Positions 1-44,924 of a DNA stretch of 44,924 bases are shown piece after piece. The notes under the pieces were generated by a model. The model was not told where the DNA came from and searched no databases. It saw nothing but the letters and a program-made list of their open reading frames with translations. A program made the translations under genes and the position numbers. Position 1 is the stretch's first letter. The number at the start of each line of letters is the position of its first letter. Source of the stretch: Microcoleus sp. LEGE 07076 (GTDB taxonomy: Bacteria > Cyanobacteriota > Cyanobacteriia > Cyanobacteriales > Microcoleaceae); assembly GCF_015207455.1 (NCBI RefSeq), contig NZ_JADEWV010000032.1, positions 1-44,924 of the forward strand, read 5' to 3'.

Positions 1-600
1 GGTTCTAACTCTCCTCGGCTGTCCCCTCCCAATTTTGAGGACGAAGGTCTGCAAAAGTGCTACGACCTCCTAAAAAAAATCGAGGAGGTGCTATATCAAG
101 GTTTCATTAATGAACAAGGAAACTTTGAAAAATCACTGAGAAAACGCGAACAAGATTTGCTGAACGATAATAATACTAATCGTCTTTACCAAGCTCACGT
201 TGCTGCTAGAGCAGGATATCCTGAAGCTGAAAATCGCAACATGGCTGACGGTAAAGGGTCATGGACAGGACATCAGGACAGATACAGAAAAGTGCAAGAA
301 AAGTTACGTAGATTACTGAAAGAATTGGATGATTCTGATTGTGACGATTTCGACCTAGAAGCACTAGGAGCTGAAGATTTAGTGAATACAGCTAGGGAAT
401 ATGCTGATAAAGAACCTCCTGAACAACCACTTCCTCCCAGTCAGCCAAATAGGTTGCTACAACAGGCTTTTGCACTTGGTGCAAAGCTCAAAGATGGTAT
501 TTTAGTAGTAGTTGAAGGAACATCAAACTTTGTGATTGCCATCTTGGTAGGGATTGCAGCGATTTTGTCACTACCTTTTCGGATTGTGCCTAGGTCTTGA
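1..600 (+). CDS. C-terminal part of an unrecognised protein with a toxin-like GHxxxYxxxQ motif (5' end outside window)
   Basis: The reading frame is open from the first base of the window, so the true start lies upstream. About 199 residues are visible. The middle part is charged and helical and contains GSWTGHQDRY followed by QEKLRRLL and, after an acidic stretch, DSDCDD. This layout (GHxxxYxxxQxxLxxLL...C) resembles short conserved regions at the C-termini of some bacterial polymorphic toxins; I recognise the pattern but cannot name a family. A Pro-rich linker follows, then a hydrophobic segment (FVIAILVGIAAILSLPF) near the C-terminus that could span a membrane, which is not typical of a toxin tip. 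The next gene starts 64 bp downstream on the same strand and could be a partner. Function is unknown. Confidence 0.6.
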   Translation, partial: GSNSPRLSPPNFEDEGLQKCYDLLKKIEEVLYQGFINEQGNFEKSLRKREQDLLNDNNTNRLYQAHVAARAGYPEAENRNMADGKGSWTGHQDRYRKVQEKLRRLLKELDDSDCDDFDLEALGAEDLVNTAREYADKEPPEQPLPPSQPNRLLQQAFALGAKLKDGILVVVEGTSNFVIAILVGIAAILSLPFRIVPRS

Positions 601-663
601 CCTGCCTGTTTTCCCAATCACTAACTACGAAAATTGCCCATCTGAACTCACACAAAAAACTGT

Positions 664-1461
664 ATGGAACTTGCATATCCTTGGAGAGACTCTGATTGTC
701 TCGAATGGCTGAGAACATTATCTCTACCCACCCTGCCGTGGGTAAACCAGTTTCTATTTCTCATGGGGTTGCCAAAACCTGTAGCGGAGCAACCGCAAGT
801 CTGGCAGTCGATATATGCTCGGGCTATGATGGACTATGAAACGAGCCTGGAAACCAGAGATTGGGAGATAGGAACACCTGGTGGACGCGCAAAACTTGAA
901 CAACAAATTGTTAAAAAGGCACTGTTAGAACTGGCAGCTCAGTCAGGAATAAAAGTAGCTGTGGAGTTAGAACAATGGGTTTTGCTGCACTTTTTTTGTC
1001 GAGAATTCAGAGCGGCAATGTTTTCATGGCAGCCAGTTCTGACAGGTACTTATAGGCAGCCAAGACCGGGGCGTAAACCAATTATACTTCCTGTAGTATT
1101 AGCTTCAGTTATCCCAGAAATCAAGAATTTAGTGAGTTATGAGCTAAGGACTGAAATCCGAAATAATTTGAGGAATGTTGCACCGCCACCACCAGAATGT
1201 CTTAATTCCGATGAAAGGAGTGACGAGTGTTTTGAGGTATTGCTCATATATGAGGCAATTGAGCAAACCTTAACACTGAAAGCTTTACAAAAAATTGCTA
1301 AAGCAATCAATGAGGCCGAAAGAAAAGAAGTGATGGCATGGGTAGAGATGTATGCCCAAAATCGCAAATATTTGATCAAAATAGAAAAGCTTTGTGGAGA
1401 TAAATATTTGCAAGTTGAACAGCCCCGCCCAAGGTTACCATCAATATTGGACAATATTTGA
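664..1461 (+). CDS. hypothetical protein, 265 residues
   Basis: I do not recognise this protein. It has no signal peptide and no clear membrane segment. The N-terminal third is rich in Trp, Leu and Pro. The C-terminal third is helical and charged (KALQKIAKAINEAERKE). A proline run (PPPPE) followed by a short acidic stretch separates the two parts. It lies 64 bp after the preceding gene on the same strand, so co-transcription is plausible. If the upstream gene is a toxin, an immunity role here is possible, but that is speculation. No clear Shine-Dalgarno sequence precedes the ATG. A repeat-rich non-coding stretch begins just after the stop. Confidence 0.6.
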   Translation: MELAYPWRDSDCLEWLRTLSLPTLPWVNQFLFLMGLPKPVAEQPQVWQSIYARAMMDYETSLETRDWEIGTPGGRAKLEQQIVKKALLELAAQSGIKVAVELEQWVLLHFFCREFRAAMFSWQPVLTGTYRQPRPGRKPIILPVVLASVIPEIKNLVSYELRTEIRNNLRNVAPPPPECLNSDERSDECFEVLLIYEAIEQTLTLKALQKIAKAINEAERKEVMAWVEMYAQNRKYLIKIEKLCGDKYLQVEQPRPRLPSILDNI

Positions 1462-1557
1462 CCTTTCTCTGATTTTTGATCTAATTATTGTCGATAGTTT
1501 TACTTGTCAGAGCGATCGACTTTTCGAGCGATCGCCCTTTCATACACAGCTTAGCTC

Positions 1558-1777
1558 GGACGATCGCTCTTTGCGCTCTAATTTTTGTGTAATCTGCTCT
1601 GAGGGGCGATCGTCCGTTTTGTGAAAGTGCGATCGACACGATAATTATTATGGGAACAACTCTGCGGGATCTCGACTTTACGGACGATCGCTCTTATGCT
1701 CTGATTTTTGTGTAATCTGCTCTGAGGGGCGATCGATAAGCAGTTTTGTGAAAGTGCGATCGACACGATCATAATTA
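1558..1777. repeat. two imperfect direct repeats of about 90 bp
   Basis: Segments at about 1558-1648 and 1682-1777 share GGACGATCGCTCTT, then TTTTTGTGTAATCTGCTCTG, AGGGGCGATCG and GTGAAAGTGCGATCGACACG. The copies are offset by about 124 bp and differ by small indels. Both are dense in CGATCG cores, and neither holds a convincing gene. Confidence 0.75.
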
Positions 1778-2263
1778 TCGATTATTTCAAGTCTAAACCT
1801 GTGAACATTCCTCAGATTACGATACTGCGCCCATCGTGGCTATCAGCCCGAACATCTCACAGAAGAGTTAAAAAAGATTTCTCCACAAATTCTGACGAAA
1901 ATCCAGTTTTAACTCTCGAAAAAACCATCTAAATAAGACAAAGAAGTACAGGTAAAATCCGGCTTTGTACCGGTGAGAGCAAGGTGGGGGAAGAGAACGG
2001 TCAAATGCTTGGGTGGAAAGATGTAAAATTTGAGTCAAGAACTTTGAGAAAACTTGGGATAATGCGACTGCCCAGCCCAAGCTTTGTTTGATTCGACTGA
2101 TGCTTAAAAGGCTTGCACCCTCTTGTTAGAAGTCAAATGGGTTCTATACAGGACATAAATCATCAACCTGTCTGTATAAAAATATAGGATAATAAAGAGT
2201 TTCAAAGTCAATAAATGACTAGACTTAAATAGATAATTGTTCAATCTTGGCAATACGCATATC
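1778..2263. other. intergenic region before the ParA-like gene
   Basis: About 490 bp with no convincing coding sequence on either strand. A 70-codon minus-strand frame (1868-2080) has no recognisable features. The AT-rich stretch after about 2160 is the likely promoter region of the next gene, but no motif is clear enough to place. Confidence 0.4.
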
Positions 2264-3022
2264 ATGTCCAAAATCATCTCTGTTCACTCTTACCGGGGCG
2301 GCACTGGCAAATCGAACACGACTGCCAACCTGGCATCTATTATCGCTCGCGGCGGAAATCGGGTCGCCATTGTAGACACAGACATTCAATCGCCGGGGAT
2401 TCACGTGCTGTTTGGTTTCAGCGAGAGCAACATGGAGCGCTCCCTGAACGATTACCTGTGGGGCCGATGTCCGATCGCCGAAACGGCCTACAATGTGAGT
2501 GAGTTGATACCAAATTTAGCCAAGAACGGCAACCTCTTCCTGATTCCTTCGAGCATTAAAGCAGGGGAAATAGCGCGAGTTTTGCGCGAAGGTTACGATG
2601 TGGGACTGCTTACCGATGGCTTTCAAGAACTGATAGACGTTCTGAATTTAGACTACCTATTTATCGACACGCACCCCGGGCTCAACGAAGAAACCCTGCT
2701 CAGCATTACCATTTCCGACATTTTGCTGCTGATTCTGCGTCCGGATCAGCAAGATTTTCAGGGAACGGCTGTTACGGTAGATGTGGCCCGGAAATTAGAA
2801 GTACCCAAGATTTTGATGACGATCAACAAAGCTCCAGAATCTCTGGATTTTGAGGATTTGAAGCAGCAAGTAGAGAGTATTTATAAGATCCCAGTTGCAG
2901 GGGTGCTGCCCCACAGCGACCAGATGATGCTGCTAGCGAGTAAGGGGGTGTTTGCGCTCCAATTCCCTAATGACCCTCTAACTAAGGTGGTGGAAGGGAT
3001 TGCCAAACAGATTGTAGGATAA
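2264..3022 (+). CDS. MinD/ParA-family P-loop ATPase
   Basis: A 252-residue soluble ATPase of the deviant Walker A family. The P-loop reads SYRGGTGKSN near the N-terminus, with Arg where ParA/MinD proteins usually have the signature Lys. The switch region DTDIQSPGIHVLFG and the Walker B-like strand LDYLFIDTHPGLNEE follow. Family members use ATP-dependent dimerisation to position or segregate cargo such as division proteins, plasmids or polar complexes. No ParB, MinC or MinE neighbour is present, so the cargo is unknown. I chose ATG 2264 (MSKIISVHSY) over an in-frame TTG nine codons upstream, because family members usually begin just before the first beta strand. Confidence 0.85.
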   Translation: MSKIISVHSYRGGTGKSNTTANLASIIARGGNRVAIVDTDIQSPGIHVLFGFSESNMERSLNDYLWGRCPIAETAYNVSELIPNLAKNGNLFLIPSSIKAGEIARVLREGYDVGLLTDGFQELIDVLNLDYLFIDTHPGLNEETLLSITISDILLLILRPDQQDFQGTAVTVDVARKLEVPKILMTINKAPESLDFEDLKQQVESIYKIPVAGVLPHSDQMMLLASKGVFALQFPNDPLTKVVEGIAKQIVG

Positions 3023-3224
3023 TGGGTGTGGCGAGGGTCGATCGGCCCGGGTGCAATAGTTTCGATCTCAATCCCTGCGAAACGATGTCCCCGATGGCGC
3101 CGGCGAGTGCCGGGGAGAAACTTTCACGCGCGACAATATTTGCTTAAAGAGTAAGAAGAATCGCGACAAAATGAGATACAAATAGATTATGAGAATTTGT
3201 TAAAAAACTTTAGGAGGAGCACTC

Positions 3225-3350
3225 ATGGATTTTGACTGGCGCATACTAATAGTATTGATGCCCGTCTTGTTGGCGGGAGGCTGGGCTGCTTACAACGTCG
3301 GCGCTATAGCTCTCAGACAAGCGCAGAAATTGTTCAACAAGCAAACTTAA
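3225..3350 (+). CDS. psbY: photosystem II protein PsbY
   Basis: A 41-residue single-span membrane protein: a short MDFDWR N-terminus, a hydrophobic helix (ILIVLMPVLLAGGWAAYNV) and a basic C-terminus ending QKLFNKQT. This matches cyanobacterial PsbY in length and in the pattern of a WR motif, a PVLLAGGWA core and a small-residue tail. PsbY is a peripheral low-molecular-mass PSII subunit near cytochrome b559 in the thylakoid membrane. A strong Shine-Dalgarno sequence (TAGGAGGAGC, 3211-3220) sits just before the ATG and fixes the start. A hairpin follows the stop by about 30 bp. Confidence 0.9.
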   Translation: MDFDWRILIVLMPVLLAGGWAAYNVGAIALRQAQKLFNKQT

Positions 3351-3379
3351 ACTCAGCATCTTCACTGGTAATTTCGCAG

Positions 3380-3417
3380 CCGACTGTTTCTTGAGATACA
3401 AAAACAGTCGGTCTCTT
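3380..3417 (+). terminator. probable terminator of psbY
   Basis: CCGACTGTTT (3380-3389) and AAACAGTCGG (3402-3411) form a perfect 10-bp stem with a 12-nt loop, followed by a short T-rich tail (TCTCTTT). It lies 30 bp after the psbY stop. Confidence 0.65.
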
Positions 3418-3455
3418 TGTGCGTTGGCTCAAGAAGAACGATGGCTGATGCGATT

Positions 3456-3642
3456 GGCGAATGACTTACTGCATAGTGTTTGGGAGTTGGGGCAAAGCAG
3501 TCGCATCTTGTGGCGGGAACTGGTTTGACACAGGCCAGAAGATTGTGGAAAAGAAGGTATCCACTGTTGAACATGGCTCGAACCACAACCTCCCAGACCG
3601 CAACTCAAATCCCGTTGTGCGGTACGCAGTGAGAATTGCGCC
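3456..3642 (+). ncRNA. ssaA: candidate 6S RNA
   Basis: The segment folds into one long interrupted hairpin of about 187 nt. The closing stem pairs GGCG (3456-3459), AAT and CTTACTGC (3465-3472) with GCAGTGAG (3626-3633), ATT and CGCC (3639-3642). A T-G wobble at 3467/3631 favours the plus strand. Inside, TGGGAGTTG (3481-3489) pairs with CAA(C)CTCCCA (3586-3595), enclosing a terminal domain. Between the stems the 5' side is short and single-stranded (ATAGTGTT), and the 3' side holds its own small hairpin (CCGCAAC 3598-3604 with GTTGTGCGG 3614-3622). This bubble with a 3'-side hairpin and a length near 185 nt is the known architecture of 6S RNA, which binds the housekeeping RNA polymerase holoenzyme. 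Assignment is structural only. The symbol ssaA is the cyanobacterial name. Confidence 0.6.
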
Positions 3643-4366
3643 TGCTCTCTGGGCTATTTCTAGGATTGAGTCTAGTTTTCTGCTGAAACCGACCCTGCCC
3701 TGACTTAAAGTGATTGCTTGTAGCTGTTATTTTGAGAGTGCAATGCACCAAACGGGTGGTTTCGAGCAGTTGTTATTTAACTTGCAAGTCCCACTATGGG
3801 TTGTCTCGCTCACCTTTAAGGTGAATGTGGATATCTTCATGCTGCTAGTCGATCGATTTTCCAAGCAATTCCCAAACAATGTCAAGCCGTCTGAGAAAGA
3901 CGAGGTTTATACTCAACTTTATGACGATTTTTGGCTTTGAGGGCAATTTACGACTCCAGAGAGATTCGGTGCAAGTCAGAGAAAATTTATATTCAACACT
4001 TGTGCAGAAACCGGGTACGATCGACCAAAATATTTAGTAGCAAGCGCTCCTGGGTAATAGAACCCAATTGCCTGCAATAGACGAATTCAATAATTCTCGC
4101 TTCGCAGGCTCGCTTGCTGTTTGCCGGCTTTTTAGGATTCGTGTATTGGAAGCAAGGGCGCAAGTGAAGAGCTTGATGTTTTTGGCTCAGGTCAGCAATT
4201 GTGATGAGATGGCGATACAAATATTTAGCAAGCACGTTCCGCCATAAAATATGAGACAATCGCAAAAGTATTTGCCCTGAAAATCGCCCTCAAAACTGCG
4301 AAGTTTTACCAATAGGGACTATCGGTCAAATTGTCAATGTTGAACTCCTATATCTTTACATAGATT
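3643..4366. other. intergenic region between 6S candidate and malQ
   Basis: About 720 bp without a recognisable gene. A 76-codon plus-strand frame (3710-3940) and a 90-codon minus-strand frame (3993-4265) lack clear Shine-Dalgarno sequences and any family resemblance. I see no tRNA or mobile element here. Confidence 0.4.
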
Positions 4367-5875
4367 ATGCTTTTTCCCCGATCGAGCGGCATTTTACTCC
4401 ACCCAACATCCTTTCCCAGCCGATTCGGCGTTGGGGACATGGGCATAGAAGCATATAAGTTTATTGACTTTTTAGTAGAGAGCGACCAGCAATACTGGCA
4501 GATATTGCCGCTGGGCCCGACTGGATACGGCAATTCTCCTTATTCGTGCTATTCAGCAATGGCAGGAAATCCAATGCTGTTGAGCCCGGAGATTCTGCGG
4601 GACGAGCAATTGCTGTGCGATGAAGATTTAGATTCTTCGCCGGAATTTGCGCTGGATACAGTAGAATTCGATCGGGCGATCGCGCACAAGATACCTCTGC
4701 TCAAAAAAGCCTGCGACAATTTCAAAGCGAAAGCATCGCAGGTACAGCAAAGAGAATTCTCGGCTTTTTGTGAGAGCAAAGCGCTTTGGCTGGATGATTA
4801 TGCCTTGTTTATGGCACTAAAAGACAGATTCAACGGTGGTAGCTGGCACACTTGGGAACCTGAAATTGCCCAGCGCAAACCGGAAGCGCTAGACAAGTGG
4901 CGGCAGGATCTAAATACTGAGATTTATTACTACAAATACGTCCAGTTCGAGTTTTTCCGCCAGTGGACAGAGTTGAAGCGCTATGCGAACCTGCGCGAAA
5001 TTAAAATTATTGGCGACATTCCGATTTATGTAGCTCACGACAGCGCGGATGTTTGGTCACATCCGGAATTATTCTGTTTGCATGAAGCAAGCGGAGAACC
5101 AGCTTTAATGGCGGGAGTTCCCCCGGATTACTTCAGCGCAACAGGTCAATTGTGGGGCAACCCGGTATACAATTGGGAGGCGCTGGAAGCAAATAATTTT
5201 GAGTGGTGGGTGCAGCGTTTTGAGGCGCTTTTCGATTATGTAGATGTGAGCCGGATCGACCATTTTAGAGGATTTGACGCTTACTGGGCGGTGAAGCGCG
5301 GGCAGGAAACTGCGATGGAGGGAGAGTGGATTAAAGCCCCGGGAACGGCTTTGTTTGAGGTAATTCATCAAAAGTTTGAGAACTTGCCGATTATTGCTGA
5401 GGATTTGGGGCTAATTACTCCGGAAGTGGAAGCTTTGCGCGATCGGTTCGAGTTTCCGGGAATGAAGATTTTGCAGTTTGCTTTCGGCGCGGGCCCGGAG
5501 GATCCTTTTTGGCCTTTCAATTTCACTCCAAACTGCGTAGTTTATACCGGCACTCACGACAACGACACGACTGTCGGCTGGTTCAATCAACTGCAAAACC
5601 ACGAAAGAGATGAGGTTTTGCGTTATTTGGGCTGCATCGAACCTCAAGGAATTCACTGGTCTTTAATCCGGATGGGCTGGACTTCTGTGGCTAATTTGGC
5701 AGTTGTGCCGTTTCAAGATTTGTTGGGTTTGGATACCGACGCGCGGATGAATTTTCCGGGGAAAGCTGAGGGAAATTGGGGCTGGCGGTATCGGCGCGAA
5801 GCTTTGAATTGGGAGGTGCGCGATCGGCTCAAAACTATGACTTATATCAGCAGGCGCACTCCGGAGAAAAATTGA
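4367..5875 (+). CDS. malQ: 4-alpha-glucanotransferase (amylomaltase, GH77)
   Basis: A 502-residue cytosolic enzyme that transfers alpha-1,4-glucan segments between maltooligosaccharides in glycogen turnover (EC 2.4.1.25). The N-terminus has the family sequence RSSGILLHPTSFPSRFGVGD, followed by LPLGPTGYGNSPYS. Catalytic residues by family knowledge: nucleophile Asp298 in RIDHFRGF, acid/base Glu345 in IAEDLG, and transition-state Asp398 in GTHDND. The PDYFSATGQLWGNPVY loop typical of GH77 is present. The length is normal (about 500). The gene stands alone, with an AT-rich leader upstream and a repeat-rich spacer before the convergent rodZ-like gene. Confidence 0.95.
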   Translation: MLFPRSSGILLHPTSFPSRFGVGDMGIEAYKFIDFLVESDQQYWQILPLGPTGYGNSPYSCYSAMAGNPMLLSPEILRDEQLLCDEDLDSSPEFALDTVEFDRAIAHKIPLLKKACDNFKAKASQVQQREFSAFCESKALWLDDYALFMALKDRFNGGSWHTWEPEIAQRKPEALDKWRQDLNTEIYYYKYVQFEFFRQWTELKRYANLREIKIIGDIPIYVAHDSADVWSHPELFCLHEASGEPALMAGVPPDYFSATGQLWGNPVYNWEALEANNFEWWVQRFEALFDYVDVSRIDHFRGFDAYWAVKRGQETAMEGEWIKAPGTALFEVIHQKFENLPIIAEDLGLITPEVEALRDRFEFPGMKILQFAFGAGPEDPFWPFNFTPNCVVYTGTHDNDTTVGWFNQLQNHERDEVLRYLGCIEPQGIHWSLIRMGWTSVANLAVVPFQDLLGLDTDARMNFPGKAEGNWGWRYRREALNWEVRDRLKTMTYISRRTPEKN

Positions 5876-5980
5876 TAGTGGGGAATGGGTAATTGGGCAT
5901 CGGGCATTGTTATTTGTGATTAGAAAAACTACTAATTATTACCGATTAACCATGCCCGATGCCTCATGCCTCGTGACCGA

Positions 5981-6865
5981 TTAACCTTGATTTTTGACCT
6001 CGGCTGCAGGCTTGAGTTCGTCTGCTTTAAAAACAAGTTCTTTGGGAACTCCAGGGGCTCCGATTAGTTCTGGTTGTCCGTTATTAACGGCAATCATTAC
6101 TCCCCCGGCGTTACCCGCTACAACTACCAATTTGCGATCGGCCTCCCAGGTGCGTACAGTCCCGATCGGCAAAATTCCCTCAAATTCTGTTTTGCCATCG
6201 ACTTCAATCTGCATCCAAGATTCTGCCTTAAAAGTGAGGCTGACCATCACTGGTTTATTGCTAGATTTATCTGATTTTTGACCGTTTATTGCTGCTTTGA
6301 CAGCCACGTGACCATCAGGTTTCTGATTTTTTGAGGTGCTGGATGCTGAGGCAGTTAAACTATCTTGTTTTTGCCGATCGAGGGCAAGTTCTTGGGTTCC
6401 CGCACCATTTTTTGCTGTCACAGAACTGCCCATCAATTGAGATAAGCCGTTCACCGAACAGATAATTAGAAATGTGTAAAAGAGGTAGAGGTGCATCGGG
6501 CGCAACTGAGGCAGATGTTGCCAGGATATTTTGGTTCTCGATCGCGCCGGCGGTTCGATCGGCGGGAAAAAGTCAGCAAACTTAGTTGCGTCCAAACCCA
6601 TTGCTTCGGCGTAGCGCTTGATCAAACCTTGAGTGTAGATCGGTTCGGGGAGTTGGTCTAGTTGACCGTCCTCAATGGCTTGCAGCAGATTCCGCCGAAT
6701 CATTGTTACCACGGCTACTTTGTCCAAAGAAATCGACTGCTGTTCGCGGTACTCGCGGAGTTGAGTCCCTATTTCCGCTAGCTTCTTCTGAGGAGTTTCG
6801 GGCTCTTGGGAGTGCAGTTTCTGCTTAGTTGTTTTGAAGAATAAAAACAATAAATTCTTTGTCAT
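5981..6865 (-). CDS. RodZ-like helix-turn-helix membrane protein
   Basis: About 294 residues. An N-terminal Cro/XRE-type HTH (LAEIGTQLREYREQQSISLD through PIYTQGLIKRYAEAMGLD) is followed by a basic linker, one transmembrane helix (LYLFYTFLIICSVNGLSQLM), a Ser/Lys-rich linker and a C-terminal beta domain of the DUF4115 type (SLTFKAESWMQIEVDGKTEF). In other bacteria RodZ links MreB to the cell-shape machinery from the inner membrane. The start at 6865 is supported by GAGGAG about 8 nt upstream and by an ATGA overlap with the upstream gene's stop, which indicates translational coupling. An in-frame ATG 20 codons earlier lies inside that upstream gene and is less likely. Confidence 0.8.
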   Translation of the reverse strand: MTKNLLFLFFKTTKQKLHSQEPETPQKKLAEIGTQLREYREQQSISLDKVAVVTMIRRNLLQAIEDGQLDQLPEPIYTQGLIKRYAEAMGLDATKFADFFPPIEPPARSRTKISWQHLPQLRPMHLYLFYTFLIICSVNGLSQLMGSSVTAKNGAGTQELALDRQKQDSLTASASSTSKNQKPDGHVAVKAAINGQKSDKSSNKPVMVSLTFKAESWMQIEVDGKTEFEGILPIGTVRTWEADRKLVVVAGNAGGVMIAVNNGQPELIGAPGVPKELVFKADELKPAAEVKNQG

Positions 6866-7656
6866 ATGCTGTGCTCCTCGAGATTTACTGGCACGCTTAT
6901 TGATGTTAGGTTGACTAGATTCCATAAAAAAATAATTTCTGCATCTTCTAAGGGTCGGTAGCAGCCCGGTGGCAATATTGGCGAGCCTGGTGGCTGCAAT
7001 TGAATCGGGCCAATGGCTGTGCGGTGCAGGCGTACCACGGGATGTCCCAACTGCTCGGCGGTGCGCCGAATCTGTCGGTTTCTTCCTTCTGATAGAATTA
7101 CTTCTAACAGAGTTTGGTCATGCGCGCGATCGAGAATTTTCACTTTTGCCGGCAAAGTCTTTCTACCGGACAGGATGATGCCCTGACGCCACGCTTGCAG
7201 TATGGGTTCCGGGGGATCGCCTCGCACCCAAACTTGATAAGTTTTGGCGATCGAGTGACGCGGATGGGTCAAACAAAATGTCAGCTTACCATTATTGGTG
7301 AGCAAGAGAGCGCCGGTGGAATCTGCATCTAACCGTCCTACGGGGTGAATGCCTTGACCATAGCGCAGTTTTGGCGGTAGTAAGTCGAGAACTTTCGATC
7401 GGGCTCTGGGATCGCTGCAAGTAGAAACTACACCTGCGGGTTTGTTGAGCAACAGATAGACACAAGCGGGTCGATCCGTTGGTTTTACTGGGACTCCATC
7501 GACTTCGATGAAATCGCGATCGGGATTTGCTTTTTGTCCTAAGCGAGCAATATTGCCATTAACTCGGACTCGTCCAGCGACAATCATCTGTTCTGCCAGA
7601 CGGCGAGAGGCAATGCCCCACTGGGCAAGAATTTTTTGCAGCCTTTCATCAGACAT
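6862..7656 (-). CDS. RsuA/RluB/RluE/RluF-family pseudouridine synthase
   Basis: A 264-residue rRNA pseudouridine synthase, probably acting on 23S rRNA. An S4-like RNA-binding domain (RLQKILAQWGIASRRLAEQM, VNGNIA) occupies residues 1-60. The catalytic domain has LLLNKPAGVVST, GRLDADSTG with catalytic Asp110, and EGRNRQIRRTAEQLGHPV. It overlaps the rodZ-like gene by four bases (ATGA), so the two form an operon. The exact target uridine cannot be read from sequence, so I leave the symbol blank. Confidence 0.9.
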   Translation of the reverse strand: MSDERLQKILAQWGIASRRLAEQMIVAGRVRVNGNIARLGQKANPDRDFIEVDGVPVKPTDRPACVYLLLNKPAGVVSTCSDPRARSKVLDLLPPKLRYGQGIHPVGRLDADSTGALLLTNNGKLTFCLTHPRHSIAKTYQVWVRGDPPEPILQAWRQGIILSGRKTLPAKVKILDRAHDQTLLEVILSEGRNRQIRRTAEQLGHPVVRLHRTAIGPIQLQPPGSPILPPGCYRPLEDAEIIFLWNLVNLTSISVPVNLEEHSI

Positions 7657-8088
7657 GACGGGATTTTGGAAACCGCCAACGCTGCTGCGTTGGGGGAGGA
7701 AATACGACAGGTTTAGATGAACTTAACCTTACTACCAATGTTGAATTCCTAGCGGGAAATAAATTCTAATGATGAGCAATCCTTACAGGGCGTTGCGCCC
7801 GGTGTAGATTGTCCTTATGGCGTAACCGTGAATGTGTTGTGCAACAACTGGGAGGAAAAGAGTCGTGGCAGACTATCTTGCGCCGTTAGTTTGTTGTTAA
7901 TTTGAGATTTGTTGGTCTGACCCGACCATAGACCAACACTACCATAAATCCCGTACACCCAGTTAAATTTATACGCTCGATCGCGAAATTCGCCTCGGGA
8001 TCGCACAAACTGGGTTTGTGAGCCCCGATGCGAGTTCCTGTTAAATTTCTGTGCTTGAATATTTAAGGTTTATATTTTGAAATTGTTT
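7657..8088. other. intergenic region with divergent promoters
   Basis: This spacer lies between the minus-strand pseudouridine synthase and the plus-strand DUF2993 gene, so it should hold both promoters. No convincing coding frame is present. A 63-codon minus-strand frame (7815-8006) is not recognisable. No further structure is clear. Confidence 0.4.
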
Positions 8089-8880
8089 ATGACTGTCGAT
8101 CGCAACTCTCTTCAATTTGACAATAAAGCTGGCGCTGCTAGTTCTGGTGAGACTGCTAATCTCGGCGATGGGTCAGGGGCACCGCCGCGGAGTCAAGGCA
8201 GCCGGATCGCGAGTTCGGTGCTGTCTCCGGCGGTGCAGTTGTGGCTGCGATCGCAAGTTCAGCAGGTTGACGAGTTGAAAGTGAAAATTGAGGGGAGCGA
8301 TCGACAAATCTTCAGCGGTGCGATCCCCAAAGTAACTGCTGCCGCCCTCGGTGCTGTGTATAAAGGATTACACCTAACAGAAGTTGCCTTAGAGGGCAGC
8401 GGCATTCGCATCAACCTCGGTCAAGCTCTCAAAGGCAAACCGCTGCGCCTCCTCGAATCCGTTCCGGTCACAGGCGTTTTGAGGCTCGACCAAGCGGATT
8501 TGAATGCGTCGCTGAAAGCGCCTTTGCTGGCTGATGCTTTGAGCGAATTTTTGCTGCCGCTGCTGCCGCTGACAGATAGAGAAAAATCTCTGAAATTGCA
8601 AGATTCTCAGATAAAAATTGAGGCGGGGAAGTTGACGCTTTCGGCGACTATTTTGCGCGCTGGGGGTACGCAAATTCCTGTTGTATTACGGACTGGTTTG
8701 CGGATTGCTAGCGGTCACGAGTTGATGTTTGAAGCACCAGAAATCGAAGTCGATGGAGAATTAAAGATTAGTGATTTCAATGATTTTAAAATTGATTTCG
8801 GACAGGAAGTTGCAATTGATGAGTTGATTTTGACTCCGGGGGAGATTGTTTGTCGGGGTGGAATTAGAGTTTTGCCTTAG
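8089..8880 (+). CDS. DUF2993 (LmeA-like) protein
   Basis: About 263 residues. The protein matches the cyanobacterial DUF2993 pattern: LSPAVQLWLRSQVQQVDELKV, then IFSGAIPKVTAAALGAVYKGLHLTEV, a long beta-rich core and the end LILTPGEIVCRGGIRVLP. Members are thought to be lipid- or glycan-associated TULIP-fold proteins; LmeA acts in mycobacterial lipomannan synthesis. The cyanobacterial role is unknown. The start is ambiguous: an in-frame TTG at 8077 has AAGG 8 nt upstream, while the ATG at 8089 has no clear Shine-Dalgarno sequence. A TTATTTG-type tandem repeat begins 1-2 bases after the stop. Confidence 0.75.
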   Translation: MTVDRNSLQFDNKAGAASSGETANLGDGSGAPPRSQGSRIASSVLSPAVQLWLRSQVQQVDELKVKIEGSDRQIFSGAIPKVTAAALGAVYKGLHLTEVALEGSGIRINLGQALKGKPLRLLESVPVTGVLRLDQADLNASLKAPLLADALSEFLLPLLPLTDREKSLKLQDSQIKIEAGKLTLSATILRAGGTQIPVVLRTGLRIASGHELMFEAPEIEVDGELKISDFNDFKIDFGQEVAIDELILTPGEIVCRGGIRVLP

Positions 8881-9036
8881 CTATTTGTTATTAGTTATTT
8901 GTTATTAGTTATTTGTAAGCTTGTAACCTTGTAACCTTCCAAGCTCTGCCTGGGAAGAGATACCCATAGTCAGAGCCTCCAATGCCCAATCCCAGAGCAA
9001 ATAACCAATCACAAATAACCCATAACAAATAACCAA
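8881..9036. repeat. STRR-type repeats flanking a convergent junction
   Basis: CTATTTGTTATTAGTTATTTG units follow the DUF2993 stop. The mirrored AAATAACC units (about 8998-9035) run into the cdsA stop. The two arrays are inverted relative to each other and could form a hairpin between the convergent genes. Confidence 0.6.
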
Positions 9037-9954
9037 TTACCGATTAATTAAAAAAGAGTCGATCGCGGGCAACAGCAAAGTTACAAAATAGTAGACTAAG
9101 GGTGCGGTAAAAACATAACTGTCAGTGCGATCGAGAATGCCGCCGTGACCGGGGATCAACTGTCCCGAATCCTTAACGCCGGCGTCTCGCTTCATCATCG
9201 ACTCAGTTAAATCTCCCAACAAGCTAGCAACGCCAATCAACAAACCAAAAACAGCTCCTGTATAGGGCCACCCCGGCCATTGCAAATACCAAGACCCGGC
9301 GACGGCGACGGCGATGCTGCCGCAAACACCAAATACAGCACCTTCAACGGTTTTTTTGGGGCTGATGTGGGAGAGGCTAGTGCGGCCGAAGAATTTGCCG
9401 ACAAAATAAGCGCCAATGTCAGCGGCCCAGATGCAGAGGAAAGCCAGCAGCAGCGAAGTCAATCCTAAAGATATGCTGCTGGAATTTGTCCAAGACTGTG
9501 ACGGATAAATGTTAACGGGTAAACTGCTGGCTACTGTTTGCGAAAATTGGGTTGTAGCAAGATTTGCCGGATCGAGGCCGACTCGCAGCCGCACCCAGTA
9601 GCTGGGCAAATAGCCACCGTAGAACAATCCTAAAATAGAAGCGGCAATATCGGCGATCATCGATAATTTAGGTCGGAATAACAGGTAGAAACAGATTAAG
9701 GTTCCGGCTAGGGGGAACATCGCGTCTACGAATTGCGGTGCGAGGGCGGCAGTAATTAGCAGGCCTTGACTGACAGCTAAGGTAGTTTTGGCAGCCGGTG
9801 CAATGCCTTTAGCCCTGGCTAATTGAAAATATTCCAATTGACCGAGGTAGACGATAACGCCAAAGCCGACGGTGAAGTACCATCCGCCCATAATAATCAT
9901 TCCCAAAGCAAGGGCGATCGCAACTATTCCACTTAAAATACGGGACCAAGGCAT
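9037..9954 (-). CDS. cdsA: phosphatidate cytidylyltransferase
   Basis: A 305-residue polytopic inner-membrane enzyme that makes CDP-diacylglycerol from phosphatidate and CTP (EC 2.7.7.41), the precursor of phosphatidylglycerol. The CdsA signature is complete near the C-terminus: SMMKRDAGVKDSG followed by PGHGGILDRTDS. About eight hydrophobic helices are visible, and ADIGAYFVGKFFGRT with ISPKKTVEG is typical of the family. The stop codon TAA lies at the edge of a TTGGTTA-type repeat array. The gene stands alone between convergent and divergent spacers. Confidence 0.95.
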   Translation of the reverse strand: MPWSRILSGIVAIALALGMIIMGGWYFTVGFGVIVYLGQLEYFQLARAKGIAPAAKTTLAVSQGLLITAALAPQFVDAMFPLAGTLICFYLLFRPKLSMIADIAASILGLFYGGYLPSYWVRLRVGLDPANLATTQFSQTVASSLPVNIYPSQSWTNSSSISLGLTSLLLAFLCIWAADIGAYFVGKFFGRTSLSHISPKKTVEGAVFGVCGSIAVAVAGSWYLQWPGWPYTGAVFGLLIGVASLLGDLTESMMKRDAGVKDSGQLIPGHGGILDRTDSYVFTAPLVYYFVTLLLPAIDSFLINR

Positions 9955-10346
9955 AAAATAAATTTCTCACAGCAGACGGCAGAGCGGTCGATTTTAGATT
10001 TTAGATTTAGTCCACAGATGAATCTGGGGGTTGGAACTAGGGTCTAAAATTTTGTTTTTTGGGCGGGCTCGGTCGATTTGGGATGCAAGGATGCAAGGAT
10101 GGTTAAGGTGACAGGTTCGTCCCCCATCCTCAACCGGCGATCCAAAATTTCAACTCAGGCGATCGCTCGAGCTAAGGTCTGCCTTATTATAAGTATGAAC
10201 GTTAAGCGAGCGTAAAAAAGGTTAAGAATTGCATTTAGGAATGAGTTCAGAGTCATATCGATACTTCAAGCCCAGACGATCGTCTGTGATGGGGTGTGGG
10301 AGTATCTAAGTTTAATGACCAATGACTGAGGACTGAGGACTGATGA
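9955..10346. other. intergenic region with short tandem repeats
   Basis: No gene seen. The stretch holds TTTTAGA repeats (about 9993-10008), a short GATGCAAG direct repeat near 10082, a GCGATCGC octamer and, at 10308-10346, GACTGAG-type heptamer repeats that run into the cbiT stop codon. Confidence 0.5.
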
Positions 10347-10940
10347 CTAATCCAGCTTTTCGCCGCTGAGAATAAAAATGGGATTGACGGCGGCAAAGGT
10401 TTGACTCAAGCCCCGAGTTTCTAAACGGTTGACGGCGGACTGGACTACCTCGATGTTGCGGACTTGCAACTCGGCGAAGCTTTCGGAAAGGGCGTAAAGA
10501 TTTTCTAAATTCGATGCTGTGGCGACAACTCGACCGCGGGGCTGCAAGTACCGCCAGACTTCCTTGAGAATCATTTTAATGGGGCGCCCTCCTTCGATAC
10601 AGACTCGGTGGGGGTGTTCCGGGAGGTTTTCGAGGCATTCAGGGGCGCTACCTTCGATGACTTCTACGTTTTTGAGCTCGAATCGATCGCAATTTCGGCG
10701 AATCAAGCTTGCTACTTCTTCGTCTCTTTCGACGGCGATAATCCGACCTTTGGGGCACAGCAAACCTGTTTCTACGGCGATCGTACCAGTACCTGCACCG
10801 ATGTCCCACACCACTGAATCTGCTTGCAGCCGCAGGTGGGAGATTAACAGCAGCCGGACTTCCCGCTTACTCATGGGAATTCCCGGTAAACGTTCAAATA
10901 AATCGTCTGGGATACCAGGAGTGACGTAGGGCCAAAGCAT
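10347..10940 (-). CDS. cbiT: precorrin-6Y C5,15-methyltransferase, CbiT subunit
   Basis: A 197-residue class I SAM-dependent methyltransferase. PGIPDDLFERLPGIPMSKRE is the typical CbiT N-terminus. Motif I is WDIGAGTGTIAVE, then VERDEE and a short EVIEGSAPECL. CbiT methylates C15 and decarboxylates the acetate side chain of the corrin precursor in cobalamin synthesis. No other cob/cbi gene is adjacent, so the pathway is scattered. The stop TAG falls inside a TCAGTCC/TCATTGG heptamer array. (GGAAGAA)n sits just upstream of the start. Confidence 0.9.
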   Translation of the reverse strand: MLWPYVTPGIPDDLFERLPGIPMSKREVRLLLISHLRLQADSVVWDIGAGTGTIAVETGLLCPKGRIIAVERDEEVASLIRRNCDRFELKNVEVIEGSAPECLENLPEHPHRVCIEGGRPIKMILKEVWRYLQPRGRVVATASNLENLYALSESFAELQVRNIEVVQSAVNRLETRGLSQTFAAVNPIFILSGEKLD

Positions 10941-10956
10941 AGTTTGATTTTAAATA

Positions 10957-11000
10957 GAAGGAAGAAGGAAGAAGGAAGAAGGAAGAAGGAAGAAGGAAGA
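10957..11000. repeat. (GAAGGAA)n heptamer array
   Basis: Six or so copies of a GAAGGAA heptamer lie between the decarboxylase C-terminal segment and cbiT. The same motif, on the opposite strand, fills part of the decarboxylase linker (about 11350-11400). Confidence 0.85.
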
Positions 11001-11044
11001 TTTTCCCACTTTCGTCATTTCCTAATTTCCGATCTCCTTCATAT

Positions 11045-12553
11045 TTACTGTCGCACAACCTTGAGAGTTTGGAGGTCGGGATCGCTGCAACCTGTGATTT
11101 TGCCGCCGGCGGCCAGGATTTGTTGCAGGTAGTCAACGGCTGCTGGGGTAATGATTTCACCTGGCATCAGGACTGGTATTCCTGGGGGATAGGGACAGAT
11201 GAGTTCGGCGCACAGGCGATCGACTGCTTTGTCTGCGGGTACTGTTTCGGCTGGAAAAAAGAAAGCCTCGCGCGGCGAGAGTGGGGGAGAGTGGGGGAGT
11301 GGGAGAGTGGGAGAGTGGGAGAGTGGGGTATCGGAAAAATCTTACCTCTTTCCTCTTCCTTCTTTCTTCTTCCTTCTTCCTTCTTGCTTCTTCCTCCCTT
11401 CTAAAATCGTAAAAGCTTTAACTAAATTGTCAATATCTGATTCTGTATTTCCCAAGCTGATAATAAATGTTAGATGTTGCGGCATTGGCAATTCTGCGGT
11501 GACTGCGAGTTCCGAGTGCAGAATTTCATCAGCTGCAAATCCTGTGATTCCTAAGTCTGATACTTTTACTGTTAGCCTGGTTCTGTCTAATGTGGCAAAA
11601 CCAGGTGTATTTAACAGTTCTAAAACTGATAAGCCGGGAATTTGACTGATGCGCGATCGCGCTTTTTCTGCTAATACTAAAGTTTGCGCCATTAACTCTT
11701 TGCCGCGGAGTGCGATTTGTTGGCGGGCTGCATCTAAGGATGCTAACAGTATGTAACTCGGACTGGTGGATTGTACTAACTGCAATGCTCTATTTAATTT
11801 TTGGATATTTATACGATCGCCCTTGACGTGCAGCATCGATGCTTGTGTCATTGCACCGAGAGTTTTGTGAATTGATTGTACTGTTAAATCGGCACCGGCT
11901 GATAGGGCCGGCTCTGGCAAGTTTGGATGAAAGTTAAAGTGCGCGCCGTGGGCTTCGTCTACTAATAATGGTATGTTGTATTGATGGGTAATTTGGGCGA
12001 TCGCCCGCAAATCCCCACAAACGCCGTGATAGGTTGGGTAGACGACCATTACTGCTTTCGCGTCGGAATGTTGCTCAAGGGCTGCTGCTGCGGCTTCTGG
12101 GGTGATGCTGTTGGCAATATCCCAATCCGGGTTGTATTCTGGATTGACAAAAATTGGTATTGCGCCGGATAAAATTAAGCCGGATATTGCCGAGGAGTGG
12201 ATATTTCGAGGTAAGATAATTTTATCGCCAGGGCCACAAGTCGCTACAATTGCCGCGATGATTCCGCAAGTTGAACCGTTTGCTAAAAACCGAGTATGTT
12301 GGGCTCCAAATGCTTCGGCTGCTAGATTTTGAGCTTCGGCAATTACGCCCTCTGGGTTAAATAGATTATCTAATTCTGGTAATTCTGGCAAGTCCGATCG
12401 AAATACTGTCGCACCGAATAAGTCAACTAGCTGCTGAGAGATGCCTTGTCCGCGTTTGTGTCCGGGGGCGTAGAATGGCGAGTGATGGTGATTTGTGCGA
12501 TCGCGCAAAGCATCTAATAGGGGTGTTTGTTGTTGAGAGTTTGCTGGTGACAC
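11045..12553 (-). pseudogene. Orn/Lys/Arg decarboxylase family protein, interrupted by one in-frame TAA
   Basis: A PLP-dependent fold-type I decarboxylase, the family that makes polyamine precursors (agmatine, cadaverine or putrescine). The intact N-terminal part (12553-11342, 403 codons, GTG start) has FYAPGHKRGQG, LANGSTCG, DEAHGAH and the PLP lysine in SIHKTLGAM. It then reads into (CTTCCTT)-type repeat and stops at TAA 11344-11342. The same frame continues without another stop through a TCTCCCAC-type repeat into LSPREAFFFPAETV, PYPPGIPVLMPGE and KVVRQ, ending at 11045. That is the C-terminal domain of the family. The full span is 502 codons plus the stop, a normal family length. The stop lies in the interdomain linker. 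Either the gene is inactivated, makes a truncated enzyme, or is read through. Confidence 0.85.
11281..11400. repeat. composite tandem repeat inside the decarboxylase gene
   Basis: On the plus strand, GGGAGAGT-type octamers (about 11281-11330) are followed by a (CTTCTTC)-type heptamer array (about 11345-11400). Together they form the interdomain linker of the minus-strand decarboxylase and contain its premature stop. Confidence 0.85.
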
Positions 12554-12781
12554 GCTTAATCTTGATTGCTGTATTTGATATTTAGTTTAATACCGAAGGC
12601 ATATTTTTATGCAACGTAACATTAAATTATAGCTATTTAGATAGATGTTTTAGCCACAAGTTTAAATTTAATATAATGAGATTCAACAATCTGACCACTC
12701 AGTTGTTTTTGTTTGAAAGTATAGCTATGAGTGGCAACAAAATGTTTTTGAGACATCTCTATTAGCGAGCAAAACAATAAC

Positions 12782-13006
12782 ATGATTTCTCCCAATCCTA
12801 CTCCGTTTCCAGGCCCGCAAATTCCGAGTACCGAACCGGGGCTGCCGACTATACCCGCATCGCCACCGGTGCCTGGCCCTGTACCCGAACCGATTCCTGG
12901 CCCGGTACCGGAACCGATTCCTGCGCCGGTGCCGGAACCTGTACCTTCTCCGATTCCTCAAACGGTTCCGGGGCCTATTCCTCAGACAATCCCTGAACCA
13001 ATCTAA
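12782..13006 (+). CDS. small proline-rich repeat protein
   Basis: A 74-residue protein almost wholly made of proline-alternating units such as PVPEPIPG, PVPEPIPA, PVPEPVPS and PIPQTVPG. No signal peptide or membrane segment is visible. The repeats run with an 18-24 bp period in the DNA. The opposite-strand frame is Arg-rich nonsense, so if anything is coding it is this strand. Proline-alternating segments form extended stiff spacers, but here nothing else is attached. A strong inverted repeat lies about 50 bp after the stop. There is no clear Shine-Dalgarno sequence. Function is unknown. Confidence 0.5.
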   Translation: MISPNPTPFPGPQIPSTEPGLPTIPASPPVPGPVPEPIPGPVPEPIPAPVPEPVPSPIPQTVPGPIPQTIPEPI

Positions 13007-13054
13007 ATGATGTTTTAGTCGATCGCGAAATTTAAGATTGTTTGTGAGGTCGAT

Positions 13055-13128
13055 CGCAAAAACCGAATTTTTCCAAAGTCCCCAATCTTTTTGTGGAATA
13101 TCAGACTTGAAAAAACTCGGTTTTTGCG
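13055..13128. terminator. bidirectional terminator between convergent genes
   Basis: CGCAAAAACCGA...TTTTT...AAGTC (13055-13080) pairs with GACTT...AAAAA...TCGGTTTTTGCG (13104-13128), about 25 bp per arm with two small interruptions. A- and T-rich flanks on both strands suit termination in both directions. Confidence 0.7.
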
Positions 13129-13139
13129 TAGATTATCGA

Positions 13140-13496
13140 TTAATTGAAGTTGATCGAACTCTCTTTACAAAAGTTAATACCACGCAAATCAGTGTATGTG
13201 CCGTCAGAGTATTGGGCCCTGACATCAAAAACACAGCCCCCCGAGATATCACCCTCGTACTCAGCTGAATCAAATTCAAAAGGGACAGTGCCCCGATCGG
13301 CAAGCGGACCGTCTAACAGGTTTTCTCCCCAATCATCGTCGGAACTACCCGACTGGAGGACTGTCATCGTCTTCCCACTGTTGTTAATCACCGAAATTTT
13401 GACCATCTCAGCGAAAACGGTAGCTGCTGTAAGCCCTAACAGAGGCAGCGACAGCCCCACAGCTATCGTTACTTTGCTTAACCACTGGTTAACCAT
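13140..13496 (-). CDS. secreted small protein with two conserved cysteines
   Basis: A 118-residue protein with a clear Sec signal peptide (basic start, then VGLSLPLLGLTAATVFA, cleavage probably after FA). The mature part is a beta-rich domain with the pattern VINNSGKTMTVLQSG, DDDWGENLLDG, GGCVFDVRAQYSDGTY and INFCKE. I have seen this layout (NNSG...DWGxNLL...CxxDVRAxYxDG...NxC) in cyanobacterial hypothetical proteins; the two cysteines probably form a disulfide. It should act in the periplasm or outside the cell. Function is unknown. Confidence 0.75.
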   Translation of the reverse strand: MVNQWLSKVTIAVGLSLPLLGLTAATVFAEMVKISVINNSGKTMTVLQSGSSDDDWGENLLDGPLADRGTVPFEFDSAEYEGDISGGCVFDVRAQYSDGTYTDLRGINFCKESSINFN

Positions 13497-13617
13497 TGAG
13501 CCATCTACCTCAAGTTGTATATTTATTCAAGCTTAGCTGTAAAAGTTAGAAGGGACAAGTCAGATATATTGCTATTGCTTATGATATTTTGATACAGTGA
13601 TATGTTTCTAAATAGCT

Positions 13618-14709
13618 ATGCTTACTGCCGGAATTGTCGGACTGCCTAATGTTGGCAAATCAACTCTGTTTAATGCTTTGGTGGCTAATGCCAAGGCGAC
13701 TGCTGCTAATTTTCCTTTTTGTACGATCGAGCCAAATACGGGTATCGTGGCAGTACCCGACGAACGGCTGAAGGTGCTGAGCAATATTGGCAATTCTGCG
13801 CAAACTGTGCCGACGCGGATGGAGTTTGTGGATATTGCGGGTTTGGTGAAGGGGGCGAGTCAGGGGGAAGGACTAGGAAATCAGTTTTTGTCTCACATTC
13901 GGGCTGTAGATGCGATCGTCCACGTTGTCCGCTGTTTTGACAACGATGATATCATTCACGTTGCGGGTTCTGTCGATCCCCAGCGAGATATTGACATTAT
14001 CAATCTCGAATTAATTTTAGCAGATTTAGCTCAAATTGAACGCAGGCTCGATCGCACTCGCAAGCTAGCCCGCAACAATAAAGAAGCTCAGGCAGAAGTG
14101 GACTTGCTCGAAAAGTTGGTCGAGCTTTTAAATGCGGGCAAACCTGCGCGACAGTACAGTTTCACGGACGAAGAAACTGAATTAGTTAAAGGTTTGGAAT
14201 TACTGACAAACAAACCAATTATCTACGCTGCTAACGTGTCTGAGGACGATTTATCTACGGGAAATAGCTATGTCGAACAAGTGCGGGAAGTAGCAGAAGC
14301 AGAAAATGCTAAAGTTGTCACAGTTTCGGCGCAAGTTGAGTCAGAATTGGTGGAGTTATCCGAGGAAGAACGCACGGATTTCCTAGAATCTCTGGGGGTG
14401 AAAGAAGGTGGCTTAAAATCCCTGATTCGAGCTACTTACGAATTATTGGGTTTGCGGACTTATTTCACTAGCGGGCCAAAGGAAACTCGCGCTTGGACGA
14501 TTATCGCGGGAATGTTAGCACCGCAAGCTGCGGGGGTGATTCACTCGGACTTTGAGCGGGGTTTCATCCGGGCCGAAACTGTAGCTTACGAAGATTTGGT
14601 GGCTACGGGCGCGATGAATGCAGCTAAGGAAAAAGGCTTAGTTCGCAGTGAAGGAAAAGATTATATTGTACAAGAGGGGGATGTGTTGTTGTTCCGATTT
14701 AATGTTTAG
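13618..14709 (+). CDS. ychF: ribosome-associated GTPase/ATPase YchF
   Basis: A 363-residue OBG-family P-loop protein. It starts MLTAGIVGLPNVGKSTLFNAL (G1), followed by NFPFCTIEPNTG, VDIAGLVKGASQGEGLGNQFL (G3) and a coiled-coil domain (residues about 120-200). The C-terminal TGS domain includes LRTYFTSGPKETRAWTI and HSDFERGFIRAE. YchF binds ribosomes, prefers ATP in several organisms, and is implicated in translation and oxidative stress. The length matches the family exactly. The next gene starts 24 bp downstream and may be co-transcribed. Confidence 0.97.
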   Translation: MLTAGIVGLPNVGKSTLFNALVANAKATAANFPFCTIEPNTGIVAVPDERLKVLSNIGNSAQTVPTRMEFVDIAGLVKGASQGEGLGNQFLSHIRAVDAIVHVVRCFDNDDIIHVAGSVDPQRDIDIINLELILADLAQIERRLDRTRKLARNNKEAQAEVDLLEKLVELLNAGKPARQYSFTDEETELVKGLELLTNKPIIYAANVSEDDLSTGNSYVEQVREVAEAENAKVVTVSAQVESELVELSEEERTDFLESLGVKEGGLKSLIRATYELLGLRTYFTSGPKETRAWTIIAGMLAPQAAGVIHSDFERGFIRAETVAYEDLVATGAMNAAKEKGLVRSEGKDYIVQEGDVLLFRFNV

Positions 14710-14732
14710 GTTTTTTTCAAGGAGATAAGCAA

Positions 14733-15092
14733 ATGGATATCGTTTCGTTGGCAATTGCTTGGCTGGTAACTTCGGTGAGCTTTTTTATTCTTTCCAAGTT
14801 GCCCATCGGGGTAGATATTGACACTTTTGGAAAAGCAATGATTTCGGCAGCGGTTTTTGGATTGCTGAATGCTTTGGTGCGGCCGCTTTTTGTCATTTTG
14901 GGTTTTCCATTGGTGTTGGTAACTTTTGGTTTGTTTATGATTGTTATCAACGCTGCTATCTTTGGCTTGGCGGCTTGGCTAGTCGAAGGATTTCGCTTGC
15001 GGTGGGGAATTTGGAGTGCTTTGTTGGGCGCTGTAGCACTGGGTTTTATCAACTCTTTGCTCTACAGCATTTTGCCTACTAATATTCGGTAG
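14733..15092 (+). CDS. phage-holin-like four-helix membrane protein (YvlD family)
   Basis: A 119-residue protein with four hydrophobic helices. The conserved core is VFGLLNALVRPLFVILGFPLVLVTFGLFMIVINAAIF, typical of PF04020 (4-TMS phage holin superfamily IV, YvlD). Despite the name, most members are chromosomal and of unknown function. AAGGAGAT 14-21 nt before the ATG provides a Shine-Dalgarno sequence. It lies 24 bp after ychF, so an operon is likely. A GC-rich hairpin follows. Confidence 0.85.
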   Translation: MDIVSLAIAWLVTSVSFFILSKLPIGVDIDTFGKAMISAAVFGLLNALVRPLFVILGFPLVLVTFGLFMIVINAAIFGLAAWLVEGFRLRWGIWSALLGAVALGFINSLLYSILPTNIR

Positions 15093-15108
15093 AGAAAAGT
15101 AACGCGGA

Positions 15109-15167
15109 AGGGGCGGGTTGATCTGTGTTGTTAGCTATAGCAAATATCCCCGGTCAAACCCGCCCCT
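15109..15167 (+). terminator. terminator-like hairpin after the YvlD-family gene
   Basis: AGGGGCGGGTTGA (15109-15121) pairs with TCAAACCCGCCCCT (15154-15167), a stem of about 13 bp with a long loop. It ends the ychF-yvlD unit and adjoins the MITE-like element at 15177. Confidence 0.55.
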
Positions 15168-15176
15168 AATAACCAA

Positions 15177-15287
15177 TGATATCAAATCCGGTAGCATCGT
15201 CCTGTATTCATATCTCTATTCTCTCTCTCTGTGTCCTCTGTGTTCTAGTAAGGTTAAATCATTCCGATGCAACCGGAAACGATATGA
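15177..15287. mobile_element. MITE-like element, copy A (111 bp)
   Basis: The left end TGATATCAAATCCGGTAGCA (15177-15196) is inverted at the right end as GCAACCGGAAACGATATGA (15269-15287). The two termini match over about 22 bp with a few changes. The interior holds TATTCATATCTCT, then CTCTGTGTCCTCTGTGTTCT and AAGGTTAAATCATT. The same interior order appears, in the other orientation, in copy B at 36897-37050. It is too short to code for a transposase. Confidence 0.75.
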
Positions 15288-15302
15288 CTAATGACTAATG
15301 AC

Positions 15303-15764
15303 CTATGATGAGTAATTGTCAGGGACAAAAGCCTCTCGACTGCGACTATTTTCCACAGGCCAGTCTGGATGTTCTCCACCGATAATCAATTCTTCAACCG
15401 TCACGAATTCTTTGCTTAGTTGCTGGAAAACATTAATTAAAACATCGATACCGATAGCGTCGCTAGTCCCTAAATCAAACCAACAGCGAGCCCAAGAACC
15501 TTGATACTCCATTTCTCCCATATTGTGCATCAAAGCCATCATACTTTGGTCGGCTCGATTAGTATCATAATCCATGTCACTAATATCTAAGCCTTCATCT
15601 TGAACTTGCAAATTTTCGGCATTAAATCCCCCTAGTTTTCCCAAGAAAAACCAAGAGTCAAATACTTCTTCAACATACTGTTTTTCACCGTTTGAAGGCA
15701 CGTTGCTAAACTTCAGCCAAATCCAGAGGTCGAAGGGGTTAAATTCGCGAAACTGTACTTTCAT
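15303..15764 (-). CDS. DUF3531-like conserved protein
   Basis: A 153-residue acidic, soluble protein. The N-terminus MKVQFREFNPFDLWIWLKF and the central VFDSWFFLGKLGGFNAENLQ, MDYDTNR and WARCWFDLGTSDAIGIDVLIN match a family conserved in cyanobacteria and plastids that I recognise as DUF3531. Function is unknown. The stop codon TAG lies at the edge of a TCATTAG-type heptamer array next to MITE copy A. Confidence 0.75.
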   Translation of the reverse strand: MKVQFREFNPFDLWIWLKFSNVPSNGEKQYVEEVFDSWFFLGKLGGFNAENLQVQDEGLDISDMDYDTNRADQSMMALMHNMGEMEYQGSWARCWFDLGTSDAIGIDVLINVFQQLSKEFVTVEELIIGGEHPDWPVENSRSREAFVPDNYSS

Positions 15765-15782
15765 CGTTGTTTTTTGGGGTTT

Positions 15783-16805
15783 TTATAGTGGTGGTAAAGC
15801 CGTCGGCCCCCAGATGCCATCTGCATCTCTAATTTTATCGCGCATCGGGTCACAGTTGCGCGATTTGCTGTCGAGGCTGCTGCGGGTTTTGCACTGCTGA
15901 AAGAAGATTTCGGCTACTAAACTGCGCGGTAGTTGGTCGGGTTTTGCTAAGGCTGCGTCGAAGTTTTTTCTGGCTTCTTCAAGTATGGTTTTGTTGTTGG
16001 ATTGAGTCTTGGCTTGAGCAAATAAAATTTGTGCTTTGAGATAAAGGATTTCTGGATTGTTGGGTGTTTCTGCTAGGGATTTGTTGGCAAATTCTAGGGC
16101 GCGATCGTACTTTTTTAAGTCTCGATAGCCTACTGCGATGCCGCGATAAGCTAAGTAGCGGGGTGAGGCTTTTTGTTCGAGTCTTTGAATGGCTTCGCTG
16201 GGGTTGGAAAAGGGCAGGTTTTTGGCTAACATTAAGTCCATGTAGCCTTTGAGCAGGTTGAGTTCTGGGTCGTTGGGATCTATTTTTTCGGCTGCATCTA
16301 GGTATTGAAATACTACTCGCAGTTTGTTGAGTGCTTGGGGCGCGCCTTTGGCTGTTCCTTCTTTGGCTACGGCATTTGCTCCTTCTAGAAAGTGACCGAC
16401 TGCTGTGTATAGGTTGCCGCGCAAGGGGTTGGTTTTGGTCAATTTTTCGCCAACTTCGCGGGTTTTTTGCGCGTAGGAATTCATGGAGTTGAAGTCTTGC
16501 TCGATGTAGGATAGGGAGGCTGCTATTGCATAGGCTAGCGGTTCGTTTGGTTCGGCTGATAGTGCTTGTTGAATTTGGGCTTTTGCTTTTTTGTAGTTTC
16601 CTTGCTGAAACATTGTTTTGAAGGCGGTTTCGGTGTTGGGCCCGATCGCCTGGGGGTTGCTGCTGCGAAAGGGATCGCCCGCTACTGCGGAGTTAATGCA
16701 GATGCTCAGGGCGATCGCACTTCCACAGGCGATCGCCCGTACTGTCTGTTTATAACTTAACATTTGCTTGCCAACCGATGCTAAAGAGGTTTTCGTCATC
16801 GTCAA
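15783..16805 (-). CDS. exported TPR protein (Sll0314/Alr1548-like)
   Basis: A 340-residue protein with an N-terminal signal-like segment (AIACGSAIALSICINSAVAG), then a helical tetratricopeptide array from about residue 55 to 310 (for example TAFKTMFQQGNYKKAKAQIQQALSAEPNE and DRALEFANKSLAETPNNPEILYLKAQIL). The C-terminus has two cysteines (FFQQCKTRSS, SRNCDPMRDKI) and DADGIWGP. It resembles a conserved cyanobacterial family known as Sll0314/Alr1548. It probably acts as a periplasmic or thylakoid-lumen scaffold. Function is unknown. An 18-bp inverted repeat lies about 110 bp upstream. Confidence 0.75.
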   Translation of the reverse strand: MTMTKTSLASVGKQMLSYKQTVRAIACGSAIALSICINSAVAGDPFRSSNPQAIGPNTETAFKTMFQQGNYKKAKAQIQQALSAEPNEPLAYAIAASLSYIEQDFNSMNSYAQKTREVGEKLTKTNPLRGNLYTAVGHFLEGANAVAKEGTAKGAPQALNKLRVVFQYLDAAEKIDPNDPELNLLKGYMDLMLAKNLPFSNPSEAIQRLEQKASPRYLAYRGIAVGYRDLKKYDRALEFANKSLAETPNNPEILYLKAQILFAQAKTQSNNKTILEEARKNFDAALAKPDQLPRSLVAEIFFQQCKTRSSLDSKSRNCDPMRDKIRDADGIWGPTALPPL

Positions 16806-16916
16806 TTCTCTGAGTGAAATATGTTGTAAACTGGAAACAAGAGAGTTGAATTCTCACACTGCTCAAGCCGCGACCAAAAAAACAGTTAAATTTGCTTGAT
16901 TTTTTCGGCTGCTTGC

Positions 16917-16986
16917 GGTATATTTTAATAATGGTAGTGTGACTTGTAATATAAGGAAGCACAGATTTCCATTATTAAAATATACC
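16917..16986. repeat. perfect 18-bp inverted repeat in a divergent promoter region
   Basis: GGTATATTTTAATAATGG (16917-16934) is exactly inverted as CCATTATTAAAATATACC (16969-16986), with a 34-nt spacer. It lies between the minus-strand TPR gene and the plus-strand ABC gene. It could be the ends of a 70-bp element, a transcribed hairpin or a regulatory site. Confidence 0.85.
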
Positions 16987-17136
16987 ATAAAAAAAGTGAA
17001 AAGTCAAAAGGGAAAGCTTAAAAAAAAAGGCGGATTTTTGTAAAGATTTATGTAAAATAATTGTAGGCGATCGGCACCCGCTAAAAACAACCTTAACTAT
17101 TAATAGCACAACCAGAAGCTGAGGGATACACGATTA

Positions 17137-17191
17137 CCAATTCCCAATTCCCAATTCCCAATTCCCAATTCCCAATTCCCAATTCCCAATT
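17137..17191. repeat. (AATTCCC)n heptamer array
   Basis: Almost eight perfect copies of AATTCCC end 6 bp before the ATG of the ABC ATPase. No Shine-Dalgarno sequence is left in the leader. This is a typical cyanobacterial short tandemly repeated repetitive (STRR) array. Confidence 0.95.
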
Positions 17192-17197
17192 ACGTTA

Positions 17198-17869
17198 ATG
17201 CTTTATCTGAAAAACTTAGTCTATCATCCTACAGCCTGTCCGAATGCTATTCTGAAAAATATCAACTTAGAACTGCCGTCGCAGCAAATGGGGCTGATTG
17301 TGGGCCGCAGCGGTTCCGGCAAAAGTACGCTCTTAGAAATATTAGCAGGTTTAGCGGAAAAAACTAGCGGCGACATCCGCTGGCGCGAACAAGAATTAAC
17401 ACCGGAACACTTGCAACAGTTAGGAGGTTTAGTGTTTCAGTTTCCCGAAAGGCATTTTTGCGGCGGCACAATTTTAGAAGAATTGCGGTTGGGACATCCT
17501 GAGTTGGGACAAGAACAAATTAACTCAGCAATGACAGAGGTGGGACTCGGACATTTGCCGCTGCGGGCTTCTCCCCACGCTTTGAGTGGTGGACAACAGC
17601 GCCGGGTAGCCCTGGCGGTGCAGCTAATTCGGCAGCCGCATTTGCTGCTTTTGGATGAACCGACGGCGGGTTTGGATTGGTCGATGCGCCGACAGTTGGT
17701 AAGCTTGTTGGGTAAGTTGAAAAGTCACTGGACTTTGTTGATTGTTACTCACGATGCGAGCGATTTGTTGAGTGTTGCTGATAAGTTTTGGACTTTAGAT
17801 AGTGGGAATTTGCAGGAGGTCGATCGCGCGAAATTAGAGGCTAAGGAAACGAGTTTTGTTAGTCAGTAG
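17198..17869 (+). CDS. ABC transporter ATP-binding protein (ABCI11/NAP14-like)
   Basis: A 223-residue ATPase subunit. Walker A is GRSGSGKST, the Q-loop lies in VFQFPERHF, the signature is LSGGQQRR, Walker B is LLLLDEPTAGLD, and the switch His is in IVTHDASD. The FQFPERHFCGGT form is typical of the CbiO/ECF-like subgroup and of the cyanobacterial relatives of plastid ABCI11/NAP14, linked to metal homeostasis. No permease gene is adjacent, so the partner is encoded elsewhere. The STRR array abuts the start, and the C-terminal VSQ and stop come from a TAGTCAG repeat, so the native C-terminus may have been altered. Confidence 0.88.
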   Translation: MLYLKNLVYHPTACPNAILKNINLELPSQQMGLIVGRSGSGKSTLLEILAGLAEKTSGDIRWREQELTPEHLQQLGGLVFQFPERHFCGGTILEELRLGHPELGQEQINSAMTEVGLGHLPLRASPHALSGGQQRRVALAVQLIRQPHLLLLDEPTAGLDWSMRRQLVSLLGKLKSHWTLLIVTHDASDLLSVADKFWTLDSGNLQEVDRAKLEAKETSFVSQ

Positions 17870-18008
17870 TCAGTAGTCATTAGCATTTTGCAGGGGCTGG
17901 TTTAGCTAAGAAGCACGAGATACAAGTGACTAAAAAGAGGCAAAACCTGCCCTCTCAGTCAGTAGTCAGTAGTCATTAGTCATTAGTTGTTTTGATATTT
18001 ATTAGAAA

Positions 18009-18752
18009 ATGAACCAAACGGAAATTATGATGTTGCCCGAAATGAATGAGTTGTGGCAACAAACGCTGAATTGGCAGCCGGATCAGTCGCAGCAGCAACA
18101 ATTTCAGCGGCTTTACGAGTTAATTGTTGAGGGAAATCGTTCCTTGAATTTAACTCGAATTACTGAGCCAGTCGAGTTTTGGGAAAAACATTTGTGGGAT
18201 TCTCTGCGGGGAATTGCCAGACTGTTGCCAGCCAATCAAAATTTGGCGGAAAATAACGATTTTCCCGTTGAGTCGCCGTTCAAAGCGATCGACATTGGGA
18301 CTGGTGGGGGTTTTCCGGGGTTGCCGATCGCGATCGCCCTACCGCATTTATCGGTTACTTTGCTCGATTCTACTCGCAAGAAAATCACTTTTTTGGATAC
18401 AGTTTTGCCGTCTTTAGCGATAGAAAATGCTGCGACTTTGCTGGGCAGATCCGATGAAATTGCGCGACAACCGCAGCACAAACAAGCTTACGATATAGCA
18501 TTTCTGCGAGCGGTTGGAGCTGCTTCTCTGTGCGCTAAATGCGCGCTACCGCTGCTGAAAGATGGCGGTTTGGCGGTACTTTACCGGGGAAATTGGACGC
18601 TGGAGGAAGAGACTCAGTTGCAAAGTGCGATCGAGCATTTGGGAGGCACTGTTGAGTCAGTTGAAGCATTCACTACGCCGACGAGTCAGGGCGCGCGCCA
18701 CTGCGTTTACTTGCGGAAAGTTGTACGGCAAGTCGATCGCCCGATTCGCTAG
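18009..18752 (+). CDS. rsmG: 16S rRNA (guanine527-N7)-methyltransferase
   Basis: A 247-residue cytosolic methyltransferase that modifies G527 of 16S rRNA, the site linked to low-level streptomycin resistance when lost. Motifs are NRSLNLTRITEPVEFWEKHLWDSL, SAM-binding DIGTGGGFPGLPIAIALP, DSTRKKITFLD and RAVGAASLCAKCALPLL. The length is normal. The gene follows the ABC ATPase by about 140 bp of TAGTCAG/TAGTCAT repeats. A 35-bp triple repeat begins about 20 bp after the stop. Confidence 0.95.
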   Translation: MNQTEIMMLPEMNELWQQTLNWQPDQSQQQQFQRLYELIVEGNRSLNLTRITEPVEFWEKHLWDSLRGIARLLPANQNLAENNDFPVESPFKAIDIGTGGGFPGLPIAIALPHLSVTLLDSTRKKITFLDTVLPSLAIENAATLLGRSDEIARQPQHKQAYDIAFLRAVGAASLCAKCALPLLKDGGLAVLYRGNWTLEEETQLQSAIEHLGGTVESVEAFTTPTSQGARHCVYLRKVVRQVDRPIR

Positions 18753-18771
18753 CCACAGCCGTTTTTTAAGT

Positions 18772-18871
18772 GAAGCAGGACTAAAGTCCTTACTACAAAC
18801 CACTTTGAAGCAGGACTAAAGTCCTTACTACAAGCCACTTTGAAGCAGGACTAAAGTCCTTACTACAAACA
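18772..18871. repeat. three tandem 35-bp palindrome-bearing repeats
   Basis: Units start at 18772, 18807 and 18842 with an exact 35-bp period and nearly no variation. Each holds AGGACTAAAGTCCT followed by TACTACAA. The array lies between convergent rsmG and sod and ends 4 bp before the sod stop. The core matches the palindrome at 21180-21237. Confidence 0.95.
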
Positions 18872-18874
18872 ATA

Positions 18875-19630
18875 TTAGCCGATCGCCTTTTCGTAACGCT
18901 TGTTAATTTCCGTCCAATTAACCACATTCCACCAAGCTTTTAGATAGTCGGCGCGGAGGTTTTGGTACTTGAGATAATAAGCGTGTTCCCAAACATCGTT
19001 GCCCATGATTGGATAATTTCCTTCCATAAAAGGAGTGTCTTGATTAGCAGTAGTTGCAATCTCAAGTTTGCCTGCTTTGTTACGAACCAGCCAAACCCAA
19101 CCGCTGCCAAAACGCTTAGTACCAGCTTCGTTAAATTTGGCTTTAAAATCCTCTACACTGCCGAAACTTTGCTTGATTGCTGCGGCAATTGCCCCTGTTG
19201 GTTCGCCGCCACCTTTGGGACTCATGATTTCCCAAAACATACTGTGATTTAGATGTCCGCCACCGTTATTACGCACGGTTGTGCGAATATCTTCCGGCAC
19301 TTTGCTCAAATCTTTGAGCATATTTTCCGCACTAATATTTTTGAGTTGCGGGTGTTTGCTGACAGCTTCGTTGAGGTTTTTAACGTAAGCAGCGTGATGT
19401 TTGTCGTGGTGAAATTGCATTGTCCGCGCATCGATGTGCGGTTCTAAAGCATTGTATTCGTAAGGCAGAGGCGGCAGTGTAAAAGGCCCGGGAGTTTGAG
19501 CTATTTTTGGGCTTTCTGCAATGGCAGTTGCTTGAACTACACTATTTCCTGACGCTTGACAAGCACCTGCGGTAATAGCTCCGACGCTAGCTGTTAGCAA
19601 ATACAAGAAGTCTCGGCGTTTGAGAGTCAT
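18875..19630 (-). CDS. exported Mn-type superoxide dismutase
   Basis: A 251-residue Fe/Mn-family superoxide dismutase with an export signal. The N-terminus has a Tat-like twin Arg (KRRDFLYLL), a hydrophobic stretch and a possible lipobox ending at Cys24 (AGAC). Metal ligands by family alignment are His in MQFHHDKHH, His in [10 protein letters not shown], and Asp and His in [20 protein letters not shown] and PIMGNDVW favour the Mn over the Fe subtype. It should protect the periplasm or thylakoid lumen and may be lipid-anchored. Its stop lies next to the 35-bp repeat array, convergent with rsmG. Confidence 0.9.
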
Positions 19631-19812
19631 AAAAGATACCTCAGTGGATTATTAACTGTTTTATCTCAGATCAAAGCAAAATGGGAGCGAGTTTGGAAAA
19701 AAAAGTTATATCGCCCGAATGGATGAGACGGATGGGTGATGGTTGTGAGAGTTTTTTGAGTATAGGCTAATTGTGTGCGCTTGAGTTTTACTCATGTGTT
19801 CCGGTTAACTCA

Positions 19813-19845
19813 CTCGGTTTCTCTGTCGAAACCGGGTTTTTTTTT
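19813..19845 (+). terminator. terminator-like hairpin
   Basis: CTCGGTTTC (19813-19821) pairs with GAAACCGGG (19828-19836) and is followed by nine T residues. The T-tract points along the plus strand, although both flanking genes are on the minus strand, so an unseen plus-strand transcript or antisense termination is possible. Confidence 0.55.
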
Positions 19846-19848
19846 AGA

Positions 19849-21060
19849 TTATTCTTGGGAAAGACGCTGCACCGATTCGCCTCCAAAAAGCCGATCGGCT
19901 TTTTGCAATATACTAGGAATTGTGGCAGCGTGGGGGCTGTGGGCGAGACAGCGACGCAAGTCTAATTCGTCGAGGCGATTCCCTACGGGATAGCTGCGCT
20001 TCACGGCTTTTTGGCCAGGAAACCAGTGGCTGGCGTTACCTAAGAGGTTGTAGCGCATCTTGCAATAGTCGATCATATCGTAAGCATTCGCCAAATTCCA
20101 CAGCCACAAAATCACTCGAATGTTAACACCTCCAGGAGTATTTTCGATAGTTGGCAAACCCACATCCCAAGTCTTAAACCAATCTTCTCCTAATTTATCA
20201 ATCGCTGCTTTTTCCAACTTGGCTAATATCGGCGGCAACAATTCATCCGCTTTATCCAACAATTCTACAGCTTTGAGATGCTCGTTAAAATCTTCAGGTT
20301 TGGCTGCACCCAAACTCAAAGTATGTATTTGCGGATGCGACAAACAAAACAAATCGTTAAACACCATCGGACTCAGGGGATAGCACAAATCTACCAATTT
20401 TTGGGGCGGGCTGTAAAGTTGACCACCTTTGTCAGAAGGACTGATAATAAAAACGCCCATGTCGTGACGTTTAGCAGCTTCAATTGCTGGGCAATTATTT
20501 TGATTGATGTAGTACCAGTGCAAGTTAAGATAATCAAATTGATTGGTTTCAATTGTTTTGACAATCACATCCGTTGGCCCGTGAGTTGAAAAACCGATAA
20601 ACCGAACTTTGCCCTCTGCTTGCAATTTTCTAGCAACATCCATGCAGCCGCCAGGACGCATACAATCCTCTAGCAATTCCCAAGTATTAATGCCATGTAT
20701 TGACAGCAAATCGACGTATTCTAGTTGCAAATAAGCTAAGGATTTATCAAACTCCTCGCGAAATTTCTGGGAGTCTGGTTGAGGACAAACTTTCGTTTGA
20801 ATTATCAACTTTTCGCGGGGGAACTGCGGCAAAATCCACCCCAACTGCATCTCAGAAGTGCCGTAACCGCGAGCAGTTTCTATGTGATTGATGCCGCATT
20901 CGATAGAGTAACGAATTGTCGATTCTAGATTTTGTTGATTGTCTGGTGGAATTTCATTTGCTGGTACATCTTGCCATTTGTGTTGATATCTCATGCCGCC
21001 GCAGGAAAAGACTGGCATGGATAATTCTGTGCGGCCGAATCTGCGATATTGCACGATCAA
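19849..21060 (-). CDS. aldo/keto reductase family oxidoreductase
   Basis: A 403-residue cytosolic oxidoreductase with an N-terminal aldo/keto reductase TIM barrel: RRFGRTELSMPVFSCGGMR, HIETARGYGTSE, LIIQTKVCP, YVDLLSIHGIN, KVRFIGFSTHG and TLSLGAAKPEDFNEHLKA. The catalytic Tyr66, the Lys in QTKV and the His in SIHG are present; the usual catalytic Asp before the Tyr is Glu61 in this protein. The C-terminal 100 residues (PGGVNIRVILWLWNLANAYDMIDYCKMRYNLL) form an extra helical domain found in longer members, some of which bind Fe-S clusters, but few cysteines remain here. The substrate is unknown. Confidence 0.88.
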   Translation of the reverse strand: MIVQYRRFGRTELSMPVFSCGGMRYQHKWQDVPANEIPPDNQQNLESTIRYSIECGINHIETARGYGTSEMQLGWILPQFPREKLIIQTKVCPQPDSQKFREEFDKSLAYLQLEYVDLLSIHGINTWELLEDCMRPGGCMDVARKLQAEGKVRFIGFSTHGPTDVIVKTIETNQFDYLNLHWYYINQNNCPAIEAAKRHDMGVFIISPSDKGGQLYSPPQKLVDLCYPLSPMVFNDLFCLSHPQIHTLSLGAAKPEDFNEHLKAVELLDKADELLPPILAKLEKAAIDKLGEDWFKTWDVGLPTIENTPGGVNIRVILWLWNLANAYDMIDYCKMRYNLLGNASHWFPGQKAVKRSYPVGNRLDELDLRRCLAHSPHAATIPSILQKADRLFGGESVQRLSQE

Positions 21061-21377
21061 AATAGAGATACGAATTTATACTATTATAGCAATTTTGAAG
21101 TGAGTGAGGTGGGAATTGGTTATTGGTTATTGGTTATTGGTTATTGGTTATTGGTAACTTGATTACCATCACAAAAACGGTTCGTAGTGCGGACTTAAGT
21201 CCGTAAAATGCTGCGGACTTAAGTCCGCACTACGAACAAAGATTAGTGCGGTTAATCGATCGGACATGATATAAAAAGCTTGAGTAGCTAATTAACCGTA
21301 GGGTGCGTCAGGCTGAATCTTCTTGAGTATGCTGCTAAAATATTCTGTCCCGACGCACCATGCAATAACTACAATAA
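21061..21377. other. intergenic region with STRR array and palindrome
   Basis: This gap contains (TTATTGG)n at 21115-21154, the 24-bp inverted repeat at 21180-21237, and an isolated GTGCGTC...GACGCAC pair near 21303-21358. No gene is seen. It separates the minus-strand aldo/keto reductase from the rpiA stop. Confidence 0.6.
21180..21237. repeat. perfect 24-bp inverted repeat with nested palindrome
   Basis: GTTCGTAGTGCGGACTTAAG... (21180-21203) is exactly inverted at 21214-21237 with a 10-nt spacer. Each arm itself carries the palindrome CGGACTTAAGTCCG. It belongs to the same family as the 35-bp repeats at 18772 (GTAGT..GGACTT.AGTCC). Confidence 0.95.
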
Positions 21378-22094
21378 CTATTTAGAAATCTCGCGGACTA
21401 CAGGTTTGCCGTCCTTAATTTCGCCAACCAAAACCAAATCTGTACAATTGACAAACAAGCCATTTTCTAACACGCCTGGAATGTTATTCAAAGTTTTTTC
21501 TAATTCCGCAGGATTGTCAAGGTTATCAAATTGAACGTCGATTACCATATTACCTTGGTCGGTAATTACCGGGCCTGCTTTTCTGATTCCCATGCGGAGT
21601 TCTGGTTTACCTCCCAATTTTTCGATGGCGCGAGTAACGGGGGTAATTGCCATCGGTATTACTTCGATGGGGACGCGAAAAGTCGAACCCAATTTATCTA
21701 CCATTTTGGAACTGTCAACTACTACAATAAACTGAGTAGCGAGACAATCGACTACTTTTTCGCGGGTGTGGGCGGCGCCGCCACCTTTAATTAAGTTGAG
21801 GTGCGGATCTACTTCGTCAGCGCCGTCAATGGCTACGTCAATTCTGTCAATTTCGTCGAGGGTTGTCAGCGGTACTCCGTATTGTTTGGCTAACACTTCT
21901 GATTGAAAGGATGTGGGAACTCCTTTGATATCTTTGAGTTCACCTGATTTGATGCGATCGCCCAATGCTTGAATAGTATAAGCTGTAGTTGACCCCGTGC
22001 CGAGTCCGACAATCATACCAGATTTTACGCGATCGGCAGCAGCAAAGCCAACTTGCTGTTTCATCAAGTTTACGGGGTCTTGTTCTGTGGTCAT
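21378..22094 (-). CDS. rpiA: ribose-5-phosphate isomerase A
   Basis: A 238-residue cytosolic enzyme that interconverts ribose-5-phosphate and ribulose-5-phosphate (EC 5.3.1.6) in the Calvin and pentose phosphate cycles. Family motifs are all present: [19 protein letters not shown] with catalytic Asp residues, [13 protein letters not shown] with catalytic Lys, and GNMVIDVQF. The length is normal. GAGGAG lies 10-15 nt upstream of the ATG. A fold-back repeat occupies the space between this gene and the divergent glycosyltransferase gene. Confidence 0.97.
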
Positions 22095-22138
22095 GTTCGT
22101 TACTCCTCAATAGCTTTAAGATTATACCATTTATTATG

Positions 22139-22273
22139 GATTTTTTTAACCGCAGAGAGCGCAGAGAACGCAGAGACGAAGAAGCAGAAGAGACGGCACT
22201 CGCAAATTGTTTCAAGTGGGAAATTCTCTCTTTCTTCTCTGCGTCCTCTGCGCCCTCTGTGGTTAAAAAAATC
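22139..22273. repeat. fold-back repeat element (135 bp)
   Basis: GATTTTTTTAACCGCAGAGA... at the left end (from 22139) is inverted at the right end as ...CCTCTGTGGTTAAAAAAATC (to 22273). The arms are about 40 bp and mostly complementary. The arm core CGCAGAGGGCGCAGAG recurs singly at about 26955-26985, 36938-36960 and 40292-40322. It lies 30 bp before the GT4-TPR-GT41 gene. Confidence 0.8.
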
Positions 22274-22303
22274 TAGTTCACAAATCGGCGGATAATTGCC
22301 ATA

Positions 22304-25300
22304 ATGAAAATCGGATTTCTCGATACCTATACTTGGGATTATAAAGTTGAAACTCCTTACCGCGAACCTTTGGGCGGTACTCAGTCGGCCATTTGTTATT
22401 TAGCTGAGGCGTTGGCAGCCCTGGAAAATGAGGTATTTCTACTCAACAATACTTCGGAACCGGGGATGTCGCGCGGTGTTGATTGCAGGCTGCGGGTGGG
22501 GGACAGCGCTAATCTGGAATTACTGCGATCGCTCGATTTTTTAGTTATAGTCAATATAGTCGGTAAGGCACTTGAAATTAAGCCTCTTTTGGGGGCGCAC
22601 ACTAAATTAATTTTGTGGATTCATAACGAACCTGGCTTTGTTTTTCTCGAAGATTTCAAGGATGAGCTAGAAATTAATGCTTGTGATGCTTTGGTTTTTG
22701 TCAGCGAGTGGCAGCGCCAGCAATTTCACACTCGTTTTGGGATTGACTTCAATCGCAGTTATGTTTTAAGAAATGCGATCGCACCTTGTTTTGCTAACAT
22801 CTTTTCAGATAATAGTTCTATCCTATCTAAAAAATATCGACCGCCCATTCTAGCTTACACTAGCACTCCATTTCGCGGACTGGATATTTTATTAAATGTT
22901 TTTCCCAAAATTCGTCAAGCTGTCCCCGGCACCAGATTAAAAGTATTTTCTAGCATGAAAGTGCACCAAATAGACGACAATGATAACAATCTTTTTTTCG
23001 GTCAACTTTACCGCCAGTGTCAGGAAACAGAAGGCGTTGAGTACATCGGTTCGATAGCGCAACCCGAACTCGTCCGACAACTGCGTTCCGTCGCGGTTTT
23101 AGCTTACCCGAATACCTATTTGGAAACTTCGTCTATTGCGGTGATGGAGGCGATGGCTAGCGGTTGCCGGATTGTGACGAGTGAGTTGGCAGCTTTGCCG
23201 GAAACAACTGCTGGATTTGCCCGTCTAGTTTCCATGTCGGGGGTGAAAAATTTGGCATCGGTAACTAATTGGAACTGTGCCGGCAAACCTGACTGGGAGG
23301 GATATACAAGGCGGTTTTTAGAGGCGGCTGTCTCAGTTTTAAATGAGTGCACTGGTGCGGGCGGCGCAACTGCTGAAAATCGTCTGAGACAGCAGGTAGA
23401 ATATATCAATCGAGGGTGTACTTGGTCTGTGCGTGCCGGAGAGTGGGTAGAATTGTTGAATAGTATTAGTGTAAAATTTGTAAGAGTGGCAGAGCAAATG
23501 AGCGCGGATTCTTTGGTAGATTTTAAGGCATTTAGAACTTATTTCCAAAAGGGAAGTCGGCTGAAAAATGCAGGCAATTTCGATGGCGCAATTGAGAATT
23601 ATCAGCAAGCTTTAGAGTTGAATCCATCGGATGCGGAAGTTCATAAAAAATTGGCGGAAGTTTATGTTTTGCAAGGAGAATTTGCTCGGGCGATCGCCCA
23701 ATGCAATCTCGCTATCAAATTCCAACCGAATTTTGCTGAAGCTTACTTGACGCTGGGAAATGCCCTGCACGCTGAAGACAAGCTGGAAATGGCTGTTCAA
23801 GCTTACTTGCAAGCTTTAGAAATTCAGCCGCAATTTGCCGAAGCTAGCGCGAATCTCGGCAGTATGTATTACAAGTTAGGGCAATTGGAACGGGCGACAA
23901 ACTTTTACCAAAAAGCTCTTGCTATTAATCCTGAATTGTGTTCTGTAAATTTGATGCTGGCGGGTGTTTTGCAGCAACAAGGAAAGTTAGATGCAGCAAT
24001 TGCTTGCTGTCAAAATGTGCTGCAACTGCAACCGGGAAATGCTAGCGCTGTGGAAAAAATATCGAGTTTGACTCAAGAAAAACAGCAAGAAACTGGCAGC
24101 AAATTTATCGAATTAGAAACAGAATCCGGCGCACAGCAACCAGTATCTGTCAACAGAGATGAAGGCTACGGCTTGCAGCCTTCTAGCATCAATTTGCCGC
24201 CTGCGCCTACCTCAGAAAATTTAAATACTCCGTTTACCAGCCCTGCCGAAGTTTCCGAACAAGTTACCTCGCTGAATGTTCCAGATCACAAACAAGTTGC
24301 CAATTTTCAAGAAGTAGAACCTTACAAAAAACTGGCAGAAAACTTTTTAGTTCAAGGTAAAATTAAAGAGGCGATCGCAGCGTGCCACCAAGCCCTAAAA
24401 ATTCGCCCTGATTACATCCACGCTTACGTCACTTTAGGCAATGCTTTGCAAGCGGGTGGCAAAATTGAAGCTGCTATTCGATCGTACTCTCAAGCCTTAG
24501 AATTGCAGCCAAATTTTGCGGAAGTGCGGGCAAATATCGGCAGTATGCACTTTAAAATGGGACGTTTGTCAGAGGCGATCGCACATTACGAACAAGCCAT
24601 TGCCTTGAGTCCCGATTTAGCGGGCGCTCACTGGAATTTAGGAAAAGTATATCACAAACACGGCAACGTCGAAGCAGCGATCGCCTGTTTTCAGAGAACA
24701 TCCGAACTCAACCCGCAGCTTGTCGGTGCCGACTTCCACTTTAACCTAGGAAATCGACTTTTCAGTCAAGGAAAGCGCGACGAAGCCGTTGAAAGCTACG
24801 AAAAAGCGATCGCCATTAAACCGGATTGGGCCGAAGCTTATGCTAACATCGGCAGCGCGCGATCGCAACAAGGCAATCTCGATGCTGCCATCGCTTACTA
24901 TCAGAAAGCTGCAAGTTTCAAGCCGGAATTAGAAGTTCTGCACTTCAACTTAGGCAACTCATTTTTACAGCTATGCAGGTACGAAGAAGCAATTACTAAT
25001 TACCAAAACACTCTAAAAATCAAGCCAGATTGGCCGGAAGTTCACGCTAACCTAGGCAGTTGTTTTTCCATGCTGGGACGGCTGGAAGAAGCTTTAGCCA
25101 GCTATCAGCAAGCTTTGGCACTAAAACCGGATTGGGCAGAGGTTTACTGCCGGATGGGACACATTCAAAAACAAGACAAACCCTTAGAGGCGATCACACA
25201 TTTTGAAAAGGCGATCGAATGCAACCCCAAATACAGCGAAGCCCACCAACAACTCTGCGACTTGCTAAGCCACTCCACCAACCTCGCCGGAGCCCGCAGC

Positions 25301-26755
25301 GTCGCCGACAAATACTGTGAATTCTGCGGCGAAAATGCCCCAGTCATGTCAGCCACAGCCTACGTCTTTTCCTACCTGCAATCAGGTGTCAGCAAACAGG
25401 CAATTCAGAAACTAGAAGAAATCGAAAAACTCTGCTACCAAAAAGTCGAAACCTTTAGCGTGATCGAACTCAAACTGCTTTACGAAATCTTCCTATTTGC
25501 AGTTTCCCACCTGCGAGACAACCGGGAAAAAAATGCCAGTTTCTACCGACTAATTGCCAAAGAATACTACAAAAAAGCAGTTCCGCAGCGGCAGCAAGTC
25601 AACCGAATCAAATCGGCCAATTTCCTCACAAAACAACATCCCTTAAAAATCGGCTTCCTTTCCAAACACTTCCGCCGCCACTCAGTAGGCTGGTGCAGCG
25701 AAGCTTTAATCCGCGAATTAAGCCGCATCACTCCCCACGTTCATCTTTACGTCACCGGTAAACTCAACCGAGATGAAGTTACGCAGCGATTTGAAGAAAT
25801 AGCCGGCAAGTTTTACTGGCCGAAAAAATATCCAAACGGCTTTGCTGACGGCGGCGAAATCCTCGCCGAAGTAGTACAAGACGATTTAGATGTTTTAATA
25901 GATTTAGACTCGATGACAGTGCCGACAAATGTCGAAGTGCTGTATCAATATCCAGCCGGGATTTGCGTTTCTTGGCTGGGATTCGATGCGCCCTACATTT
26001 CGGAAAATCACTACTTTCTCTGCGACGAACACACTCATCCCCCAGGCGTTGAAGAACATTACTTAGAACAGTTAGTTAGATTACCTAGTTGTTCGGTAGC
26101 AATTGGCGCACTGCAAAGCATTCCTACAAATAGAGAGGCGATTAGAAATGCCCTCGGAATTGACTTGAATCAAATGGCTTATCTGTGCGTTGCGCCGGGG
26201 AGAAAAACCAATCCCGAAATGGTGCAAGCTCAAGTTAGAATACTCAAAGAAGTACCAGATAGTTTGTTGATTCGCAAAGGTCAAGGAGACCCGGATATTA
26301 TTCACAGCACTTACCGCGAAGAATGCGATATTCAGGGAGTAGATTTTGCTCGAGTTAAGTTTATCGGACAAACCCGAACCGAGGAAGAACACCGCGCTAT
26401 TTATTATGTAGCCGACGTGCTGTTAGATTCCTATCCTTACAACGGCGGAACGCACAATTTAGAGGCTTTGTGGGCTAATTTGCCAGTAGTAACTCGATCC
26501 GGCGACCAATATCTTTCGCGGATGGGTTATGCTTTTCTCAAAAGTGCAAATCTCGATGTCGGTGCGGCTTGGAGTTGGGAAGAATACACGCAGTGGGGAG
26601 TTAAGTTTGGGCGGGATGCTGGTTTAAGAAATGCGGTGAAAGAACATTTGATAAAATCCAAACAGCCCGAACATCTCGCACCTTTGTGGAATCCTAAAAA
26701 ATTAGCTGAGGAGATGTATGAAGTGTTTCAGAAACTTTTGTCAGTTGACTGTTGA
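22304..26755 (+). CDS. dual glycosyltransferase: GT4 domain, TPR arrays, GT41 (OGT/SPINDLY-like) domain
   Basis: A 1483-residue fusion. Residues about 1-390 form a GT4-type retaining transferase: LGGTQSAICYLAEAL near the N-terminus, AYTSTPFRGLDIL, and the EX7E motif in ETSSIAVMEAMASGCRIV. Two TPR arrays follow (about 410-575 and 670-990), separated by a Pro/Ser/Gln-rich linker. The C-terminal part (about 1113-1478) is GT41: IGFLSKHFRRHSVGW, WLGFDAPY and the sugar-nucleotide region LLDSYPYNGGTHNLEALW with NLPVVTRSG. GT41 enzymes add GlcNAc or hexose to Ser/Thr/Asn of proteins, with TPRs choosing the substrate. No signal or membrane segment is seen, so it is cytosolic. The neighbouring secreted Thr-rich protein is a candidate acceptor (inference). 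The C-terminal SVDC and stop lie in a TTGACTG repeat. Confidence 0.9.
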   Translation: MKIGFLDTYTWDYKVETPYREPLGGTQSAICYLAEALAALENEVFLLNNTSEPGMSRGVDCRLRVGDSANLELLRSLDFLVIVNIVGKALEIKPLLGAHTKLILWIHNEPGFVFLEDFKDELEINACDALVFVSEWQRQQFHTRFGIDFNRSYVLRNAIAPCFANIFSDNSSILSKKYRPPILAYTSTPFRGLDILLNVFPKIRQAVPGTRLKVFSSMKVHQIDDNDNNLFFGQLYRQCQETEGVEYIGSIAQPELVRQLRSVAVLAYPNTYLETSSIAVMEAMASGCRIVTSELAALPETTAGFARLVSMSGVKNLASVTNWNCAGKPDWEGYTRRFLEAAVSVLNECTGAGGATAENRLRQQVEYINRGCTWSVRAGEWVELLNSISVKFVRVAEQMSADSLVDFKAFRTYFQKGSRLKNAGNFDGAIENYQQALELNPSDAEVHKKLAEVYVLQGEFARAIAQCNLAIKFQPNFAEAYLTLGNALHAEDKLEMAVQAYLQALEIQPQFAEASANLGSMYYKLGQLERATNFYQKALAINPELCSVNLMLAGVLQQQGKLDAAIACCQNVLQLQPGNASAVEKISSLTQEKQQETGSKFIELETESGAQQPVSVNRDEGYGLQPSSINLPPAPTSENLNTPFTSPAEVSEQVTSLNVPDHKQVANFQEVEPYKKLAENFLVQGKIKEAIAACHQALKIRPDYIHAYVTLGNALQAGGKIEAAIRSYSQALELQPNFAEVRANIGSMHFKMGRLSEAIAHYEQAIALSPDLAGAHWNLGKVYHKHGNVEAAIACFQRTSELNPQLVGADFHFNLGNRLFSQGKRDEAVESYEKAIAIKPDWAEAYANIGSARSQQGNLDAAIAYYQKAASFKPELEVLHFNLGNSFLQLCRYEEAITNYQNTLKIKPDWPEVHANLGSCFSMLGRLEEALASYQQALALKPDWAEVYCRMGHIQKQDKPLEAITHFEKAIECNPKYSEAHQQLCDLLSHSTNLAGARSVADKYCEFCGENAPVMSATAYVFSYLQSGVSKQAIQKLEEIEKLCYQKVETFSVIELKLLYEIFLFAVSHLRDNREKNASFYRLIAKEYYKKAVPQRQQVNRIKSANFLTKQHPLKIGFLSKHFRRHSVGWCSEALIRELSRITPHVHLYVTGKLNRDEVTQRFEEIAGKFYWPKKYPNGFADGGEILAEVVQDDLDVLIDLDSMTVPTNVEVLYQYPAGICVSWLGFDAPYISENHYFLCDEHTHPPGVEEHYLEQLVRLPSCSVAIGALQSIPTNREAIRNALGIDLNQMAYLCVAPGRKTNPEMVQAQVRILKEVPDSLLIRKGQGDPDIIHSTYREECDIQGVDFARVKFIGQTRTEEEHRAIYYVADVLLDSYPYNGGTHNLEALWANLPVVTRSGDQYLSRMGYAFLKSANLDVGAAWSWEEYTQWGVKFGRDAGLRNAVKEHLIKSKQPEHLAPLWNPKKLAEEMYEVFQKLLSVDC

Positions 26756-26870
26756 CTGTTGACTGTTATAAGTTATTTGTTATTTGTTACTCGTTTGGGG
26801 CTGCTAATAACCAATAACCAATAACCAATAACATTAGTCTGCACCGTCAACCGTCAACCGTCAACTTTCT
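26744..26870. repeat. mixed STRR arrays after the glycosyltransferase gene
   Basis: (TTGACTG)n spans the stop codon. TTATTTG units, (ATAACCA)n at about 26808-26834 and (CCGTCAA)n at about 26846-26867 follow. The arrays are partly complementary, so transcripts could fold. Confidence 0.85.
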
Positions 26871-27309
26871 CTGTGTTTTCAGGGTGCGATCGCTACCGCA
26901 TCGTTGCAAATAGCCAGAATTTTCGACGATGGCGACGCACCCTACTTTTACTCTTTCTCTGTGCCCTCTGCGCCCTCTGCGGTTCAAGAAAAAACAGAGA
27001 TATCAGGTAGAGAAAAGCGGTTTCTGGATATTTTTACGCAACGCCGAGTAAAGTTTTGTAACAATATCCGTGAAAATGCGTAAAAATCCCGCGCCAATCC
27101 TGATATATAAATAGCTGATTCATAGTACCGCGATCGCCCCAACTTTATGCCAGTTAGGGCGATCGCTTTTTATGCTACGAGAATTACGCAAAAGTTAAAG
27201 ATTGGGTAAATTTTTTGACAGCAGGTACAAAAACACTGACATCGATCGCTGAAATTGCTAATTTCTACACATAGTGAAATCAAAAAAGTCATCTACCTTT
27301 AGATATATC
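26871..27309. other. intergenic leader of the RTX gene
   Basis: No gene seen. It holds one copy of the CCCTCTGCGCCCTCTGCGG repeat (about 26962-26984), the hairpin at 27130-27166 and an AT-rich stretch before the RTX start, which is the likely promoter and 5' leader. Confidence 0.5.
27130..27171 (+). terminator. strong hairpin built on HIP1 octamers
   Basis: GCGATCGCCC (27130-27139) pairs with GGGCGATCGC (27157-27166), extended inward by AAC/GTT, and is followed by TTTTTA. It could end transcripts from the glycosyltransferase gene or shape the RTX leader. Confidence 0.65.
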
Positions 27310-30300
27310 ATGCCCAACATTACCCTCTACGACGGCATTACCAACCTGCCAGCCGGAACGCCCCCCGGCATAGGCACGCCGGGGGGTACCGCCCTTGCTT
27401 ACGGGCAAATAGCCCCGGCCGGTACACCACTCCCCGCCCCTTTCCCCCCTGCTTCTCTGGCTGCGGGTGCGTTTACGCCAAACACGACGGGCATCAATAC
27501 TCGTACCATCTATACTCCCAATAGCAATGCTGGCTATGCGGGTTACAATAACTACGATCCAGCATCGCTGACTACTCCTACGCCGGCGATACTGCCGCCT
27601 TTCACCAGCAACACATTAGACCGCACGGCTGGTTATACAATATCTTTTAATGCAGCAATTCCGGCAGAAACTAGCAATCCCAACCGCGCTGGTTTTAGCG
27701 TCACAGCTATTAGCAGCGACGGCTTGAACGGTTTAGAATTGGGTTTTAAAAATGGTAGAATATTCGGTCAATCAGCAAATTTCATTGAGTCGGAAACTGT
27801 TAATTTTAATACTGCTGCAAATAACAATTATGTTCTGAAAGTACAAGGACTCACTTACGAACTTTTTGCGAATAATTCCCCAACTGCAATCCTGACTGGG
27901 CCGCTGCGTCAAATCCAGTTTAACCCGGCTGCAAGTTCTCCTACTTTAAGTTTCAATCCTTATAGATTGCCAAGTTTCCTATTTTTTGGAGATAATACTG
28001 ACCAGGGAAGTGCTACTTTTCGTTTGGGGAAAATAGCTGTTAATGATTTGCCTGTTGCTAGTGCTGATAGTGCGATAACAACTGTCGGCACTCCTAATAT
28101 TAAAATTAAAGTCCTGGGAAATGATACGGGCGGCACGAAGGCACTGAAAGTGCATAGTTTTACTCAACCAACAGGCGGTACTGTTACTGTTGATGACTGG
28201 ATTTATGTAGGAGGAGATTTCACGAGTATTGGGGGGCAGTCACGTAATTATATTGCCCGGTTGTATGGCAGCGACGGCACGGCAGATCCTAGTTTTAATG
28301 CTAATGCGGGTAATCAAATTAGGACGATCGCGATCGATGCTAATGGCAACCCAGTAGTAGGTGGCGGGTTCACCAATATTGGTGGGCAATCGCGTAATTA
28401 TATTGCTCGGTTGAATAGTACCAATGGCACGGCAGATCCTACTTTTAATCCTAATGCGGATGGTGCTGTCTTTGCGATCGCGATCGATGCTAACAACAAT
28501 CCAGTAGTAGGGGGTACTTTCACCAATATCGGCGGGCAGCCGCGGAACTATATTGCTCGGTTGAACAGCAGCACTGGATTGGCAGATACTACTTTCAACC
28601 CAAATGCGAGTAATTCAGTCTGGACGATCGCAATTGATACTAACAATAACCCAGTAGTAGGTGGGTTTTTCACCAGTATCGGCGGTCAGCCACGCAACTA
28701 TATTGCCCGGTTGAGCAGCAGCACTGGATTGGCAGATCCTACTTTTAACCCAAATGCTAGCAATCAAGTCATTGCGATCGCGATCGATGCTAATGGCAAG
28801 CCAGTAATAGGTGGCGTTTTCAACAATATCGGCGGACAACCGGGCAATTATATTGCCCGGTTGAATAGCAGCGATGGCACGGTAGATAATACTTTCAACT
28901 CCTATGCAGATGGTGGAGTCGGTGCGATCGCGCTTGATGCCAACGGCAACCCAGTAGTAGGTGGCTGGTTCACCTCTATCGGCGGTCAGTCACGCAATAG
29001 AACTGCTCGGTTCAACAGCAGCACGGGGTTGGCAGATCCTACTTTTAATCCAAATGTGGGCGGTCAAGTCAGGGCGATCGCGATCGATGCTAACAACAAC
29101 CCAGTAGTAGGTGGCGACTTTACCAATATTGACGGGCAGTCGCGTAATTATATTGGTCGGTTGAATAGCAGCAACGGCACGGCAGATCCTACTTTTAACC
29201 CCAATGCGGATAATACTGTCTGGGCGATCGCGATCGACCCCAAACGCAGCATTGTCTACACCCCCAACCCCACCTTCAACGGCCTCGATACCTTTACTTA
29301 CACAGCAAGCGACGGTTACAGTACCAGCACATCAACTGTCAGCGTCCTCGTCAACAATTCCCCAGTCTTAGACAATTCCGGCACGCCTAATTTAACCGCC
29401 ATTAATGTCAACGAAACCAACAACAGCGGCACATTAATATCAGCGATTATTGGCACTCAAATTACCGACCCCAACGATGCCATTTCCCTGCGTCCGAGAG
29501 GCATCGCCCTCACCAATTTAGATACCACAAACGGCAGTTGGCAATACACTACAGACGGTACAAACTGGAACAATATTACTACCGTTCCTACTCCTGAAAC
29601 TGCACTATTATTAGCAGCAGACGCCACAACTCGCCTCCGCTTTGTTCCCGCTACCAACTACACCGGAACTGTTACTAACGGCATTACTTTCAATGCTTGG
29701 GATAAAATTACTGGCACTAACGGTGGCGCAGCAAATGTCACAACAGATTTAACAACTAACGGCGTTTCTAGTCCTTTTAGTACAGCCAGCGAAACTGCCA
29801 GCATTACAGTTAGTTCACTACCAGCTATTACCAATATCACCTCAGCCCAGACAAATGGCACCTACGGCATCGGTGCAGCAATTCCGATTACCCTCACATT
29901 CAATCAACCCGTTACTGTTACAGGTACGCCGCAGCTTACCTTAGCCACTGGCGGTGTGGGTACTGCGATTAATTATACTAGCGGCAGCGGCAGCAATACT
30001 CTGACATTTAATTACACAGTCACAGCAGGCAATCTCAGTCCAGACTTAGACTATACCTCCGCAACTGCCTTATCTCTCAACGGCGGTACGATTAAGAATG
30101 CGGCTAATGCTGATGCTGTCTTGACTTTGCCGAGTCCGGGTGTTGCTAATTCCTTGGGTCAAAATAAGGCAATAATAATTGATGGCATTGCGCCCACTGT
30201 AAATCCGACTACTATTACGGATATTACGGCGGCGGGGGGAATCAGCCAAGGTTTTACTGTTAGTTTTAACGATGATAGCGCGATCGATGTTACAACTCTC

Positions 30301-32088
30301 GACAGTTCTGACTTTTTGATTAATTGGTCTGGCGGTGGTATTGCTGTTAACTTTGTCAGTGTTGATACTAATACTAATGGCTTGACGCGGACAGCGACTT
30401 ATTCCTTTACTCCGCCTGGGGGAAGTTGGGATATTGCAGATAATAATCGAACTTACAATATTAATCTGCAAGGAAATCAAGTTAAAGATACTGCTGGGAA
30501 TCCTGTTGATGCTAAGAGTTTAGGAAGTTTCAGCGTTAATATTACCGCGCCAACGCCAACACCAACTCCAACGGAAACTCCAACCCCAACTCCAACTCCA
30601 ACCGAAACTCCAACTCCAACTCCAACGGAAACTCCAACTCCAACCGAAACGCCGACGCCAACGGAAACTCCAACTCCAACCGAAACTCCAACTCCAACCG
30701 AAACGCCGACGCCAACTCCAACGGAAACTCCAACTCCAACTCCGACTCCAACCGAAACGCCGACGCCGACTCCGATTCCAACGCCGACTCCAAATCAGAC
30801 TCCAACTCCAACTCCAACTCCAACTCCGACTCCAAATCCGATTCCAACACCGACTCCGATTCCAACTCCAACTCCAACTCCAAATCCGATTCCAACACCG
30901 ACTCCGATTCCAACACCGACTCCGATTCCAACCGAAACTCCGACTCCGACTCCGATTCCAACACCGACTCCGATTCCAACCGAAACTCCGACTCCGACTC
31001 CGATTCCAACCGAAACACCGACTCCGACTCCGATTCCAACACCGACTCCGACTCCAACCGAAACACCGACGCCGACTCCAACTCCAACTCAAACATCAAC
31101 ACCGACTCCCACTCAAACACCAACTCCGACTCCAACGGAAACACCAACTCCGACTCCATCGGTAACGGCTACTCCCACGCCAACTGAAAGCGGTTGCATT
31201 TGCGATACTATTCCGCAGCCAAATTTCAACAAACCAAATCAAGTTGACAATAGTATCAACGGCAATGATAGCAGTGAAATTATGTTTGGGACTGCGGAAA
31301 ATGATGGTTTTTACGGCAGTCCAAATCCGAACATTTTTGATGGAGAATTAGGCGATGATAACCTTTACGGCGGCGAGGAAAATGACATCCTTTACGGCAA
31401 CAGAGGTAATGATTTTATTGATGGTAATAAAGGAGATGATATCCTTTTTGGAGGTAAGAATAATGACATAATTGTGGGTGGTGAAGGTGAAGATGTCATT
31501 TTTGGCGATCGTGGCAACGATTCGATAAATAGCAAGGAAGATAACGACTTGATTTTTGGCAATGAAGGTGCTGATTTTATCGGTGGCGGTAAAGGTAATG
31601 ATTCTGCATTTGGCGGCAAAGGTAACGATATTGTGTTGGGTAACAAAGGTGATGATATTCTCTACGGCAATTCTGGCAGCGATACTCTCTGCGGAGGGGC
31701 GGGAAATGATTTTTTAAGCGGGAATCAAGGTAGCGATTTGCTGGATGGCTGCGAGGGAAATGATTCTATCTTTGGGGGGGCTGGTAGTGACACTCTCACT
31801 GGCGGTTTTGGCGATGACATTTTAATTGGAGGTGTGGAAAATGATATTCTAATTGGAGGTCTAGGAAATGATACGTTTGTGTTAGAAGGTAACGGCGGAT
31901 TTGATGCGATTTATGATTTTACTAAAGGGTTGGATGTGCTGCAATATAAAGGCGCAAGTATTGGGGGATTGGCAATAAGTCAAATTACTGAAGGTGCTTT
32001 AATTAGTAAAATAAGCGGGGAAGGTTTGGTGTTGTTGGTAGGGGTGCCAGCTAGTACGATCGCACTTAGCGATATCACTTTACTTTAG
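27310..32088 (+). CDS. large secreted RTX protein with nested beta-propeller and Thr/Pro/Glu stalk
   Basis: A 1592-residue protein with no Sec signal. The C-terminal RTX repeats suggest type I secretion. Order: N-terminal beta domain (1-240); a cadherin-like domain (about 240-296 and 647-690) interrupted by seven 50-residue delta-60-like repeats (297-646, each with PVVGGxFTNIGGQ, NYIARL and ADPTFNP); Ig/Bap-like domains (about 690-1078); a stalk of [10 protein letters not shown] units (about 1081-1290); then GGxGxD-type calcium-binding nonapeptides (about 1315-1530, e.g. [11 protein letters not shown]) and a C-terminal domain [18 protein letters not shown] chose ATG 27310 (MPNITLYDG) over GTG 27274 because cyanobacterial RTX proteins often start this way. 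It is probably an adhesin or sheath protein. Confidence 0.88.
28198..29247 (+). repeat. seven 150-bp tandem repeats coding a beta-propeller
   Basis: Exactly 1050 bp, or 7 x 150 bp, encode seven 50-residue repeats of the delta-60 type. Copies differ by scattered substitutions but keep their length. Most copies carry GCGATCGCGATCGATGC (one as GCGATCGCGCTTGATGC), which supports duplication from a common unit. Confidence 0.9.
30548..31180 (+). repeat. PT/PTET low-complexity stalk
   Basis: About 630 bp of ACNCCA-type hexamers encode Pro-Thr pairs with Glu, Ile-Pro or Asn-Pro breaks ([19 protein letters not shown]). The reverse strand stays open only because of the repeat. Length is likely to vary between strains. 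Confidence 0.9.
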
Positions 32089-32190
32089 TAATATCAATTC
32101 CGGTTGCACCGTCAACAGTCAACAGTCAACAGTCAACAGTCAACAGTCAACAGTCAACATCACCTGACGGTGTAACCGGAAATGATATCA
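32089..32190. mobile_element. MITE-like element, copy C (102 bp) with CAACAGT array
   Basis: The left end TAATATCAATTCCGGTTGCA is inverted at the right end as GTAACCGGAAATGATATCA (32172-32190). Terminal similarity extends over about 26 bp into CCGTCA/TGACGG. The interior is a (CAACAGT)n array at about 32106-32160. The ends match copies A and B, while the interior differs. It begins directly after the RTX stop codon. Confidence 0.7.
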
Positions 32191-32500
32191 GAGCATTTCA
32201 CGCCAGATATCTGGTGCGACGCACCTTACACATTGGGTAGACGAAACAAACTCAAAAATTCTATGGCAGCAACCTTTTTTCTAAAGGATATAACATAGCC
32301 CCTTTACGATCGGGCGGTTGAAACCAGGTTTGCACAAACGATGTCCGCCGGAGGCCCACTGGTTCATAAAGGGGCTCCCAAACCCGAATTTGGTATGACG
32401 AATGACTACTGACGTTGGACTACTGACGTTGGACTAATGACGCTTGAGGGCGGGCACTCACAAGGACCGCCCCTACTGACGTTGGACTACTGACGAATGA
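32191..32500. other. intergenic region between convergent RTX and photoreceptor genes
   Basis: No gene seen. AGCCCCTTTA (32297-32306) pairs with TAAAGGGGCT (32367-32376), enclosing a second pair TGAAACCAG/CTGGTTCA, so an 80-nt hairpin-ended segment is present. GACTACTGACGTTG-type repeats fill 32396-32510 and run into the stop of the minus-strand gene. Confidence 0.55.
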
Positions 32501-35500
32501 CTACTGACTCACGTGGACTCGATCGCGCCCGCCAGACTTAGCCTGATAAAGCGCCTTATCAGCAGCTTCAATCAACATCTTCGGCGAATTTTGATTTTCA
32601 GAAATCGTCGCCACCCCCATGCTGAGAGTGACGCAATCGGTGACAACAGACTTGAGGTGGGGAATTGCCAAAGTTTTGACGCGCTGGCGGATTCCCTCAG
32701 CAATAGCTTGTGCAGCCTTGATGTCGGTATTTGGCAAAATCACCCCAAATTCCTCGCCACCGTACCTAGCAGCTAAATAAACGTGTTCTGCGGGTACATT
32801 CTTGCAAGCATCCCCGATCGCCCGCGCCACTTGTTGCAAACAAGCATCCCCAGCCTGGTGGCCGTAATTGTCGTTGTAAAGTTTAAAGCAGTCAATGTCG
32901 CACATAATCAAAGACAGCGGTTCAGAAATGCTAGAGACTTCCCATTCCCGGTTGATCACCTCGTCAAATCGGCGGCGGTTAGCTAACTGAGTCAGACTGT
33001 CCAAATTCGCCAACCCGTCCAACCGCTGGTTAGCAGCAGCTAGCTGCTGGTAAAGTAAAGATTGTTCGATCCCGATCGCCACTTGAGTAGCCAACTGACT
33101 CAGCAAATCCATGTCAAACTGCTGCCACTCGCGGGGTGCCGAACAGTGGTGGGCAATCAGCAAACCCCACAACTGCGCTACTTGACAAGAAGGATTGCCA
33201 TCGCGGTGTTCGATTCCCTGCTGGACGATGGGTACGACTAAATTCGCTTTCACCTGACACTCGGCCAAAAAATTGACATGACACTCAGCAAAATTAGAAG
33301 CGTGAATGTCCTCGACCGATCGAATTCTGCCCTTCAAATACTGTCCGACATAAGTATTAGCAAAACAGCAGTCCTCTACAGCCATACCCATCAGTGGCAT
33401 CCATCCTTCCCCTACCGACTCCACCACCACATCTCCGTTCCAATCAGGTCGGAAGCGGAAAATAATCACGCGATCGGTTGCCAAAAATTCCCGCACTTCC
33501 GCTACTGTAGTATTGAGAATATCTTCGATATCCAGAGAAGAACGGATGCGCGATTGAATCTGCGCGATCAGGCGTTCCCGTTCTACCTGCTGCCGCAGTG
33601 CGACTTGAGCTTGCTTGCTTTGAGTAATGTCCCTACCTTCGGGCAGCAGCAATACTATTTTGCCAGTTTCATCCGCGACGGGTTTGAGAGAAAAATCAAC
33701 AGTTGCCGTTCGATTTGCACCTTGAACTTCCACTTCATAGCGAACAAATTCACCTTTTGCCGATCGAGAAATCGCCTCCTGCAACTGTTCCCGAACTTCC
33801 CGAGAATCTCCCCACCAAGGCAAAAGCCAAAACGGGCGGTTTGCCACATCCCGCAGCTTAAGTCCCGCAAAATCTAAAGAAGTTTGGTTAGCTTCCAGCA
33901 GAGTGCCGTCCGGCTTCAACAAACTCACAAATTGGAACGAAGAATCAAAAATTGCCCGAAAGCGCCGTTGAGAATCTCCCAACATTGCCGTCACCTTTTC
34001 GCGAGAAGTAATATCGCGGAAACGCCACACCCTGCCAATAATATTTTGTCCGACTCGAATCGGCTGCGTGTAGCGTTCAAAAGTCCGACCGTCTTTAAAA
34101 TCGAGAATATCGCAGCCTTCGGACTCCGCATTGCTATAAATTTCTTGAATTCTCTGCAAAAAAGCCCTCGGGTCTTTAACTTGCTTGGTGAGAAATGTCA
34201 GCCGCAGCGTTCTATCCATCGAGTTTCTTACTTCTTCATGAATTCCCCACATTTGAACTAACTTTTCATTAAAACTAATCAGTTCTCCAGATGTAGTAAC
34301 AGCGAGAATGCCATCTGCCGTGGCTTCCAGAGTAGCGTGCAGCAAAGAGCGAGACCGCTCTAATTCTGCTGCTATTAATGTGCGTTCAGTGAGGTTTCGC
34401 ACTGCTTTCACCTGCACTAAACGACCATCGCACATTACGAATTTACTGCGAACGTCAGCAGGAAAAGCCGTTCCGTCCCGCCTGAGAAAAATCGTTTCGC
34501 AGACTGTATTGCTGCTGGCAGAAATCATTTGTGGCGCTACTTTATAAGAGTTGGGCGACAGCAGTTCCAGCAAGCTCATTCCCGCCATTTCCGCAGGTTT
34601 GTAACCGAACATTTCGGCAAAATCGCTGCTGACGCTCAAAATTGTGTCGCGGTCAGCAATAGCAACTGCTTCAAAATAATCTTCGCATTCGAGCAATTCC
34701 GCTGCTGCATTGTTGCCATTTTTAGCAGCATAGCTGTTATCAATTAGCTGTTGCAGTTGCATATTTGCCGAGTACAAAGCTGCCATTGCTTGCCGATACA
34801 TAGCAGTGCGTTTTTCGACTTTTTCTGTGAGGCGATCGCGATAAATTCGCAATTTTTTTTCTACTTTAATTAAATCTGTAATATCTACTGCAAACACGAT
34901 CGTGCCACCGACTTGACCTGTTTCATCGCGGTAAGGTATTCTATCTATTCGCACCCAGCATTTTTTACCGGATACAGTGGGCAGAAGTTCGACTTTTCCC
35001 AATTTGGGAACACCGGAATTGATTACTTCCAAATCTTCTAAATAATATTGTTCTGCTTCGTCTGGATAAATTTCATAAAAAGATTTTCCTTCCAATTGAT
35101 TTGCAGGCAAACCTCTCGATGCAGCCGCAGCTTTGTTAAGTCGCAGCAGGCGACTTTCCCTATCTTTGTACCAAATCATCGCCGGCACGGAATCAAAAAT
35201 AATTTGCTGTTCTTGGTGCTGTCGGCGCATTTCTGCTTCTGCTTGTTTTCTTTTAATTATTTCTTGTTGTAGTTTTGTATTAGCTTTTTTGAGTTCGGCA
35301 GTGCGTATCTCTACTCTTTTTTCTAGTTGATCGTAGTATTTGCTCAGCAAGTTTTGCTGCTGTTCGCGCCGCATTGCTTCTAATTTAGAGTTTTCGCTAG
35401 CTGACAAACTTGAAGATACAAAATCTGCTAATATTTTGATGAATTCCTGTTCTTCTTCTGTCCACTCACCGCCGGAACTTGCACGTTCGGTGCTGACTAT

Positions 35501-36448
35501 TCCGGCCATTTGACCCGCTAGCAAAATCGGTACGTTTAACAAAGAAGTCTTGCCCCGATCTGCAAAATAAAGACTGGCAAGTTCTTGCGTTCTCGGGTCA
35601 TTTTCTGCTGCCACCGTTGCGATGGGAATTGCGGATTTTAACGCTTGAAAATATGCCGGACAGTCGGCTGCTGTGACGATTATTTGTACCGAATGGAGTT
35701 TAGTATTGTCTTCGTAGAAATCGATACAGTGAAGCTGCGTTTTGTCTTCGCCGTACAGCCAAATACTGGCTCGATCGCAGTTAACAATACTGACAGCGGT
35801 TTCTGTTACTTCGCGGATGAATTGTTCTATATTGTTGCGTTGTTTAAGTTGACTTTTGGCTAATTTTGCGATCGCCAAAGTTGGATGGCGCCAATTTCTG
35901 ATCGGGTTTGGGGGTGCTGGTGCGGGCGAAGCTGTCTTAACTTCTTCGCAAACTAAAAGTACAGTCGGCCGCTGGAAATTGGAAATTGAGCCATCGCCAT
36001 TACTTTCCTCTATTTTCCAGTCTAACCCCGGCATGGCGCGCGCGGTTGCTTTTACCCAGATCGTCCTGCCATCTTTGCAAGTCAAGCGACCTTCCCAACA
36101 GGCAATTTGTGCAGCCAGCTTGCCATTTTTTGCCTGTGTCAAGCAAGCAAATTCAGCCTGCATTTTCCCTTGATCTTGACAGCAAAATATGTTAAAAATT
36201 GAATGATAGATTAATTCCTGCGACCTGTAGGCGAGGCGAGACTCACCGAATTGATTGATCGAAAAAACTCTTCCCAAAGCGTCTAGAACAAAGTAAATAC
36301 CCGGAAAATTGTCGTAGAGAGTACGATACCAATCCTGTTCGACTTGTTGGCCGGACGAAACTTTTACTGTCGCGAGTTCGCCACAGGTGCCTATCAAGTG
36401 AGAATTGTTGGTTTCTGGGTTGCTTGAATGACTTTTTTTAGCAAACAC
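32501..36448 (-). CDS. DXCF-type cyanobacteriochrome diguanylate cyclase (multi-PAS/GAF-GGDEF)
   Basis: A 1315-residue soluble sensor that should make c-di-GMP in response to light. Order: PAS (about 38-140), GAF (205-355), coiled coil, four PAS domains (about 415-945), CBCR GAF (about 955-1120) and GGDEF (1135-1315). The last GAF holds VEDCCFANTY, where Asp1026-Cys-Cys1028-Phe is a DXCF motif, and ECHVNFLAECQVKANLVVPI with canonical Cys1056-His1057. The 28-residue spacing between the two cysteines is the same as in TePixJ. Dual-cysteine DXCF proteins bind a bilin and usually switch between blue and green/teal states. GGDEF is intact (RYGGEEF, 1230-1234; MCDIDCFKLYNDNYGH). The usual RxxD inhibitory site before it is absent (EHVY). 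The stop lies in a TAGTCAT-type repeat. The gene reads alone. Confidence 0.88.
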   Translation of the reverse strand: MFAKKSHSSNPETNNSHLIGTCGELATVKVSSGQQVEQDWYRTLYDNFPGIYFVLDALGRVFSINQFGESRLAYRSQELIYHSIFNIFCCQDQGKMQAEFACLTQAKNGKLAAQIACWEGRLTCKDGRTIWVKATARAMPGLDWKIEESNGDGSISNFQRPTVLLVCEEVKTASPAPAPPNPIRNWRHPTLAIAKLAKSQLKQRNNIEQFIREVTETAVSIVNCDRASIWLYGEDKTQLHCIDFYEDNTKLHSVQIIVTAADCPAYFQALKSAIPIATVAAENDPRTQELASLYFADRGKTSLLNVPILLAGQMAGIVSTERASSGGEWTEEEQEFIKILADFVSSSLSASENSKLEAMRREQQQNLLSKYYDQLEKRVEIRTAELKKANTKLQQEIIKRKQAEAEMRRQHQEQQIIFDSVPAMIWYKDRESRLLRLNKAAAASRGLPANQLEGKSFYEIYPDEAEQYYLEDLEVINSGVPKLGKVELLPTVSGKKCWVRIDRIPYRDETGQVGGTIVFAVDITDLIKVEKKLRIYRDRLTEKVEKRTAMYRQAMAALYSANMQLQQLIDNSYAAKNGNNAAAELLECEDYFEAVAIADRDTILSVSSDFAEMFGYKPAEMAGMSLLELLSPNSYKVAPQMISASSNTVCETIFLRRDGTAFPADVRSKFVMCDGRLVQVKAVRNLTERTLIAAELERSRSLLHATLEATADGILAVTTSGELISFNEKLVQMWGIHEEVRNSMDRTLRLTFLTKQVKDPRAFLQRIQEIYSNAESEGCDILDFKDGRTFERYTQPIRVGQNIIGRVWRFRDITSREKVTAMLGDSQRRFRAIFDSSFQFVSLLKPDGTLLEANQTSLDFAGLKLRDVANRPFWLLPWWGDSREVREQLQEAISRSAKGEFVRYEVEVQGANRTATVDFSLKPVADETGKIVLLLPEGRDITQSKQAQVALRQQVERERLIAQIQSRIRSSLDIEDILNTTVAEVREFLATDRVIIFRFRPDWNGDVVVESVGEGWMPLMGMAVEDCCFANTYVGQYLKGRIRSVEDIHASNFAECHVNFLAECQVKANLVVPIVQQGIEHRDGNPSCQVAQLWGLLIAHHCSAPREWQQFDMDLLSQLATQVAIGIEQSLLYQQLAAANQRLDGLANLDSLTQLANRRRFDEVINREWEVSSISEPLSLIMCDIDCFKLYNDNYGHQAGDACLQQVARAIGDACKNVPAEHVYLAARYGGEEFGVILPNTDIKAAQAIAEGIRQRVKTLAIPHLKSVVTDCVTLSMGVATISENQNSPKMLIEAADKALYQAKSGGRDRVHVSQ

Positions 36449-36750
36449 TTTTTAGCTTAACTCGACTGTAATTAATTTTACTTTCTGGAATTTAACTTTC
36501 TTGTGAAACTAAATTAAACCTGTTGTTTGAAAAAAGTTACAAATTGTAACAATATTACAACTTGTCCAGCGCGCTGGTTGTCGCTTCCCAATCAAAATCC
36601 TCTGTTTGTTTGTTTGTTGTGGGTAGATTGCCTGTCGGCGATATTTGGCGTTAGCGGCGGTACTAGCAGGTTAAGCTGCAATTGCCGCCTCTGTAGTTGT
36701 AGCATCCGACAATCGAAAAAACCGACAATCAAGGGTTTTAGTTATATATG
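36449..36750. other. upstream region of the photoreceptor gene
   Basis: This AT-rich stretch likely holds the promoter of the minus-strand sensor gene. It contains the palindrome at 36536-36550. No gene is seen. Confidence 0.4.
36536..36550. promoter_or_regulatory. 15-bp perfect palindrome, possible operator
   Basis: GTTACAA-A-TTGTAAC lies about 90 bp upstream of the photoreceptor start, followed by a further half site ATTACAA. It is the size and symmetry of a dimeric regulator site. No regulator is known for it. Confidence 0.4.
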
Positions 36751-37455
36751 ATAACACTCAAATATCTGATATTGGGGGTGACTTACTTGGGATGCGGTTT
36801 GGGATATTTGCGGGGGTTGCGGTTCAACCGGGCGGCGGTGGCAATTGTCGGGTCAGCTTTGGCGGCGACTTTGGGATACTCGACCTGAAAACTGCTTGAT
36901 ATCGTTTCCGGTTGCATCGCAATGATTTAACCTTTCTAGGGCGCAGAGAACACAGAGAAAGACAAGAGAGAGATGAATACATAACAACGATGAAGCGCGG
37001 ATTTGGTCTGACTCGATTTTATAATTGGGATGCTACCGGATTTGATATGAAAGACGATCGACCCAAGTACGATCGTTTTTTGCTGGGAATGACGATCGTT
37101 AATTCGGCTTTGGGAGCATCGGGTTTTTTCAACTCGCTTTTCAACTAATTTGACTGATAAGCCGCTGAATTTGTTGGGACTAACAGTAATACTTTCTAAC
37201 TTAATTTCCAACGCCCCGGCTGTGCTACTTATCCAATCGCTGATTCCGAAAACAGATACAGAAGCTTGGCTATTTTTCACGGCGGTTTCTACTCTGGCGG
37301 AAAATTTAATATTGTTGAGTTCTGCCGCTAATTTGATGGTAACTGAAGTTACAGGAAAAGCAGGCGATACTTTGACTTTTAAACAACATTTGCAGTTCGG
37401 GCTGCCGCTAACTTTCCTTACTTTGGATCTAATTCGCACAGAGGCACTACCCTAA
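36751..37455 (+). pseudogene. remnant of an ArsB/NhaD-SLC13-like anion transporter, split by a MITE-like element
   Basis: The first piece (about 36751-36888) starts ITLKYLILGVTYLGCGLGYL and RFNRAAVAIVGSALAATLG, the typical N-terminus of this membrane transporter family. It stops after about 45 residues. The MITE-like element B follows (36897-37050). The second piece resumes as ALGASGFFNSLF and then, in another frame, LLGLTVILSNLISNAPAVLL, STLAENLILLSSAANLMV and QFGLPLTFLTL, the C-terminal helices. The middle of the protein, roughly 250 residues, is missing, and there is a frameshift near 37148. The gene cannot make a working transporter. Confidence 0.8.
36897..37050. mobile_element. MITE-like element, copy B (154 bp)
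   Basis: The left end TGATATCGTTTCCGGTTGCA is inverted at the right end as GCTACCGGATTTGATATGA. Read on the minus strand it follows copy A closely: TATTCAT, CTCTGTGTTCTCTG and AAGGTTAAATCATTGCGATG, plus about 40 bp extra. It sits inside the transporter remnant. Confidence 0.8.
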
Positions 37456-37485
37456 GTTTTAGCACTTAACCAGCCAACAATTTCG

Positions 37486-40400
37486 TCAACTCTTCCCTTC
37501 CCCTGATTCCTTCGCGTTTTTCGCGCCTTCGCGGTTCGTTACAACAAAACTTGCAATTTTCCAAGACTCTATCTTAAAACCTCCCCCTTCGGGCAACTTT
37601 TCCGACAAATTGACAGGTCTTTCGAGCAAATCAACTGGCTCTACAATCTGCAATTCCAAATCGCTCTCAAATTCTAGCACAGCTTCTTTCCCATGAGATT
37701 CGCAACACCGTAAAATCCACATATTAGCATCATCTTCCGACTGTTTAAACGCCATCAACACTAAATTTTCGGCAGACAAATCTAAGAACTTGCCAACTGC
37801 GGGCAGAGTCTGGGGGCAATTTTCATCTAACTCGGGGAACACCTTTACCAGCAGCGGCAAATTCAACTCGCAGCCGCGCCGAACTGTGGCGGCATTTTGC
37901 CAATTTCCAGCGTGGGGATAGACTGCACAAGTAAATTCCGAAACTCCTACATCTGCTTGTTCGTCCGGCCAAGTCGAACTCCGGAGCAAAGTCAGCCGGA
38001 TTTGATTTTGTTGAATGTCGCAACCGTATTTACAATCGTTGAGCAAACTCACTCCAAAACCGTGATTGCTGATATCAGTCCAGCGGAAAATCGGCACTTC
38101 CCACTTCGCTTTTTCGGTGGCTGTTTGCGGCTTAGTTGTGCGATCGATCGCCCCGCCGGGAATTTCGCAAGTTACAAAATCTGCTTCTACATTTAGCCCA
38201 AAAGCTGCTTTGACCAAAACGTGAGTTTCTTGCCAATCTGCAACCGTCTTAATTTTCAGCAGCGCCGAACCTTTTTCTAGCGTGTAATCTTGGCAAAACT
38301 CCGATTTACCAATTTGCAGAACTACGCGCAAACTCTGCCGTATTTCTCCCCGCTCTACCCAATAAATCTGTTTGAGTGTCGGGGCCGGCAATTGATGTTT
38401 TTGATAATTGGGATCGATGTTCCAAGCATCCCAATATTGACTGCTGTCTTGAAAGGCTTGCAGTTGATTGCCTCCGGCTGCATTCAAGACTTCTCTGTGA
38501 TTTACTTTATCCCAAATGCTGGATAAATTACCAGTTTGTTGGTCTATTTTTGCCAGAATAAGTTCATTTTCTAAGACGATTTGTGGGGCGGGAAAATGCG
38601 TTTCTTGACAAAGTGCGTTTTTTTGTGCTATACCGTATGTAAGTTTTGATAAATCTGTCTTGTTTGCGGTGGCTGGACTCGCGCCCGCGTTACTCGGAGT
38701 TGGAGAGTCTTCGCGACACAGCCAAAACACCTGGTAGCCGATCGCCGGAACATCCTCTGCACAAAATAACATGGTAAATTGCGATGGTGGTCGATCGCCA
38801 CAAACAATCTGCGAAACCAGCCTCTGTCCAGACAAGTCGTAAATTTGCCAAGCTAAACCAGCAGCATCGGGAAGCGGTAGATTGACAACCTCAGAGCGCG
38901 ACCAATTGAGAGTATTGAAAATCAGAATTGGTTGAGCGTCCGGCTGCGGAGGATTCGGCAGAGAAATTTGAGCGGAGATAGCATCTAGAGATTGTAGTAG
39001 AATTTGGCGACAAGCGCGATCGGCCTGGGCAAAGGCTAGATTAGCATCCGCGTAGACTTGGGCGATCGCCGAACCGGGCAAAATATCGTGAAACTGGTTA
39101 AACAACACTTGTTTCCAAGCCGATTCTAACTCAGATTTCGGATAAACCGCGCCAGTGCAAATCGTTGCCAGCGAAGAAAGCAACTCCGCTTGATAGAGCA
39201 ACTCTTCACAGCGGCGGTTTTGGCGTTTTTGGTCAGCGCGAGTCGTGTAACAGCCCCGGTGAAATTCCAGGTAAAGTTCATCTTTCCAAATCGGGAGAGT
39301 GCGGAGATTTTTGAGTTGTGAGATAGAAGGATTTGCGTCCGAAATTCTCGACAAATTGGCAAATTCTAGCTGCCGCAAATTCTCCTGATTATCCGATTCT
39401 GGAACATCATTTTCGGGGAAAGCTGCCGCAACTTCCGGCAAAAACCGACTCTCAATCAAAGACAAATAATCAACCGCCTTCGCCAACTCCAAACTTGGGA
39501 AAAAAGGCGACAATTTCCAGCGTTTCGCCACATTTAGCATATCACGAGTCGGGCCACCGCCGTGGTCGCCAACTCCCGGCAACCAAAGAGCATCTAGCAA
39601 ACCAGTCTTAACTTGCCAATCAAAAGCATAACTTGCCATTTTTACAGATTCTATGCCTTCACCAATTGGAGCAGACATCATGCTAAATATTTTAGTACCG
39701 TCCAACCCTTCCCACCAAAACACACCGTAAGGAAACTGGGTAGAATCATTCCAGCGCAACTTCTGCGTCACAAAATAATCAACTCCACCGCCGCGCAAAA
39801 TCTGAGGTAATTGCCACCCAAAACCGAAAGTATCCGGTAGCCAAGCCACCCGCATCAACTCCCCAAAATTTTCTAGTGCGTAGCGCTGTCCGTAAAAAAC
39901 TTGTCGCACCATTGACTCAGCAGAAATCAAGTTTAAATCCGGTTCAACCCACATCCCGCCGACAACTTCCCAACAACCAGCAGCCACCTGTTTTTTGATT
40001 TCTGCAAACAAGTCCGGGCGATGTTCTTGAGTCCAAGCATAAAGCGCTGGAGTAGAATGACAGAAAATCAAATCTGGAAATTCCGATTGCAATTTCAACA
40101 CCGACTCAAAAGTTCGCTCTGCCACTTCCCAAGTTTCGGGTACTGGCCACAGCCAAGCTAAGTCTAAATGAGCGTGACCGACCAAATAGATTTTACTTGT
40201 ATATATAGATGTAATAGCAGCGCTTTCTCCTATATATATAGATGTAATTTTGTCAGAGTCTCCCACCCGAGAAAGCCGACTTCTTGTTTTTCCCTCTGCG
40301 CCCTCTGCGCCCTCTGCGGTTCGCTCATCTAAATCTCCAGAAAAAGATGTAATAGCCTCGCTTTCTCCTATATATATAGATGTAATTTTCTCAGAGTCTC

Positions 40401-41196
40401 CCGCCGGGGTGTCCTCTGCGGTTCCCTCATCTAAACCCGCAGAAAAAGCTTGCAGATATCCCAGTAAATTGTGGCGCAAAACAGACAGAGAGCGATCGAA
40501 CTTTTCGCGATCGCCCACCGCCGACCAATCAATCAAATTAACCGCCAAATCAATCTCAGATTTCAGCTTTTCCCCCTTGACAAACCGGGGATGATTTGCT
40601 ATATTTTGGATGGGGAGGTATTGGCAATTTATATTTTCTAAATTTAGAGTTAGGGAATTTTGCAAAATCTCTAATTCGTCCGCCACAAAACCCGGATCGA
40701 AACAAGCAGAGTCCGCAGCTTCGTACAAACAAATCGATCGCACTAAAGCACCGCTATCGTGTGCCGGACTTACCAACCGCAAAACAACTAAAAATTCATC
40801 TCCCGGATTTGCCGACGCACTCAACAAAACTCGATCGGCACAATCAAATAAATCGCCTTTTCCGACGGACTCACCGCCCACAAAAATCTCAGCATCTTCG
40901 GCCCACCAAGTCAAGCCCAGCAGCAACCGTAAACCAACCACAGGATAGCCGTACAAATTGTCAGGAACTACAAAACGCTGTTCCAAACAAACAACTTGCT
41001 TTCTGCAGGGCCAAGCAATATGTCCTTTCCCGTTAAGTTCGGCAATCGGCCTGTTAGAAATACCTACCGCACCCGCAGCAGCCAAGTCACCATCGCAGTA
41101 CCTCCAGCCAGACTGAACCTCGACTTGACTGAGGCGACGCAACTTCTCTACAACTTCAGAAATATTATTGCTGGCAGGTGACACAGAAGGGTTCAT
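37486..41196 (-). CDS. alpha-mannosidase (GH38)
   Basis: A 1236-residue glycoside hydrolase that removes terminal alpha-mannose from glycans. An N-terminal beta domain (1-250) precedes the GH38 catalytic domain, which opens with GHAHLDLAWLWP (Zn-binding His and Asp). WVEPDLNL and the nucleophile region WLPDTFGFGWQLPQIL follow, then a helical bundle (QVLFNQFHDILPGSAI) and C-terminal beta domains. No signal peptide is seen, so it should be cytosolic. Residues about 253-335 are a repeat-derived insertion just before the catalytic domain, with duplicated KITSIYIGES and DERTAEGAEGAEGK. The C-terminal tail NREGAKNAKE is also translated dispersed repeat. A close homologue without inserts would show what is native. 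Confidence 0.9.
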   Translation of the reverse strand: MNPSVSPASNNISEVVEKLRRLSQVEVQSGWRYCDGDLAAAGAVGISNRPIAELNGKGHIAWPCRKQVVCLEQRFVVPDNLYGYPVVGLRLLLGLTWWAEDAEIFVGGESVGKGDLFDCADRVLLSASANPGDEFLVVLRLVSPAHDSGALVRSICLYEAADSACFDPGFVADELEILQNSLTLNLENINCQYLPIQNIANHPRFVKGEKLKSEIDLAVNLIDWSAVGDREKFDRSLSVLRHNLLGYLQAFSAGLDEGTAEDTPAGDSEKITSIYIGESEAITSFSGDLDERTAEGAEGAEGKTRSRLSRVGDSDKITSIYIGESAAITSIYTSKIYLVGHAHLDLAWLWPVPETWEVAERTFESVLKLQSEFPDLIFCHSTPALYAWTQEHRPDLFAEIKKQVAAGCWEVVGGMWVEPDLNLISAESMVRQVFYGQRYALENFGELMRVAWLPDTFGFGWQLPQILRGGGVDYFVTQKLRWNDSTQFPYGVFWWEGLDGTKIFSMMSAPIGEGIESVKMASYAFDWQVKTGLLDALWLPGVGDHGGGPTRDMLNVAKRWKLSPFFPSLELAKAVDYLSLIESRFLPEVAAAFPENDVPESDNQENLRQLEFANLSRISDANPSISQLKNLRTLPIWKDELYLEFHRGCYTTRADQKRQNRRCEELLYQAELLSSLATICTGAVYPKSELESAWKQVLFNQFHDILPGSAIAQVYADANLAFAQADRACRQILLQSLDAISAQISLPNPPQPDAQPILIFNTLNWSRSEVVNLPLPDAAGLAWQIYDLSGQRLVSQIVCGDRPPSQFTMLFCAEDVPAIGYQVFWLCREDSPTPSNAGASPATANKTDLSKLTYGIAQKNALCQETHFPAPQIVLENELILAKIDQQTGNLSSIWDKVNHREVLNAAGGNQLQAFQDSSQYWDAWNIDPNYQKHQLPAPTLKQIYWVERGEIRQSLRVVLQIGKSEFCQDYTLEKGSALLKIKTVADWQETHVLVKAAFGLNVEADFVTCEIPGGAIDRTTKPQTATEKAKWEVPIFRWTDISNHGFGVSLLNDCKYGCDIQQNQIRLTLLRSSTWPDEQADVGVSEFTCAVYPHAGNWQNAATVRRGCELNLPLLVKVFPELDENCPQTLPAVGKFLDLSAENLVLMAFKQSEDDANMWILRCCESHGKEAVLEFESDLELQIVEPVDLLERPVNLSEKLPEGGGFKIESWKIASFVVTNREGAKNAKESGEGKS
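40200..40440. repeat. in-frame duplicated repeats within the GH38 gene
   Basis: Units with CTTTCTCCTATATATATAGA and TGTAATTTT.TCAGAGTCTCCC occur at about 40222-40264 and 40368-40402. Between them lies a (CCCTCTGCG)n stretch (40291-40320) of the dispersed CGCAGAGGG family. Reading frame is kept throughout. Confidence 0.8.
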
Positions 41197-41379
41197 TTTT
41201 GGCTAAAATAGGAGTTGCCCAGGAATCAGGATCGGAATCGAACCGCGAAGGTGCAAAGGACGCGAAGAAATAAGGGTTTCAGAGGGTTTGAATCTGCGGT
41301 TAATATCCCGGTTTGATTTTACAGCAATTTTTGGCCAGATCGGCGCGAATCTCAAATCAACAATTCAATCACTAAACTT

Positions 41380-43350
41380 ATGTCTAACGGTTACTACGGC
41401 CCATACCAAAGCCGAATATTAAATTTTATATCGAAACAGTCTCGCCAGGTCGCCGATAATTACGATCGCACTTGGCGTCAAGTTAAACAAACAACCCTCA
41501 GCGCTACCCAAATTCTACTGTATCCAGCTTACTTGTTAGTCCAAGGTTCCCGAATGTTGAGCAGACAGTTGCGGGAATCGAGTCAAAAATTAGATTTACC
41601 CGAATTGCCAGAATTTGGTGGGGACGAAAATCCCGGTTTGTCGCAAAATTGGTATCGGGAGGAAGTTTCTGAGGCAAGTTCGATCGCCCAAATCTTGGAG
41701 CTCGCCGAAAATTTGCTAAACTCGTCGCAAACCGCAACTTTAACCGATTTCCCGCTGTTAATAAATCAGAAAAATTATGCCAGCGAGCAACTTACTAGCG
41801 ATTTGCATCCGCCAATCAACTCCCAGGGACAAACTGCCAAATATCAAACAAATTCCGTCCTAGAACATCCGCTTAGCAAAACTCAATTAGATGGCCAACC
41901 AAAAGTTTGCGGAATCGCTACTTTTATCGCAGCCCGGACTTTAGTTTTGGTGGGAAGAGAAAATCGGATATTAGATATTTTGACACCCGAACAACAGGAA
42001 CTTCTCGAAAGTCGCATCACTTGGGAAGTCGCCAACGAAGGGCCCGAACTGCGGGAAATTACCCAAAAAGAATTAAAATTTAATCTCGGTTTGGAGTCGG
42101 CTGCAAAAAAAGCCCAGTCGGCGCCGCTGCGACGTTTTTGGGAATTGATGGCATGGCTTCAGACGAGTCCGGTTGCCGTCAACAGAAATCAGTTTGGAGA
42201 ATCAATCCTCGCAGTCAAAAAAGCGATCGACCGCAATACTATCTTAGTCCAAACAACGCGCGCGCAGCTTGAATCAAAAACCTTACAGCAGTCGATTGCT
42301 GCATCAAATTCGATCGACCGCAATACCCCAAAATTAGAAACTAATTTTAACAGCAACTTCGATCTACCCGCCAATCCTCTCTCGTTTGTAACATTACTCG
42401 ATCGAGCCGCCCTCAACCTCGAAGAATTTACCCTACCCCCAGCCACCACAACCACCACCGCACCGCCTACGGTATCAGAGGTAAAAATTGATACATCTGT
42501 TCCTGTAACCAATTTAGGCCCTAGCGCCCGCGAAATCCTCGAAAAATACGCCCAAAACATCGAAAAGATGATTTGGTCGTCAGTAGACAACCTGCTGGGT
42601 AAAGAAACGGCAGCCAGCGACAACACGGAAAAATCAGTAGCAATTAAGTATTATTTGAAACAGCGACAACAGTCTGAAAAAGCCGAAAACAGCCAAGAGG
42701 TCGATCGACCGTGGTTGAATTGGCAAGACTTATTCGGGGAATCGGCACCGCAGCAGTCGATCGAGGCAAGTTCCGAACCCGACGCAACAGATCAAAGCTT
42801 ATTATCACAAAACAGCCCAAAACTCAAGGAAGAAATAACAGAAGTGGCAGAAGGTCGATCGACCGCCGTCTCAATCTCACCTTACCCCAAAGCAATTCAC
42901 GGCCTGCTCGCCCAGCTCAAACAAAGCTTGATCACAAAACAGCCAAAAAGTCAACCCCAAAAAGCCTCAAATTTAGCAGTCACTCAAGAAAACAGCTATC
43001 CACCCGCAGCAGCAACCCCAGGGCGGACAGAGGGAACCCAAGTGCCAAAATACACAAACCCTAACACCGCACAAAACAGCCAATCCCCAGCAGCAATCAC
43101 CCAACAAACCAACAAATACACCCCAGCAGCAACCGCCGGACAACCAAACCAGAGCGCAACCGTCAGTCCAGAAGACGAATACTTAGAAACAAAAGCAGAA
43201 TCAATGGGTTACATTAAACACCCGCTAGAACAAGTGCTCGAATGGCTCGACCTACTCATGGTGCGCCTAGAAAACATCCTAGAACAACTCTGGAACTGGG
43301 CAAAAATCTACTTGCCAACAATCCTCAAAACCAAAGATAAAATTGATTAA
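41380..43350 (+). CDS. large hypothetical protein, 656 residues
   Basis: I do not recognise a named family. The N-terminus (SRILNFISKQSRQVADNYDRTWRQVKQ, then ATQILLYPAYLLVQGSRMLSRQL) is helical and amphipathic. Middle regions are polar and low in complexity, rich in Gln, Ser, Asn and Pro. The C-terminal 50 residues return to ordered sequence (LEQVLEWLDLLMVRLENILEQLWNWAKIYLP). There is no signal peptide. Conserved ends with a disordered middle resemble cyanobacterial structural or scaffold proteins, but function is unknown. It is divergent from the GH38 gene, with a CGCGAAGG-type repeat between them. Confidence 0.75.
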   Translation: MSNGYYGPYQSRILNFISKQSRQVADNYDRTWRQVKQTTLSATQILLYPAYLLVQGSRMLSRQLRESSQKLDLPELPEFGGDENPGLSQNWYREEVSEASSIAQILELAENLLNSSQTATLTDFPLLINQKNYASEQLTSDLHPPINSQGQTAKYQTNSVLEHPLSKTQLDGQPKVCGIATFIAARTLVLVGRENRILDILTPEQQELLESRITWEVANEGPELREITQKELKFNLGLESAAKKAQSAPLRRFWELMAWLQTSPVAVNRNQFGESILAVKKAIDRNTILVQTTRAQLESKTLQQSIAASNSIDRNTPKLETNFNSNFDLPANPLSFVTLLDRAALNLEEFTLPPATTTTTAPPTVSEVKIDTSVPVTNLGPSAREILEKYAQNIEKMIWSSVDNLLGKETAASDNTEKSVAIKYYLKQRQQSEKAENSQEVDRPWLNWQDLFGESAPQQSIEASSEPDATDQSLLSQNSPKLKEEITEVAEGRSTAVSISPYPKAIHGLLAQLKQSLITKQPKSQPQKASNLAVTQENSYPPAAATPGRTEGTQVPKYTNPNTAQNSQSPAAITQQTNKYTPAATAGQPNQSATVSPEDEYLETKAESMGYIKHPLEQVLEWLDLLMVRLENILEQLWNWAKIYLPTILKTKDKID

Positions 43351-43857
43351 TCTTTAGCCTCCGCACAAACTCGGTTTGCAACCCCGCAACCCATTTCCAA
43401 AGAACTCTCGCCAGGTTCGCAACCGTGATATGCTATGAAAGTCCAGGTTAAACTCCCTTGCCCCAGCGAAACAAAGACACGCTTTGAGGTATAAATTGTT
43501 AGACCCAGAGCAGCGAAAACTCGCGATACAGGTAGAAGAGCAACACGTTCTCTTTTCCAAAAAAAACCAAAAATTTAGTACATTTGTCAAGTAGGATAGG
43601 GCATACCCGAACTCGCTTGTTTGTATCCTACTAAGCTTTTAGAGACAGACCCTCTGGGGTTGCGGTGAATTAGGCTCGTCAACTGGTGTAATCGCACGGT
43701 TGAAAAGTTTAAAAATTGCCTTTCATGACATAGCGCTTAAAGGTCAGTCGATGAATTGAGAATTCCTAGACTAAGATTAGCTAGGAAGTGTCAAAATAAA
43801 AAAGTTGCACCAGCAGCAAATCAGTTCAGTATAATTTCATCTTTGGAGATTCCCACA
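43351..43857. other. intergenic region before psbI
   Basis: No gene is recognised. AGTAGGATA (43590-43598) and TATCCTACT (43624-43632) form a 9-bp inverted pair. The last 100 bp is AT-rich and should hold the psbI promoter and leader. A 78-codon minus-strand frame (43354-43590) has no family features. Confidence 0.4.
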
Positions 43858-43974
43858 GTGCTAACCCTCAAAATCGTAGTTAATGTAGTTGTTCTATGTT
43901 TTGTTTCCCTGTTCGTATTTGGATTTTTGTCCAATGACCCGGCCCGGAACCCCAACCGCAGAGACATGGAATAA
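43858..43974 (+). CDS. psbI: photosystem II reaction centre protein PsbI
   Basis: A 38-residue single-span thylakoid protein: [25 protein letters not shown] followed by [13 protein letters not shown]. It matches PsbI in length and in the conserved LTLKI start and the FGFLSxDPxRNPxRxD tail. PsbI is a subunit of the PSII reaction centre, next to D1 and cytochrome b559. The start is GTG at 43858, supported by GGAG at 43845-43848 and by the exact family length; an upstream ATG in frame would add 34 foreign residues. Confidence 0.93.
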
Positions 43975-44395
43975 ACCAGCTATAGCCTTTCGATCGTAAG
44001 ATGAGGTACTCTCGCGGCCAAACCGGGCATACCTCACAAAGCTTGAGAACCGCTATATCTCGACCGCTAACTCGGGGGCGCGGCACCTCCGCCCTCGAAC
44101 CAGCCCGCAAAGCCCCAAAAATTAGTCAAACCAAACCTGACCTCGCACCACTAGCGAGGTTATGTTGTGGCAAAAGAAACCCCCTGGCTAGGAAATATGC
44201 GCTTTGGCCGCGAAACATCTAGAAAGCAACCAAGTTTCTGAGGATGAGCGAGTCAGAAACTCCGCGCCGCCGAAACTTTTCGGTTAACCTTGAAACGCTG
44301 GCTGTTAAATGCAAAAATTTGGACGATCGATCGTCAGCTATAAAAAACCCTCTAAAATCTAAAATCTAAAATCGGATGACTCACCTGTTGTAACT
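43975..44395. other. intergenic region between psbI and the last gene
   Basis: No gene seen. A small hairpin ACCTCGC/GCGAGGT (44140-44160) and a (TCTAAAA)n array (about 44351-44373) are present, the latter just upstream of the final start codon. Confidence 0.45.
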
Positions 44396-44924
44396 ATGCC
44401 CTATCCGGTACCGCCACCTGAACCCTCTGCCATCATCTACATCGCCAAACCAAAAAAAGCAGCCCTGACTGTTGCAGCCAGCGAAGGAGACACCCGCAGC
44501 AACTCCGCAGAAATACCGGAACCAAGCCCAGAAATCCTCCAGCCAGCGCAGCAATCGGCAGCAGAACCTTCAGTCTCACTCCTCGGTACCGCGCCGGCCG
44601 GCAGCCAGCAGCCTTCACAAATCGCAGACCCCCTAACCGCAGTGGAAAGTGGCGATGCATCAGTCGGATTTCAGCGTCCGGTTCCTGCGGGAAAACCCGA
44701 AACTGCCGAAGGTCAGCAAGATTCCTCGTTTACTGCTTACCAGTTGGGTTCTGTAGAAAATGCTGTTAAGGTTCGTAATAGCCAAAAAACCGCAGGGGAG
44801 CAGAGAAAAGAGGACAAGAATGCGATCGCACAGCAGGAAGACTGGTATCTGGCCCAAGGTCGGCAGTTAGAAGATAACGCCCCTTTACCAGCAGAGATTC
44901 CGGTTCCAGAGCCGACGCTGGAAC
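44396..44924 (+). CDS. Pro/Gln-rich protein, 5' part only (possibly DUF3769, LptD-like)
   Basis: The frame opens with ATG (MPYPVPPPEPSAIIYIAKPK) and runs open to the window end, 176 codons. The visible part is low in complexity, rich in Pro, Ala, Gln and Glu, with no signal peptide. Similar Pro-rich starts precede long cyanobacterial proteins with a DUF3769 domain that are related to outer-membrane LptD, but the diagnostic C-terminal part is outside the window, so this name is tentative. Confidence 0.55.
   Translation, partial: MPYPVPPPEPSAIIYIAKPKKAALTVAASEGDTRSNSAEIPEPSPEILQPAQQSAAEPSVSLLGTAPAGSQQPSQIADPLTAVESGDASVGFQRPVPAGKPETAEGQQDSSFTAYQLGSVENAVKVRNSQKTAGEQRKEDKNAIAQQEDWYLAQGRQLEDNAPLPAEIPVPEPTLE

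Follow-up and report, generated by a model that had tools for sequence, protein, structure and literature searches.

The gene at 32501..36448 on the minus strand of the window (the whole 44,924-nucleotide stretch of Microcoleus sp. LEGE 07076 DNA analysed here) is predicted to encode a light-regulated diguanylate cyclase in which the last GAF domain is a DXCF cyanobacteriochrome, and we give this reading, including the photocycle and the tuning by C1027 proposed below, a probability of roughly 0.8. Blue-light-type diguanylate cyclases are a known kind of protein (compare SesA/Tlr0924) and the novelty here is an extra cysteine, C1027, beside the predicted pigment pocket, which every same-genus ortholog in our alignments keeps and which the other relatives compared seldom or never have.

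Gene organisation and the class of the last GAF domain

The 1315 aa product has a GTG start and consists of a PAS domain, a first GAF domain, PAS repeats, a GAF domain of the cyanobacteriochrome type and a GGDEF domain. No DXCF/CH motif was seen in the sequence of the first GAF domain when inspected by eye (residues 206–346; 35411..35833, minus strand; Pfam GAF_2), and the PAS domains (34385..35197, minus strand) are best represented by PAS_4 at residues 418–525 and PAS_9 at 594–688, with further PAS matches on both sides. The last GAF domain spans residues 955–1139 (33032..33586, minus strand) on the basis of Pfam, its PDB relatives and our tree, with Pfam itself placing the boundaries at 973–1127. 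It is followed by a helical linker at residues 1128–1146 (33011..33067, minus strand), seen as the C-terminal helix of the structure model, and by the GGDEF domain, which Pfam places at residues 1147–1310 (32519..33010, minus strand).

A sequence-only reading had proposed that this GAF carries DCCF at residues 1026–1029 and Cys-His at 1056–1057, and the codons of the window confirm both the DXCF motif (33362..33373, minus strand; D1026 GAC, C1027 TGC, C1028 TGT and F1029 TTT) and the canonical bilin attachment site (33278..33283, minus strand; C1056 TGT and H1057 CAT). The 28 residues from C1028 to C1056 also match the C494-to-C522 spacing of TePixJ (28), as had been claimed. The domain has a predicted bilin-type GAF fold, a second cysteine within Asp-Xaa-Cys-Phe and a canonical Cys-His at the right spacing, three features expected of a DXCF cyanobacteriochrome.

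In the Foldseek listing each of the leading 42 entries is a bilin GAF or a fluorescent protein derived from one, and the nearest solved structures by both sequence and fold (PPHK 6oap, the miRFP nano proteins, TePixJ, RcaE and AnPixJ) are all bilin-binding GAFs, with the second cysteine missing in the best solved matches (PPHK and the NpR3784-derived proteins). The structure model was built without pigment, and the best of five models had a mean pLDDT of 76.6 while the other four ranged from 65.3 to 42.0. In a tree of 91 rows which included seven of the 28 orthologs and left out the motif columns, the ortholog clade (100/99) is sister to L083, a GAF–GGDEF protein with a DPCF motif (100/98); the deep forks of this tree are open, non-DXCF rows are interspersed among the DXCF rows, and the placement of TePixJ is unsure. 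On its motifs and nearest tree neighbour the last GAF is a DXCF cyanobacteriochrome, and its predicted fold matches bilin-binding GAFs.

Two other classes were considered and rejected. An insert-Cys cyanobacteriochrome does not fit, as the candidate cysteine, C1088, which belongs to an additional loop separating strands that end in VPIVQ and LWGLLIAH (33185..33187, minus strand; 28/28 orthologs), sits after the canonical cysteine; the insert-Cys of UG1, C713, comes before D739 (PMC5240096). Extended red/green (XRG) cyanobacteriochromes have WXDXXL and are typically without the second cysteine, but here V1024 occupies the Trp column and a cysteine the second-Cys column.

Heme oxygenase and PcyA are both intact in the genome, which makes phycocyanobilin (PCB) synthesis possible, and with the motifs, tree neighbour and fold this makes a bilin-binding, blue-light-type diguanylate cyclase the best reading. 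Several GAFs of the same genome are without the canonical cysteine, and the last GAF might similarly have lost bilin binding and relay another signal, but we regard this as very improbable given that the motif residues are kept in 28/28 orthologs and the PCB pathway is present.

Conservation and rarity of the additional cysteine

Of 28 further genomes of the genus, 27 yielded an ortholog, which in three cases is partial or split. Weighing against the reading, the remaining genome (G006) had none at the cut-off, and in the G009 copy a stop codon falls just after the GAF. With the window included, DCCF and CH are kept in all 28 orthologs, which is more than chance would suggest. The length of the linker is identical in 27/28, the exception being L051 which stops before it. 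The earlier description of the domain as 'dual-cysteine' was correct in that both named cysteines are present, but it undercounts, as the GAF has six (residues 1027, 1028, 1056, 1064, 1088 and 1102), each invariant in 28/28 orthologs.

The same reading had called a cysteine at the X of DXCF unusual, and the residue proved to be both real and rare: none of the 139 non-orthologous GAF rows having xxCF and a canonical cysteine has Cys at X, where these rows are the better-scoring GAFs of the searched genomes, with 115 stretches added, and so a non-random sample (at least one locus is represented twice, by L086 and L248 with different ends, and merging identical cores leaves 138). In this census the first motif letter is D in 130 rows, E in eight and N in one, and X is highly variable (P, T, N, S, R, H, E and others). 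Cysteine occurs in the C1064 column of a single row, the column usually holding Phe or Leu, while Phe in the F1060 column is ordinary (31/139). No mention of DCCF or of an 'adjacent cysteine' with cyanobacteriochromes was found in open-licence texts without their figures, which is a weak negative.

C1027 may nonetheless be neutral or a mere packing residue in an ordinary DXCF blue/green diguanylate cyclase, an explanation to which we give serious though less than even weight. The wide variation of X in other GAFs is compatible with this, and 100 of the 185 GAF columns (54 percent) are invariant among the orthologs, so that the conservation of C1027 could be just part of the general conservation of the domain. 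Against this, a residue found in none of the 139 other rows has remained unchanged in the 28 orthologs despite silent codon changes (TGC in 21 and TGT in seven).

The pigment pocket and possible roles of C1027

Alignment with TePixJ (numbering from PMC6955287) pairs D492 with D1026, C494 with C1028, C522 with C1056, H523 with H1057 and N535 with N1069, all of which are kept, and the pocket differs where TePixJ Q526 is replaced by F1060. The beta-2 residue is Val in both proteins. The probable helix-4 column (D-ring, 'position X') holds C1064 in 28/28 orthologs (33257..33259, minus strand) and was assigned from the D+38 numbering of UG1 (PMC5240096) and the Phe in the AnPixJg2 row. By alignment, the pigment-lining columns of this GAF hold four invariant cysteines. 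As neither trapping Phe is present, the beta-2 and helix-4 positions being Val and Cys, the 'blue/green-type' label suggested earlier is a fair guess, although DXCF proteins with teal, yellow and orange photoproducts also occur (PMC5240096; PMC5578081).

The engineered Cys57 of miRFP718nano lies in the X column and binds biliverdin at C3-2 of ring A (PMC10357936), and by analogy C1027 probably faces the pigment near ring A. In MCC3606390g2, V1018, which we assigned to the X column by counting from the motif Asp, influences the isomerisation of PCB to phycoviolobilin (PVB) (PMC11284453).

In the mechanism we propose, PCB would be linked at C1056 and converted to PVB, and in the dark state C1028 would be bonded to C10 of the bilin to give a blue-absorbing form. 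Light would then isomerise the D-ring and break the C1028 bond, giving a green- to orange-absorbing form, and the signal would travel along the C-terminal helix and the linker until it reaches the dimer of GGDEF domains. C1027, which would lie at ring A beside these bonds, probably modulates them; its likeliest role is to help convert PCB to PVB, to compete with C1028 or to shield it.

A stronger version, which we advance tentatively, is that C1027 is a chemically active third pigment-facing thiol in Microcoleus which forms a ring-A bond, drives isomerisation, or makes a reversible disulfide with C1028, such that one GAF might read light and redox state, or choose its bilin, before setting c-di-GMP. 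Were the disulfide, between C1027 and C1028 or between C1027 and another pocket cysteine, to form when oxidised, the C10 nucleophile would be lost and the blue-absorbing protein would become longer-wavelength or light-blind, with light and redox read together. The adjacent cysteine pair, present in 28/28 orthologs and in 0/139 other DXCF GAFs, is consistent with such a gate, but disulfides between neighbouring residues are rare and we consider it unlikely. We think it somewhat less likely still that C1027 bonds ring A at C3-2 and permits binding of biliverdin or a doubly attached bilin, like miRFP718nano and miRFP704nano: the column it shares with the biliverdin-binding Cys57 favours this, but the canonical C1056 is kept here while it is Ser in the miRFP718nano design. 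PCB is also without a vinyl group at C3, and with PcyA intact, PCB should be available.

Output domain and comparison with known systems

The cyclase active-site motifs GGEEF (residues 1230–1234) and DIDCFK are present in the GGDEF domain, which directly follows the photosensory GAF, supporting the earlier claim of a DXCF-type GAF joined directly to GGDEF. The RxxD I-site is absent: the 26/28 orthologs holding GGEEF have E where R would stand and Y where D would stand, and inhibition by c-di-GMP would accordingly be expected to be lacking. The protein probably links blue and green light sensing to c-di-GMP, and its genus is one that forms mats and soil crusts. A promoter and terminator scan limited to 36300–37600 gave one site each versus shuffle means of 2.1 and 1.8, Rfam gave no matches at gathering scores within the window, and a plasmid search returned eight records, every one with less than 60 percent identity.

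Among natural relatives, the sister protein L083 (genome G177, same family but another genus) shares the GAF–GGDEF arrangement and C1064 but has Pro at X, which is probably the ancestral state, a shorter N-terminal part (693 aa) and no C1088. L194 (genome G123, same order) has a natural Cys at X (DCYF) together with the canonical cysteine, but is without the second DXCF cysteine and is distant in the tree, so its Cys at X is probably a separate gain. The best PDB match to the last GAF by sequence and fold, 6oap, the PPHK dual-sensor histidine kinase, has DQYF without the second cysteine and a histidine kinase output.

TePixJ (PDB 3vv4/4glq/6pru; 41–42 percent identity in fold alignments and 45 percent in alignment A1) shares DXCF and CH with their spacing, the D, H and N pocket residues and a lack of Phe in both the beta-2 and the helix-4 column, but has Pro at X and Leu (L530) at the helix-4 column, and is annotated as a chemotaxis protein with no GGDEF named. 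SesA/Tlr0924, the blue-light-activated diguanylate cyclase of Thermosynechococcus, as described in the literature, likewise couples a DXCF GAF to GGDEF output but has the RXXD inhibition site that the Microcoleus protein is without, a site that does not define the type. miRFP718nano (engineered from NpR3784; PDB 7lsd) has Cys at the C1027 column, Ala at A1054 and Phe at F1060, but is a biliverdin-binding laboratory product with Tyr at the third motif position and Ser in place of the canonical cysteine. Should C1027 prove inactive, the Microcoleus protein would nevertheless add another probable example of a switch that sets c-di-GMP by blue light. If it is active, it would offer a natural system, kept across the genus, for studying how adjacent thiols influence the attachment and isomerisation of bilin and the response to redox state, a base from which to build small biliproteins that can be attached at ring A in a second place, and the natural counterpart of the cysteine engineered into miRFP718nano.

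An ORF joining a DCCF GAF domain to GGDEF

The cyclase is encoded on the minus strand (32501–36448) by an ORF of 1315 amino acids with a GTG start, in which Pfam places a GAF_2 domain (residues 206–346), PAS domains, a last GAF domain (residues 973–1127) and a GGDEF domain (residues 1147–1310). The sequence-only reading of a dual-cysteine DXCF GAF fused to GGDEF holds at the level of sequence, as both domains lie in one ORF, D1026, C1027, C1028, F1029, C1056 and H1057 are all confirmed by codons in the DNA, and the spacing of 28 between C1028 and the canonical Cys, C1056, is that claimed for TePixJ (C494 and C522; PMC6955287). C1028 is the usual second Cys which bonds C10, and C1027 occupies the second (X) position of the motif.

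The last GAF is predicted to be of the bilin-binding kind from sequence and modelling. By sequence, the best relatives among solved structures were 6oap (the dual-sensor kinase PPHK), 8k9o (an RcaE GAF), the miRFP nano proteins and TePixJ (3vv4). Structure prediction using 19 aligned sequences produced five models, the best with a mean pLDDT of 76.6 and pTM of 0.73 (the remaining four had mean pLDDT of 65.3 to 42.0), and Foldseek placed 6oap, 6ob8 and 6oaq on top for this model, followed by the miRFP nano proteins, TePixJ and AnPixJ. The output domain carries GGEEF at residues 1230–1234 and DIDCFK at residue 1184, and 27 of 28 orthologs share one GAF–GGDEF linker length, which would fit a cyclase dimer driven by the GAF helix. 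The predicted photoreceptor-cyclase function is a strong reading, and proteins of this kind are ordinary among cyanobacteria.

With a heme oxygenase gene and an intact phycocyanobilin:ferredoxin oxidoreductase, the genome is equipped to make the pigment, and eight of its GAFs (the cyclase GAF counted) combine xxCF with the canonical Cys. Phycoerythrobilin synthesis looks broken in the strain or the assembly (L002, G000:C29, and L003, G000:C288): the pebA-like gene has an open frame of just 157 amino acids with two stops in the remaining match, and the pebB-like gene is divided over two contigs, with a frame resembling TnpB transposase by eye near each break. A second GAF–GGDEF protein in this genome (L014, G000:C248:5179–5712; a 737 amino acid frame) has NFCF and lacks the canonical Cys, so that bilin is perhaps held through the second Cys alone, by analogy with the DXCIP proteins (PMC5578081).

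Distribution, neighbourhood and origin of the cysteine at X

Ortholog matches with E < 1e-100 that span the whole protein or the greater part of it were found in 27 of 28 other genomes of the genus, with those of G003, G009 and G025 split or partial and none at this threshold in G006. The G009 ortholog (L051, G009:C170) has a TAG directly past the GAF, leaving a sensor without GGDEF, which is either real or an assembly error. In a second collection, 19 of 21 loci found were at least 81% identical across the GAF, their records being assigned to Microcoleus, Tychonema, Lyngbya sp. CCAP 1446/10 and Oscillatoriales or cyanobacterial bins, and the other two were 40% and 24% identical. Each of the six GAF cysteines is invariant in all 28 orthologs (the window's included), as are 100 of 185 GAF columns. 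Both codons are used for C1027 (TGC 21, TGT 7), indicating that silent changes took place and Cys was retained.

In the genus the cyclase lies between a GH38 alpha-mannosidase gene upstream (37486–41196, minus strand), recurring in 16 of the 20 related loci, some of them cut, and a TPR/glycosyltransferase gene downstream (22304–26755, plus strand), adjoining it in 13 of the 20; a functional tie of either flanking gene to the cyclase is not obvious. In the window, the latter is separated from the cyclase by a gene (27274–32088, plus strand) whose large product combines DUF5122, bacterial Ig and RTX repeats with an extended PTPTPT-rich linker; among the 20 related loci checked, this gene was seen in L061 alone. 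Neither downstream gene is visible in L071, L072 and L075, and L059, L064 and L065 are too short to show this region.

Our census profile-aligned 290 rows from all collected loci, of which 242 were distinct. These comprise 28 orthologs, 139 non-orthologs whose motif contains CF and which keep the canonical Cys, and 75 others missing one of these or badly aligned. Cys at X had been called unusual, and this was borne out by its absence from the 139, which are the better-scoring GAFs of the genomes searched and not a random sample (138 rows once identical cores are merged); their X residues are P 64, T 31, N 9, S 8, R 6, H 5, E 4, K 3, D 3, I 2, Q 2, Y 1 and A 1. The sole Cys at X among the 75 others is in L194 (G123:C18:94538–95047), a natural DCYF GAF from another family of the order in which Gln follows the canonical Cys.

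A tree of 91 rows built without the motif columns (7 of the 28 orthologs, the nearest 62 of the 139, 18 of the 75 and four PDB sequences) placed the orthologs in a single clade (100/99) with L083, a DPCF GAF–GGDEF protein from a neighbouring genus, as sister (100/98) and L194 far away. Non-DXCF rows are mixed in, the deep forks are weak, and bootstraps fell short of full convergence. The simplest reading of the tree by eye is that Cys at X was gained once on the genus stem and separately in L194. The novelty is small and specific, being the fixation of Cys at X in the genus sample; we found no DCCF or adjacent-cysteine cyanobacteriochrome in a literature search of mostly open-access papers.

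Pocket chemistry, colour and comparison with known systems

C1027 shares an alignment column with residue 57 of the miRFP nano proteins. According to PMC10357936, Arg57 of miRFP670nano lies near bilin C3-2; miRFP718nano was obtained by putting Cys in its place, mutating the canonical Cys to Ser and evolving the protein further, and its Cys57 forms a bond to C3-2 on ring A of biliverdin. In MCC3606390g2, V1018, next after the motif Asp, helps the isomerisation of phycocyanobilin to phycoviolobilin (PMC11284453), and we assigned it to the X column by counting CXDXXL from C1015. The cyclase GAF thus has thiols at the C3-2, C10 and C3-1 attachment columns together, and candidate roles for C1027 are an isomerisation aid, an alternative linkage, a redox gate or neutral packing. 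We would give a chemically active role roughly one chance in three.

Counting from the motif Asp makes C1064 the likely occupant of the helix-4 D-ring column. In UG1 the DXCF Asp is D739 and the D-ring residue ('position X') Y777, at +38, and the same count gives C1064 from D1026 and L530 in TePixJ; UG2 (D583, L622) is one residue off, which makes the assignment likely and not certain (both from PMC5240096). The engineered AnPixJg2 variant (5zoh) has Phe in this column. Cys is found here in 28/28 orthologs and in just one of the 139, the sister L083, with Phe (80) or Leu (39) the chief residues elsewhere. Val occupies the beta-2 column, as it does in 86/139. As both trapping Phe are missing, we would favour a green photoproduct like that of TePixJ over a teal one.

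At the positions relative to GGEEF where an RxxD inhibition site would lie, the orthologs that include this region of the cyclase GGDEF (26/28) and L083 have E and Y. In the Thermosynechococcus blue-light-activated diguanylate cyclase SesA, c-di-GMP inhibits via RXXD (PMC5871770), and product inhibition should therefore differ between the two. The motif of L194 resembles that of the engineered miRFP718nano. 6oap and the NpR3784-derived proteins lack the second Cys, unlike the cyclase GAF, which counts against simple filing as DXCF. The TePixJ pocket residues D492, C494, C522, H523 and N535, named in PMC6955287, are the same in the cyclase GAF, and Q526 differs, being F1060 here.
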